DNA from: Spirogloea muscicola
Lineage: Eukaryota > Streptophyta > Zygnematophyceae > Spirogloeales > Spirogloeaceae
Direction: 5' to 3'
DNA: 64,000 nt
Assembly (NCBI GenBank): GCA_009602725.1
Contig: WELB01000042.1
Coordinates: 607,092 to 671,091 of the forward strand
Shown here: in pieces, positions 1 through 64,000 of the stretch
How positions within the stretch are numbered: position 1 is the stretch's first letter
Layout of the letters: the number at the start of each line of letters is the position of its first letter
The notes under the pieces: generated by a model
What the model was told of the DNA's origin: nothing
What the model saw: the letters and a program-made list of their open reading frames with translations, nothing else
The model's database searches: none
Program-made: the position numbers and the translations under genes

Positions 1-52
1 CATTGGAAAGTGCTGCTGGAATTAAACTGCTACTGGTGTTTGAGGGCGGTGC

Positions 53-165
53 TCACCCCACCACCCAGATGACCATGCCAACGATGGACAGCAGCACGCC
101 AATGAGCATGAATGGAAGGCCAATAAGGAACCCCAACGGCCTGAACAATTTGCACACTTGCAAGA
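53..165 (-). CDS. C-terminal exon of a small hydrophobic membrane protein
   Basis: Reading the minus strand toward position 53, the frame gives VCKLFRPLGFLIGLPFMLIG followed by a second hydrophobic run ending MVIWVVG and a TGA stop at 55-53. A 'PLGFLIGLPF' turn followed by an uninterrupted apolar stretch resembles small plant membrane proteins of unknown function. The exon probably starts after an AG near 155-170 on the minus strand; its upstream exons are not identified, although open minus-strand frames continue to about 520. No enzyme motif is visible. The exon call rests on the amphipathic-to-hydrophobic pattern and an in-frame stop only. Function unknown. Confidence 0.45.
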
Positions 166-1360
166 ATGAGCGGAGAGGAGGGATAGCATGCATGGAGGGA
201 TCCAGGGGAGGGAGAGAGGAAGCAGTTGAGGGCAGGATGGAGGAAGAACGGCAAGCAAGTGAGATGGGAAAGGGGGAAACGAGGAGGAGGTAGGGAGGGA
301 GGCCACAGGAGAAAGGGAAAGAGGGCGTGAGGCTGTCGAAGCTCAGTCGTTGCACTGGCGGCAGTGCCGGCCGAGGACAGCAGTGCAGCTGAGAGCAGCC
401 AATCTGCGCTGTCGCTGGATGCAGCCAATCTGCACTAAGTCCGGCAACGACCAGGAGTCTAACAACACGTGGTCGTCGTGCCCCAGACTCATCATGAGAG
501 GGAACCTTGCAAAACATGGACAAGTTGTCGCCTCCTGCTCCGTGTGTCCATACGCACGCGCCTTAGTCACGAGATGAGTCAGGTCGACGCGCGCACGGAG
601 CGCTTAGACAAGCAAGGAGAGGCAGGGGACGTGAAGGAAAGCAGGGAGCTGCACCCACCGGCAGCCTTCATCGTCTGCCATCTGCGCCGCCTCGATGCTG
701 CAGGGCCTGCAGTTTCACTTCAAAGTTTGCGCTTCAAGTGGGAGGCCGAGCAGCAGGCCCACGCGCCGGGCCCGCGACACCAGCGGCTGTCGCGTTGGCT
801 CCTTGGCACGGTTCTCGTGGGCAGCCAGCCGCCTTGCCGTCAAGTTTGCAAGCGGTCCCACGAGGTGCGGCCGCGACGGCCGTGATGGGTGGCAGCGCCA
901 CCGGGCGGCCCTGCAACGCGGCGGAGGGGCAGGCCCAGAGAAGCGGTGGGGGCGGAGAGAGAGAGAGAGAACCGAGGAGGCGAGGCGGCGAGGGGGGGCC
1001 CGGGCGCCTGTTACCGCGGGCGGCGGGGGGCTGCCATGGAGGGCCTGCAGTGCAAGCGCGAGGAAGGCGGGAAGAACCGGGGGGTNACCCGCCGCTGGGG
1101 GAGCCACGGTCTGGCGCCGTCTCGCGGCGCCAACCGCACCGTCGCGGTGGGTGGTGGGTGGTGCCGCCTCCCGAGACGGTGGGGACTGCGCCTCCCGCCG
1201 TCTCGGCCTGCCCTTCCACCCAGCCCGCCGCGCGCCCTCTAACGACTGCCTTTTCAGAGCCCCCGCCCCCCATCTGAAGCGCTCACTTATCTAACGACTT
1301 ATCTAACAACCCCCGTGGCGATGAGGGCGTCTGTTTCCACGGCGCCGCTCCTCGACATCC
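166..1360. other. Intergenic/5' region, no gene recognised
   Basis: A purine-rich tract (about 170-300), a GA dinucleotide run near 956-970 and very GC-rich DNA (880-1260) with one ambiguous base at 1086. Long frames exist on both strands, but they overlap each other and read as low-complexity Ala/Gly/Arg/Pro, as expected from GC-rich DNA. Upstream exons of the 53-165 minus gene and the promoter of the prefoldin-like gene probably lie here. Confidence 0.4.
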
Positions 1361-2585
1361 ATGGCCGCGCAGCCCTCCGCCTCCGCCGCCGCCGCCGCCG
1401 CCGCCGCGCCGCGCGCCCGAGCCCCCGCGGAGGCCAAGGCAGGTGCCTCCGCCGCGCCGCTGCCCTGCCGCCTCCCTGCCGCCGTCCCTCTCTTAAAATG
1501 GACATTCGTTTAAAATTCACCATGGCTGACGGCGCCAGGCGCGGGAGCTGGAGGTGGCGTGCGCCGAGCTGCGCGCCCTGCCGGCGCACCGGGTGAGGCC
1601 CCTCGAAACCCTAACCCCAAACCCTACCCTAAACCCTCCCTCTGCCCGCCAGTCAGGCCCTCTTTTTTTTCCTCGGCCGTAGACGCCCGCCTGGGGCCAC
1701 GCCTCCGTGCTTTCGTGCTTCACCCACTGCCGGCTGCGTGGCCTATCGTCGTCTAAAGCCCGCCGAGTCGCCGAGATGGCGCCGTCACGGTTGCGGTGGA
1801 TAAAGCCAAATCACATTTATCGCCCCAGTTTAAATTGGTAATTACCTTAACCCAATACCTCAGTCCCCTACACCCTAAACCCTAAACCCTAAACCTTCAA
1901 CATATTTGCCGAGCTCCGGGCACCCAGCTCAGCTCTCTGTGCCGGTGCTTCTCGAAAACCACGCAGCCGCCAGTCTCACCACGCCGAGCTCTTGGGCTTG
2001 CAGGAGGTCTACCTGCAGAGCTCGGGCATCTTCTTCCTCTCAGACAAGCGCGCCGCCCTGAACCGGCAGCAGAGTGAGACCCACGGTCCTGGTCCACCGT
2101 CTGACGGCTAGGAAGAAGTCTTAAGCGCCCTGGTCTGAGCGCTCTGGAGCCTTGACCGCTGACCCTTCGTCATACACACATCCATATCTTGACACTCGAC
2201 AAGACCCCTTGATTGTGACTGCCTGACCGCCTTAAGGCCTTCGATTCAGATTTTACAAAGCCTTTGGCCCTAAGATGTAGAGTAGGTCCATGAAGTCTTC
2301 ACTTCCACCCTCAGGCCGTCTCATTATTGTGCGATGCCGGTGCTGCATGCAAAGGTGCGGAGCACTTTGCCACTCCCGCACTTAGCCAATGGCACCTTCT
2401 GCAGCAGGAGGCTGTGGAGCCATGGTAGCCGGCATTGCATTGCATGTGGGAGCGATGCCCTTGGCCTTCTTGCTCTTTGGCCGATAGCCCGGCGTCAATT
2501 GCTAACCCGTACAGTAGTGGCATCGTGTGACGCATGTCCAGAGGAGCTGGAAAAGCTCAAGCGGCAACTTGTTAAGAAAGCCTGA
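1361..2585 (+). CDS. ASDURF-like prefoldin-type coiled-coil protein
   Basis: Exons: 1361-1438 (proposed), 1539-1592, 2004-2073 and 2542-2585. The last three join in phase and give a helix (ARELEVACAELRALPAHR), then EVYLQSSGIFFLSDKRAALN, then RQQKELEKLKRQLVKKA-stop. The 'VYxQxSxIFFLxD' core followed by a basic coiled coil matches the small prefoldin-like protein encoded in animals by the upstream ORF of ASNSD1 (ASDURF), known there as a PAQosome/R2TP-prefoldin subunit. Here it is a stand-alone spliced gene. Exon 1 starts MAAQPSAS with an Ala run and can join exon 2 in phase only if the first intron begins GC (AAG|GCAGGT), so exon 1 is less certain than the rest. Both later introns carry telomere-like repeats. 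Predicted length is about 81 residues, near the family size. Confidence 0.75.
1607..1637. repeat. Telo-box cluster (CCCTAAA-type) in intron
   Basis: Several imperfect AAACCCTA/ACCCTAA units lie just inside the intron after exon 2 of the prefoldin-like gene. They have the plant-type telomere unit but are interstitial. In plants, telo boxes (AAACCCTAA) in 5' regions act as cis elements of translation-related genes; a role here is inference. Confidence 0.7.
1872..1894. repeat. Telo-box cluster, about three CCCTAAA units
   Basis: Three near-perfect tandem CCCTAAA units lie in the same intron, about 110 bp before exon 3 of the prefoldin-like gene. Confidence 0.8.
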
Positions 2586-2917
2586 GGCACCAGTCGTCAA
2601 AGCTCCCGTCCGAGGTCAGCCTGCAGGACTCCTTATGACATGCTGGGGACCATAGGCTAGGCGTGCCAATACTACATAAACTGAGTTGGTTGTGAGTTGA
2701 TTCTTAGCATGGATCACTGATACATTCACCTTGTTACTGTCCAATGCTTATTGCATCTGTTCGTTGACCTGAAGAAGCACCAGTTCAATGTTGGCACATT
2801 GCATTCCAGGTTGTTGGGTCGACATATTCAATAGTCTTTGAAATTGACGTCAGCACAGGGGCGAACGTCACATATCTCGTTTTGAAACGTGACGTGCAGC
2901 AGGAGCCCTACTTGCTA

Positions 2918-4110
2918 ATGGCTGTCCTTCAGATGACACCATGGGTTCTCCCGCCCCTTGGCTACTCTCTAAGGCTCTCCTTCCCGCCTGAAACCCGGGC
3001 TTACCTTCGTACACGCCAATTGGTGCTCGGGACTCGTCTTGTGTCACCGCAACAGAATCTGAGAGAGCGGAGACACCTTTGGAGGGGTGTCTGGAGGGCA
3101 CTGCTGGGAGGCACGGGTGAGGATGCTGCTGATGGCTCAGAGGACTCGGCGGCAAGTGAGGGCCGGGACAGCGAGCAGCAGCAGCCATGGCAGGGTGCAC
3201 TGTTCTTTCGGCGGGGCAGCAAGGGCCGCCACCTGGAGCTGGCCTCGACGCTGGAGCGGCTGCATCTGACGAAGCTCTCTTCACAGCTCTCACTGGACTT
3301 GGCCCTGCAGATGGGCCTCAAAGATGCCAGCATTCGTGTTGACAGAATTGACGGTCGCAATGATGGCGTCGAAAGCGGCAGCGGGCCCACGCCTGTGCTC
3401 GTCTCAGTGGATGTGGAGCAGGATGGTGCTGACATCCGGCTGGAGGGGACTTTACAGACGGCCATCACTGTGAGGTGCAACAGGTGAGGGCCAAATGTAC
3501 TTGCTCAATTGTTTGCTGTGAATGGGCTTAGGACCCTAATGCTTAAGGACTAATTAGTTGTCCCTTTTCCAGGAACAGCCGGTCAGCTGATAGTCATGCA
3601 ATACAGCTTGCGCAGAGTACGTGGCTCAGCCCTGGCGCTATCTATTGCCCCCACAGGTGCTTGGCGCTGGTGGCAGAGCGTGTGCTGGCGGATGTCAGCC
3701 TCAAACTTACGGAGAGGCTCGTAGAGGAGCCAGCGGAGCGCAGTCTCGGCGTTGTCCTGAGCAAGGACAGCAGCTGGGCTCCCAGTGATACCGATGAGCC
3801 TGCTGATGGCGTGCTGGACATTGACCTCGATGACCGGCTTCACTTCCCAGCGACTGCGCAGGAGGTTGATATCTCCACATACATTCGTGACTCAGTCCAC
3901 CTAGAGATTCCAATCAGAAAGCTGTGCCGGGAGGCCTGCCGGGGCCTCTGCATAGTGTGCGGAGTGAACCTGAACAAGGCGCCGTGCCGCTGCAAGGCCA
4001 GCCCAGCTTCCACGATCGGCTCACAACACACGAACAGGCAGTGGGGGCTGCTGGAGCAGCTGAAGGCTCAGATGCAGGACGAAGAGAAAAGGAGACAATC
4101 TGGATCTTAG
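2918..4110 (+). CDS. DUF177/YceD-type large rRNA accumulation protein, plastid
   Basis: Exons 2918-3483 and 3657-4110; the intron splits an Arg codon within the motif VRCNRCLALVAERV. The first exon gives a basic, Leu-rich N terminus suited to plastid targeting; the start is the ATG at 2918 or the in-frame ATG at 2933. The middle holds the beta-rich 'L.GTLQTAITVRCNRCL' segment and the C terminus the family signature CREACRGLCIVCGVNLNKAPCRC, a cysteine cluster typical of DUF177. Bacterial YceD and its plant counterparts are needed for 23S rRNA accumulation. The C terminus is a charged helix (QLKAQMQDEEKRRQ). The gene is convergent with the helicase downstream, with about 530 bp between the stops. 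An acidic/Gln-rich insert (about residues 65-90) lies between the N terminus and the core. Confidence 0.88.
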
Positions 4111-4636
4111 GAAATTATTTAGCATGATTATGCTTGGGCTTGCAACCCTGCATGCCAGTAATACTTGCTCAAATCTTTGGTCTACAACACAACTAGTCCA
4201 GATGACAACTTCAGAAAGTGAAATATTCTTAAAGGTCACTCGCTTATCCTACTTGACAGGCCAGTTGCCTGTCAAAATGAATGTGGCTCAAAGTGCCAGG
4301 TCATCTTGTATGAGGATTGGAGAGCAGCTGTGCCACCATGTCTGGGTGTCACAGTGGGGGAAGTCACACATACATCTCGGGGAAGTCACAAGTACACATC
4401 GCTAGCAAAGGCCTTGCCAGACGCATGTGCGCCATCGCGCAGCACCATGGCTAATTATACTGTTCCCCTGTGCTGTCTAAGCAATAAATCTGGACACTAT
4501 TGACCGCATGCGTGAAGTACTATTGTTCTGCTCATGTAAGAAGCAGTGAGGACTACCCAAACAATATGTCAACTTGCTAACAGGAAAGCTTGTTTCCTTG
4601 GGCCAGACAAGGTTTTGCCTGCTGGCATTTCTAGCA
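4111..4636. other. Convergent intergenic spacer (3' UTRs)
   Basis: No coding signal. It holds the 3' ends of the DUF177 and helicase transcripts; an AATAAA lies near 4490 on the plus strand. A short direct repeat with the core 'GGGGAAGTCACA' occurs twice around 4350-4395. Confidence 0.4.
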
Positions 4637-7600
4637 TTAACACACCGCATCCGCAACTTCATCCCGATCTTGCTCTGTATACAATACATTCAGGTGATCC
4701 CATGCAGCAGAAGCCGCATTCTTCTCTGCCTGCCTCTTATTTGCTGCAGCTTTACCCAAGAACATGCTGCCTCCTCCCAGTTTCACAGTGGCTTGATACC
4801 TTGGCCGCTGCTCCGTGCCAAGTTCGGCGACGCTGTAGCTGGGCAACAATCTCTCCTTCTTCTGTACAAAACTCTGCAGGGGAGTGCAAAACATAGAATA
4901 CTAACTTGAATCTGTGTTCCCCAGCCACTACGACAGCACACATTCGAGTAGACCACACATTGAAGAAAGAGCAGCCGCATTGGGCCTACCTGCAGTAGGC
5001 CCTTGATATCCATCACGTCCTTCCCATTGCCAGGGCCTCGGGACATGGGAGGCTTGCCCTTGGCACCATTGCTGATTGTGCTTGGCGCAAGTTTCAAAAC
5101 CTTTTTGGCAGGTTTCTTCTCTATCCGTCCAGAGACGAATGCACCATTGCTGTCCTGGCAATGCAGCATCATTCTCACTCCCTCTAACAAGAGAGTAATC
5201 TCCTCCTCAATGCACGTCTTTGGGTCCAACAACTGCCAATCGAGAACATGTACGCTTGTCAGCCAGAGAAGTACATGAAGCAAGCTGCATCCGTTAAACT
5301 GGTACACGTCGACAAGGCCATTGATGCAAATAATCGTCGATGATCTTGCCTTCTTGTTGACAAGTGCATCTAGCTCTCCTCGTAATGCAAGAACCAATCG
5401 CCCAGCCTCTGGTGTCATAAAGAACTCCAGGGACTGGTCCAGCATGTGCATGTATCCAGGCTGCCACAACAATCTTGACAGGTATTAAGAAGGTGCCATT
5501 GAAGACACCAAGCTGCCAGGTAAAACACCAAGCATGCCCTGGTAATTATTTGTACCCAGAACCTGCTGACAAGACATACCTGAGCGGACTCCTAGTCCAA
5601 CGAGCCGCACATATGACAGACACGACATCTGATGAGGAGAGCCGAACCTCATCACCAGGGGTTAATTTGCCGCCAAATAGGAGGAGGGCAGCATCAGAGA
5701 TGCCAGTTGAAGAACGGATGAAGATGGAGGATGTCATCATCTGTCAACCAAGCAGGTGCAATCAAGCCGTGTGAGTCTTGCCCATTGCCTGACTTCCTCA
5801 AGAGACAAAGAAGCACGCAAGCACAACACATGCACTTCCCAGTAGTAGGTTATGATTATATATCCATGCACAAGCCATAAACAAGCATTAAGTAGCAATC
5901 TTAAGCCTCTCACCTTCTCATCAAAGACCAACCAAGGCTGTGCAAATAGAGGCTCCTTTGCATTAATAGATGCCTGGTGTCAATGTAGACCAACAATAGG
6001 CAAGCACTTGGACACAATCACTTGGAGGCAGACGGGTTGTACAAGGAGAATCGTTCGTATTTCAACACTGTTCTTTTATTTAATACAATTTTGACTAATG
6101 CAGTCTTCCATGTCCTCTTTTTAGCTTCTGAATGCACATCACAAAAAACATACAGGGTGCAGTGACACTTGTCCATCTTCCACTGTTTTGAACATGGTTG
6201 ATCTTGCCCTCCTCTGCAGAGAAGGTTCACAAATTGCCATCAGTTTCTGGCAATCGAGATATGGCCACCTCTTCAGTTATATTGTCATCGCACTCAGATG
6301 AAGATCATCACACTAGATAAAGGTCATCATACTGACATCATGCTAACAGAGTGAATTTGAACCTTGATGCACACAACCATAACAGCACCTCAGAGGAGCT
6401 TTCAGCACAGCATGCAAACAAGTCATGATGATGGCAGCTGCTTACTTCTCCTGATGCCACATTTGGAAACAGACCCCCACATATGATGCCTTTGACAAGC
6501 TCAGAGTCCCCACTGTTCTTATTAGCTTCAACTGACCCAGCAGCATCATCAATGAAGCCCATTCCAGACAGCGTATACACAAGTTGCGTCCTCAACTTGC
6601 TCATCATCTGACAAAGCACACACAAACCAAATCACCCCATAATGATCTGCTCAAACATGGTCATGACCAGTGCACATTATATTGCTCGGAAAAAAGAATA
6701 TCAATCTTGTGAATCTCGTTGACAACCTCTGTACCTGCAAGGTCCGCATGCTAAGGAAGTTGTCCCAGCAGAATGTGCCTCCCTGGCCAGACCTGACGGC
6801 TGCCGTCCAGCCATCAAAGGCACGAACAAGGGCCATATGATCGCTGTTATTTTGAGCTCCAAACATACCGCGCACAGTGTCTGCAGCCTGTCAGCACCCA
6901 GTTCCATACCCAGATATAACAGCATGCTTAGCAGTGGCGTGCCAGCAAAGGCAGGACACTATACGAGTTGCAGATAATAAATCTCACTGGCAGGCACCAC
7001 TATATAGCATGACCATACAAGTTGGAGGCAACCTGATATCCATACTATGCTTGCTATCTTCTTTTTTGGGCTCCCACCTCTTTTTGATCTGTGGGAATGA
7101 CGAAAGGGTCACGGAATGTGAGACCAGCAGCGACAGTCAAGATGGGGCTCAAACACTGGAAAACAGCACCCATTATAAGCATCTTGCCAATGTGAGGGTC
7201 CACTGGCAGGTCACAAAGATGGCGTCCTGGAGAAAGAGGAAGGACAGCCACCAAGACAGTCAATGTCAGTATCCAGATGTATGCAGACACATCCTGACTT
7301 CAGATAACTAGCTAAGAATATCAATGACGTCTGCGCTGCTACCAACACAATCAGCAAGAACAATCAATTCTCAGAATACCCAATGGTGTGAGCTCCTCAT
7401 CTGGTCCAAATGCTCCAATGGACGTCAAGAGTTGTACTGCTTTCTGCACCTGCTCAAGCATGTGACACATCTTTTGAGATTGAGCATCTTGTTGTGGACG
7501 GGACATAGACAGAGGACAACAAGCGGCTACTAAACCTGCAACTTTTGCCTTGCTAGAGGGCCAGCATACAGGACTACAACATTGCTTGGAGCTTTTAGGC

Positions 7601-10600
7601 AGACATACCGCTAACTTGTCAGGAGGTTGGGGAGCACAGGAAAGGAACTGAGCAACTCCTCCTAGACCCAGGCTCTTTATCTGGAGGCAGAGAGCGTCCA
7701 AGGGAGTGCGAAGAAGCTCTGGCTGTTGGTACTTGGGAAGCGCTTCAAAAACCACCTTTGGGTACAAATGGAAACAGACTCCTGGCTGCACTCTTCCAGC
7801 CCTGCCACTTCTCTGCAGAGAATGGTCCATAATGGTCGGAGTGCTGGTTTTTGAAGGTAGCATGTGATAACATGGTCAGACAGGACATTCCCAGAATCTA
7901 AAGACGTTCCTGCAGGTCAATTTAACATCCATATCTTCATTTGTGAGTTGATACTGACTGACCTGCCGGGCAGAAGCTTGAGATATCCAGGACGGGAGAA
8001 GACAAGGTGTGTTGTTGAGGGCATCATAGGTCTTCTCCTTCATTTTTCCACAGTCAACCACGTAAACGACATCATTGATGGTGATGCTTGTCTCCACAAT
8101 GTTGGTAGCCAGCACAATTTTGCGTACACCAAGACGGGGAGGCTTGAATATGAGCCTCTGTGGATGAGATGATTGATAGACAAAACACGTCAGAGAATTG
8201 TCGCACAAGAGATAACTTCCAGATGTCTTACAACAAATCAAAGAAGACTGATGATGTACACTAATGCATAGAACTTTTGCCTTTATATGCTAGTATTCAC
8301 GTTAGACAGACTGTCTACTATAGAGTACCTGCTCATCTGTAGCCATGGAGCCATGACAACAGAGCAGAAGGACCTGCTGTTCATCGCCTAGAAGAGGGTG
8401 TGCACGAAGCTGCAAGAGAAGTGCCGAAATGTCCTCCCAGCCTGTCATGATTACTAAAATGGCTCCGGGACCCTCCTTGCGACAAATGTGTGCCAGCACA
8501 GTCTCAATCAGATTAAATCCCAAGCTCTCGCCTGCCCAGCATTCCAGGGACCTTTGAGTCGCAGGTCTTAAGTTTCCAAAGTCAGCATCTCGAAGAGCCT
8601 CCTGAATTTGACAACAAGATCGATCTCAGTGATCTAGTGACGATGAACACAGGAGGCAGGCATCTTGACATATAAAATGTTGGGTAATTGCCAGATGAGC
8701 GGAAGCTTTGCCATACAGAGCTTATTTTCAGAAAAATATTCCTGATTAATTTCACTCCAAAATTTGCACACCTCCTCTTTTATGGCGCACCTCAACTAGA
8801 TTGGTGACAGCATTGCTTCTCTGTCCCAAAGCGTACTGCAACTGCTTGTACTGCCGCCACTTTTTTCCGGAGCCATAATCATCAACCTGATTGCTTGCAG
8901 TGATGACGTGGCCTGTCACCTCAAGTATGTCCTCTAGAAAATGTGTTTTCACTGGATATGTGAACCCCTGCTTATCAACAACCAGTGCAGACTATTCACA
9001 ACCTTGGAAGATAAGCTTCCCTTTATGAGACGAGTCCAGTGATAAGAGCAACTGACAGAGATTGTATCACCTACTCACAGGAAATAGAAAACACTCAAAG
9101 CAGCACTGTCGAGTTTAGATTGTATGTATCGGGCAAGCTCTTTGACCAACTTACTGGTATGTAAATAACAGGTGCACCTCCAAAGAAACCAGAGAAGAGC
9201 TTTGCATCCAAGGTGGCACTCATCAGTACCACTCGCAAATCAGGTCGGCGAGGAAGAATATTTTGCAGGACAATAAGCAAGAAGTCTGTGGATGCCGACA
9301 GATACCTTGTCAACAGGAAGCATATGTCAACAGAAAAGCATATGCCCTCATTTGCCCAGCATGTCTATGAAATCTGTAAATTCGAGCTTGTGAGAAAACA
9401 TGCAGATTTGCGTGGTATTGCAGGCTGAGAACAACTGTATGGTGGTGTATTTCAATCACCTGCACCCACCTTCATTGATCCCACGCTCATGAATTTCGTC
9501 AACAATGACATGACTAATGCCATGGAGGACAGGGTCACTTTGGAGTTGCCGAAGCAGTGTGCCGGTTGTGCAGAAGAGCAGCCTTGTGCTTTGGCTTCTG
9601 GATTTCTCCAGACGCACTTGGTATCCTACCTGCACCAAAATAAGGATGGGCCAGGGAGAGTGAGGAAAGCCCAAGACATATCCATGATGGATTTCACTTA
9701 TTCCACATTGCAAAGCTAAATGGAGCGGAATTCTGCTCCAGACAAACGCCATCTAGATCCCTCACCATATAGATCTCCCATCCTACTCCAGCAACTCTAC
9801 ATCACATAGCACTTGCTTGGCTGGGACAGACCTTGCTCGTTTGGGACAGCATCACAGAAGGCAATGTCTTCATTGCTCACCAGTTGGCCGACCTCCTCCC
9901 CGCATTCTGAAGCAACTCGTTCAGCTACGGATATTGCTGATATCCGACGAGGCTGGGTGCAGACAATGTTACATAAGGCACCCCGACCAGCTGCTATCTC
10001 ATTTTCCAATATGTATTGAGGAAGTTGTGTCGTCTTGCCGCACCCTGTTTCTCCAGATATCACCACCACCTGAGTAGCAGCCATATTCATCACGTAATTG
10101 AAAAGCAGGTCAACTTGAGGTGACAAGCTTTCCACAATTACTATGAATAGAATCACTAACTGCCTACATATACAGCCTACCTGCCTAGGGCCTCTGAAGA
10201 GTGATTCAAACCTGGTTCTTGCGGATTGCATCAAGGAACATCTGCCGCTTGCCAAAGGCAGGCAAGCTCTTCCGAAGCTGGAGCACTTTCTGTGCTTCAG
10301 CCATCGCCTGTTACAAGCACTAGTGAGAATCAGGACTTGGTCTGACCATGGTGCAGACAATCCTATTGGAAGACCCAAGAATGTCCAACATAGTTGCATC
10401 TGTTCAAATCAAAGTAGATGTAGCTGATAGTAAGGACTGACTGGAGTTGCAATTGCTTGTATAATACAGCCGTACTTAAGTGATGTCTTGGAGGGCACCT
10501 GCCAGGCCTCTTGTCTCAGCTTCAATCTCTCACTTTGACGAACTTGTCTCTCTATCTGTAGTCCAACTCTGGGCCTTGGGTTGACACTACCCTCTAAGCC

Positions 10601-12408
10601 CTCATCGCCCTTCAGTGAAGTCCTAGTGGGCTTGGGCAGCGCTGCTTGGATGTCCTGTTCACAGGACTCAGTCACAGTGTCGATGTCGTTCAGCAAGCCG
10701 GCACCTCCGTTTACTGCGTGATCAGCTCGACCACTCAACACAGCACTGGACGTCAACGTTGCGCTTGGAGCAGCCATGTCTTCTGCCCTGGATCTTCTCC
10801 AATAATCCTGGAGGAGCTTCACAGCCTGCCTTCGTGTAGTTTCTGACAGTTTGAACTGCACCACCAGTCAGCGCACTTCACGCTCAGCTAAGCAAATCTC
10901 TGATCAAAGTAAGAGCATGCCAGATCACGATTCATGCAATGCATGACCAGCAAAACCTTACAGCAATCAGTACAGTACCTACTGTACTCAGAAAGTGGTA
11001 TTCATGAAGTCAAAGGCAACATAAATATCTGCCTGTTATACTTTCATCTCAGACCAAGCATAACACAAGCATAACACAAGAACTCGTCCAACACGTAGGT
11101 CGCTTAGGCGAGTCGTGAGCTGCATGCTTGATTGCAATATGCCTCCTTGAGCCTACCTCCCGCTGTGGCCGCTTGTTGTCAAGATCGGGGCGGTAGCGAG
11201 GCAAAGGGTCCTTGCTGATCACAAACACCTTACCATATAGCTTGCTGCAATCAGCACGAGGGTCAAAGTCAGAGTGCTGACTGAGAAGCGTCAAGCTCTG
11301 AAAAATAGCTTGCTGACCAACAGCAGTACTAGCAATGCTTCCAACAAGAGCAAGTATGATTGAGCTTGAGTCTCTTTATTTGCAGTTGTCAGGTGCATAG
11401 ATAAGGATGTGAGGATATCTCCACACCTATCAAGACCCAACTGACCAGCTAAGCTGGTCAACTTCTCCGCATGCAGTCGATCACTTTTTGAACGCAGAAC
11501 CAACTCAGTCTCATCTCCGTGTGTAAATTGCAGGAGCTTATGCCGCCATGCCAAATCATTGAACTTGCTCTGCACACAGATAGATAGCACACACTCAATG
11601 CAGGTGAGCTGTCGTAGCTGCAGCTGCCTATACAGCCTGCAACCACTTCTCAGCTTGTTGATGCAAAGCCACACTTTGCAGAATCGACTGCACACCTTGT
11701 CTTCAGGCCATGACATGAGAATGGGAGTATAACTATTATATATATATATATTTTATGACTACATCAAGTGGAGATCTCTTTCTACAGGGAGGACAAGGCT
11801 GGATCCCAATTCCCAAAACCCGAAGTCGAAATGGAATTGAAAGCGCGGTTTCAGCTCGAATAGAGCAGCGGATGCTCGCACGTCACCTTGGTTGAACGTA
11901 TACCTGTTTCTGCCTACTCTGAGGCGCCTACTTAGCAGCTAAACCCTGAACCAGAAGTCCTCAAAATTAAATCATAACTCCTTGTTCCCTTTAAAACCCT
12001 AACTCCTAAAGCTCAAGGCATTAGTGCATGCATCACCTGAACTTGGAGCTGAGCGGCGCATCGCTTGACCCCCGTAGCAGCTTGAATCCGCTTGCTCTGC
12101 ATGGAGCTGAGTGGTTGCGTACGCAGACCTCCTGTGATCACGAGTGCTGGACGCTGATCCGCAAGCGGCGCCGGCGGCGGGCGACCAGAAGTTCCTCCGT
12201 ACAGCGAGCCCTTCCGAGCTGCTGCTTGCCATCGCAGCGCAGGCTCAGACGCTATGAACGTGCTCGGGCTGGCAGGAGGAGGACGCGACGCAGCGGAGGC
12301 AATCGCAGCGCGCCTGACGGGAGGCAGGCCGCGCAGCTTCGTGGACGCAGTCGGGAGCCTCAAGGTGCGGTTGCAGGAAGCCCTGAGCATGGCGGCCAGC
12401 CCGCGCAT
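4637..12408 (-). CDS. DExH-box RNA helicase with C-terminal dsRNA-binding domain
   Basis: A large multi-exon minus-strand gene. Resolved 5' exons, in phase: 12408-12037 (targeting-like N terminus [20 protein letters not shown]; an upstream ATG at 12696 is also open), 11569-11427, 11244-11157, 10855-10499, 10307-10212, 10069-9881, 9629-9470, and 9285 onward. Motifs in order: [11 protein letters not shown], Ia [24 protein letters not shown], the plant-type block [31 protein letters not shown], then the HA2/OB-fold region ([25 protein letters not shown]). The C-terminal exon (about 4870-4637) reads as a dsRBD ([10 protein letters not shown]...[13 protein letters not shown]). This order fits the DHX36/plant DExH1-DExH3 group, ATP-driven helicases that remodel structured RNA. 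Middle and 3' exon borders are approximate. The N terminus could direct the protein to an organelle. Confidence 0.88.
11738..11752. repeat. (TA)n microsatellite
   Basis: A short AT dinucleotide run inside the first intron of the helicase gene. Confidence 0.8.
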
Positions 12409-13129
12409 CCGCGACGGGGCTCGCCGGGCCGGCTCCAGGCTGCGTGCGACGACGTTCGAGCTCAGCTCGGCCACGTCGCGGCCGCCAGAGGCGGCGCGGC
12501 TCGCGAGCAGGAGGACCAGGGCCGGCGTGCCTCCCGCCGCCGCGGCCGCCGCCGCCGCCGCGGCCGCCTCCGCAGCCTCCGCCGCCGTTAGCTCGAACCG
12601 GTGAGGCCTTGGTGAGCTACTAAGTGTCCTGCTTGGTGACACCGTCGATTGGGAGGGCCGGCGCGGCAGGCGCGCCAGCCCTGTTGGGGGGCCCACAAAT
12701 TATGTCGACCATATGTCTTGATGATCCATACGGCACCCGCCGCCGAGCGGGCGGGCGTGGCACATTTAACCAACCGACCCTTTATGATCCGCGAACGTCG
12801 ACGGCAACTTTACTTATGGCCAGCGGCCCTCCTCTGCGCTATTGTGGCGCTGCCGTGGGATATATCCGACGGAGCCCCCACTAGACACGTTAGAAGCTTT
12901 CCTCAGCGTCCCCCTGCTGTACTCGCCGCGACGGCGGCGGTGGCGCCGCCGCCGCCGCTCTCGTCCTTTTGCCGTCCCTGGCAGAGGTCTTAGACCGCAC
13001 CTTAGCCGCAGGCGGGCCGCGGCAGTCAGCCTTGGACAGGCATGGCCGGCACGGCAAGCTGCGGGCTCATCCCAACTCCTCGCCATTCGGCCTCCGGCTA
13101 TGCCGCCGCAGCGATCAGCAGCTCGACAT

Positions 13130-13177
13130 AGGGTTTAGGGTTAGGGCTTAAGGATTTAGAGGATTAAGGTTTAGGGT
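13130..13177 (+). promoter_or_regulatory. Telo-box cluster just upstream of murF start
   Basis: TTTAGGG/TTAGGG units, several degenerate, end 17 bases before the murF ATG at 13194. The position (5' UTR or core promoter) resembles plant telo-box promoters. Smaller related motifs lie at 11995-12006, in the first helicase intron. The regulatory role is inferred from position. Confidence 0.5.
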
Positions 13178-13193
13178 CTGTGGCCGCGCCCAT

Positions 13194-15765
13194 ATGGGGC
13201 ACCTCTTGCGTACCTCCCGGCTGCCGGCCATCGAGACGAGCCGACTGCCGCACCCAACAATTCGCTGCGCTGCGGGCATACTACGCTGCCGCTCGGGCCT
13301 GACGCATCCATGGCCGGACGGCGCGGGCGGCGCCATGCTCCGCGCGGAGGCTATCGCGGAGGCTGTGCGCGGCACACTGCTGCGCGGTGGACCGTCCGGG
13401 TGCATCTGCACGGGTGAGCAGCAAAGCTGGAGCTTGTGCAGCTCGTGGTGGCATTGCAGCTCGCTGACCCGCCCCAGTACTTGCTCCTCAACGGAGCACA
13501 GAGAGAACTCAGCTCCACCTTCGAATTGCCGTCGCTTTTCCGTGGGTGTGACAGCTGATTGGGCTGCTTGTCTGAACAAATTCTTGGCCACCTGTTTCCC
13601 CTCTGCCCTTGGAGAATTGACTTCAAAGTTTCACAATGCAAGCACTCACTTCGCTATTCTTGCCATGTCATCATGTCCTTTGACTTGCCTAAGTTTGTCT
13701 AGCTTTCCTGCCACCGCCTGTTCTGCAGATACTCGGAAGCTATGCCCAGGAGACTGGTTCTTGGCCCTGCGAGGCGCCAACTTCGACGGGGAGGAGTTTC
13801 TGCAGCGCGCTGGAGATCTGGGCTGCGCGGGCGCCATTGGAACAGCCCTCCCCTCCCAGTGGCCGGCTGGGTTTGTGCAGGTCGAGAATGGGCTGGTTGC
13901 GCTCCAGCAGCTTGCAGCCACTGTTCGGCGTGCTTTTCCGGGGCCTGTGGTCGCCATTACCGGCAGCTCAGGAAAGACGACGACCAGGTTGAGTCTCATC
14001 AAGCTCGGTGCTCCACAGATAGCCCATGCATGCCTTAGCACCTCTGTGAACCACACCAATATTGTTTGTTACTGGTGTATAATGTAGTCCTTTTGGTGCA
14101 GGTGTAATACAAGATACTAGAGGCAGACTGTCGTTCTGCAGTATGAATCAATGATTTCTTGGCTGCAGCAGATAGCGATAGAGGAGCCTGCCTCATCACA
14201 TGCTGAAGTTTTGGGTCACTACAAATGTGTGTGCAGGGCCATGACTGCTCTGGCCCTGCAATCGCTTGGTCATATACATAGTACATCGGGCAACCTTAAC
14301 AACCACGTGGGGGTCCCACTGACGCTGTTGGCGATGCCGTCCTACTCAGCAGCATGCGTGTTGGAGCTTGGCATGAATCATGCTGGGGAGATTGCAGGTC
14401 TGTCATGCCTTTTATCTTACATGTGCCGCCTGCTGTTGTTTGGACACCTGGCGCTGTTGTGCATTTTATTGACATGTAGCTTCTCCAGCCTCCTTTCCTT
14501 ATCTGACTTGGCCCTGCACCTAATGTACTCCTACATAGCCAGAGCTGGCCGAGATAGCTGCACCAGATATTCGCTTGATCCTGAACGCTGGGCCGGTTCA
14601 TCTGGAGGGCGTGGGCACTGTTGCTGATGTGGCACGAGCAAAGGGCGAGCTCTTCGCAACAGCGAGATCTGGCGATATCTGCATCGCAAATGCAGACGAT
14701 GCACTGATTGCCACCCTCCCCATCCCACAAGGAACCACAAAGGTGGTTGAAGCAACCTTCTGTACACGCTGAAGAAGTTGGCTATGAGTTGCTCGTAAGT
14801 CACTGTGCCCATGAAGTACTTGGAATGATCAAGCAGGTCTGACAGTTGTATTTCTGAGGTTGATATTGCAGGTTACATTTGGAAGCCAGCCAGACTGCTT
14901 AGTGCGTCAATTGGATGTGAAGCCAACAGCGAGGGGACGCGGGCTGAGAGCTGCATATCTGGCGAGGCGGCAGCTTCTAGAGCAAGCTTCAGTGGATGGC
15001 AAGCAGGAGCCCTCACCACAGGGAGATACGGCGGCTAGCAAGCAGCCGGGCGAGACGGCAGAGGTGGAACTCGACAGCCCTGGGCTCCACTTGGCAGGCA
15101 ATGTCAATGCAGCGCTGGCTGTGGCGGTCTGCTTGGGAGTGCCTCTCTTGGCAGCTGCAGAGAGGGTGTCTCGTTATGTTCCCGTGGGGCGCAGGATGAG
15201 GCTGGAAGATGTTGTGCTTGGCGCCGGCCGTAGAACGGCCTCACAAGAGCATAGTGAACGCGCACCAGCTCAAGCTGAGCAGGCCAGCTGTGTGGACGTA
15301 GTTGGTGGCGATCAGGACTTTGTCATCCTCCTGCTGGATGATGCCTACAATGCCAATCCAATGAGCACCCGGGCAGCGCTCGAGCTGCTGGCGGGCCTCG
15401 AATGCCCTGGAAAGCGCGTGGCGTGCCTTGGGGACATGCTGGAGCTTGGTTCGGCAAGTGTGGACGCTCATTGCCAGATCCTGCAGGCAGCGTGCAGCTT
15501 GCGGATGGACATGGTGTGCCTGACGGGAGAGTGCTTCCGAGAAGCTGCCACATGGTGGGCGAGCAGGCCGGACGCCTCTTCGATGGCCTGCGCTTGGGAG
15601 CCCTGCTCAGCTAAGCTCGCAAGCATGGCGACCGCCCTGCTAGGCCCAGGGGACGCTGTGCTTGTGAAGGGCAGCAGGGCAATCCGCATGGAACAGGTGG
15701 CAGATGCAATCCGGCGTCTCCGGCAGCCAAGCTCGGAGCTCCACCCTGCACGAGCTTGCTCGTGA
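13194..15765 (+). CDS. murF: MurF: UDP-MurNAc-tripeptide--D-Ala-D-Ala ligase
   Basis: Five exons join in phase: 13194-13413, 13729-13987, 14237-14397, 14543-14742 and 14872-15765, giving 577 aa. This enzyme adds D-Ala-D-Ala to UDP-MurNAc-tripeptide, the last cytoplasm-type step of peptidoglycan precursor synthesis. Visible family motifs: DTRKLCPGDWFLALRG (uridine-binding domain), the P-loop VAITGSSGKTTT, SGNLNNHVGVPLTLL, LELGMNHAGEI, ILNAGPVHLEGVG, DDAYNANPMS and CLGDMLELG, closing with LVKGSRAIRMEQV. Bacterial MurF is about 450 aa. The excess is an N-terminal Arg/Ser-rich extension of about 45 residues, suited to a plastid transit peptide, plus inserts in the central domain (around 'QEPSPQGDTAASKQPGE'). 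The start is the first ATG of the open frame. Algae and mosses with such genes use them for a plastid envelope wall or plastid division. Confidence 0.93.
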
Positions 15766-16891
15766 CACAAGCACTCACTATACAATAATCTGCAGCTTCA
15801 GGTGACGGCCTCCATCCTCCATCGTCTGGATGATGGCCATGCATGCAGGGGCCGATCGACCACCCTATGGCATCTTGCAAGCAAGCAGCTTGCCTCCTGC
15901 GCATGAGGCTTTCTCTAGGACATTAATCTCAGCTCTGAATTATGATCAAGCCTGCCGCCTGCAGCCAGAAGCCCATTCCTGTCCTACCCAGGAAATTTTA
16001 GGGTAGAGGCCATCCGTTGTAGCACACTGCAAGCCATGCTGTGCTGCTTTCAGAAGACAGACGAAGTGGTGGAGACAGCAGTGACACACAGTGCAGTGGT
16101 TGTGTGAGTGCCTGAGGCAGGGGAGCATGAACCTTGACAGCGCACGGTTTTGATAGATTAACCTCGCAAGTGAGTGACAGGCCATTCGTTACACAGATGT
16201 AGGGTTAGCAAGTTATTATACAGATGTAGGGTTAGCAAGTCATATGAGGCTCCTGAAGAGCCTCAAAGAGAGAAACAGCTTCTCAAATCAAGGCAAACTG
16301 CTGTGAGAGGCCAGCCCAAAGGAAATGAACAAGCCTCAAGAGAATGCGGTTGCTGATAGAGAGAGCGCCTGTAAAGCCAGCCAAGTGCATACAGAGGGTG
16401 TTCATAACCACATAAGAAGAACGCGGCTGCTGATGACAAAGAGGAGCTGTAAAAGCCAGCCAGGAGCATAAAGCTGGTGTCCATGGTCACATCGGCGGAT
16501 GCCACAGGTTAGGCAGGAAAGCAGGCCTGAGACCCGCCAGCTTCAGCGTCACCGACGTGTGACATGTCAGTGTTACCGTCATCAGCACCGTCGTCGTGAC
16601 CCTGAGCCCCCAGCCCCACACCTCGTCTCGCAGAGGAGCAGGATGGGGTCACCCCCGCCTGCCTTCCGCGGCCCGGCGCCGGCAATGGCGGCGGCAAACG
16701 CGGCGGGAAGCGCGGCGTCTGCGGCGCGCCGACCACCCCGCACCGGGCCGCGGCGCTGAGACGGAGACGAGACGGACCTCGAGGCGGGCAGCTGCGGCTT
16801 CATCGCGGCCGCTCGGGGCTGTGCCACTCAGATGGAGGCTGTGACGGCCGCAAGAGGCGCCTAGAAGGGACTCGCGGCGTCGACCGCGACG
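15766..16891. repeat. Intergenic spacer with tandem hairpin-family repeats
   Basis: No gene seen. A 21-base direct repeat (core GATGTAGGGTTAGCAAG) occurs at 16193-16213 and 16220-16240. Three diverged units of about 70 bp follow (16300-16480), each with 'CTGTGAGAGGCCAGCC'-like or 'CTGTAAAAGCCAGCC'-like sequence, the hairpin family seen elsewhere in the window. From about 16540 the DNA becomes GC-rich and should hold the promoter and 5' UTR of the EGY3-like gene. Confidence 0.55.
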
Positions 16892-19800
16892 ATGGCGGCG
16901 CAGCTCGCGAGCATCCGCCACGCCGGCGGCGGCGGCGGCGGCGTCGTCGTCGCCGATGGCGGCCCCCGAAGAAGCAGCGTGGCCGATGCTGTGCGAGCTC
17001 GGGCTGCTCGGCTACACGTCGAGTGGCGGCGATTACGACGGCATCGCAGAGCAAGTAGATGCACGCGCCAGGCGGCCCGCTGCTGCGCGCGGCGCGGTGA
17101 GGAGGGGGAGGCCCGCGACGAGCTGCGCGTCGAAGTTTCGGACAAGGCCCTGAAGCAGCTGGGTAAGGCGCAGGAGGAGCAGCGCCAGGCGCATCGCCAG
17201 GGCGGAGATGCCGGAAGCATGATCGAGAGGAACCTGCGCAGCCGGCAGCAGCGCCAGGCCGGTGAGATTGCCAAGTCCAAGAGGCCGCCGAAGCCCCCTG
17301 TGCTGATAGCATGGGTCTGCATAATCTGTACCCCGTTGCAGCAGTTGCTTTGGCTGGTGCTGCTAGGCGGGTCATCAATCAATTTGGTGAAGCCTGGCTA
17401 GAGCAATGGTTGCAGGGCCTGTCTTGTCATTGCTGCGTGTTGCTTGTTAGTCACCTAAGCACTTGAGTTTCGCGGTACTCAATTTCTTAAGTTGGGATTT
17501 GAATGTATGATCATGTCATTCGTGTTGCTCTCAGAGTCCGTTGTGGACAGTGTGGCCTGATGACTCTGAGCATGGCAGCATCTTATATGTGACTGCCATT
17601 GTCCAGCCGTTGCCCTACTGCTATCTGTCACCTTATACGCGACTCACTCTGCTTATCCTCCTCACATGCAGGCCGGATGGTGGACGAAAAACAGAAGGAC
17701 GCCAATGTAGATGCAGCAATAGGCGCCTCACAATCCTCCCACAGCACAGGTACCGACTCAGTAACACTTGGAGGTCTCACTTGTAGATGCACATAACGAG
17801 GTTCTTACTCACAAGCTGCTATTAAATTTAGTACACCAATATGTCACATCTGAAAGTCATGACATCCCTAGAATTCTGAATTGTGTGTTGGCTGCACAGC
17901 TTGTCCTTGACCATCTCAGCAGCCCTGGGGGCTTCTTGCATGCATTGCCAACCGCATGAATCACAGCCTCTACAGCACAGATTATGCTTGCAAATGATTC
18001 TGCATTGACTGTAATAAGCATGCTCCTTGCAGAGGAAGAGGAGCTCAGAAGTAAAGTGGTAGCGACAGTGGAAGCAGCCAGGGAGATCTTGCCATTCTCC
18101 ATCTCAGAGCTCTTCTACGATGCTGAAGGGCGGAGCCTCCGGGCAGAGCGTGAGGAGCAGCTGGTGCAACGGCTCTACTTCAAGGATCACTTTCGGCGAC
18201 CAAGTGTGGCCCTCGACGAAGCCGCCCTTCTTAAGGTCAGGAATGCAACTAGCTCATCTGCACTGGCACTGTACGTCATCAAGTGAGCCTTTGCAGGCGC
18301 TTGTTGCCCTCTGTAAGCTTGTCCTGAGGGGCAAAGGCTGACCTATGGTGTAATACTTGGTGTTGTCCCGAGTCAGGTCTGCTTATGAGCAGGTGTCGTC
18401 ACTTGTCAGCTTTGATTTGACGACCAGCTTCACGTCAGAGTCCTAGATCTTCCTGAGATGGCCTCTCCAAAGCCCTCAGGATCTGACAGCCCCTCTAGCG
18501 GCACTCGCAGCACGTCTTCAACGACTCTCCATTTGTAGCAGAAGCTCCTGTTCCATGCCAGCAGGGTCTCATGTTCTATGGATACCTTCAGGCGAACCTC
18601 CACCCAAGTGCTGTGTACAGCGAGCTCCAGCGAAGGCTGGACCTGCACTTTCCAGGGCTTGTGGCAATACTCGGGCGAGATGACTTGACCCGCACAGCAG
18701 TCGGTTGCCTCGTGGCTCCTCGGGAGGAGCTCCTGTCCTTCTCTCTTCCCAGGCCGCTCTTTGCTGCCACTTCTTCACTTCTGTCTGCAGCCAGCGCGTA
18801 CGCGTGCTATCATGCGATCACGCCAACTCATGGTAATCCATGCGATTGCACTTTGTCAGTTTTGGCCTGCCATCACAACAAATCCCAAGTAGTTTCTGAT
18901 ATCGGCTTTGCAGATCCTGCACCAGTAAGATAATTACAGAAGTTGACGGACAGTCTAATAACCATACATTTCTGTTTCTTGCAGCTTCACAAGCACTGCT
19001 GGTGCCTCTGGGCCTGCTGGCAGTGCTGGGGGGTGGGCTGCTTGCCAGGATGCTAGCCGCCAAGGTCCACAATGTCTTGCCCTCTCTGGACTACCCCATC
19101 CCACTGCCGACCGCGCTTCACGGTGCATTGGGCATGGTGGTCCCTTACAAGGGATACCTGCCGAATCGAGCAACACTGATGGACCTGTCGTTGGCAAGCT
19201 GCTTTGGCTCCGCAGCCATCTCTGGCCTTCTCCTCCTTCTGGGCAATGCCCAGACGTTGCATCTCCCAGTACGGCTTTTGCCTCTATCCTCTGCACTGTG
19301 TCCCTAGTCTCCGTCTGTTGGTCCTTGCACAGAATCGCAGGAAGGCCAATTGCAAGGCTTCCAATCTTACGCATGGTCTACAAAGAAGCATCTAGCATTT
19401 TCATTGTCAAGCGCTTAACATACACTAATGTGCAGAAGGTTGTTTTTAATGTTTGTCATAGATTAGCGACAGCTTGCTTCAAGGAAGCTTGGTTGAAGTT
19501 CCTGCAGATCTGTTTTCAAGCTCCAATGTAAGACCTTCAATTCAATGTATGTGTATCTAGTCTGCTACCGCTTTTTTGTCATTACTTGCATCCAGCTGGT
19601 TTTGGTCACTTGCACCCCAAGAGCATATGAATTTGTACTTAACAAGTCATGTCAACATGCATCCAGTACCTTTTATGACATGTATCATGTAAGCGTGTGA
19701 CTAAAGGAAGGCCTCACCCCATCATCGTGGCAGTTGTTGACATGGATGGCTGGCCATCTATCTCAAGCCGTCTACAACGACCACAACTTTCTAGTGATGG

Positions 19801-20138
19801 CCATCGGCCCCTATTCGTTGGCTGGTTTACTTGGCCTTCAATTCACAGCTCTCAACCTTATTCCCTTGGGCATCCTGGACGGTGGTAGGTTAGTCACAGC
19901 AATTTCTGGTCGCCGTTCTCAGCATTTAGTCTCGAATGTTTCTCTTGTTGCAATGACATTATCCTTGCTGGCCAAGCGGCGCTGGGAAGGAGCACTGTGG
20001 ATGTGCTACATGCTAGCATGCGCCAAGAAGGACGATTGGTTCCAATGGGAGGAGGTGTCAGAACCAGGAAAGCTTCGCGTGACTCTTGCCCTCGTTAGCC
20101 TCTTCAGTGCTCTTGGCATTCTCCTGCCGTGCCATTGA
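16892..20138 (+). CDS. EGY3-like M50-family membrane pseudoprotease, plastid
   Basis: Seven exons join in phase: 16892-17261, 17672-17749, 18033-18235, 18562-18832 (NAGNAG acceptor, so 18565 is also possible), 18985-19269, 19484-19527 and 19734-20138, giving 551 aa. It belongs to the EGY branch of site-2-protease-like M50 proteins, multi-pass membrane proteins of plastids. The N terminus is an Arg/Ala-rich transit peptide followed by charged helices (DELRVEVSDKALKQLGKAQE). The soluble segment runs LMFYGYLQANLHPSAVYSEL. The membrane core has GLLAVLGGGLLARMLAAKVH where active members carry HExxH, so the zinc site is missing. The second motif survives as NLIPLGILDGGRL. Loss of HExxH is the mark of plant EGY3, a stress-linked pseudoprotease. 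It lies 1.1 kb downstream of murF on the same strand. Confidence 0.88.
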
Positions 20139-20853
20139 AGCATCTGAATGTATCTATTTGTTAGACGAACTGACATTCATGCTCATGTCAATCATTAGGA
20201 TGCGATTGACAATTAAGTCGCAAGTCTGCAAGTCGGCCATGCGTCGATGTTACTGCCAGGTTAATTATTCGACAACCTGTGGATGGACTGCATCACTTTA
20301 CGGCTTACTTGGTGTTGCGGGAGCCCATGCTTGGTGCAGTCGCACATGTCCTTTGCTGTGTGGTCATTGCCTACTCAGCTGTCGAGTTGCACATACATGA
20401 TTAAGATGGGGACTCTTAGGCTGTGCATGTCAATTAGCATGCATTTGAGGATTCTAGTGCTGAATGCACAAGCGCCGGAGTAAATTCTTAATAAGATACC
20501 ATATGAAATGCATGGACGATACCTGCATTGTTGCAGTTCTCAAGGCCAAACAAGTAGCATGTTTCATGTCAAGCAGATACGCCATGCAGCCAAGATTGAG
20601 ATCAACAAATGTCGCACAATGGAAAGAGCCAACCAAGTGCAGTGGCAAGAATGGGCAAGGGCTGTGGCAGGGGCGATGGAATACCTGCACCCTTTCGCTT
20701 TCACAGAATGGGCCATGCATTTGCTGGCATCAATATAGCAAAACCCCGGATATTATCCGGTAAGATTAAAAGACATCTCATGGGTGAGGATTCTGAGACT
20801 TGTAATCTATGCTAATTGTTGTTCATAGGATGGCAAGCCCAATGATTAGGGGG
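20139..20853. other. Convergent spacer, no gene seen
   Basis: The 3' regions of the EGY3-like and RETICULATA-related genes. No conserved frame or repeat was recognised. Confidence 0.5.
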
Positions 20854-21832
20854 TCAGCTGGAGGCAGCAGATTCTGCCCGAAGAGACGGTAAAGCAGCAG
20901 TGGCTTTCTGGGAGCCGGTGAGACGGGCAAGGATGACGAACGATGAGCCACCGAGGACGTTGTTGATGCCTCGCAGTGCAAAGACTGTGACTTTGAATAC
21001 GTTTGGGCTGAGCTTGCGCGCCAGCAGCGTCTCAAGGCCATTGAGGCTCTGGTATCGCAGATTGGAGGAGATGCCCATATGGAGCGCCCAAGTGGCGGCG
21101 TTGAGCAGTGCCGGCGGCGGCGCATTCGCGACGAACTTGGGGTCCATCTTACGGCGTATTGCGAGAAGCGTGTTGGACAGCACCGTGCCGCCAAGGCCTG
21201 CAGCAAAGCCCACCGTTGCAAACTGCACGCCCTTGTACACAGCTGTGCCCGCGCGCTCGGCTAGCGAGAACGCGCCCTTCTCAAACATGTGCCCTGTGGG
21301 GCTGTTTGTGAAGATCCCTGGGAGGTCTGCAAAACTCCAACAAAGAGGATAGCAGGAACTGTCATGCATTCCATTTCGGAGCTTGAGCAATACTTTGTGC
21401 TATCAGCGAGGCACAAGCCGTCTTCACCATGCAAAACGTTTGTTTCACATTCTTCTGGCTGGCACAGTGGCAACGAGTGCGGACCTCAACACCTTGGCAG
21501 CCTAGAGTACAACAGAGGCAGGAGGGCTAGCTCGGCACTCACGCTCGGCAATGGCAGTGGAGGACGCGGTGGGCGCAAGGAGGAACATGAGGGAGAAGTT
21601 GAGGATGGAGCCGACGACGAGCGTGGAGAAGACAAAGTCCAACTCCCCAAGGCCGTAGTTGGGCCGGGACGCCATGTCCCCAGCAACGCACGCCGAGACG
21701 CCGATGATCTGCTCGGTCAGCACCTTGAATACAAACTGCGGGTCAGCGGCAACGCGCTCGTTCCACCCCTGCAGCGCCATCGCCAGCGCCCCGCCGAGGG
21801 CGGCGGGGCCCGCGGCGCTGCCGCCGTCGCCG
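20854..21832 (-). CDS. RETICULATA-related (DUF3411) plastid envelope protein, 5' part lost in gap
   Basis: Two minus-strand exons are visible: 21832-21543 (continuing into the gap) and 21326-20854. The first reads DPQFVFKVLTEQIIGVSACV, then ASRPNYGLGELDFVFSTLVV and ILNFSLMFLLAPTA. The second begins LPGIFTNSPTGHMFEKGAFS and includes a VGFAAGLGGTVLSN membrane segment and WALHMGISSNLRYQSLNGLE. These are the hallmark blocks of plant RETICULATA/LCD1-type DUF3411 proteins of the plastid envelope, linked in plants to leaf development and plastid metabolism; the biochemical role is not settled. The donor is GTGAGT and the acceptor TTTTGCAG. Transit peptide and start codon lie within or beyond the N run. 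A Gly/Ala-rich stretch precedes DPQF. Confidence 0.88.
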
Positions 21833-22466
21833 NNNNNNNNNNNNNNNNNNNNNNNNNNNNNNNNNNNNNNNNNNNNNNNNNNNNNNNNNNNNNNNNNNNN
21901 NNNNNNNNNNNNNNNNNNNNNNNNNNNNNNNNNNNNNNNNNNNNNNNNNNNNNNNNNNNNNNNNNNNNNNNNNNNNNNNNNNNNNNNNNNNNNNNNNNNN
22001 NNNNNNNNNNNNNNNNNNNNNNNNNNNNNNNNNNNNNNNNNNNNNNNNNNNNNNNNNNNNNNNNNNNNNNNNNNNNNNNNNNNNNNNNNNNNNNNNNNNN
22101 NNNNNNNNNNNNNNNNNNNNNNNNNNNNNNNNNNNNNNNNNNNNNNNNNNNNNNNNNNNNNNNNNNNNNNNNNNNNNNNNNNNNNNNNNNNNNNNNNNNN
22201 NNNNNNNNNNNNNNNNNNNNNNNNNNNNNNNNNNNNNNNNNNNNNNNNNNNNNNNNNNNNNNNNNNNNNNNNNNNNNNNNNNNNNNNNNNNNNNNNNNNN
22301 NNNNNNNNNNNNNNNNNNNNNNNNNNNNNNNNNNNNNNNNNNNNNNNNNNNNNNNNNNNNNNNNNNNNNNNNNNNNNNNNNNNNNNNNNNNNNNNNNNNN
22401 NNNNNNNNNNNNNNNNNNNNNNNNNNNNNNNNNNNNNNNNNNNNNNNNNNNNNNNNNNNNNNNNNN
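21833..22466. other. Assembly gap (634 N)
   Basis: A run of N within the 5' part of the RETICULATA-related gene. It is bordered on the right by a poly-C run of about 24 bases (22473-22498), a likely reason for the failed assembly. Confidence 0.99.
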
Positions 22467-22619
22467 GGCAGACCCCCCCCCCCCCCCCCCCCCCCCCACT
22501 TCGGCCCAAAACCCCGCCCGCCAAAAACCCCGGTCTCGGCGGGGGGCCTGTTTGAAGTCCAAACCCCTCCCAAACCCCTCCCATCCGCAGTCAACCCCGG
22601 AGTCGTCCTCCGGCTCAAG

Positions 22620-22830
22620 CTCCCCGGACAGTTGGCCTGTAGCGAGCTACTCAGACCTGATGTTGCTCACTCGTGGGTACTGAGCTTCCCTCTGCATCGT
22701 CTACGTGTTTTGTAGTGTTTTGTGGTGTAGTTTTCCGGCTTTTTCCGGCTCCTCTTTCTTTGGCTTTGGACATTGTCCATTCTTTTTTGGGCTGGCTTTG
22801 CCAGCCCCTCTTCTCTATGGGCGAGCACTT
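22620..22830 (+). repeat. Dispersed repeat copy: LLTRGY box plus hairpin
   Basis: Holds the box GCTCACTCGTGGGTACTGAG (22665-22684), which ends a frame VASYSDLMLLTRGY-stop, followed about 105 bp later by the hairpin GGGCTGGC-TTT-GCCAGCCC (22789-22807). The same order recurs near 42000-42160 and inverted near 28420-28560. Confidence 0.7.
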
Positions 22831-24043
22831 CTGTCCGGCTCAAGCGTGCTCACTCAATTCCCTTGCAGTCCACGCGCACCGCTCAACCTCCTTTCGCCTC
22901 TTTCGCAGTGTAGACCTCGTACATTGTGGTACTTGCTTAGTTGTGTGCTTTCAGCGCTTCCCGGCCCCTTCCGACCTTGTCCAGACGTTTCGGGCTGGCT
23001 TTCTTATTCCGCTCGTTTATAGGTACAGAAGCCCCTGCCGTGCCATACTGTCGCCCTGCTTTCCTTGGCCCCTCCTGAACTCGAGTCGGCCTTCGCTTTG
23101 TGCAGCCCCATTGTTCCAATCCCTTTGCCATCCGCTTCAATCGGCTCGGCTTAGGCCTCCCATGCTGGGCATTGTGCACCTTTTATTCGATTTCTCATGG
23201 CTCCGGCAATGCGCATGACTGGGGCAAGGGCTTCTCCCCAACCGGGCTCCAACATTCCTCGCCGGTTGGCCAATCCCAGCCACGGCCACTTCATGCAAGA
23301 GCTCCTCGGTGTCTCTTTCCAGAACAAGCTGCTCCTTCATCCCTCTGCTCCTTCACGCATGTGCTGGGCTCGCTAGTGCTAAAGGCAGAGCGTGGAGCAT
23401 GGCATACTTGCTTCCAGTCTTCACCTTGCTCTCGGTCACGAGCCCACCTGCTCAGCTTGTGCTGCCTGCCCGATTCTTCGGTCCATCGGGCATTCGAGCT
23501 GACCTCTCTCAACCACTGTTGCCTTTGTATGAGCGAGTGCTCAAATTTGTTGGTCTGTAGATGGCCAAGCAGCACTGGTGCCGCCATTTCGGCAAAATTA
23601 ACATTAGTCCGCGACTCTTCTTGCAACTCAGTGCATAGTTCCTGCATAAGTTGACACTGAAGCCCTGGGACTTGTAGCAACAACAGTACTTGGTAATGCA
23701 GAAGGAGAAACAGTAACTGTGTGATCCTTCTTCACCGAGGCAAAGTAATGTGGCACCGAATACAGGCACCTGGCAGACGCTGGGTACTTACAACGTCGAC
23801 AAGTCAAACACTGGACACACATGGTCCAAGTTATGCTCATCAGCAGCATGTGGTGAAGGCTGGTAAAGTTCTTGCTCAACTTTGAGGCTCCGCAGGAAGC
23901 TGAACCTCTGGTGCTAGCAAGGCGAAGAAGGCAATGAAGCAGGACAACTTGGAACAGCCACCGCTTGGTTGCCTTCCTTTGAAAGCAATAAGAATGTGAA
24001 ACAGAGCCAGGAGCTCGTGACTTCACAGGTACGATGATATATT
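22831..24043. other. Gene-poor spacer
   Basis: No gene recognised on either strand. Long frames are present but show no family motif. It could hold distal 5' exons of the RETICULATA-related gene and the 3' UTR of the carbinolamine dehydratase gene. Confidence 0.4.
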
Positions 24044-25996
24044 TCAAGCATCCCCAGTTGCCTGGACTTTCCTGGGCTTCCTCAAAAGATCCTCAGTGTC
24101 TAAGGCACCAATCTTTGCAGCTAGTATGAAATCATTTTCTGTCAAACCACCTGCACAAATAGTACAGATGTGTTTGATTACTCCAACTGGCTGAGGTTTA
24201 TGCTTCGTAAGGAACGCAAGTCGTGCGGAAGAGCTGGAGCTAAACGTAGTCCGTTGCTGTCCGCAAGCACGGGTCTAGTCAAACCAGTACAGAGGGTAGA
24301 GCAGGAGAGCATGAATCAGACGGCTGCAGCTGACAAGGACTTGTAAGGCAGGACTTCTTACCAATTGAATGTGTAGAGATTTCCACACGGACATTGTTCC
24401 ACCCTTCAAGATGTAGATCTGGATGGTGACCTGGAGTGTGAAGGCGGACCAGTTTCAGTACTAGCCGCATGGTGCAATACTTGTTTTCTGGTCTAATTTT
24501 GCATGATAGCTCAGTCGTTTTCACAGCACTGCCTAGCACCCTTAGCAATCATAGTCTCTGCATCCTGCAGGCTATGCAGGTGGAACACTGGCATAAAGTG
24601 CACCCCTTACTAAGAGATGTTTATGAGTGACTCTGCAGAACACCATGACAAAGGGGTAGCATTGCTCAATCCCTACAGGAGGGGCTGTTTCAAGGAAGTG
24701 AGATACTGACCTTCAGCCTCAGCAACGGTAGCAATCCGTTCAAAGAGCTCAATGCCTTTGACAAAGTTTTTTAGTTTCCAAGACCTCTGTAGTTGGAGTC
24801 GTCCATCCACGTCACTGAGGTCCCACTCGCGGACCTATGTACTTCTGACTTGAGTGAGAAAAGCTCACAACCCAGCTAGCTGGAATGTAGCCACCAGACA
24901 AAACTTGCATAGCTGCGTGTCACGGCATGCTCGTCCTGGTCGTGCCACTCAATCTGTGTCTGATAATTAGCGCACTCTTTGGCGCAGAACATTTGGCAGC
25001 AAAGGATTCTTACTGCTACCCTTTTGTGCATCTTATCCTCGACTCACCTGTGCATGCATTGCCTCGGCATCTTCGCGACCCAGTGGCTTCATATCCTTTG
25101 TAGAACATGGTATGCACTTCTTGTCAGCAAGTTTTGTTGCTCCTGATAGGCCACACAGTACACTAAATTGGTTCTCAAATTAGAAGAGATGACAAATAAC
25201 CTGATGGACCAGAAGCACTTCTATCAGTGCGTGTCAACCCTTCTGGAGACCGTCTGACAAGAAAGTGAATCTGACTTGAGTAGCAACATATTGTTGATAG
25301 CTCTCACTCAGACAATTGCTGAACCCGTTGTCCATGCAGGGCAATCCATTTGGAGATGATTCCGAACAGAGATGATGTATCGCTGAGGTTCAACAGCTGA
25401 TCATCACCATCTGCAGTTCCTCCTTGTGCCCCTGCTGGCGCCATGGCGGAATGTGTTGACCTCCGTAGGGCTTCCTTATTCTGCAGGAAACACATGCTGA
25501 GAAATTGGTTGAAATATATTCTCTGGTCTGACAGAGCAAAATCTCTTCCAGTGCGGCAAGGGCGCGCATGTTCCAAGTGATATTGGTAAGGCAGCTCAAC
25601 AGGAGTCAGTTTGATGCATGGAGGAAAAGCCAAGCAAGGGAGCCCATTCTGCATACTTTGCAAGGGAGCCGCCAGTTGGACAGCTTGCTGCCTGGCACCG
25701 CAGCACACAAAAGTGTGAAACAACATCAAATTCCCCTTCGGACGACGGCTTCAAAGTACCTCAAGCCGCTGCAAGTTTGTCGAGGGAGACACCGTGGAGG
25801 AAGCTGACCATGGACTGAGGGACCGATATGAGCAAGCAGAAGCCACCGTCAGCAGCCTCCAGCACCAGTGCTGGCGGGGCTCACCTCCGGCTCCACTCCG
25901 CAGCGCACCGGCCAGGCCGAGGCTCCGGCCGCGCAGCAGCGCGACGGCGGAGCAGCTCCGCGTGGCGGCGGCGGCGGGGGCTGAGCAGGCGAGCAT
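24044..25996 (-). CDS. Pterin-4a-carbinolamine dehydratase (PCD/DCoH)
   Basis: Six minus-strand exons join in phase: 25996-25760, 25480-25408, 25142-25048, 24834-24711, 24430-24362 and 24150-24044, giving 234 aa. The enzyme dehydrates 4a-hydroxytetrahydropterin, recycling the cofactor of aromatic amino-acid hydroxylases; plant forms also bear on folate and molybdopterin-linked pterin metabolism. After a Ser/Arg/Ala-rich targeting sequence (MLACSAPAAAATRS...) come KLADKKCIPCSTKDMKPL, RSWKLKNFVKGIELFERIA, and the active-site block EAEGHHPDLHLEGWNNV and HSIGGLTENDFILAAKI with the catalytic histidines. The order and the CIPC..D motif match plant organellar PCD closely. Exons 1-2 are the least certain because the targeting region is not conserved, but they are the combination I found that keeps phase. 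Confidence 0.9.
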
Positions 25997-26414
25997 GGCG
26001 ACTCGAGGGCGAGCTCGCGGGCGCGCAGAGACACGGGACCGGTGCTAACTACGGCGTCCTTGTCAGCTCTTTCCAGGTGGCTCGGCCACCTGGGGCCGGG
26101 CCTAACCGTTAACGTTAACTCGTCGAATGGAATGCGCGAGCTTTGGCCGGACGACTCTCTCTCTTGACGACGGAAGGGAGACGGCGCGCGGTGCGCGTTG
26201 CAGCACCCTGATGGCTTCGCTTAGCGGCTACATGGTTGCGGTACTGTACATTGCCCTAGCTCGTCTGGCTCGTCGTCTGGCTGGGCGCCGGGGCCAGGCC
26301 TTGGAGGGGCGAGCCCGAGGCAAGGAGCCCCGGAGGCTGCCCCGCCAGGCCCGCCATAGCCGGCCTGTCCGCCATAGCCAGCATGCCCGAGCATCTCTAT
26401 CCCAGGATTTGTTC

Positions 26415-26665
26415 TTACCTATGGAGACATAATTTCTATTCGAGATCAAGAAAAAGACGAAATAGTATCACATGTAAAAAAAATTCTACAAATTGCTCGG
26501 ATAAAGCCTAACCACTCTGAAACAATTATAAAATCCTACATGCTATTTTATTACATGAGCCTCAGAGCGTAAGAATTCCCTTTGCGCTTCGTTGATTCCT
26601 TCCCAGGAAAATACCATAAAAGATAGTACCTTCTAATAAAAAAACGATAGGAAAAAAAACATGGC
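26415..26665. other. AT-rich island of organelle-like DNA
   Basis: About 250 bp of markedly AT-rich DNA sits sharply between GC-rich flanks. One plus frame reads YGDIISIRDQEKDEIVSHVK, then a basic/hydrophobic segment ending FYYMSLRA-stop. 'GDIISI' is the style of the S4 RNA-binding domain of organellar ribosomal protein S4, but the match is too short to be sure. The composition and coding style suggest a fragment of mitochondrial or plastid DNA moved into the nucleus (NUMT/NUPT). Confidence 0.5.
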
Positions 26666-28058
26666 ATGCCGCCGGGCAGGCCCACATTCGGGCCGGGCCG
26701 ACTGTGGTCGTCGGACGTGCCTCTGCGACGTATCACTCAAAGTCTTCCAAGCTAGCCCATCGTCTCTACGGTTACTTCAAGCTAATAGGGAATTAGGCTA
26801 ACTATTAGCTGCTAAGTGACGCTGCCGTCACAGCGTGAAACGAAGGGCGATGGAGTGTGTATTGAGTGGAAGAGGGCCTGAGTGGCCATGTACAAGCACA
26901 TAGACAGATGTCCATCACCTGCTGCTAAGCTGACCCGCTCAGTAACCACGAGTCAGCACTTAGAGGTCACTGACTGATGCCCCATGGGGAGGCCACATCA
27001 AGCCGGCACACTGTTCAGCACTAGCATTCCGCAGGCATTAGTTGCATGTCACAAATGCGGCTCGGGCTTACTCTGCAGCGCTCCCAAGCTCTGGCTATTC
27101 ATCAGCGTGTTGGTGCGCTCTCAGTCAGGCCACCTGCTTCCGTGGCGGCGCTTCGGCTCCCAACGTTAGCCTGTCAAAATTGTATGTGCTCACTCGTGAA
27201 CACTGATGTCACACTCTTACCTTAGCCACCTTAGGACAGTGCTTCGTTTTATGCAGCCCTTTTGCATTAGCTTTTGCCTGAACAGTGCATTGGCTTAGAC
27301 TGGCAACCTTTTAATTCATGCGCATCGTGCACCTTCTTTCAGCAGGGTAAAGAAGCAGCAGCTCTTTCAGATGGGGCAAGGGCTGTGAAAACCAGCCCAC
27401 AAGAGAACGAACAAGGATTAAGGGAGCCTGGAAACCGTAGAGACCACTAAGGGAGGATAGAAAATGCACTTCCAATGTAAGGCAATAATAGTGATGCGTT
27501 TGGAGTTCGCCCCTTGGTAACATGGATCTTTGGGCCTCGCTGTTGCCCTTGACAAGCTACTTGATTAGTTGGGCCTTGCCCCAGGGTTTCAGCCCCATCA
27601 TCAAGGTCACCCGCATGTGTGCAGGTTTCAGCTACCTGTCAATTGTTGACCTTGTGTTTAGTTTGGAAAACATTCGTGACATTTGAGCATCCTTGAGATA
27701 GCGTTAGCATCAATGCCTGTCCAGTAAGACGGACATTAGTCAGTAGGGAAAATTATGGAGACTTGTCTTCCCCGGTTGTAACCCATGCACTACTGAAGCT
27801 CACGAGGGTTGGGGGTTGGGTCCTCGTGCATACATGTATTTGTCAGCCTGACCATATTCTGAGCAGGGCCTTGTAGGGCAAAAGTTTCCAGTGCCACTGA
27901 AGCCACAAAAGGTAGGAGATGGACACGCCTGGTATTGCTTTCTTCGTAGTTAGAAGAATGGCTTCTACTGTTCATCGGCATACTCCTACATCACAGGTTT
28001 ATGACCGTGCACCATGTCACCTGTGTCAAATTCCTCGCTCTGTCTTGCATACATTGTG

Positions 28059-28090
28059 CTTGGTTCGATCCCGGGCAGGATTGAACCAAG
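28059..28090. repeat. Near-perfect 13-bp inverted repeat with B-box-like arm
   Basis: CTTGGTTCGATCC (28059-28071) pairs with GGATTGAACCAAG (28078-28090) with one G-T mismatch and a 6-base loop. The left arm contains GGTTCGATCC, which resembles the RNA polymerase III B box, but no tRNA cloverleaf surrounds it. Confidence 0.7.
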
Positions 28091-28389
28091 CCCTCCTCTT
28101 TGGTGATCTTTTCAGTTCACTTTAATTTGCTTGCCTGCCGCGTGATATTTGACATGTCACTCATAATCTTCTGCTGATGTGGCCGACGGACAATGATTGG
28201 CAGCCGACCCTCTGTGGCATGACAAGCTCTTGCAGAATGGCTTGCGGAAGCGAGAAGCACTCCCTAGGACAGTCTTTTTACAAGTGGCTCTTTCAAAGGG
28301 GGCGAGGGCTGCGAAAAGCCAGCACACAGAAAAGTGCTAGCAGCTAGTCCAAGAAAAGAGAAAGCGCGGCCAGAGTGACTGGTGGCTGT

Positions 28390-28960
28390 GAGAAGAAGTG
28401 GCTCTCCCAATGGGGGCAAGGCTGTGAGAAGCCAGCCCGAAAAGAATTGACAAGGTTCGAAGGGGCCAAACTACGAGCTAAGCAGCGACTGTGGGGCCTG
28501 AAGAGGCTATGGCAGAAGGGGGGAGGATGGACCACTCAGTAGTTACGAGTAAGGAGCCTCACATCCGACAGACTAGCTGCCAGAAAACTATCCCCCTGAC
28601 GAAAGCCGGAGGCCGCAGCGAGAGCACGGCCAGCACGCAGATGTAAGGCGTGGGCTGTGAGAGGCCAGCCCAAAGGAATGGACAAGGTCTAATGAAGCCG
28701 GAGTGCTAAGTACTAACACACCAGCAAGGGGACTCTCAGTAACCTCTAGTCAGGAGATGCAAGTCGGAATAGCTAGCAGGCGGATAAATGTCGCTCTGAC
28801 GGAAGTCGGAGGCTGCAGCCAAAGCGCGACCTGCGCGCAAGTTAACCGCAAAGTTAAGGGACCGTTGCAAAGAGATGGCCAAGCGCATCCGGAAGACTTG
28901 AGCGAGGGACCCGGCGACATTGACGCCAGGCTGCTCGCTCTGCTGCCCGTTGCGGCGGGC
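28390..28960 (-). repeat. Two inverted copies of the LLTRGY-box/hairpin repeat
   Basis: Two minus-oriented copies lie side by side. The first runs from a hairpin at 28420-28438 through a box at 28535-28556 into a GC-rich segment (28590-28640). The second has a hairpin at 28652-28671 and a box at 28735-28754, then a minus frame reading back through LNFAVNLRAGRALAAASDFR to SYSDLHLLTRGY-stop. The RAGRALAAAS segment recurs at 41930-41970 (LHLRAGRALAAASGF), so the coding-like tail is shared between distant copies. Confidence 0.7.
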
Positions 28961-30851
28961 CACTGCTCGCACCGCAAGGTGGTGATGCAGGTCAAGCCAT
29001 TTTGTGCTCAAGGCTCCGTGTCCGTCGACGGCGAGTGGGACAAACTCGCCTCCCACTGGGTGATCCGAGTATTTCCGTTCCTTTGCGCCCGCCGCTTGGC
29101 GGACTGCGTAGCCCGCCTCTTCCGACGAGCGTTTGGCGAAAAGAAGAGGGATAGAGGCGCTTAGAAGAATTTCGTGTAATCAAATGAAGGCCAAATGGCC
29201 AAGTACAAAGGCAAGCACATCTGGAGACCTACATACCCTAAAGCGGGTTGACCGGCTCCGAGCTTGGGGTGCCTTGGGGAGGGAGGCCAAACCGATCCAA
29301 AAATCACTTCGTTAAACGGACAAGGAGTGCAAACGATGGCAAAAAGCGATGCTTCAGTCTATAAGGGCCAAAGGGGGCAAGCGCGGCCAGATTAACTGGT
29401 GGCTGGGAGAGGCCAGCCCAAAAGAATGGACAAGGCCAAGGGACGACAAGCGGGGGCGACAGGAGGGTGCTCAACGAAGGCCGGCAGCAGCACACCGATG
29501 AGCAATTAGCCGCGGCCCTTTCAACACCGGGTTTTGTGGGGTTTAGAATAGAAACTCCCGACCGCCAATGAGATCAGATCAGATGACATGAGGCCCTCTT
29601 GGCCCCTTCTGGGGCCGCAGCCGAACGCCACGCCGCCAATGTCGCTTGGCAGAAGTTGGCCTGTGACCCTACCGGGCAGCCACCCTGCGGCGGCTCAGTG
29701 CCACGCGTCAGGCGGCTCGCCCTGTGCCGCCGTTTCTCAGTCGGGGCCCGCCGGCTTCGGAGTGGCCCCGAGGGGTCTCTTGCGGGGCCGCCAGCGGCAT
29801 GCAGCTTGGCGGCCCCGCCGTCGGGCCGTCCATGAGAAACTGCGATGCGATGCGGTCCGGCGGCTTTCGTCGTGGGGCCCCTCCTTCTGACGGCCCCTTC
29901 TAATTCTGGCCGGGCGGGACGCCAGGCTGCGTTCACACCCACCGAAATTGAGTAGAAGTAATCAGGCTCACCTGTTTCGGGTCACCAAGAATCATCTGAT
30001 CGGGCATTTTTGAGCACCTTGCGTGCGTCAGAGCAGAAATAGAGAAAAGTGGAGAGGCACACTGGTATGCACGGGAGCCCGCCGCCGCCCTCTCCCACTT
30101 TTGCGCGTGGAGAGCACAGCGCCGTCACGGGGCCCGGCCCGGCTTCTCACATGTGTGGGCTCGTCTGCCATTGTACATTACTTTCAGGGCTGGCTTTTCA
30201 CAGGAACCCCCCCACCTTGGAACAGCTCACTGCATTGTGGGCTGGCTTCTCACAGCCATTGCCTTACATTGGACACCTATTCCTTCCTCTCTTCCGTCCA
30301 CAACCCTCGCCCTTGTCCATTCCTTTGGGCTGGCCATCTCCCAGCCACCAGTTAATCTGGCCGCGCTTGCTTCTAAAATCGCCCTCTACTGGATAGTCTT
30401 CCTTGTTTCTTCCTCCCTGCGCCAGGAAGAAGTCAGGAAGCCAGCTTGACCACGCCCTTCTCCCATCATCCCTCCCCCCATCGCGACCCTCCGCTCGGAC
30501 TGCCGGCGTCGCCGCCGCCACCGCCGCCGGAGAGCCACACTTGGCGCGCGAAACGCGCTCTCGTCGACGCCAGCCGCCTCCCAGTACAGCCGGCTCCGCC
30601 TCGTGCCGCCATCCAGCGCAGCTCTCGGCCTCGGTGGCCTCTCTACCGGCGCGCACTGCTACCTCGGCCTTCCCGTCGATCAGGCTCGGCGCTCTTGCGG
30701 CAGGCTCGCGGCCACAAGTCCATTTTCGAGGCTCTTGCCTGCCGGCGCCTGTGGCTTGACGGCGGGGACAGCGATGTGGAGTGAGCAAGGCGTCTGAAGT
30801 GCCGATTTGGCAGCCAGGCGGGCCCGGTGCCCATCCTTTTGTGCCCGCTCG
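28961..30851. other. Gene-poor region, GC-rich, with hairpin repeats
   Basis: No gene recognised. Hairpin-family copies lie at 29401-29419 (direct orientation) and about 30185-30350 (inverted, three diverged units). The 29580-29940 segment is GC-rich with overlapping frames on both strands and no family motif. The promoter and 5' UTR of the reticulon gene should lie between about 30400 and 30851. Confidence 0.45.
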
Positions 30852-32177
30852 ATGACCGGCCTGAAGGGGCAGCTTGCCGAGCGACGGAGCTCAGAGTCCA
30901 TCTCCAGCAATGCTCCGTTTACAAAGTCCAGCCTGTCGGAGATATCTGATATCTGCAGCAAATTGGATCTACGCCCAGGTAAGTGATGACGCATCCACAA
31001 GCACCAACTGTGAGTGAGGAGGCATTTCAGACATGAGGACTGTAGCTTCTTGTACTCATCTGCGCTTTTGCCAGGCCAGTGCTTCAGGCGCTTTATCTTT
31101 GATGAATTGAGACGGATCTGCACATAGTCTGGCTCTGTGATTGCAGTGCTGACACTTTTTAACATATCTTGATCCCCAGTGGACGTTGTAAACCTTTGGA
31201 GGCAGCCTGGTTTTGCTGCGCTGGTGCTTGTTGTCAGCAGCCTAATTTACTGGCACTGCATGGCTGCAAACCGGACATTTGTGTCATTGATTGCGGACAT
31301 GCTCCTGGTCATTGTGTGCGCTCTTGGCATCCTGAGATTACTGTGCCGGCATCTCAAGATCTCGTGAGTGCTTCCAAAACAGTCTCTGTGTATGCTGATA
31401 TGTAAAGCATCTGACATTACCGCAGAATCTTCATGTATGCCTGCATACATGCATTTGACAAGAGAGCTTCTACAAGTACACTTGCGGGGCCTTGTTTGTG
31501 CAGAATTTCTACGAGTCCTTTTGAGGTCCAACTATCAGCCGAGGCAGCAACGTGCTTTGTCGCATGCTTAGCAAACACCGTATGCGCAACAGAAGGTGTC
31601 CTTAGAGTGGCAGCGAGTGGATCTGATTACAAGCTCTTTGCGAAGGTTAGATGTTGTGGCAAGCACCTTGTGCAATGTTTCCTACTCTGTGCTTAGGCCT
31701 GCATTATACTTATCTTCAGTGCTTGCTAAGAGCTTGCTCTGATGTGATGAAGTGCAGTAGAATTTGGTCAGGAAGGTCAGCCAATGTGTCCAGTATCAGT
31801 AGTCTGAGTATATTGCTTTGGTGCAGGTTGTGACTTTTCTGTACGGTGCATCCATTCTAGGGAGGATGTTCTCTGGACCAACTCTTGCGTACATTGGTAA
31901 GAGGCAACGCATTGCAAGCCTGTCCTTCTGTGAGGCACGGCACTTGCGGGCTTGCACTGCCACTGTGGAACAGCACTTCCTATGAGATAACTCATGATTG
32001 GTTGTTGCTGCGGCAGGATTGTGGCTGTTCGTCACAATTCCATTCTTCCCTCAGCGGGAGACAACAGGAGACAGCGGGAGCAAGGGATTCGCAACATGTC
32101 GCAAATTGAAACCAGGTCTTGGCTCACTAAGCGCCATTCTGCGGACCCAAATACTTGATAAACAGCAGGGTAGATAA
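30852..32177 (+). CDS. Reticulon-domain ER membrane-shaping protein
   Basis: Five exons join in phase: 30852-30978, 31180-31363, 31504-31645, 31827-31896 and 32017-32177, giving 227 aa. Reticulons bend ER membrane by inserting hydrophobic hairpins and shape tubules. After a Ser-rich cytosolic N terminus comes the reticulon domain: VDVVNLWRQPGFAALVLVVS, a first hairpin continuing to VCALGILRLL, a central hydrophilic segment (FEVQLSAEAATC...DYKLFAK) and the second hairpin VVTFLYGASILGRMFSGPTL with GLWLFVTIPFFPQRE. The 'D(V/L)xxWR' entry and the spacing match plant RTNLB proteins. The C terminus (about 40 residues after PQRE) is basic and not conserved. An alternative acceptor at 31426 would add about 26 residues; the strong TTTGTGCAG before 31504 is preferred. 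An in-frame TGA upstream supports the start. Confidence 0.85.
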
Positions 32178-32756
32178 TAGCACGTGCCAGCCCTATTCCT
32201 ACTAGCGGTGACAAGGCTTGCTTCCTCTAGTGTTAGCAGATCTAATTGCTTACGACAATGTGTAATGTTGACATAGGGTCGCGCTTAAGTCAATGTGCAA
32301 TATTGATATAGGTTTGCATGCTTGCTTAGTCTAGCATAGCAGCAAATACAGCAGGGGTGCACACAGCGTGCAGTATAGGGACAGGCCGAATAGTACTACC
32401 CTCTGTGTGCATGGGAGCACTAGGTGAAGAATCCAATTTTCAAACCAATTATCTTGCTTCTATTGTGTCCATGCATGCAGTCGATAAGTGCTTCGTGTAC
32501 ACTTGCCTGCACGGTCTCCCTGGTCATGCAGATACATACAACAGCTGGAGGTCCTCGATTCATCTAAGCTCAATCGGCATTTGTCTCTGCCTGCTATACG
32601 ATCAGGTTATCCTGCATCCATGAATGTGCATGACTGACACTCGTAAAAAATTGGTCATGATCACTGACTTTGCAGCAATGTCCCACACAGTGCGGAGGTA
32701 GCACAATAATTTTTACTTCAAGCTTTAGGACACTTTGAATTGTGTACAGAATGAAA
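32178..32756. other. Convergent spacer
   Basis: The 3' regions of the reticulon and eL43 genes; no gene seen. An imperfect 22-base direct repeat (CAATGTGTAATGTTGACATA-like) occurs near 32255 and 32292. TGTAA, a polyadenylation signal used by many chlorophyte algae, is part of the first copy, about 80 bp past the reticulon stop. Confidence 0.4.
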
Positions 32757-34357
<1,601 letters not shown>

Positions 34358-34826
34358 GGCTGCGCCGCGCGAGGCCGCCGCCGCCGCCGCCGCCGCCGCC
34401 GCAGGGCGCGGCGCCAAGGAGGGGGGCGAGGATGGGGGGTGGCCTTAAACCCTGCTTGGTGACTTTGTGGGCGCTGCACGGAGCAGGGTTTTGCCCAGGC
34501 CCCCCAGCAGCCCCCCCCGCTGGGAGCCGTCCGATGGAGCCCACACGGGGTTGCCCACGGTGCATCCGACGGCCGAGCCGGCCCCGGCCCCAGGGCCTGC
34601 CCGGCTCTGGCGGGCAGGGCCCCGGAGCGCAGATGAGTCCGCTCGGGCTGTCGCCAATGGTGGTGCTTAGTGGGCGGCGGCGGCGGCGGCGGCGGCAGCG
34701 GGCGGCGCGCGCGCGCGTGGTTCTGCGATTCCGCTAGCCGCTCGCGCGACGACGGATACTCCATCAGTCGTTCGATGCGGCTGTAGTGGCAAAGCCAGCG
34801 GCGGAGGCCCCGCGGCGGCGGCAGCC
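34358..34826. promoter_or_regulatory. Shared divergent promoter region eL43 / starch synthase III
   Basis: A 469-bp GC-rich spacer between two divergent starts, with (CCG/CGG)n runs (34376-34402, 34676-34700), a poly-C-like segment near 34513 and a CG-rich alternating stretch near 34708-34718. No TATA box is evident. Confidence 0.5.
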
Positions 34827-37800
34827 ATGGCCGCGACATGTCAGCCTGCGGGCAGCGGCTCTGGCAGCTGGGCCTCCCGCCGGCCCTCCCGCTCCGAGGC
34901 TTCGCCGAGCAGCTCCTGCAGCAGTGCCCGCGTCCTCGGAGCGGCGCTACTGCCCGGCCGGCGCCAGTGGGCTGCAGGCGGGCCTGCAGCGAGACCGGCT
35001 CTCGCAGGCGAGAGGCGCGCAGCCGCTGAGAAGCCCCTCCACTGCACCATCTTCGACGAGGTTCGCCTTCTGCAGCATCAGAGGGGGCTGCTCGTCTCAG
35101 GGCAGCAGTGTGCCGGCCACGATATCGCCTGCTGGGAAGCACAGGGAGCCGGCGAAGTCGGTGCAAATTGGAGCTGCCCCTGATTACTCCTTCAGGAGCT
35201 TGCGTCCGCTTTCCAGGGCAGCAATCCGGGCGCTGAGCAGCTGCTGTCGCGCGCGGACGGCGACGTCCTGGTGGAGACAGACCCGGCCCTGTCCATCAGC
35301 GTCAAGCAGCCCCACTACGAGGTTAGAAGCTTGAGCGAATGGCTTTAGTTGACACGTTCTGGGCAGTCAGAGATCTCAGTGAGGCTTTGATCAGTCAAGT
35401 TGACAGACACCTCCATTGTAGACTGCACAACAGCAGCTCCTGTCAGCTGGCACAGCTGGTGCAACACTGTTGAGATGTTCCACTTGCAAGCACTGTTGCC
35501 CGACTTTAATATGAGAGCTGAAGTAGAAAGTCAATATGACCACATGGTTCTGTAGGGCGAGACTAGCAAAAAAATCATCTCAAGTGCCAACCAGCATATC
35601 AGCTCTTGTGGTGCAGCTGGCGTGTGTGTACAATAGCCACGGGAGGATTCTGCAGCCAGCCAAGCGGCTGTGGCTCCACATGGGCCACTCGGGCTGGCAG
35701 GATACTCGGGATATCGAGCTGCAGCAGGCTGCAGAGGATCCAGAGGTTTCCGTCCACGCCTGTGCCGGCTCAGTCTTCCTGGGTCTTGCTTTTTGAAGTC
35801 ATCCTAGTGGCAAGACTTGAGCTGGGGTCGCAACAGTTGCAGCTGTGCACTGAAGCTAGCACAGCAGCCCATTGCCAAGTGCCCACAGATCCAACGGCCT
35901 TACTTATATCAGCTTGAATATCTTACTTGCGCGCTTTCACAGGTATGGATTGGCTGCGCGAAGCTGCCAGCGTCCGGGCTATCGTCGGCCACGCATCTCG
36001 AGGTCCAGCTGGTGTTCAAGGGCCAGATGGAGGACGGCGAGGAGCGGTGGGACAACAACAAGGGGAGGAACTGGGGAGTCGCAGTCGAGCTCTTCCCCGG
36101 CGAAGGCCTGGTGACTGCTCTGCCGCCGGCCCGGCACCTCGCGAGCTCCCTGCTGCTGAAGGTTGAGGCCCTCACAGCGAACGGCCTTCTGACGAGACAT
36201 CAGGGAGAGGCCCTCCGCACCCTGGCTTGGCAGGGCGACTTCTCCATCCTGCGGGTGTATGAGCAGGTGAGGACCAGGAGCCACGTTGGTGGTCACAGCT
36301 GCCTTTAGCCACTGGAAGACTTGTGTGTTCAGCGGTCTGCATTTGTGCTTGAGGAGGGTAAGGACTGACTTGTGCTCATGCCTTAGGGGCATCATGAGGC
36401 ACCAGGTGCGGTGGTGGGACGACGTCTCGATCACATCTGTCTTTACCGACAGACTAGGCTTCTTGCGACGGCCTGGGCTGCATACTGTCCACGTCACCTC
36501 TGAGATGGCTCCAGTTGCCAAAGTTGGAGGCCTTGCTGATGTGGTCACTTCACTTGCCAAGGCTCACCAAGTAAGCTAAGTGATCTGCTCGGGCACCTGG
36601 CATCAGCTCCAAGTCCCGTTGTTCAAGGTGTAGCTAGCTTGATTGGACCAATGGAGGTTGCAGCTGCTTGGCTCTAATAGGTCACTGGCTGTGCGTATGC
36701 CCAGATACTTGGCACGTTGATAGAGATCATCATGCCCAAGTATGACTGCATTGACTACAAGAGTGTGGAGGAGCTTCGTCAGCTGTGTAAGGTTTCTCTC
36801 AAAACATATCACTCGATGACAAAGAGGTTGGAATGTGCACATCAGCCATTTGAGCCTGGTAATTGGAGGCCAAGTTACCTAGACATTACCGAGGACAACA
36901 TACAAAATGTGATGCCTGAAAGAGGGAGTGGGCTGTCAGGTCGGCGTGGTGTGGAATGGAGCAGAAATAGCCACCCTGGTGTGGAGTGGCCTGGTAGATG
37001 GGCTTCCGGTCTACTTTGTGGAGCCACACAGCAGCGATGCATTCTTCTGGCGAGGGTACTATTATGGCCAGGCGGACGACGGGGCCAGATTCCTCTTCTT
37101 CTGTAGAGCTGCACTTGAGTTCCTGCTCTGGTCTGGCAAGCAACCGGACGTTCTCCACCTCCATGATTGGCAGGTCAACTAGGTCTGCTCAATGGCTGCC
37201 CCTGTAGCTGTGGCTGCTAAATGGAAATCGTAACTATGGACCTCACAGAAAGAATGTACTACTTCAGGCCATTGAGTTGATCACAGCTCTCTCTGGCCTT
37301 GTTGTCTGGCCCACACCACTGAAGTCTAATCAGTGCTCTCTTGATTGCTGGCAGACAGCGGCCATCGCCCCGTTGCTCAAGGAGGAGTACAGACAGAGGG
37401 GGTTGTGGAAACCCCGGGTGATGTTCACCATCCACAACATCGCATACCAAGGCGTGCTGTCCGCCGACTGCCTGCAGACCATTGGCCTCAGTCCCGAGAG
37501 AAGCCCGCAACTCGCGCAGATGGTGGACTACTCCAGGCCTGGATTCTTCCCTGGCAAACATGACATCAACTTGCTGAGGGTGGGCCTGATTACCATCACA
37601 ATTGACATATAATCATCTTGATGCTTCAGCCAGGATACTCAATGTGGGTCTCATGTCCTGCATCTAGAGCTACGCTACAAAGACACATCAGATCATGCTA
37701 CATTGCGCGCTTCATGACCTCTTCACAATGTCCTTAGCTTATCTTTTGAGCTCTAGGTCACTATTCTTGTTCTCAGCTATTCCATGAGTTCTTATGTCCT

Positions 37801-39352
37801 TCGCTGGTGAGCTACTGGCAGGGTGGGATTGTGTTTGCAGACAAGGTCACGACGGTCTCCCCAACGTACGCCAACGAGGTCCTCCAGCCTCAGTATGGCC
37901 TGGGACTCGAGGGAGTCATTTGGGAGCACAGGAGCAAGTTCTGTGGCATCTTGAATGGCCTTGACTATGAGACGTGGAACCCCGAGACTGACGACCTCAT
38001 ACCAGCCCGATATGGAGCCAGTTGGCTAGAAGGTGCTGCCAGCTCTAGCCATTGCTGATGATGCACTTGTAGAATTTCCTTCATGGATCGGGTGACACTT
38101 ATGAGGCAAGAACTCCTGTTGAAGTGAAGTGGCGCCTGTGCCTTACAAGGCAACCATGTGACGTGGTCATGCATCGACACCTCTGACAGGAAAGGATGAG
38201 TGCAAGCGGAGGTTGCTCCAAGAGTTGGGCCTTCCTCATGATGTCGATGAATACACACAAAGGCCTGTTCTATGTGTAATCTCAAGGCTAACGGAGCAGA
38301 AAGGGCTTCCCCTCATTTTGGCTGCTATGGAGGTGGCAAAGTCTTCAAAGTCAATCTTTGTGCTCTTAGGGAGTGCTCCTGATCCAGCAACTCAAGTAAG
38401 TTACTTGGACATCCAGCAACTCAAGTAAGTCACGTGGACACAAGTGTTGCTTAATAGACGTAAAGTGTTGATCAAATATGCCCTTGGCACATTGAAGTAC
38501 TTCAGCTATACGCCATTAGTACCTTCAGAAGGTCAACGCAGCACTCGTGGCATTCCCATTACTGAAATATTGCCCTGCTACAACACAATCTCAGCTGATT
38601 TCAGGGAGTTGTAATTTCTATACAGCACTTCTGATGCTGTGCTCTTATAGGGGAGTTTGCAAACCAGAATTGCTATCAAGTTTTGAGCCAAAAAGGAGTA
38701 CACAGAGAATGAGGTGAATGAGATTAATTCTGTATGTTTTTGACAGGCTGAATTTGAAGCCTTGGCCGCAGTCTATGCGGGTGGCACGGATGGGCGATTG
38801 ATACTGCGCTATGATGAGGCCCTGGCGCATAGAATATATGCTGGAGCTGACATTATCATCATCCCTTCTTTTTTTGAACCACGTGGCCTCACTCAGGTCA
38901 GACTTACTTCGCAACACTTTGCAGAAGCCAAACCTGTGTCTGCCTCTCGTCGGAGCAACCTAGGGTCTCAGTACTGCCTCGTCTGTGTTATCATGTGCTT
39001 ATGGTCAGGAGGAGATGGGCCCCCTCTAATCACCATGAAGTGCCTGCAGATGATCAGCCTGAGGTATGGGACTATTCCCGTTGTGAGGGAGACAGGTGGG
39101 CTAGGAGACACAGTCAAGGACGTTGCTCACCATAGACACTCACATCCTGAGCATGAGCTCAACGGGTTCACATTCATTGACAAGGAACGTGCTGCTCTAG
39201 TGAGGACCCTTGAGAGGGCCATTCACGCTTTCCAGGATGGAGCTGATTGGTGGAAGTCTGAGTTGGTCCCGAGGGCAATGAGGCAAGACTGGAGTTGGTC
39301 GAAGTCTGCCCAGGCTTACATTCACCTGTATCGTCAGCTTGTAGAGTTGTAG
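34827..39352 (+). CDS. Starch synthase III (CBM53 + GT5)
   Basis: Exons in phase: 34827-35060, 35196-35321, 35617-35745, 35943-36266, 36406-36570, 36705-36791, 36940-37173, 37355-37579, 37822-38032, 38190-38395, 38747-38896 and 39050-39352; 797 aa. The enzyme elongates glucan chains from ADP-glucose in the plastid. It starts with a Ser/Arg-rich transit peptide (MAATCQPAGSGSGSWASRRP). One starch-binding CBM53 follows: LACVYNSHGRILQPAKRLWL, HMGHSGW and ERWDNNKGRNWGV. The GT5 domain has HVTSEMAPVAKVGGLADVV (KxGGL ADP-glucose site), PKYDCIDYKSVEEL, DVLHLHDWQ, FTIHNIAYQGVL, KVTTVSPTYANEV, VISRLTEQKGLPLIL, PSFFEPRGLTQ and RETGGLGDTV. Plant SSIII usually carries three CBM53 modules and a long N-terminal region; here only one is evident, so this is a short form. 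Confidence 0.92.
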
Positions 39353-41102
39353 CCTGGAGACAAGGAAAAGGATCATACAGCACTGCATAGTCACTGTGTT
39401 CTGTTGGCCTCTTTTAGCTTTGGTCCGATCCATTCTCATTAACATTTGAGATGGGTTTTGATTAGTGTGGCAACCAGGTGACATTCACAAAACGACATTG
39501 ACATCACATAGCCATGGTGGATGTAAACGATTCACAATGCCCTTTGTTTCTCAGTACGGCGGTGCTCTTCATGCTGCATCTCATGCTGGAGCTACTGCTT
39601 GTGCATTGAGTTATGAGCAACAGCCAGCAGCATGTCAAACTGATGCTGGTTATGCATCTTGACTGGGTGGTTGAATAGTGCTCCCCCAGAAAGGGGCAAC
39701 GACTGTAAGCGGCGCAGCCATACTTGGAAGTGTTAGGAGCCGTGGGGAAGGACAGCACTAGGGTGACTCGGCAGACTATGTAGCCTTGGGAATCTGCAAC
39801 CCCTAGATGGTGCATCTTAAGAAACACCCTTGACAACCTCTCAGAGATGACTCGAGGGAAGCCAGCTCCGAGGCGACTGATAGTATTGGATCAAGCTCTA
39901 ACAGCCAGATTACCGAGGTGCCACATGTCGCCTTGCCTCCTATTTCTGTTTGATGTCACGAGCTCATGCACCAACTTTGGGGTCTGCTTCGGGCCTCTCC
40001 ACTGAATTGTATCGTCGACCTTGCTGAGTCTACACAGGATCACCAGTGGATAAGAAAAGCTTAGGAGCTGCAGCTGACTTGGCAGTACTACCAGCCCACT
40101 TGCAATTTTGTGGCAGATGTACTTGGCTTACCTTCTGGTGACTGGCTTGCGTACTAACAGGTGAAGCAGGTTCTCGGCTCCAAGCAGCTAGCGTTGGTGC
40201 ATAGCAGCATCAGGCACTCAGACTACCAACTGCATCTTTCCAAGATCTCTAGGCAGTTGTTAATGCTGCGTGTTGGCAATACACACAGCAGACTTTCGCA
40301 GAGACATGGCAGCAAGCTTTTCCAGCTGCTGACTTCTGAGCATGTTCTGCAATTCTTCGTGGAGCAGAAACGTGACCAAAGTGAACGACCGAAGTAGACT
40401 GGTCAAGAGTATGCCTTGCTCTGCACGTATGCAAGTGTAAGCAGTTCTACAAACTTCTGCTCCAACCACCCTAGTGGCATTTACTCATTGCCATGTTCGC
40501 CGTAAACTTCTGACTAACGGAGCCGCAGGAAAGGGGATAGGATGTCTTGCTTCCAAGCACCACCTCACCTATGCTCTTGGCAGCTTATCTGTGTCTAACC
40601 CATAATTCAAAATCATGCTGGTATCGGTTGTAGCCACTTTGCCCCACAGAACGCGCACGCTTGGCAAGATGAACTTCGCTGTGCAATTAGAAATCTTCTA
40701 GCCAGCAATGATGATCGACGCCCCAGGAAGGCAACTCAATGCCAGCAGATGGACGTTGCTGTAGTACGCACTTTTGAATAGTACTGCACGAGAAGCCATA
40801 CCACTTGAGCTTGGAGCCAAGCCTCATAATGGACTAGTGCTCTATCAGAGTGCTGCAACGATGCGTTTGATTGTAACACACCATCAAGCACCGCAGCCTG
40901 TGGCATGACTCGCATCGTGCTACAAATCCCACTTTGTACATTTGCTATTCATGCCTCCAGGTCTTTTGTTGTGCTACCGATCACATCTCTCCATGTCGAT
41001 CTATCAATTCCAAAGCTATGCTATGCAGGGCCGTGCCTGTTGTGTACTTGCAGCAGCCTCTGCTGGCTCTGCGCAGCGGCGTCAATCTTCCTTCCCTAAA
41101 CT

Positions 41103-41130
41103 CAACTGACTTACAACTGTAAGTCAGTTG
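41103..41130. repeat. Perfect 12-bp inverted repeat
   Basis: CAACTGACTTAC and GTAAGTCAGTTG pair perfectly across the 4-base loop AACT. Just after it, GGAGATACTGA occurs twice (about 41130-41156), so the palindrome may mark the end of an inserted element. Confidence 0.85.
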
Positions 41131-41623
41131 GAGATACTGAAATGGAGATACTGAGTGGGCGTCCAGTCTGCAGCTCCGCACAGGGTATGTAGTTACACTT
41201 CAAGAACTCCCTCTCTCTGTATGCACTCAGCTGAATTTTACAGCTCCATTGCGAACATCGGAAGCTGCGCTCGCTCAAGCCCTCTGACTGGCAAACGGCT
41301 TCACATTTTTGCAGAGCTGCGCGTCCACACATGGGCAGCCGCACGTCAAGGTCAGGAGAGAGAGACGAAGAAATAGCAGCTATTGCAAAGGGGGTGAGGG
41401 CTGTGATAAGCCAGCTCATACTAGAACGAATCGAAACGGCTCTTCCAATGTAAGGCAATGGCTGTGAGAGGCCAGCCCAGAGACATGTACAAGGTCTGAA
41501 AATGCCGGAAGTCGCAAAAAGCACGAAATGATCAAGGTCCAGGACGCTGCCGCTGGTAGATAATGAGCAACAGCTCACCACATTCAGGCATGAAGTCCGA
41601 CCGTCAGCCGCTCCCAGCAAGAG

Positions 41624-41679
41624 GGGAGCTTAGTAACCACCTCGTGGTTACTTAGCCACCTCGTGGTCACTAAGCTCCC
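41624..41679. repeat. 56-bp imperfect palindrome
   Basis: The outer arms GGGAGCTTAGT/ACTAAGCTCCC are perfect; 16 of the first 17 pairs match. Inside, CCACCTCGTGGT occurs twice. The sequence resembles a doubled, inverted form of the box seen at the end of the dispersed repeats (AGTAACCAC..CGTGG). Confidence 0.8.
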
Positions 41680-41869
41680 ATCTGCGGTAGTCTCGTGCAT
41701 AGGTGTGTGGTTAGGCGCCTTCCGGCTCTTTGGACCTTATCCGTTCCTTTTCGAAGAAACAGGTTTTCCACGTTCACAGCAGTGGCTGTGAGAAGACAGT
41801 GGCTCTCTCAGTGGGGGCAAGGGCTGTAAGAGGCCTGCCCGAAGAATTGACAGGGTTCGAAAGGGCGGG

Positions 41870-42560
41870 ATGGCGCCTTTCGTGGAGCCTTTCGTGTCCG
41901 TCTCCCTCCAGCGGTCCCTGGCCCACGCCTTGCATCTGCGTGCTGGCCGTGCTCTCGCTGCGGCCTCCGGCTTTTGTCAGGGGGATGGATAGTTTTCCGG
42001 CAGCTAGTCTGTCGGATGTGAGGCTCCTCACTCGTAAGTACTGAGTGGTCCATCCTCCCCGTTCTGCCATAGCCTCTTCAGGCCCCGCAGTCGCTGCTTA
42101 GCTCGTACTTTGGCCCCTTCGAACCTTGTCAATTCTTTTCGGGCTGGCTTCTCACAGACCTGGCCCCCATTGGGAGAGCCACTTCTTCTTCTTCTTTTCG
42201 TGGGCTGGCCTTTCCCAAGCCCACAATGGGGGATAGTTCTCCGGCAGACAGTCTGTCGGGTTTGAGGCTCCTCACTCTAGCTACTGAGTGGTCCATCCTC
42301 CACCCGTTCTAACGTGGCATTTGCAGGCCCCTCCGTCATTGTGGCCCCTTCGACCCTTTTGTCAATTCTTTTCGGGCTGGCTTTTCACAGCCCTTGCCCC
42401 ATTGGGAGAGCCACTTTTTGTGCTTTTTGTTCTTCGTACTTCCCCTGGCCCCTTCTCGTCCTTTGTTCATTCTTTTCTGGGCTGGCTTTTTCCAGCCCCT
42501 ATCCTCAATGGGCGAGCCCTTCTCTCACTTTCCCAGCCCCTACCCTCTTCGGGAGAGCCA
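41870..42560 (+). repeat. Tandem copies of the LLTRGY-box/hairpin repeat
   Basis: The first copy has a coding-like lead (SVSLQRSLAHALHLRAGRAL), a shifted frame FPAASLSDVRLLTRKY-stop with its box at 42024-42045, then a hairpin at about 42141-42161. The second copy has a box at 42268-42288 and a hairpin at about 42377-42396. A third hairpin lies at 42479-42499. The segment TTGTCAATTCTTTTCGGGCT is shared by the first two copies. Confidence 0.75.
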
Positions 42561-43562
42561 GAAAACCACAAGAAGAAAAGCCTCTTCCAGTGGAGGGCTA
42601 TAGCTCTTTGCCAACTAAACGGCACGGCGCCCCAACGGGAGTAGTCGTCCCGTCGCTGCAGCAGACGGCCGTGGGCGGGCGCGCCAGCGACTGTCCTCGA
42701 AGAAAAGCGTCGGGAGAAGCGCCCGCGGTCAACGGCGTCAGTCAACGACGTACCAACCCCCCCGGTCCGGTCGGACCACAACCGGTCCAGAGGGACCGGC
42801 TTTTGCGGGCTCGCGACCGGCACCGGTCGCGCGCCGGCGGAACGGTCACGCCCTGCAACGGTCGGCGCGGCGAGGAGGGAGGGAGGAGGGAGGTGGGGGC
42901 CGCCCGCTCCCCCTGGACCGGGCTTCCCCCCCCCCCCTCCTCCCCGGCCCGGCCCGGCCAGCCACCCAGCCAGTACATGTCAAGCTTCCAGAAGTGGCCA
43001 AGACTTGTGACAGCCCAGTGGGGGAAGGACGGACAGCAGGGGGCGTCAGGAGCTAGCTCAGGGCCAGGATCACGGCGAGAGTGCCGCCGTCGCCACCGCC
43101 GCGGCCGCCGCCGCTGCGGCCGCTGTTGCTGTTGCTGCCAGCTGCCTGCTGCTGCCCAATCAAGGAGTCCCTGCTCTTCATATCAGCAGCAGCATTCTTT
43201 TTTTTAAGTCTCCGGCTCCTTGCTGCGGGCCTCCGGCAGTGCGGCGAGCAGCACAATGGCGGAGGGCCGTGTCGGGCTCGGCCGAGCCAGCCAAGGGCCG
43301 GCAGCCTCAGCCGGCTGCCCACTAGCTGCTGCTGGCACTTGTGGGCGCGCCGCTGTGGAGCTGGCCGAGACGGCCCTTCGGCTCCGGTGCCCAGGAGTCG
43401 CAGCTCGCTGGAGCTGCAGGTGGGTGAGGCGTCCCCTCCTCTGCACAACAACTTATCATTCTCGTCAGACGACACCTCAACAAGCGAAGCGATCCTCCTC
43501 GTCAATTGAATTACTATATGGTGCTAACTTGTCCACTAAGATTTAACCATAGCAGGAGCAGA

Positions 43563-46500
43563 ATGATGGCAAGTGGATCAGCTCGGCGCTGGGCCGTGCT
43601 TGCGCTCCTGGTAGCGGCCGCGCACACAGCCAGCGCTCAGTTCGACTACGCCGACGCTCTGCAGGTATGACCAGCCAGCCACCGTCCACCTCCTTGATGC
43701 CGGTACCACGAGGGTGCGCCATTGATGCAATGCTTTCGGCACTCCTGCGCTGTCACCAGCAATGTGAGCTAATGTGATTGAGTACGCAAGGTTTGCTAAC
43801 ATATAGTTACGGAGTTATTGTCCTGCAGAAGAGCATACTCTTCCTGGAGGCACAACGGTCGGGCCCACTCCCAGGCCCGAGCTCGCCCCGTCCGCAGCGC
43901 ATGGGCTGGCGAGGAGACAGCGCGCTTACCGACGGCTTTGCTCCTCCTGGCATGGTATGCGCCAATGACTAGTAGCCTGTACAAGCTTTTCGAGATGATC
44001 TAGCAAAGTCTGCATTTTGAGGCTTTGCCAGCAATGCAAACACTCCATGCAGCTGCATGGGGATATTGTTTTATCACAGCGTCAAGGAAGAGAGACAAGT
44101 GACCAGCGTTGCTTAAACCCGCCCTGTGATAGCAAGTTTTGGTCTGTCTTGTTGTCGCCGCCCTTTTGAGGCTACTTGAAGTCAGTTGCTGAGGCTTTCA
44201 TTGTACTTGTGCCCCATTGTGAAGCTCGATCTCGTCGGCGGTTACTACGACTCAGGTGACAATGTCAAATTCAACTTCCCCATGGCTTTCTCCATAACGA
44301 CACTTGCCTACAATGTCATCGAGTACAGAGCACAGCTCCAACAAGCAGGGCAACTAGATGTAAGCATTTTGGCAGCCCTCCATTGTTTGTTGTGATAGTC
44401 GTTTGCAATTTGTAAGTTGACTGATGTCGACCAGGTCTATCCATCAATGCACCATACCTCCTTTCAGATGATTAGCTGTGTAAATAGGGGTCAATGTTGC
44501 AGCCGCTACAGGGCTACAATGGCATACCTGACTACTAGATTCCATGTAACAGTATGCGCTTGATGCCATCCGGTGGGGCACTGACTACCTCCTCAAGTGC
44601 CACTCAGCACCCACAACACTGTGGGGGGAGGTACATCCCCGCTTTCCACCAGGCTACACTTCAAGACCTCGGGCTGCTCTGAATGTGCTAATTCAGAACT
44701 TCGTTTTTGACTCTCTGCCACGCCATACCTGATGTCCATGTTAATCGCGTCAAGGAAGTCTAAACTTCACTAGCGCTGCACCTGGTGCAGGTTGGTGAAG
44801 GACAGAGCGATCACAGCTGCTGGGCTCGACCAGAGCAGATGAAGACCCCTAGGACTCCGTACCAGATCAACCAAACAAGCCCTGGCACAGAGCTTGCGGC
44901 AGAGACAGCTGCAGCAATGGCCGCTGCCTCTATAGCTTTCCAGTCTTCGGATCCGACCTATGCGACCACCTTATCAGCCCACGCTCAGCAGGTAAGTTGC
45001 TTAGCTGGGTTGTTGCCTTTTGCCTATTGCCGGGATCGGCAACGGACTATGGCTGATCCTGGAAGGCCATCTTCAAAATCGCAGCAGAGACTGATGGACC
45101 TCTTGCAGGGGTGCCAAAACTAGTGTACTAATGAGTGTACTAATGACTATGCTTGGCTGGGAGCAGCTCTTCACCTTCGGTGATTCCTTCCGCGGAGACT
45201 ATGCACAGTCCATCAGTGTTGTCTCTGGCTTTTACAATTCATTTTCAGGATATAAGGTATGTGTATGCTCGCGCTCATGTTTCCAGGATGTCAAATTTTC
45301 ACCATTGTTGAGGCAGTGATTGACGCATAGTGCAAGCATGGGTGACAACTTAGCTTCGCAGCACACACACGCTCTCTGCTAGCTTGTCCTTTGACCAGGA
45401 TGAGCTACTGTGGGCCGCTGCTTGGCTGTGGTGGGCGACCGGCAAGGACACATACCTACAGTACTGCGTGGACAATGCCGCCAGCTTTGGTGGTACCACA
45501 ATGAGCAAAGTGGAGTTTTCTTGGGATGACAAAATGGCCGGTGCTCAGATCCTCCTCACCAAGGTCGTCTGCAGCACCAAAAATAATAGCTAAAGCTTCA
45601 ACGCTGTGCAGCAAGTGTATGGCCCAGATCGGCTAGGTGCTATGGAGGGTGCTGTCAATCAATCTGATCAGTCTCACCAGACCAGATTTTGCCCTGGACT
45701 GGTGGCTGCAGATATTGCTACAGAACAAGGCTGCTCCAGCATTTCAGAGCACTTTAGCCACGTACAGGCTGCGTGCCGAGGACTTCGTTTGCGCAGTCAT
45801 GCAGGCTGCTACAACTGGGCAGCAAGTTCAACGCACGCCTGGTAACCCTCAAACAGACGTTGTTGTGGTCAGCTGTGCTGTTTATAATGAGCTGCGCTGC
45901 AGAGAAGGGTAGCTTGTTGTGACTATGTGCAGCTCAGTCCTGCCACTACAAATATTTGTCCATGGACAAGGGCACGTTGTGTGCCGGCTGTGTGCCGGCC
46001 TTAGACTCTTTATGTGCATGAGATATTCTCATCTTTTGACATTTCTCTGGCAATGGCTGCTGCAGCGGGGCTGATCTATGTTCGGGAGTGGAGCAACTTG
46101 CAGTATGCCGGCTCAGCCACAATGCTCATCACAATCTATGCCGACTACCTGGCAGCTGCTGGTCAAAGCCTGACATGTGGTACCCGAAGCTTTTCACCGG
46201 GTCAGATTCTTGCTTTTGCAAAGACGCAGGTGACCATCCTCTCCATGTGCATCTTCTCCATCTGCATCTTCAAGACATGCCTTGACAGAATGCTGGTGCC
46301 CAAGGCTACTGCTCCATCCATGATGATTAAAGCGTGCGTGTCTTTATCATCAGGTGGATTACGTCCTTGGAAACAACCCGCTCAAGCTTAGCTACATGGT
46401 TGGATTCAGCTCCAACTACCCCACCATGGTCCACCACCGCGGTGCCTCGACCGTGAGCATATTCCAGGACCCCGAGGAGTTCTCCTGCAACGACGGCTTC

Positions 46501-48569
46501 AACAAGTTCTACTACAGCAAGGCAAATATCTATATCTGCTTGCAGACCTCCATCGTGACCTATACATACCACAGACTTGCACTGCGTGGAAGTCAAGTGC
46601 ACTATTTCAGGACCATCAAGACAGATTCTGATGGTGCTCATTTTCGCATGCAGGGCCCAAATCCGAACGTACTTATTGGATCCATCATTGGGGGCCCAGA
46701 CGCAAAGGACGGGTTTGTGCAGAGCCGCCAGAATTTCATGCAGTGCGAGCCGTCAACGTACCTCAACACGGTGATCGTGGGCCCGCTGGCCAAGATCAAC
46801 GACGGCGCAGTGCCGTCGTCGCCGGCCAACTTCACGCTACCCAGTACGATACAGCCCGCCAACCCCCCACCGCCGCCGCCATCGCCGCCGCCTTCGCCTC
46901 CACCGGGCTCCGGTCCACTGCCGCCGCCATCGCCGCCGTTGCCTCCGCCTCCGCCTCCATCACCGTCCCCGCCGCCATTCTCCCCGCCGCCACCATTCCC
47001 GCCGTGCAGCCCACCTTCTCCACCTGACCTCTCTGCGTCCTCCCCGCCGCTGCCGCCACCGCTGACACAGCTGTCACCACCACTGCTCCTGCCGCCACCT
47101 CCTCCACCGCCACGGCCTCCTCCGCCACCTCCGCCGCTGCCCATTGCTGGAACTTCACAGCCGCCACCACCTCCGAGCTCACCATACATTAAGACTACGC
47201 TCCAACCACCACCACCCCCGCCGCCAGCCCCACTTGTCACACGCCCACCACCACCTCCGCCACCTTTGCCGTCACCATCACCGCCACCGCCGACGCCGTC
47301 CACGCCGCCGCCGCCACCGCCGCCGCCACCTTCACTATCCCCAATGCAGTTGCATCCCCCGCCACCACCGGAACTGCAGACCTCTCCTCCTCCTCTGCTG
47401 CCACCTCCATCATCAGCCTCAGCAACTCCACCTGGTGCGCTCCTTGTGACCATCGTGGTCCCATGGGGACGCTGTGACTCTGCCAACTGCTTTCTTTTCC
47501 ACATGCCATGGCACTGCTACCTCTGACTTACATGCCTTGCCAAAATCCAAATTGGTGCTACCGAAATGCTGAGCAGCTGAACGAATTCTTGCAGGGTGCC
47601 GTTATATACTATGTTATCATTACGAAATCATCTATTAGTATCTGCCAGGACCGAAGCAAGCTGCAGACGGGTTGCCGTCTAACGTCGTAACGACAAGCTT
47701 GTGGCAACGTCGTATGCAGTTGGCAAGAAGGCGCACAACTGCAAGAACCCGGCGCACTGCCCGTCGCTGCGCAGCCCGCCGAAGAAGGGCGGCCACCACC
47801 CGCCTGGCGTGGGCCACCGCGTGGGCCACCACCCGCCGGGCGTCGGCCATCACCACCGGCGCCTCCTGGCAGGGCCGCCGGTAGCGGCGTCACCAGTTAG
47901 ACAAGAGCCATTGCCATGGCGGCCGCTGGTCACTCGAGAGGAGATGGCACGACTGCCCCGAGTTGTCGTCCCAGCGGAGGTGGCGGCGGCGAGGGCGGCC
48001 ATGGAGGAGGAGGAGCAGCCCAAGACGGCGAAGAAGCAGCAGAATCTGCTGGTGCTCCCCTGTGCAGCGCCGCCGCCGCCGTCGCCGCCGCCGCCCGTCC
48101 CCGTGCCCCCTGGCGCCCCGCCTGCCCCCGGCTCGCCTGGTAAGCGCATGAAGCCAACCCCAAGACAAAGCTAACCCAAGCGGCCATGGAGCCATGGGGT
48201 CTGTGCTGCTGGAAGGCCAGAGCCTGACGTCCTCTGGCTGTGTGCTGTGCAGCGGCGGGCCTCGGTGAGACGGGCAATGCCCAGGTGAGCGTCCTGACGA
48301 CCACTTCTGGCAGCTGGGGCGCCTCCGATGGCGGCACCTTTACCAACTACGAGGTGACCGTCACGAACTTGGGTGCGCAGCCGATCACGTCGATCGGCAT
48401 CACTTGCACTGGCTTCAGCCCCACAGGGTCTTGGGGGATCACACAGGCTGGCACAATATGTATGTTGCCTAGCTACGTCTTCCCACTTGCGCCGGGGACA
48501 AAGTTCAGCTTTGGCTACATCCAGGAGAACACGCCCGCGCTTTTCCAGGTCTCAAGTGTCGGGCTTTAA
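43563..48569 (+). CDS. GH9 endo-beta-1,4-glucanase with Pro-rich linker and CBM49-like domain
   Basis: Exons: 43563-43664, 43829-43954, 44225-44359, 44553-44630, 44791-44991, 45167-45256, 45399-45563, 45712-45841, 46066-46229, 46354-46521, 46654 to about 47440, about 47698-48139 and 48253-48569. The start has a signal peptide ([20 protein letters not shown]). The inverting GH9 catalytic domain shows [18 protein letters not shown] (catalytic Asp pair), [49 protein letters not shown] and CEPSTYLNT (catalytic Glu). A long extensin-like PPPPSPPP linker (46858-47400) follows, then a His/Gly/Pro segment, a second Pro run and a C-terminal beta-sandwich ([20 protein letters not shown]...[10 protein letters not shown]) like CBM49 of plant class-C cellulases. 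It is probably secreted and acts on wall glucan. The linker-to-tail splice is unresolved, so 47440-48569 could be a second gene. The intron at 46522 starts GC. Confidence 0.85.
46858..47420 (+). repeat. Pro-codon-rich (CCN)n linker sequence
   Basis: About 560 bp of degenerate CCG/CCA/CCT repeats encoding SPPP and PPPP blocks, typical of hydroxyproline-rich glycoprotein linkers of green-lineage wall proteins. Codon degeneracy shows it is kept as protein rather than as a pure microsatellite. Confidence 0.85.
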
Positions 48570-49228
48570 GAGGCATCAAGCAAAGCTGGTTCTAGAATCA
48601 CATGGCAGACAGTGATTGAAATGAATCACGCCTTAAGTCAGTGTCATTTGTAGTTCGTCGTAGGGCCACCCAAGCTTTGCGTCCGAAGCCGCTGCTATAG
48701 CTCCTGCACCACCTCGGTGTCTTACACTATGGCCGGCTTGCCTGACCATGGAACGCCAAGCGCTTGCCCACATAGCCGGCTGCACGGATCCCAATGTTAG
48801 ACTTTACTTTAGGACATTTATCCTTACAAGAGTTGCTTAAACAGCTGGTAGGTGGTTGATTGGCCTGAGTCAATTAACCACCTATTTCTGTATTATATCC
48901 TACCTGTCTTTCCAAACTTTGACAAATTCTGTTTAGTAATTGCTCTGAAGGGCTCACTGTGGTGCTAGTGCTCTCTGCCATCAACTTACGCACGTGTATC
49001 CTCCTTAAGCTAGCAACATCTGATTGATCATCTAGCTGGCAAGCATTACCCCTAAGTGGTCGCAAAGAAAAGATGAAAGTACCAATCAGTCAAGAGTAGG
49101 CAACGTAAATAACAATCTATTCAAAGCAACGAATAAAAGAAGTGCTCCTAAGTAACGCAAGGTTTCGTGGCCATTAGCAGAGCAACTGAGACTACCTACA
49201 TTTGGACCAGTCAAAGAAGGTGGACTAG
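48570..49228. other. Convergent spacer
   Basis: The 3' regions of the GH9 and elongase genes; no gene or strong repeat seen. A short imperfect inverted repeat (TAGGTGGTTGATTGGCC / TCAATTAACCACCTA) lies near 48849-48884. Confidence 0.45.
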
Positions 49229-50298
49229 CTAGTCGGACTTGGCAGACACCTCTGCAGCTGCTGTGATCGCATTCTTTGCCCTTCGACCGGCGTACTGCTG
49301 CCGGTGGAAGCGCACAAAGAGGAGGAGCAGCGTGAAGTTGAAGGCAACATTGAAGAGCCAGCTGTAGAAGCCGGAGCAGCCTTCGCGCTGGGTCACGTGG
49401 AGGTATAGGAAGGGTATGGAGACAGCAAAGCTGAAGACAAACTGCACAATCTGGAGGTTGGTGACGAGCTTGCGCCAGGGCGGGGGCCGACCAAGGCAGT
49501 GAAGGAAGTAGTAGAAGTACATGACGACGTGAATGCCCGTGTTGGTCAGGAGCGCAATCGTCTGCCACAGAGCGAACATGAGAGCACGGCTTAGGTGATG
49601 CTTCCATTTGGAGCTCGCCATGGCAGACAGGAAACAACAGCCTGCACCTCTTGACCCCCTGAATTCACTTTCCTATGTCCCATGTTACCACCAGATATTG
49701 GTGTTGCTGTGCTGTTCTCCTGCCGCTCTATGGAGCCTCTGTTACCTTCCATGCAAAGGCCCCTAGCCTGTGTAGCCCTTGAGCTGCAGCCTAGACACAT
49801 GCATTGCCAACAGCCTGCTAGGAATGGCCAGAACGGGACGCTCGAACAGCTGCATCAATGGATGGCAGACGGGAAGGATGGTGGGCTGCGCAGCCGGTGT
49901 TAGTGCAGAGACGGAGTGGCACCTGCAGTGACTGCTGGTCGTCGAGCCAGAGGTAGCACATGACGAGGACGAGGGCGTGGTGGTAGACGTGGAGGAGCGT
50001 GAGGGGCTTGGCGCGGAGGAGGAGGAGGGCGGTGTCCAGGAGCTCGTAGTACTTGCTCAGGTAGTAGGCGTACGACCAGAAGTATATGCGGCCGACCGGG
50101 CGCGTGCGCGGCGGCAGGCAGAAGAGCCAGGCGTGGCGCTTAAAGGCGTCGTCGCCGGCGCCCCACATCCACGCCGTCTCGGACGCCTCGGCGGCGGCGG
50201 CGGCGGCGGCGCCGGCGAACATGGCGGCGGAGGCGAGGCAGAGCGCGAGGTTGTGAAGCGCGGGCAGCGGGCCCAGCGCCACTGGCCGGCCGCCGCGG
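49229..50298 (-). CDS. ELO-family very-long-chain fatty acid elongase, 5' part in gap
   Basis: Minus-strand exons 50298-49923 (running into the gap) and 49561-49229. ELO enzymes are ER multi-pass condensing enzymes (3-ketoacyl-CoA synthases). Motifs: ALGPLPALHNLALCLASAAM (xHNxxL), YFWSYAYYLSKYYELLDTAL, the catalytic histidine box HVYHH, DDQQSLQ/TIALLTNTGIHVVMYFYYFL (NxxMHxxMYxYY) and WRKLVTNLQIVQFVF. The C terminus (AKNAITAAAEVSAKSD) lacks a clear KKxx signal. This is the animal/protist-type ELO, not the plant FAE1 type. The N-terminal segment lies in the N run; a minus frame beyond it (51301-50906, MSAEHEEPLCSRVASLVAGL) could be its first exon but shows no elongase motif. Confidence 0.9.
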
Positions 50299-50905
50299 NN
50301 NNNNNNNNNNNNNNNNNNNNNNNNNNNNNNNNNNNNNNNNNNNNNNNNNNNNNNNNNNNNNNNNNNNNNNNNNNNNNNNNNNNNNNNNNNNNNNNNNNNN
50401 NNNNNNNNNNNNNNNNNNNNNNNNNNNNNNNNNNNNNNNNNNNNNNNNNNNNNNNNNNNNNNNNNNNNNNNNNNNNNNNNNNNNNNNNNNNNNNNNNNNN
50501 NNNNNNNNNNNNNNNNNNNNNNNNNNNNNNNNNNNNNNNNNNNNNNNNNNNNNNNNNNNNNNNNNNNNNNNNNNNNNNNNNNNNNNNNNNNNNNNNNNNN
50601 NNNNNNNNNNNNNNNNNNNNNNNNNNNNNNNNNNNNNNNNNNNNNNNNNNNNNNNNNNNNNNNNNNNNNNNNNNNNNNNNNNNNNNNNNNNNNNNNNNNN
50701 NNNNNNNNNNNNNNNNNNNNNNNNNNNNNNNNNNNNNNNNNNNNNNNNNNNNNNNNNNNNNNNNNNNNNNNNNNNNNNNNNNNNNNNNNNNNNNNNNNNN
50801 NNNNNNNNNNNNNNNNNNNNNNNNNNNNNNNNNNNNNNNNNNNNNNNNNNNNNNNNNNNNNNNNNNNNNNNNNNNNNNNNNNNNNNNNNNNNNNNNNNNN
50901 NNNNN
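50299..50905. other. Assembly gap (607 N)
   Basis: A run of N inside the 5' part of the elongase gene, flanked by GC-rich sequence on both sides. Confidence 0.99.
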
Positions 50906-51479
50906 GCTCCTGTGGCGCGCGCGAGCTTGGGGGCCCGCCATGGCGGCCTCGTCGTGCCCGGCGCCCCGCCTGGCTCCCCCGGCGCGGCCGCGCGCCGCTC
51001 CCGGCGACCAACAGCTCCCGAGGTGCGCTGTGGCGCTCGAGAGTGGCTGCCGCGCAGCTTTGCGCCACTCTGCCTGATAGCGGCCCGAACTGAGGCGAGC
51101 GCCAAGTGCTCGTGTCAACCGCAGGGCAGCAGCTGCGCGCGCGAGCCCCGCCGCGGCGAGCCGGCGCTCGGCCGCCATCGCCGCGGCAGAGCTCGGAGCT
51201 AGGCACGCTGCCGATGCCAAGGCCAGGGCCTCCTTCTGCCCCAGCCCCGCGACGAGGCTTGCGACGCGGCTGCAGAGAGGCTCCTCGTGTTCCGCGGACA
51301 AGGAGAGCAGGTGTGCTCTCGCCCCATTGCTCGCTCGTAGCTTGCTCGCCTAACTTCTAGCACTGCTGGCCTTGAAGAGCTATGGCGCCCCAGTGCAAGG
51401 AGTCGCCCTTTGGCAGCTTCGTTGTACAGCTCTGGCGCTTGCCATGTTGCTAAGATTGGTGGAGAATTTCGGTTAGCAG

Positions 51480-54400
51480 GTTGGCGGACGTCGAGGTCGT
51501 CAACCACCGGGAGGTGGACGATGGTGGCGCCGCCAGGGAGACTGTGGACGCCGACTCCATCCTCGAGGAGGAGGCAGGAGGTGAAGGAGGCGGCGGCCGT
51601 CAAGTCGACGCCATCACGGAGTTCGAGGAGCAGACGCGGGCGGTGGGGCGGAAGCTCGACGAGATGATGGAGACCGCGCAGGCGGACGGCGACGCCGACG
51701 CCATCCGAGTGGTCCAAGAGCTGCGGTAAGGCTCGAGCTCGGCGTTCGGCGACCTGGGTTCGAGTGGGCTTGCATGCACAGCGCAGACCCTTCCGCCGTA
51801 CTAATGGTATCCTGTAGAAGACCTTTTGCTTTGTGTAATAGTTACCATTTAGCAGAGTCCTGTGTTTTCAGTAAACATCTCATCCACCACCCGAGAAGGG
51901 CTACCAGAAGCGTCTCAAGCGACTGGAAGGGCCTGCAAGGGCGTCTGAGATCACTCATTCTTAGCCACGGCTTGGTGCAGCAAAGCGTGGAATCCAGATG
52001 AGATGATGGAAGCGCTGCAGGAGGCGCGGCAGCTGCGCGCCGAGCTGGAGGAGCTGTATGATGAGGTGATGGACGTATACGACGCGGGCGACGAGGACGA
52101 TGCGCGGCAGCTGGTGGAGGCCAACCTGGCGGCGCTGGAGGAGCAGCTGGCGGAAGGCGTGGAGGGCGTGGAGCAGGCGGCCATGCTCATGGTCCTCACG
52201 CGCCTCCGCATGGGCATGGGCGATGTCGAGGAAGTGGAGCCCCTGCTGGAGCGGGTCAGTCGTTCGTCAGCTTTACTGCTAAATTAACTCAATCGAATAT
52301 CCGTTATGTGGAAGATGAGCAGAGGCTCCGTTGTTGGTATGTAGTTGGTGGCCAACACGACTTATCTTGGCCGCCATGCCAGACCAGGGAGCTGGTCGAG
52401 AAGGTGGAGAAAGCGGAGCCTCTGCTGGACGACGTGCTGGACCACTTGGGCGACATGTACACAGAGACTGGCAGGCTGCAGGAGGCAGTGCGCTTCTACG
52501 AGCGCAGCCTGGCGGTACAGGAGGAGCTTCATGGTAGCTGCATGGCACAATGGCCTAATCCCATTAGTGGCTACATTGTCAATATAGGCTGGAAGTCAGA
52601 TACTTCAGTCCTGGTCTTCATGGCCCTTCGATCAAGTGAATGTGGACCTCCATAGATTCTTAGCAGATCAATGGAGCAGCCTCTTGTGCTCCGCATGTCA
52701 GAGTAGGTGTTTCGTCCATGTGCCCATTAAGCATTCAATAATTCAACTATTGCAGGTTCTTCAGAGGACCCTGAGCTCTCACACACGATGGTGAGCCTCG
52801 CCAACACGTACAACGCGATGAACGACCACAAGAAGGCGCTTGCACTGTACAAGCGCGCAGTCGAGATCACTGAGAACGCGCTTGGGCCTGACACGGATGC
52901 GCTCGGAGTGCTGCTTTCGCACATGGGCCATGCTTTACTTGCTGAAGAACGAGCTCAGGAGGCCGAGCTGGTCTTCCTTCGGTCAGTGGCATGGTCTCTT
53001 GCCTGATAATCTGCTCTCTGTCAGCAGGCTGGCAAGTCCATGAATGCGTAACAAGAATTCTGATGGCCCTGACCCACTCACCGTGTTTGCAAAAAGGGCA
53101 TTGAGGATCATTGAGAAGGCACGAGGAGAAGCCGACACTGCTGCCGGGATTGCGTGGTGCGGCGTTGGTCGTGCCAAGGGTGCTCTTGGTGTGTCTTTCT
53201 ATTTTGATTCCCTGATCTAGCACATTGTTAAAGACCTGGCACTATCGCTGCCATACATACAACAGCACAGGCAGAAGCAGACAGCTGACTGTGAACTCTG
53301 ATGCGTTGATCGCACGATCAGATATATCCAAGATACAATGCATTTGTACTGTATGCCAAGTTGTGAACACGCTTGGAGGTAGCAGCTTCATTGTTGCCTT
53401 GGGCTGGTGAAGGGGACTGTCTGGCCTGACCTTTGCCGATCTCTTAATCTAATATTTGTTCTCAATCTTATGGTGTCAGGGAATTACTTGGAGGCCATTG
53501 AGACGATGAGGAAAGGCCTTGGCATAATCGAGAAAAGTGAGGAGATGTATCCTGAGGACCCTGCCATGGTTGCGGCACGTTGTGATTTGGCAGAGCTCCT
53601 TCAGGTGGTGGGCAGGTATGCCCCACCGTGCTCTTCTTTACTGATCTGATCTGGTGCATTCCTTTACTAGTGAAGCTTGCAGGCAGTAGCAAGTGGTACT
53701 TTAAGTAAGCAGTGCTCAACTTGATAGCCTGATCAGCAGATTCCGAGCAGAAGGATGCGTTCTCATGAACAGTCAAATAGCACCTGCTTTGCCTCATATC
53801 AGAATCTCTTCATGATTCTGTCTTCTCCTGCAGCTTGGATGAGGCCATTGAGATATGGCAGGAGAATCTGCTCACAAAGGAGAGCGAGGTCGGGCCCAAC
53901 GACCCCGAGCTGGTCATGCACCTGCAGAGCCTGGCCACGTGCTACATGGCTGCCAAGAAGCTCGAAAAGGCGGAGCCCATCATCCGCCGTGCTGTGCACA
54001 TCATCAGGGAGAGCTTGGGCACCGAGTCGGTGCAGCTCTCAGTGCCCTTGGAGTATCTCTCCACCACTCTCCACAACTTGGGGAGGACACGGGAAGCTGA
54101 GGCGTATGCGAGGGAGGCCCTTGGCCTTAGGGAACGTGCTCACTCGGGCACGGATCTTTTTGTGGGTCAGTGCACACAACTTGCAGAAGCCCTTGGCTCC
54201 CTCTCCTCACTTGCAAGTGGCCTTACATCACAGTGTGCATTGCGCCCATGGCAGCTATTGCTCTGCCGCTATCTCGATGCATTGAGAGGCAAGCATAGGT
54301 ATCTCACTGCTTCTTGTTTGTCTCAGCACGGCCTCACATAGTCGATTGTTTTGGTATGCCGGCTGGCGTACATCTGCCAGGTGAGGCTTGCAACAACCTG

Positions 54401-54637
54401 GCGGTCATTCTGCACGACCAGAAGAAGGAGGCCGAAGCCGAGGAGCTTCTCTGGCGGGGCTTGACGGCGAGGGAGAAAGCGTACGGGCCAGAAGGTCGCG
54501 AGCTCATCGACGTCCTACAGCTGCTGGTTGTGGTCCTCCACAACCAAAGCAAGGCCGGCGACATCCCACCCCTCGTCAGGCGACTGAAGAGCCTCAAGGA
54601 GCTGCATGGCGAACCCAAGGGTCCTCCACAGTCTTAA
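51480..54637 (+). CDS. Kinesin-light-chain-like TPR protein
   Basis: Exons in phase: 51480-51725, 51981-52254, 52383-52533, 52756-52981, 53097-53188, 53480-53615, 53834-54165 and 54381-54637. An upstream first exon ending at 51310 (frame ..CSADKES, phase 2) is likely, but no ATG was found in that frame back to its stop at 51078. The product starts with an acidic coiled region (DEMMEALQEARQLRAELEEL) followed by at least six 42-residue-type TPR units, for example LGDMYTETGRLQEAVRFYER, LANTYNAMNDHKKALALYKR, LATCYMAAKKLEKAEPIIRR and LAVILHDQKKEAEAEELLWR. These longer TPRs are the kinesin-light-chain kind. Plant relatives (KLCR-type) act as scaffolds; no motor-binding role can be read from sequence. 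The N terminus could be a transit peptide. Confidence 0.85.
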
Positions 54638-55837
54638 GAGTACGGGGATCCTTCTATGCTTTTGTGCTTGGCAGGGAAGCTTCGTGGAAGCTTGTGTGCT
54701 GTTTAATGCTCTCGCAGATCATTCGCAGTGCCGTGAGTCGGCCATTGCATGCAGTTGTGGCATTTAAGAATGCGGTACATACAGGGGCAAAAGCGTGTGT
54801 AAGTGTTGGAGGGCCTGAGTGGGCAAGTACTGTGGCAAGCACAGCTACAACTGCATGAAGCAAGCGGTGTGGGCAGGCTGAGAGGCTTTCGGCCATCAAG
54901 AAGTCGCTACTAGTCTGGGATGACTAGCTGTGGCGCGCTGCCTACTTTGAAACTTCCGAGGCTGTATGTCGTTGCAGAAATGCGTCGCACGCTGGACATC
55001 AAATACCGACCGCACGGCAAGGCAAGGCACAAGCTTGCCCCTTGCGTGTCTTGACTTTCCTGAATGGAAAGCAGCAAATGTCATAGTGCATGAATGCACA
55101 TTGCCAGATGATCACTGAGCAGAACGGGCTGTCACTCCTGCTTGAACGAAACTTGGGTGGACTTAATGGAGGGCGTACGCCAACTGCCTAAGGCATGTTT
55201 GAGTAGGGCTCATGTCTATTCAAGAATTGAGTATGTTGTGACTCAGAAGGGACAGATGGGCAATGTGCCTGTAACTGAATGGGATGAGCAAGCAACATGG
55301 GTGGGTGGAATGGAGGTGGGAATGGGGGAGAAGCCAACTACTTACTGGAAGCGAACGGCTTTCCCCATAAGTAATCCATGTGCCAGTTGCCATGGTGTAA
55401 AACAAATAATAATCGATAAAGTAATGAAATAGTCATGCAGAGCAGTAGTGTCTTACTTGGACAGAAGAATATCGCTGAGCAGTAGTGTCCTCTGCAGATC
55501 CTTTTTGCTTGAGCCACTCTTGCCACACCTTCCTCCATCCCCTCTCTGCCAGAGGCTCCAGATGCCAGCAGGAGGGTCCAAGATTGCCAAGGTGACAAAT
55601 GAAGATGGCCAATTGCCGCGGCCAAGGGCTACTAGTGCCTAACACATCGGGGTTACACCTGATGAGACAGAGCAGAACCCTCACAGCGATCAGCACAGCG
55701 CAAAGCTTCCCTGAAGAGACACTCTATCCACGCAGTAATGATCGTTGTGGAGCCATACAACGTGCATGACATCAACCCACCGCACCTACGTACTGCACTA
55801 CACGTACTGCACGTACTACTGCATAAGTAGGACAAGC
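54638..55837. other. Convergent spacer, no gene seen
   Basis: About 1.2 kb without recognisable coding or repeat content; the 3' regions of the TPR and methyltransferase genes. A short tandem (ACGTACTGCA) occurs near 55788-55815. Confidence 0.45.
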
Positions 55838-58437
55838 TCAGCACGAAATGGTGGCTTGAGCTACAACGAGGGCTGGCTGAACCTGAAGATGCACAAGGGT
55901 GAGCCGGACGTAGCCACCAATGTAATAGCCTGGCGGCCGCACTGTTGGCCCGCTCAGCAGCAACAGTGCCTGACACTGGCCTGCCTGGCTGGTGTGCGAG
56001 TCCTCGCAGCCTGCTGCGGTCTGGCACAAGGAGCAGCTTGGGTGGGGCTCAAGACCGTCCAAGCAGTCATAGCGTTGAGCCTCTGAGGCGGTGAGCAGCG
56101 CAGCTGCCACCTCGACCTCCTCGCGTGCCACTGTCACTGTAAGCTTGTGTGCAGGTGCCAGGCCCGTGAGCAGGTCCAGGAGCTCGAGGGAGCGCACGGC
56201 CTGCACTACGTGACACACACCATCGGGCCAAGCAAGGCGCCGCCGGATAACCCCCTGCACGCAGGCAGGCGCTGAATGCCATGCCTTAGCTAACGGCCAG
56301 ACATGGTAGGCCTTCTGATGAGAGCAACCTCGCTGACATCTACTACTACTGACTCCTGCTACTCCAGTGGCAGCTAGTCGCACCAGGAGGGGCTCCACAA
56401 GCTCGGCCTCGTAGACGAGGTCGCTGCCAATGATGACGTCGTAGACATCCTCTGGCACCAGGCGTGGGCAACCACCATAAGTGTCCGTCCCCGCCTGCCA
56501 TATACACTCCCTGTCAGATTGAAGATCTCCGCTAGGAGACCGCTACAAAAAGATTACTGGAACTTAAAAGTAGGCTTAATCTACTAGGCTTCATGACAGG
56601 GTAATTCAACGTCCTCACTACGTTATGCAAAAAGTCATGATCCAAGCCAAAGCTTCATCAATCACTTCCAATTTCTTGTTGTATTCCCTTAGTAACTCTG
56701 CTCGAGAGAAAGATAAGGGCCTTGTAGCTCTGCCATGGAAGCAGGGGGCTGATCAGATGGGCGCACCAGTGCTGCATGCAGTGGAGTGGCATCGTGCCCT
56801 AGGCTGGTGCTCGTGTTGTCCTCAACCCACTCCAGGAATCGCACCTTGACGCAGCTGCTGGCAAAAAGGTGGCCGTCACCGCCACCGCCCCTGTTCCCAG
56901 TAACACCATGTCTCGCTGCCGGTGCTTCGACTGGGCCCCATGACCAAGACCATTCATCTGCGCAAGAAGCAGTCGGCCCCTTGGCATTGCTTCTGGCACC
57001 AAAGTGCGTGCTGGCTGGGAGGAGGTGCACTGCAGCAGCCAGGTTGTCCAGGATGGCGGGGACGCAGTCTGTCAGTGCCACCTCGACGGCGCCCAGCTGG
57101 GCGGCCAGCAGCCCGCAGAGGCCGCAGCCGGCACCGAGCTCCAGCACGCGGCGCCCGCGCACCGCTTCTGGCGCCGCCCGCAGCTGGGCTGCCAGCAGCA
57201 GCGCAGCACCCCAGACCTTCCATCCCAGGCCTGCGTCATGGTAAGGCATCTCCAGGACCTGCGGCATCGGCAGCGGCAACATGGTAGATGCGGACGCGTC
57301 AGCGGCCGTGCTCTGGCGGTCACACTTGCCTAAGTACAAAATCTCCACCACTGTGACCCTGGTCCTTAACCCAAGACAATTGTTCAAGCCATAAGCCCTG
57401 GAGACTGTGAACTGGGCCGGTGCTCAGAGCTAAGAATGACATAACCCTGCTGAGCTCCTCTGGCTGAGGTAGAGCGCTCAGCATGGCGTCTCACCGTCAC
57501 TGCCACTCCGTCGAACTCGAACAACTTGGTCGCGGCAGCCGTTGCCGCCGTGGTGCCGGCGCAGGCGGCGACGAGCGCCGCCAGCGCGTCGAGCAGGCGG
57601 CCGTCGTCCTCCGACGGGCCCAGCAGCCGTACCGCGAGCTCGACGGCGCCACGCGCCTGGATGGAGGCTGCCGCTGCGGCGCTGGCAATGGCCGCCGCCG
57701 CCAGCGCCTCAACGGCCACCACCACGTCAATGGCAGTTGGGTATGGCAGTCGTGGGTTCAGACGGGCCATTGTGGCGTAGTCTGCCAGGAGCTGGAGCTC
57801 GGCGTCGACCCCTCCTCGGCGCGCCTGGAGCTGCGCAGCAGGAGGTGGGGTATTGGACAAGGCCGCCTTCGGGCAAGTGCTTACAGTCAAGCACCGCCTT
57901 GGGACTTAGACTGTATCTCACTGCGGACCAAGGGAATCTAACCCATATCCTTTGCTTGGAAAACAGACAGTTTGCCTTTAATCTATGCCCGCAAATGAGG
58001 TAGTGATCAGGGGCCTTAACGAAGGCCCCCCAAAGCCACAGGCACAGCAGCAAGTGCAGCAAGCCCGGGCATCGGAGACGGGCTTCGAGGCTCTGCGGAT
58101 ATTCTGCAATCACGTCAGGAGCCAACGACCTGGAACGCAGTTAGCTGGCCAAAGGGCAACGAGGCTCACGAGCGCCAGCGGTGGACGCATGCCGGGCATG
58201 ACGCAGGCCTCGACGAGAAGCAGCGTGGCGAGGAGTCCGGGGAATCGATCATGGGTGGGGCGCCGCCGGGGGCCCAAGGGCCCCCGGCGGCGCGACGGCG
58301 CCACCGGGGGCGGAGGGTTGACAAAGAAGCGGCTGCCGCAAATCGACAAAGGGTCCGAGGCGGCTGAGCGCCGCCAGATCCGACGCCAGCGTGGCCGCGA
58401 TCACCATCACGCGGCGCAGCCTGCGGCCCTCCGCCAT
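55838..58437 (-). CDS. Methyltransf_16 (METTL21-like) methyltransferase with helical N-terminal region
   Basis: A minus-strand gene; exon borders are approximate. C-terminal blocks: LEMPYHDAGLGWKVWGAALL then RVLELGAGCGLCGLLAAQLG (SAM-binding motif I), VALTDCVPAILDNLAAAVHL, VRFLEW, and PEDVYDVIIGSDLVYEAELV (post-motif II with the family's SDxxY), in exons around 57300-56800 and 56490-56340, ending in 56252-55838. These are the marks of the METTL21/Methyltransf_16 protein-lysine methyltransferases. Upstream (57850-57490) is an Ala/Leu-rich helical segment (ELAVRLLGPSEDDGRLLDAL, then a similar helix) resembling ARM/HEAT repeats, and further upstream AEYPQSLEARLRCPGLLHLL. A candidate start is MAEGRRLRRVMVIAATLASD at 58437. 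The 5' exons cannot be joined cleanly. The target protein is unknown. Confidence 0.72.
58260..58293. repeat. Perfect 16-bp palindrome, 2-base loop
   Basis: GCGCCGCCGGGGGCCC and its exact reverse complement flank AA. The GC-only stem would form an extremely stable hairpin or cruciform. It lies inside the putative first exon of the methyltransferase gene. Confidence 0.9.
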
Positions 58438-59976
58438 GGATGCCCTCGCAACGCCGCACCGGCAGGCTGCCAAGGCGAGGCGCGTTCCCTGAGGTCCCGC
58501 TGCGCGTCGCGGCGGCCCTCTGTCTATGCCTCGGGCGCTGCCTCTCTGCGTCCGCCGCGCCCGACTCGTGGGCGAGCCTCCAGCGGCCTGCTCTGGGAGT
58601 CGGGGCTTGGGGTTTAGGAGAGGTGAGCTCTTCCAAAAGGGGGCGGGGGGATGTGGACAAAGCCAGCCCTGGGAGGAATGAACAAGGTCCAAAGAAGAAG
58701 CTCGCCCAACTTAAGGTGGCTGGGAAAAGCCAGCCCAAAAAGCCTTGGACATGGTCAAAGGGCCAAAAGGCGCCAAAACCACACACCTATTGTAAGACAC
58801 TACAGCAAATTGGGAGAGTGAGGCTTTTTCCAGTAGAAGGGCGATGGCTCCGGCCAGCCCTGGAAAAGAATGGAATGGGAGCTTAGGAGTACGCTTCCTC
58901 AGGAACTCCGATGTAGCATTTAGCAGCCGCAAGTTGGAGTATCCTGTAGCTGGGGGTTTGGGTTTAGGAGTAAGAGAAAGGTGCAGTCTGCAGGGCGCCG
59001 ACGTTGAAGGGGGCGCTTCACGGCACGCTAACGGTGTGCGTTACTGGCGGGCTCCCGTCACTACCACGTGGCGGCCGATCATGCGCGCCAAGTTGCCGCC
59101 ATCCACGTGGCGTGCAGCCGCCCGGAGACCAAAGAATCAACGTGGGCGCCTGACCGGAAGATGCCAGCCTCCGGCCCCCGTGCGTCCCAGGGAGCCGGCG
59201 CGGCCGACCACCGACTGGCCGCCACGTGGAACGTCAGCTGAATCGCCCCCCCCGTCTCCCCAACCCTCCTGGCCCGCACTGGGCTTTCACTACCGTCCGT
59301 GCGGTGGGGGACCCCGCATTTCTCCACCGATTTTTGGGGGGTTGGTCTGACGGCGCAGGGCTGCCGATCTGCACCGTCTAGCTGAAGCGGGACGGCAGCG
59401 GTGCGCGGGGCTCCGCCAATGATGGGGGCCCGGCCCTTCCATCGGTGCGTCCCCCACCGTCTCCGCCGTCTCGCGTGCCCCTCGGCGGCGCCGCTGCCGC
59501 CGCCCCGCCCGTCACCTAGGCCACCTTTGCATATAGGAGCTTCGTTTCCTTCCTCCGTACATTCCTTGTGGGTTGTCCTCTCACAGAAGAAAGTGGCATT
59601 CCCAATGGGGGCAAGGGCTGTGAAAAGCCAGCCCGAAAAGAGTTGACAAAGGTTTGAAGGGGCCAAATGACAGCCATTGCCTGAATCAAGAAGCTGTCTC
59701 TTTGGAAGAGCTCACTTCTTTGCTCTGGTTTGTGCCTGAGCAGTGTGTTGGCTTGACTAAAATTGGCCACCGTTCAATTTCATGCGCACGGCTCGCCTTT
59801 CCCCCGTTGCCAAGCAGCGCCGCCGCTAGCCTCCCAACCCCCCGGCGCAGTGCCAGCTGCTAGCCGATCCCCCGCCGCCGCCGCCGCCGCTGCCGCCGCC
59901 GCCGCCGCGCGCGGCGCTTCTCGCCGTGGCGTTGACGGCGCCGCCATGGGGCTGCAGCCGGGTCTGGCCGTGCGGT
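58438..59976. repeat. Spacer with hairpin-family repeats and telo-like boxes
   Basis: Hairpin-family units lie at about 58655-58680, 58720-58738, 58845-58870 and 59606-59630 (the last almost identical to the copy at 28420). GGGTTTAGGAG motifs lie at 58611-58621 and 58953-58967. 59060-59520 is GC-rich without a recognisable gene. 59780-59976 should hold the promoter and 5' UTR of the translocase. Confidence 0.55.
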
Positions 59977-62900
59977 ATGTCGCCGACGCGGCGCACTTCC
60001 CCTACGGCGGCAAGCCGCCCGCCGCCGTCGCGGCACGCGCCATGGCGCTCGGCCGNGCCCCGGGCCTCGGCCGCCGCCGCCGCCGCCGGCGCCGCTCCGC
60101 AGGATCGGGATGAGGAGCAGCAGCAGCCGGAGGGCGATGGCCTGGTGGCGCCGTTCGCGGCGACGGCGACGGCGCCGGCGGCGCCGCAGCAGGGCAGCAT
60201 TTTCGGCATCCCGTACACAACGGTCAAGAAGGTGGTGCCGCTGGGCCTCATGTTCTTCTGCATCCTGTTCAACTACACCATCCTGCGCGACACCAAGGAC
60301 GTGCTGGTGGTCACCGCGCCCGGCTCTGGCGCCGAGATCATCCCGTTCCTAAAGACCTGGGTCAACCTGCCGCTGGCCGTCGCCTTCATGGTCGTGTACT
60401 CCAAGCTGGCCAACGTGCTGTCGCGCGAGGCGCTCTTCTACACCTGCATCTTCCCCTTCATCGCCTTCTTCGGCGCCTTCGCCTTCCTCATGTACCCGCT
60501 GCAGCACGTCCTGCACCCCACCGCGCTCGCCGAGCGCCTGCTCACGCAGCTCGGGCCGCGCTTCATGGGCCCCATCTCCATCCTCCGCAACTGGACCTTC
60601 TGCCTCTTCTACGTCATGGCCGAGCTCTGGGGCTCCGTCGTCGTTTCCGTCCTCTTCTGGGGCTTTGCCAACCAGGTGCCAGTTTTTGCCCTCCTGCCAA
60701 CACGCCTCCTCATTCAGGAGTTCCCATTGCGCCTGCTCAACCACAGGCATTAGTGAGGGTGTGCCCCCTCTAGCTGTCCTGCTTGAGACCTGGCCGCTTT
60801 GCCTCTTGCACACTATGTGCTTCATAGATGTATTTCCTTCTTCGTCACAGGCCTGACAAGATACTACTGAGAGACATGCATTAGCCCCTTGTGCAATCAA
60901 GTCTGTTGGTGTGTATAGGAACTGCTAGTGTGTTATTGCTCATCCGCCTACCTCTTACACTTCTCGCTGTGTACAAGCGGGTAGCTCCAGTCTCACAAGC
61001 ACAATACTTATCAATTGTTTACAAGCTGCTCAAGGAAAGGCATTATAAGCGCAGTGGTTGTCAGATTTGCGCCGCAACAAACAACTTTGCCATATCCGAA
61101 CTGGCCAACCCTTGCGGTCACGTGCAGCGAAATGCAGATGCACTGCAGATTGATGCTCTGCAGTGTGGCAGCGGTGGTGTAATACCTGCTTCTCTTCAAG
61201 TCTGATTCCCAGGGCGCTGCTTTTGCAGATTGTGACGGTGGACGAAGCGAAGCAGTTCTACCCGCTCTTCGGCCTGGGCGCCAATGTGGCGCTCGTCTTT
61301 TCGGGGAGGACTGTCAAGTATTTCTCTCAGCTGCGCAGCAAGCTGGGGCCTGGCGTCGACGGCTGGGCTATGTCGCTCAAGGGCATGATGTCGCTCGTTG
61401 TCGTGCTCGGCTTTGCTATTGCCGCCATATACTGGTGGGTTGTCGCCAATGTCGTCAACGACCCCAACCTGCCCAAGGTTGAGAAGAAGAAGAAGGTGAG
61501 CACTACTGCCGGCTAGCAGCAAGTTATCTATATGGCTGAATGACTTTGAAGCACCACGTATGCACTTGTTGCTGCAGTGGCAATGTTGCTAAAAGTAAGT
61601 TGGCTATACTCGAGCAGCAGGAAAGATCGCCGTCGTTGTCACTTCAGTGTAGGGGATTAGACCTGCTCTAGCTGAGCATCCTCGCTCTTTGGCCCTCTGC
61701 AGAAGGAGAAGCCAAAGATGAGCATGGGGGAGAGCTTCAAGTTCCTCCTTGGGTCACGGTATATTAGGGACCTTGCCACGATCGTAGTAGCGTATGGCAT
61801 TAGCATCAACCTTGTGGAGGTTACATGGAAGGGCAAGATCAAGGCCCAGGTGCTTGCCTGCCTCCCTCTCCAGCCCTTGGCTTGGTCTTGTACACCTTGA
61901 GATGTGTTGGACACTGGAAAATACAGGTGTTCAGGAGAGGCATCAGCCTTGCACACAAGGCTGGCAAATGAGTTGAAAGTAGCTGCAATAACTAGCTCGA
62001 TGTGTCGCTCGATGCGAAGGCAAGCGTAATGCATGCCTGCGACAAACAGCAAGTCCTGACAGTGGCAGCAAGTTTCCGACCCTGTTACTCAACAGCAAGC
62101 CCTCTCTGCGGTAGACAATCTGATTGAGTAAAGGCAAAGCATTAACGACCTCTCTCTGACCTGCTTCCTGCTCTCTGCATGCAGTTCCCAAATCCAAATG
62201 ATTACTCCTCGTTCATGGGCGACTTCTCAACGTACACGGGCATCGTGACATTTGCAATGATGCTTCTCTCGCGTGTCATATTCCGCAAGTTCGGCTGGGG
62301 CGTGGCGGCACAGATCACGCCGTCGGTGCTGCTCGTCACAGGCGTGGCCTTCTTCTCGCTCGTGCTCTTCTCCGCGCCCCTCACGCCGTACCTGGCATCC
62401 CTGGGGCTCACGCCACTGCTGGCAGCCGTGTACGTTGGCGCCGCCCAGAATATTTTTAGCAAGAGCGCCAAGTACAGCCTGTTTGACCCGTGCAAGGAGA
62501 TGGCCTATATTCCTCTTGATGAGGAAACCAAGGTGAGCTCAGCAAGGCAGCCTCAGCATGTGTTTGGGCCATCCTAAGTTTCTTGGTATCTGCCCTTGAG
62601 CAAGTCTGGCACAGACTTAATCATCTGTGGCGAACGTAAAGGTAGCCTGAATTTTATGCATCTCTGTAAGTCATAATATCAGCAAGGCGTTTGTGGATTC
62701 GGTGTTGCCCAAGCAGACCCTTATGAGATGGTGGAGGCTTGACCCTTGAGTGAGTCCTCCTAGTACTTGGTGTGGTGTCGGCTGTGGCAGAATATGATAG
62801 GAGCATATAGCACTAATCTTCAATGCTGCTGCGAGCAGGTCAAGGGCAAGGCTGCTATCGACGTGGTGTGCAATCCGCTGGGCAAGTCGGGCGGTGCGCT

Positions 62901-63527
62901 CATTCAGCAGTTCCTCATCTTTGGCTTTGGGTCGCTGGCCAACTCCACGCCGTACCTTGGCGTCATCCTGCTGTTCATCGTCATTGCATGGCTTGGTGCC
63001 GCCCGGTCGCTGGATAAGCAGTTCTCGCCACTCGTCCAAGAGGACCTCAAGGGCAAGTACCAGGAGGGCAAGCTGGCCTCCTCATCAAAGGCGTTCCTCG
63101 GCTCCGGCGGGAAGCCGCACAAAGAGGTGAGGAGGCTGACACATTCTCCCTTGCCATCGTTCTCTGCAAGGAGGGTCACTTGCAAGTAAAAGCGTGTGTT
63201 ACAGTAGGAAGCTGAGACGTACACAACAGATGGGCTGCTCCTCGTTACCGCTTCTGACAATTTTCTGGGTGCTCATGCCAACCTTCTTGGCAGGTCAAAT
63301 ATCGGTTTGTGAGTGTGCTCAATGAGCAGGGCTTTGTGGAGGGCCGTTATGTGCCTATCCTCGACGGCAAGCCTGTGCTCGATGGCAAGCTGCCTGCGGA
63401 GGTCAAGAGCAGCGCTCCTGCTCCTGCTCCTGCAGCGTCCGCCAAGATTGTCAGTGAGGCTGCTGGGAATGATGATGGCGGCAACGGCGCTAGCTCCCTG
63501 ACTTTGGAGCAGCCGGCTAAGGCATAA
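59977..63527 (+). CDS. Plastid ATP/ADP translocase (NTT, TLC family)
   Basis: Six exons, all phase 0: 59977-60675, 61229-61495, 61703-61849, 62185-62532, 62839-63126 and 63294-63527; about 660 aa. NTT proteins exchange ATP for ADP+Pi across the plastid inner envelope, feeding starch and lipid synthesis. After a Ser/Arg/Pro transit peptide (MSPTRRTSPTAASRPPPSRH) comes a 12-helix carrier: TVKKVVPLGLMFFCILFNYT, ILRDTKDVLVVTAPGSGAEI, FLKTWVNLPLAVAFMVVYSK, LRNWTFCLFYVMAELWGSVV, FGLGANVALVFSGRTVKYFS, SKYSLFDPCKEMAYIPLDEE (read as KSAKYSLFDPCKEMAYIPLD) and KGKAAIDVVCNPLGKSGGAL. These match plant and chlamydial/rickettsial NTTs. The acidic/Ala-rich tail ends LEQPAKA. The start is the first ATG in the frame after a stop at 59827. 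One ambiguous base at 60056 falls in the transit peptide. Confidence 0.93.
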
Positions 63528-64000
63528 AGCTTCTCAAATTGCGCTCAAAAATGTTTTGGTTGTGCTCACTGAAGGCTGCTGGCACCTGGCCGCGGAGCAG
63601 CTGGTCGGAGCTACGTGGGCTTGGTACTTGGCAGTCAGGCGACGGTCGCCTCTGTGTCTTTGACAAGACGAGCGCTGGCCCAGCCTTGATGATACACTTT
63701 GTGAGCTTCAGTACATGATGCTGGACCCGTGATGAGAGCTGCTCGTCCCAAGGATTGTGCTGCTATTGCAATACCTGGCACTGTGTCCTCTTTGCAATGT
63801 CAAAGGATTGCTCACTGATCTTTTGCCAGCACATGGATCAGGTTTCATTCTCTTCTTGTCATGTCTGTTCCACTTATCTCATGCCGGGGGGTTCCTTCAG
63901 AGCAGATCAATGAAGTCCTTAGAATATCCTCTGCACTAATGTCAGAGCCCTAGCTTGTGGCCAGGCTTACAGGTACTGTGAATATCATTGGCACCTTAGA
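63528..64000. other. 3' flank of translocase
   Basis: No gene recognised; the probable 3' UTR of the translocase and the start of the next spacer. Confidence 0.4.

Follow-up and report, generated by a model that had tools for sequence, protein, structure and literature searches.

Spirogloea muscicola, by taxonomy a member of the Zygnematophyceae in the Streptophyta, carries an intact nuclear gene for MurF, whose product is very probably a plastid-targeted ligase; the Mur pathway around it is largely complete, has a class A penicillin-binding protein (PBP) as its final member and most likely serves plastid division. The gene is nuclear and bears introns, it has kept its active-site residues, and most of the other Mur genes accompany it in the assembly; the best reading is therefore a working plastid peptidoglycan route, as the first-pass annotation of the sequence had proposed next to a reuse of the ligase. 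That annotation had also spoken of a green alga, and the host is indeed an alga, more precisely a zygnematophyte streptophyte and not a chlorophyte. A plastid peptidoglycan route was already inferred earlier for the Zygnematophyceae, which the present gene fits: it belongs to a known plastid pathway, is ordinary and well preserved, and serves as a good example and not as a surprise. The new details are modest and comprise a linker insert before the DDAYNANP motif and a U11 snRNA gene that is divergent from all three MurF copies of the genome. With three intact MurF copies, MurA-MurE, MraY and pieces of a class A PBP, Spirogloea is an organism in which plastid peptidoglycan predating plants on land can be tested, and its MurF supports that view without changing it.

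The window, i.e. the whole stretch of 64,000 nucleotides that was analysed, corresponds to positions 607092-671091 of contig C42 in an assembly of 153 Mb and 471 contigs. The MurF gene occupies positions 13194-15765 of its plus strand, where five exons join in phase into 1734 nt encoding 577 amino acids and a stop codon, and all four introns are of the GT..AG type. The features are as follows, in window coordinates:

12651..12785, minus strand: U11 spliceosomal snRNA gene (Rfam RF00548, 59.6 bits), divergent neighbour, 409 bases from the MurF start
13194..13413, plus strand: MurF exon 1, with the start ATG, the N-terminal extension and the start of the MurF domain, in agreement with SM000042S15372
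13194..13331, plus strand: N terminus resembling a transit peptide, residues 1-46 (with 6 Arg, 0 Lys and 2 acidic residues in the C42 copy)
13729..13987, plus strand: MurF exon 2, containing the P-loop
13962..13985, plus strand: P-loop GSSGKTTT, residues 152-159
14237..14397, plus strand: MurF exon 3
14543..14742, plus strand: MurF exon 4, in which K247 lies within an AKGE stretch that aligns to AKGE in E. coli MurF
14872..15765, plus strand: MurF exon 5 and stop codon
14986..15033, plus strand: loop of low confidence in the predicted structure, residues 319-334, whose length differs among plants
15229..15309, plus strand: predicted disordered core of the linker insert, residues 400-426, from the alignment and the predicted structure
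15337..15360, plus strand: catalytic motif DDAYNANP, residues 436-443

The spliced protein is identical to the annotated EukProt protein SM000042S15372, which has the same span (s42:620285-622856, equal to 13194-15765 of the window). An acceptor of exon 4 two bases upstream of 14543 was rejected, as the reading frame is lost with it; the acceptor was set at 14543 because the frame is restored there. An alternative donor of intron 4, GTAAGT at about 14795, leads to an in-frame stop, and its counterparts in the two homeologs are GTAAGC and GTAACT. The donor used (AAG followed by gtgg) and the reading frame are conserved in all three homeologous copies. Chance as the source of this gene model is excluded. 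Thus, the five-exon, in-phase, 577-residue MurF first proposed from open reading frames is borne out by the splicing, the intron borders, the identical annotated protein and the family score given below, and the GSSGKTTT and DDAYNANP motifs are both found in the spliced product.

In a profile search the spliced protein scored 313 bits with the NCBIfam model TIGR01143 (murF), against a cut-off of 288.6, and Pfam assigned Mur_ligase_M and Mur_ligase_C to its middle and C-terminal domains. The top match among PDB sequences is E. coli MurF (1gg4, E 3e-54), with an alignment that spans the P-loop, NLNN, AKGE, DDAYNAN and KGSR stretches. We checked 20 positions across 67 aligned MurF sequences: K156, N181, E203, H233, R388, D437, N440, E471, K546 and S548 are identical in all 67, and the remaining ten in 61-66 of them (K247 and E249 in 62). 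K247, which we take to be the carbamylated lysine of Mur ligases, lies within AKGE in all three Spirogloea copies. According to the alignment, the P-loop, the Mur-type lysine, the catalytic motif and the C-terminal KGSR, to which we presume catalytic and binding roles, have all been kept. The claim of the first-pass annotation that every motif of an active enzyme is present agrees with these conserved positions, from which the protein would be expected to be active. An AlphaFold model built with 13 sequences (pLDDT 82.1, pTM 0.81; pLDDT below 50 at residues 1-37, 319-334, 400-426 and 567-577) is predicted to exhibit the three-domain fold of Mur ligases and to be closest to MurF among them. In the fold search of the PDB, ranks 1-10 are all taken by MurFs, including 4cvk (E 1.1e-37) and, at rank 9, 2am1, which is named MurF in the PDB sequence search; TM scores normalized by query length are 0.52-0.71. 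The protein shares with the bacterial MurFs of E. coli (1gg4) and P. aeruginosa (4cvk) a family score above the cut-off, the fold, the P-loop, DDAYNANP and KGSR, but it differs from them in being encoded by a nuclear gene with five exons and in having an N-terminal extension of about 46 residues and extra loops.

Homeologs of MurF are found on three separate contigs, C42, C8 and C39. The C39 and C8 genes have the same five exons, GT..AG introns and no stop, and encode 578 amino acids each; their P-loop reads GSSGKTTA, as opposed to GSSGKTTT in C42. Between the copies, exons are 85.9-95.8% and introns 81.8-90.7% identical. A genome triplication is mentioned for Spirogloea muscicola in a passage of PMC7994812, and three copies are what would be expected from it. 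Whole-gene dN/dS values for the three copy pairs (Nei-Gojobori) are 0.291, 0.237 and 0.260, falling to 0.159, 0.123 and 0.111 over residues 47-306, and they amount to 0.55, 0.74 and 0.51 over the loop 307-345; the three intact copies are under purifying selection. It is very improbable that this MurF is a relic of a decaying pathway with some of its copies drifting. The loci found after triplication are uneven in number (MurC, MurD, MurF and Ddl-like have three each, MurA, MurB, MurE and MraY two each, PBP has one and MurG none), which would agree with decay, but these counts are lower bounds, and all three MurF copies are full-length and free of stops, with dN/dS of 0.11-0.16 at residues 47-306.

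The N-terminal extension evolves differently from the enzyme that follows it. Residues 1-46 are rich in arginine and poor in acidic residues, and their dN exceeds that of the other parts of the gene in every copy pair (dN/dS 0.54, 0.56 and 1.19, from few sites), and residues 1-37 are predicted to be disordered, with pLDDT below 50. A fast-evolving, acid-poor leader preceding a constrained enzyme has the appearance of a transit peptide, so the N terminus earlier called transit-like gains disorder, composition and rate as further properties and keeps exactly that name.

The ancestry of the gene was studied with IQ-TREE on 67 sequences, of which 32 were taken from 80 bacterial loci and 32 from 148 database proteins, the other three being the Spirogloea copies; in two of the bacterial sequences, L050 and L093, translation of the match meets a single stop. 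Green-plant MurFs, including five unnamed proteins assigned to the plant group beforehand, form one side of a branch with support 98/89. Within it, Spirogloea groups with Mesotaenium (99/87) and the zygnematophytes with land plants (99/94), while P0004, an unnamed protein, joins the zygnematophytes weakly (94/38). The nearest named relative outside the Spirogloea genome is Mesen1 (49% identity), presumably Mesotaenium. The MurFs of Mesotaenium, Sphagnum, Marchantia, Selaginella, Cryptomeria and Mantoniella resemble the Spirogloea protein in their side of the tree, in an N-terminal extension before the MurF domain and in 43-51% identity. The nearest bacteria are 14 sequences labelled Myxococcota, Oligoflexia, Alphaproteobacteria or proteobacterium, or bearing no label, whose fork with the plants has support 100/99, and the Bacteroidota are distant. 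This differs from the moss MurF, described in a part of PMC9434261 as closest in identity to the Fibrobacteres-Chlorobi-Bacteroidetes group. The tree contains no cyanobacteria, and no cyanobacterial MurF was named among the best 80 of 592 confirmed bacterial loci. In L039, a Myxococcota metagenome-assembled genome, frames inspected by eye form a murE-murF-mraY-murD-ftsW-murC-ddl cluster with no murG between ftsW and murC.

The placement of Spirogloea inside green plants, in this tree of 67 sequences lacking cyanobacteria, excludes a recent bacterial contaminant, the outcome that the first-pass annotation had named as fatal to its proposal. Contamination or recent horizontal transfer is a reading of next to no probability: Mur genes are of bacterial origin, and the locus that matches best among bacterial genomes shares 44% identity with the Spirogloea protein, but the gene has four spliceosomal introns and homeologs on C42, C8 and C39, lies on a contig of 820,608 bases with plant-type neighbours, and is contradicted as a newcomer by its position among green plants. 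Among the best 120 database matches listed, 20 bear names that we take to be those of angiosperms. The loss of MurF from flowering plants, assumed at first, is consequently not general, and what stands is that no angiosperm is known with the full set of peptidoglycan genes, as stated in a passage of PMC12681378.

The other genes of the pathway were sought in the whole assembly by scoring each exon alone, so that most whole-protein cut-offs are out of reach and the numbers of loci are lower bounds. MurA was found on C106 and C10 (the N-terminal piece on C106 matches MurA with 9.8e-44 and EPSP synthase with 0.0058), MurB on C200 and C214, MurC on C71, C45 and C32, MurD on C38, C14 and C12 (three pieces on C14 match MurD best), MurE on C149 and C435, and MraY on C261 and C185. 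The sole PBP locus found, on C107, encodes a class A protein of which eight frame pieces match TIGR02074 in order, as separate exon pieces; three of them correspond to the transglycosylase domain, and those of the transpeptidase contain STFK, SLN and KTG, which we take to be its motifs. Ddl-like exons on C16, C223 and C345 are short matches to the N-terminal domain, below the curated cut-offs, and MurJ has one weak match, on C9. MurG was found neither with TIGR01133 or PF03033 nor with a bacterial MurG protein, in an exon-by-exon search of the assembly that is insensitive and, for the protein query, lacked a positive control. PF04101 matched at three loci, C184, C167 and C52, of which C184 and C52 were rejected as MurG, their frames being ALG13-like by eye. 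No MGDG synthase, an enzyme indispensable in a green alga, was among the PF04101 matches in the assembly either, and because of this the miss of MurG is weak evidence.

The canonical ten genes, listed as MurA-MurG, MraY, Ddl and PBP in a section of PMC10784329 that refers to 48 green genomes surveyed, citing Cheng et al. 2019, are thus represented in Spirogloea by eight clear members including MurF and a tentative ninth, Ddl. The main text of that paper mentions neither Spirogloea nor the word MurF, and PMC11135702 contains neither peptidoglycan nor Mur as whole words. The search for companion genes suggested by the first-pass annotation has yielded MurA-E, MraY and pieces of a class A PBP, whereas Ddl stayed below threshold and MurG was not found; a MurF standing alone with lost catalytic residues, the case that would have spoken against it, is not what the genome contains.

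This gene set also bears on the possibility, which we regard as unlikely, that MurF is kept for another plastid job, as a ligase or scaffold outside wall synthesis, with no peptidoglycan made. There is a precedent in seed plants, where MurE homologues serve in the RNA polymerase of the plastid, as treated in PMC9434261 and PMC12681378, and a plastid-encoded RNA polymerase structure (PDB 8r6s) ranks 19 among the fold matches of MurF; the miss of MurG in the insensitive exon-by-exon search points the same way. Against such a job, however, speak the conserved active-site positions, the purifying selection on the core and the presence of the early-step MurA-MurD together with class A PBP pieces, while the alternative function of MurE is discussed in PMC12681378 for cases in which most Mur enzymes, and MurA-MurD in particular, are missing from the genome.

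In the preferred reading of a plastid peptidoglycan route, MurF would be imported into the plastid and would use ATP to join D-Ala-D-Ala to UDP-MurNAc-tripeptide, the last soluble step in making the peptidoglycan precursor, and the largely complete pathway would terminate in the class A PBP. The polymer would most likely serve plastid division, by analogy with moss and, on antibiotic evidence, with the desmid Closterium, itself a zygnematophyte, in which ampicillin, D-cycloserine and fosfomycin block plastid division according to a portion of PMC3398972. Excerpts of PMC9434261 report that the moss makes UDP-MurNAc precursors and has an active MurE, that MurE of Mesotaenium was also used, and that streptophyte MurE has an acid-rich N-terminal region. 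Such a region is present in the C435 copy of Spirogloea MurE, and this, together with the gene set so far as found, likens the Spirogloea pathway to that of Physcomitrium, from which it differs in that MurG was not found, Ddl is tentative and the route is deduced from genes.

The three Spirogloea copies have 50-51 aligned residues in the linker R388-D437, P0004 has 52 and Mesotaenium 79, as opposed to 15-20 in the other 62 of the 67 MurFs, other streptophyte and prasinophyte proteins among them. The insert before DDAYNANP is thus confined, among these 67, to Spirogloea, Mesotaenium and the unnamed P0004, and the residues at its core, 400-426, are predicted to be disordered. Linker length was taken from the alignment, since a measure by regular expression could read only 112 of 148 database proteins and gave one false value of 374. 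It is conceivable, though unlikely, that zygnematophyte MurF gained a flexible insert which was kept through the triplication in all three Spirogloea copies as a class-specific regulatory or docking element, one that might link MurF with MurE, for instance, or with the machinery of plastid division.

Several further features of the surroundings deserve mention. A full-length U11 snRNA gene lies beside each of the three MurF copies (in the homeologous loci at L037 6140-6278, plus strand, 57.2 bits, and L038 4552-4688, minus strand, 52.4 bits), with conserved ATCCCAC and CCATAA blocks upstream that resemble, we assume, plant snRNA promoter elements; such a gene points to a U12-type spliceosome in Spirogloea. 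Degenerate TTTAGGG-like repeats at 13127-13180 stand directly upstream of the MurF start, and similar ones occupy the same place in both homeologs. Elsewhere in the window there are matches to YceD (3547-4110, plus strand), RETICULATA-like (20854-21399, minus), TPR (53781-54341, plus) and Methyltransf_16 (56689-57423, minus), which, judged from these matches, are plant-type nuclear surroundings of MurF. Runs of N occur at 21833-22466 and 50299-50905, and a similar stretch precedes the MurA match in L131. One open frame (46327-47526, plus) runs from the end of a glycosyl hydrolase of family 9 into a long proline-rich stretch, a tRNA-Gly (TCC) lies at 57921-57993 (minus), and an exon of a plastid-type ATP/ADP carrier, of another family that intracellular bacteria also have, is found at 59830-60753 (plus; Pfam TLC, E 1.3e-69).
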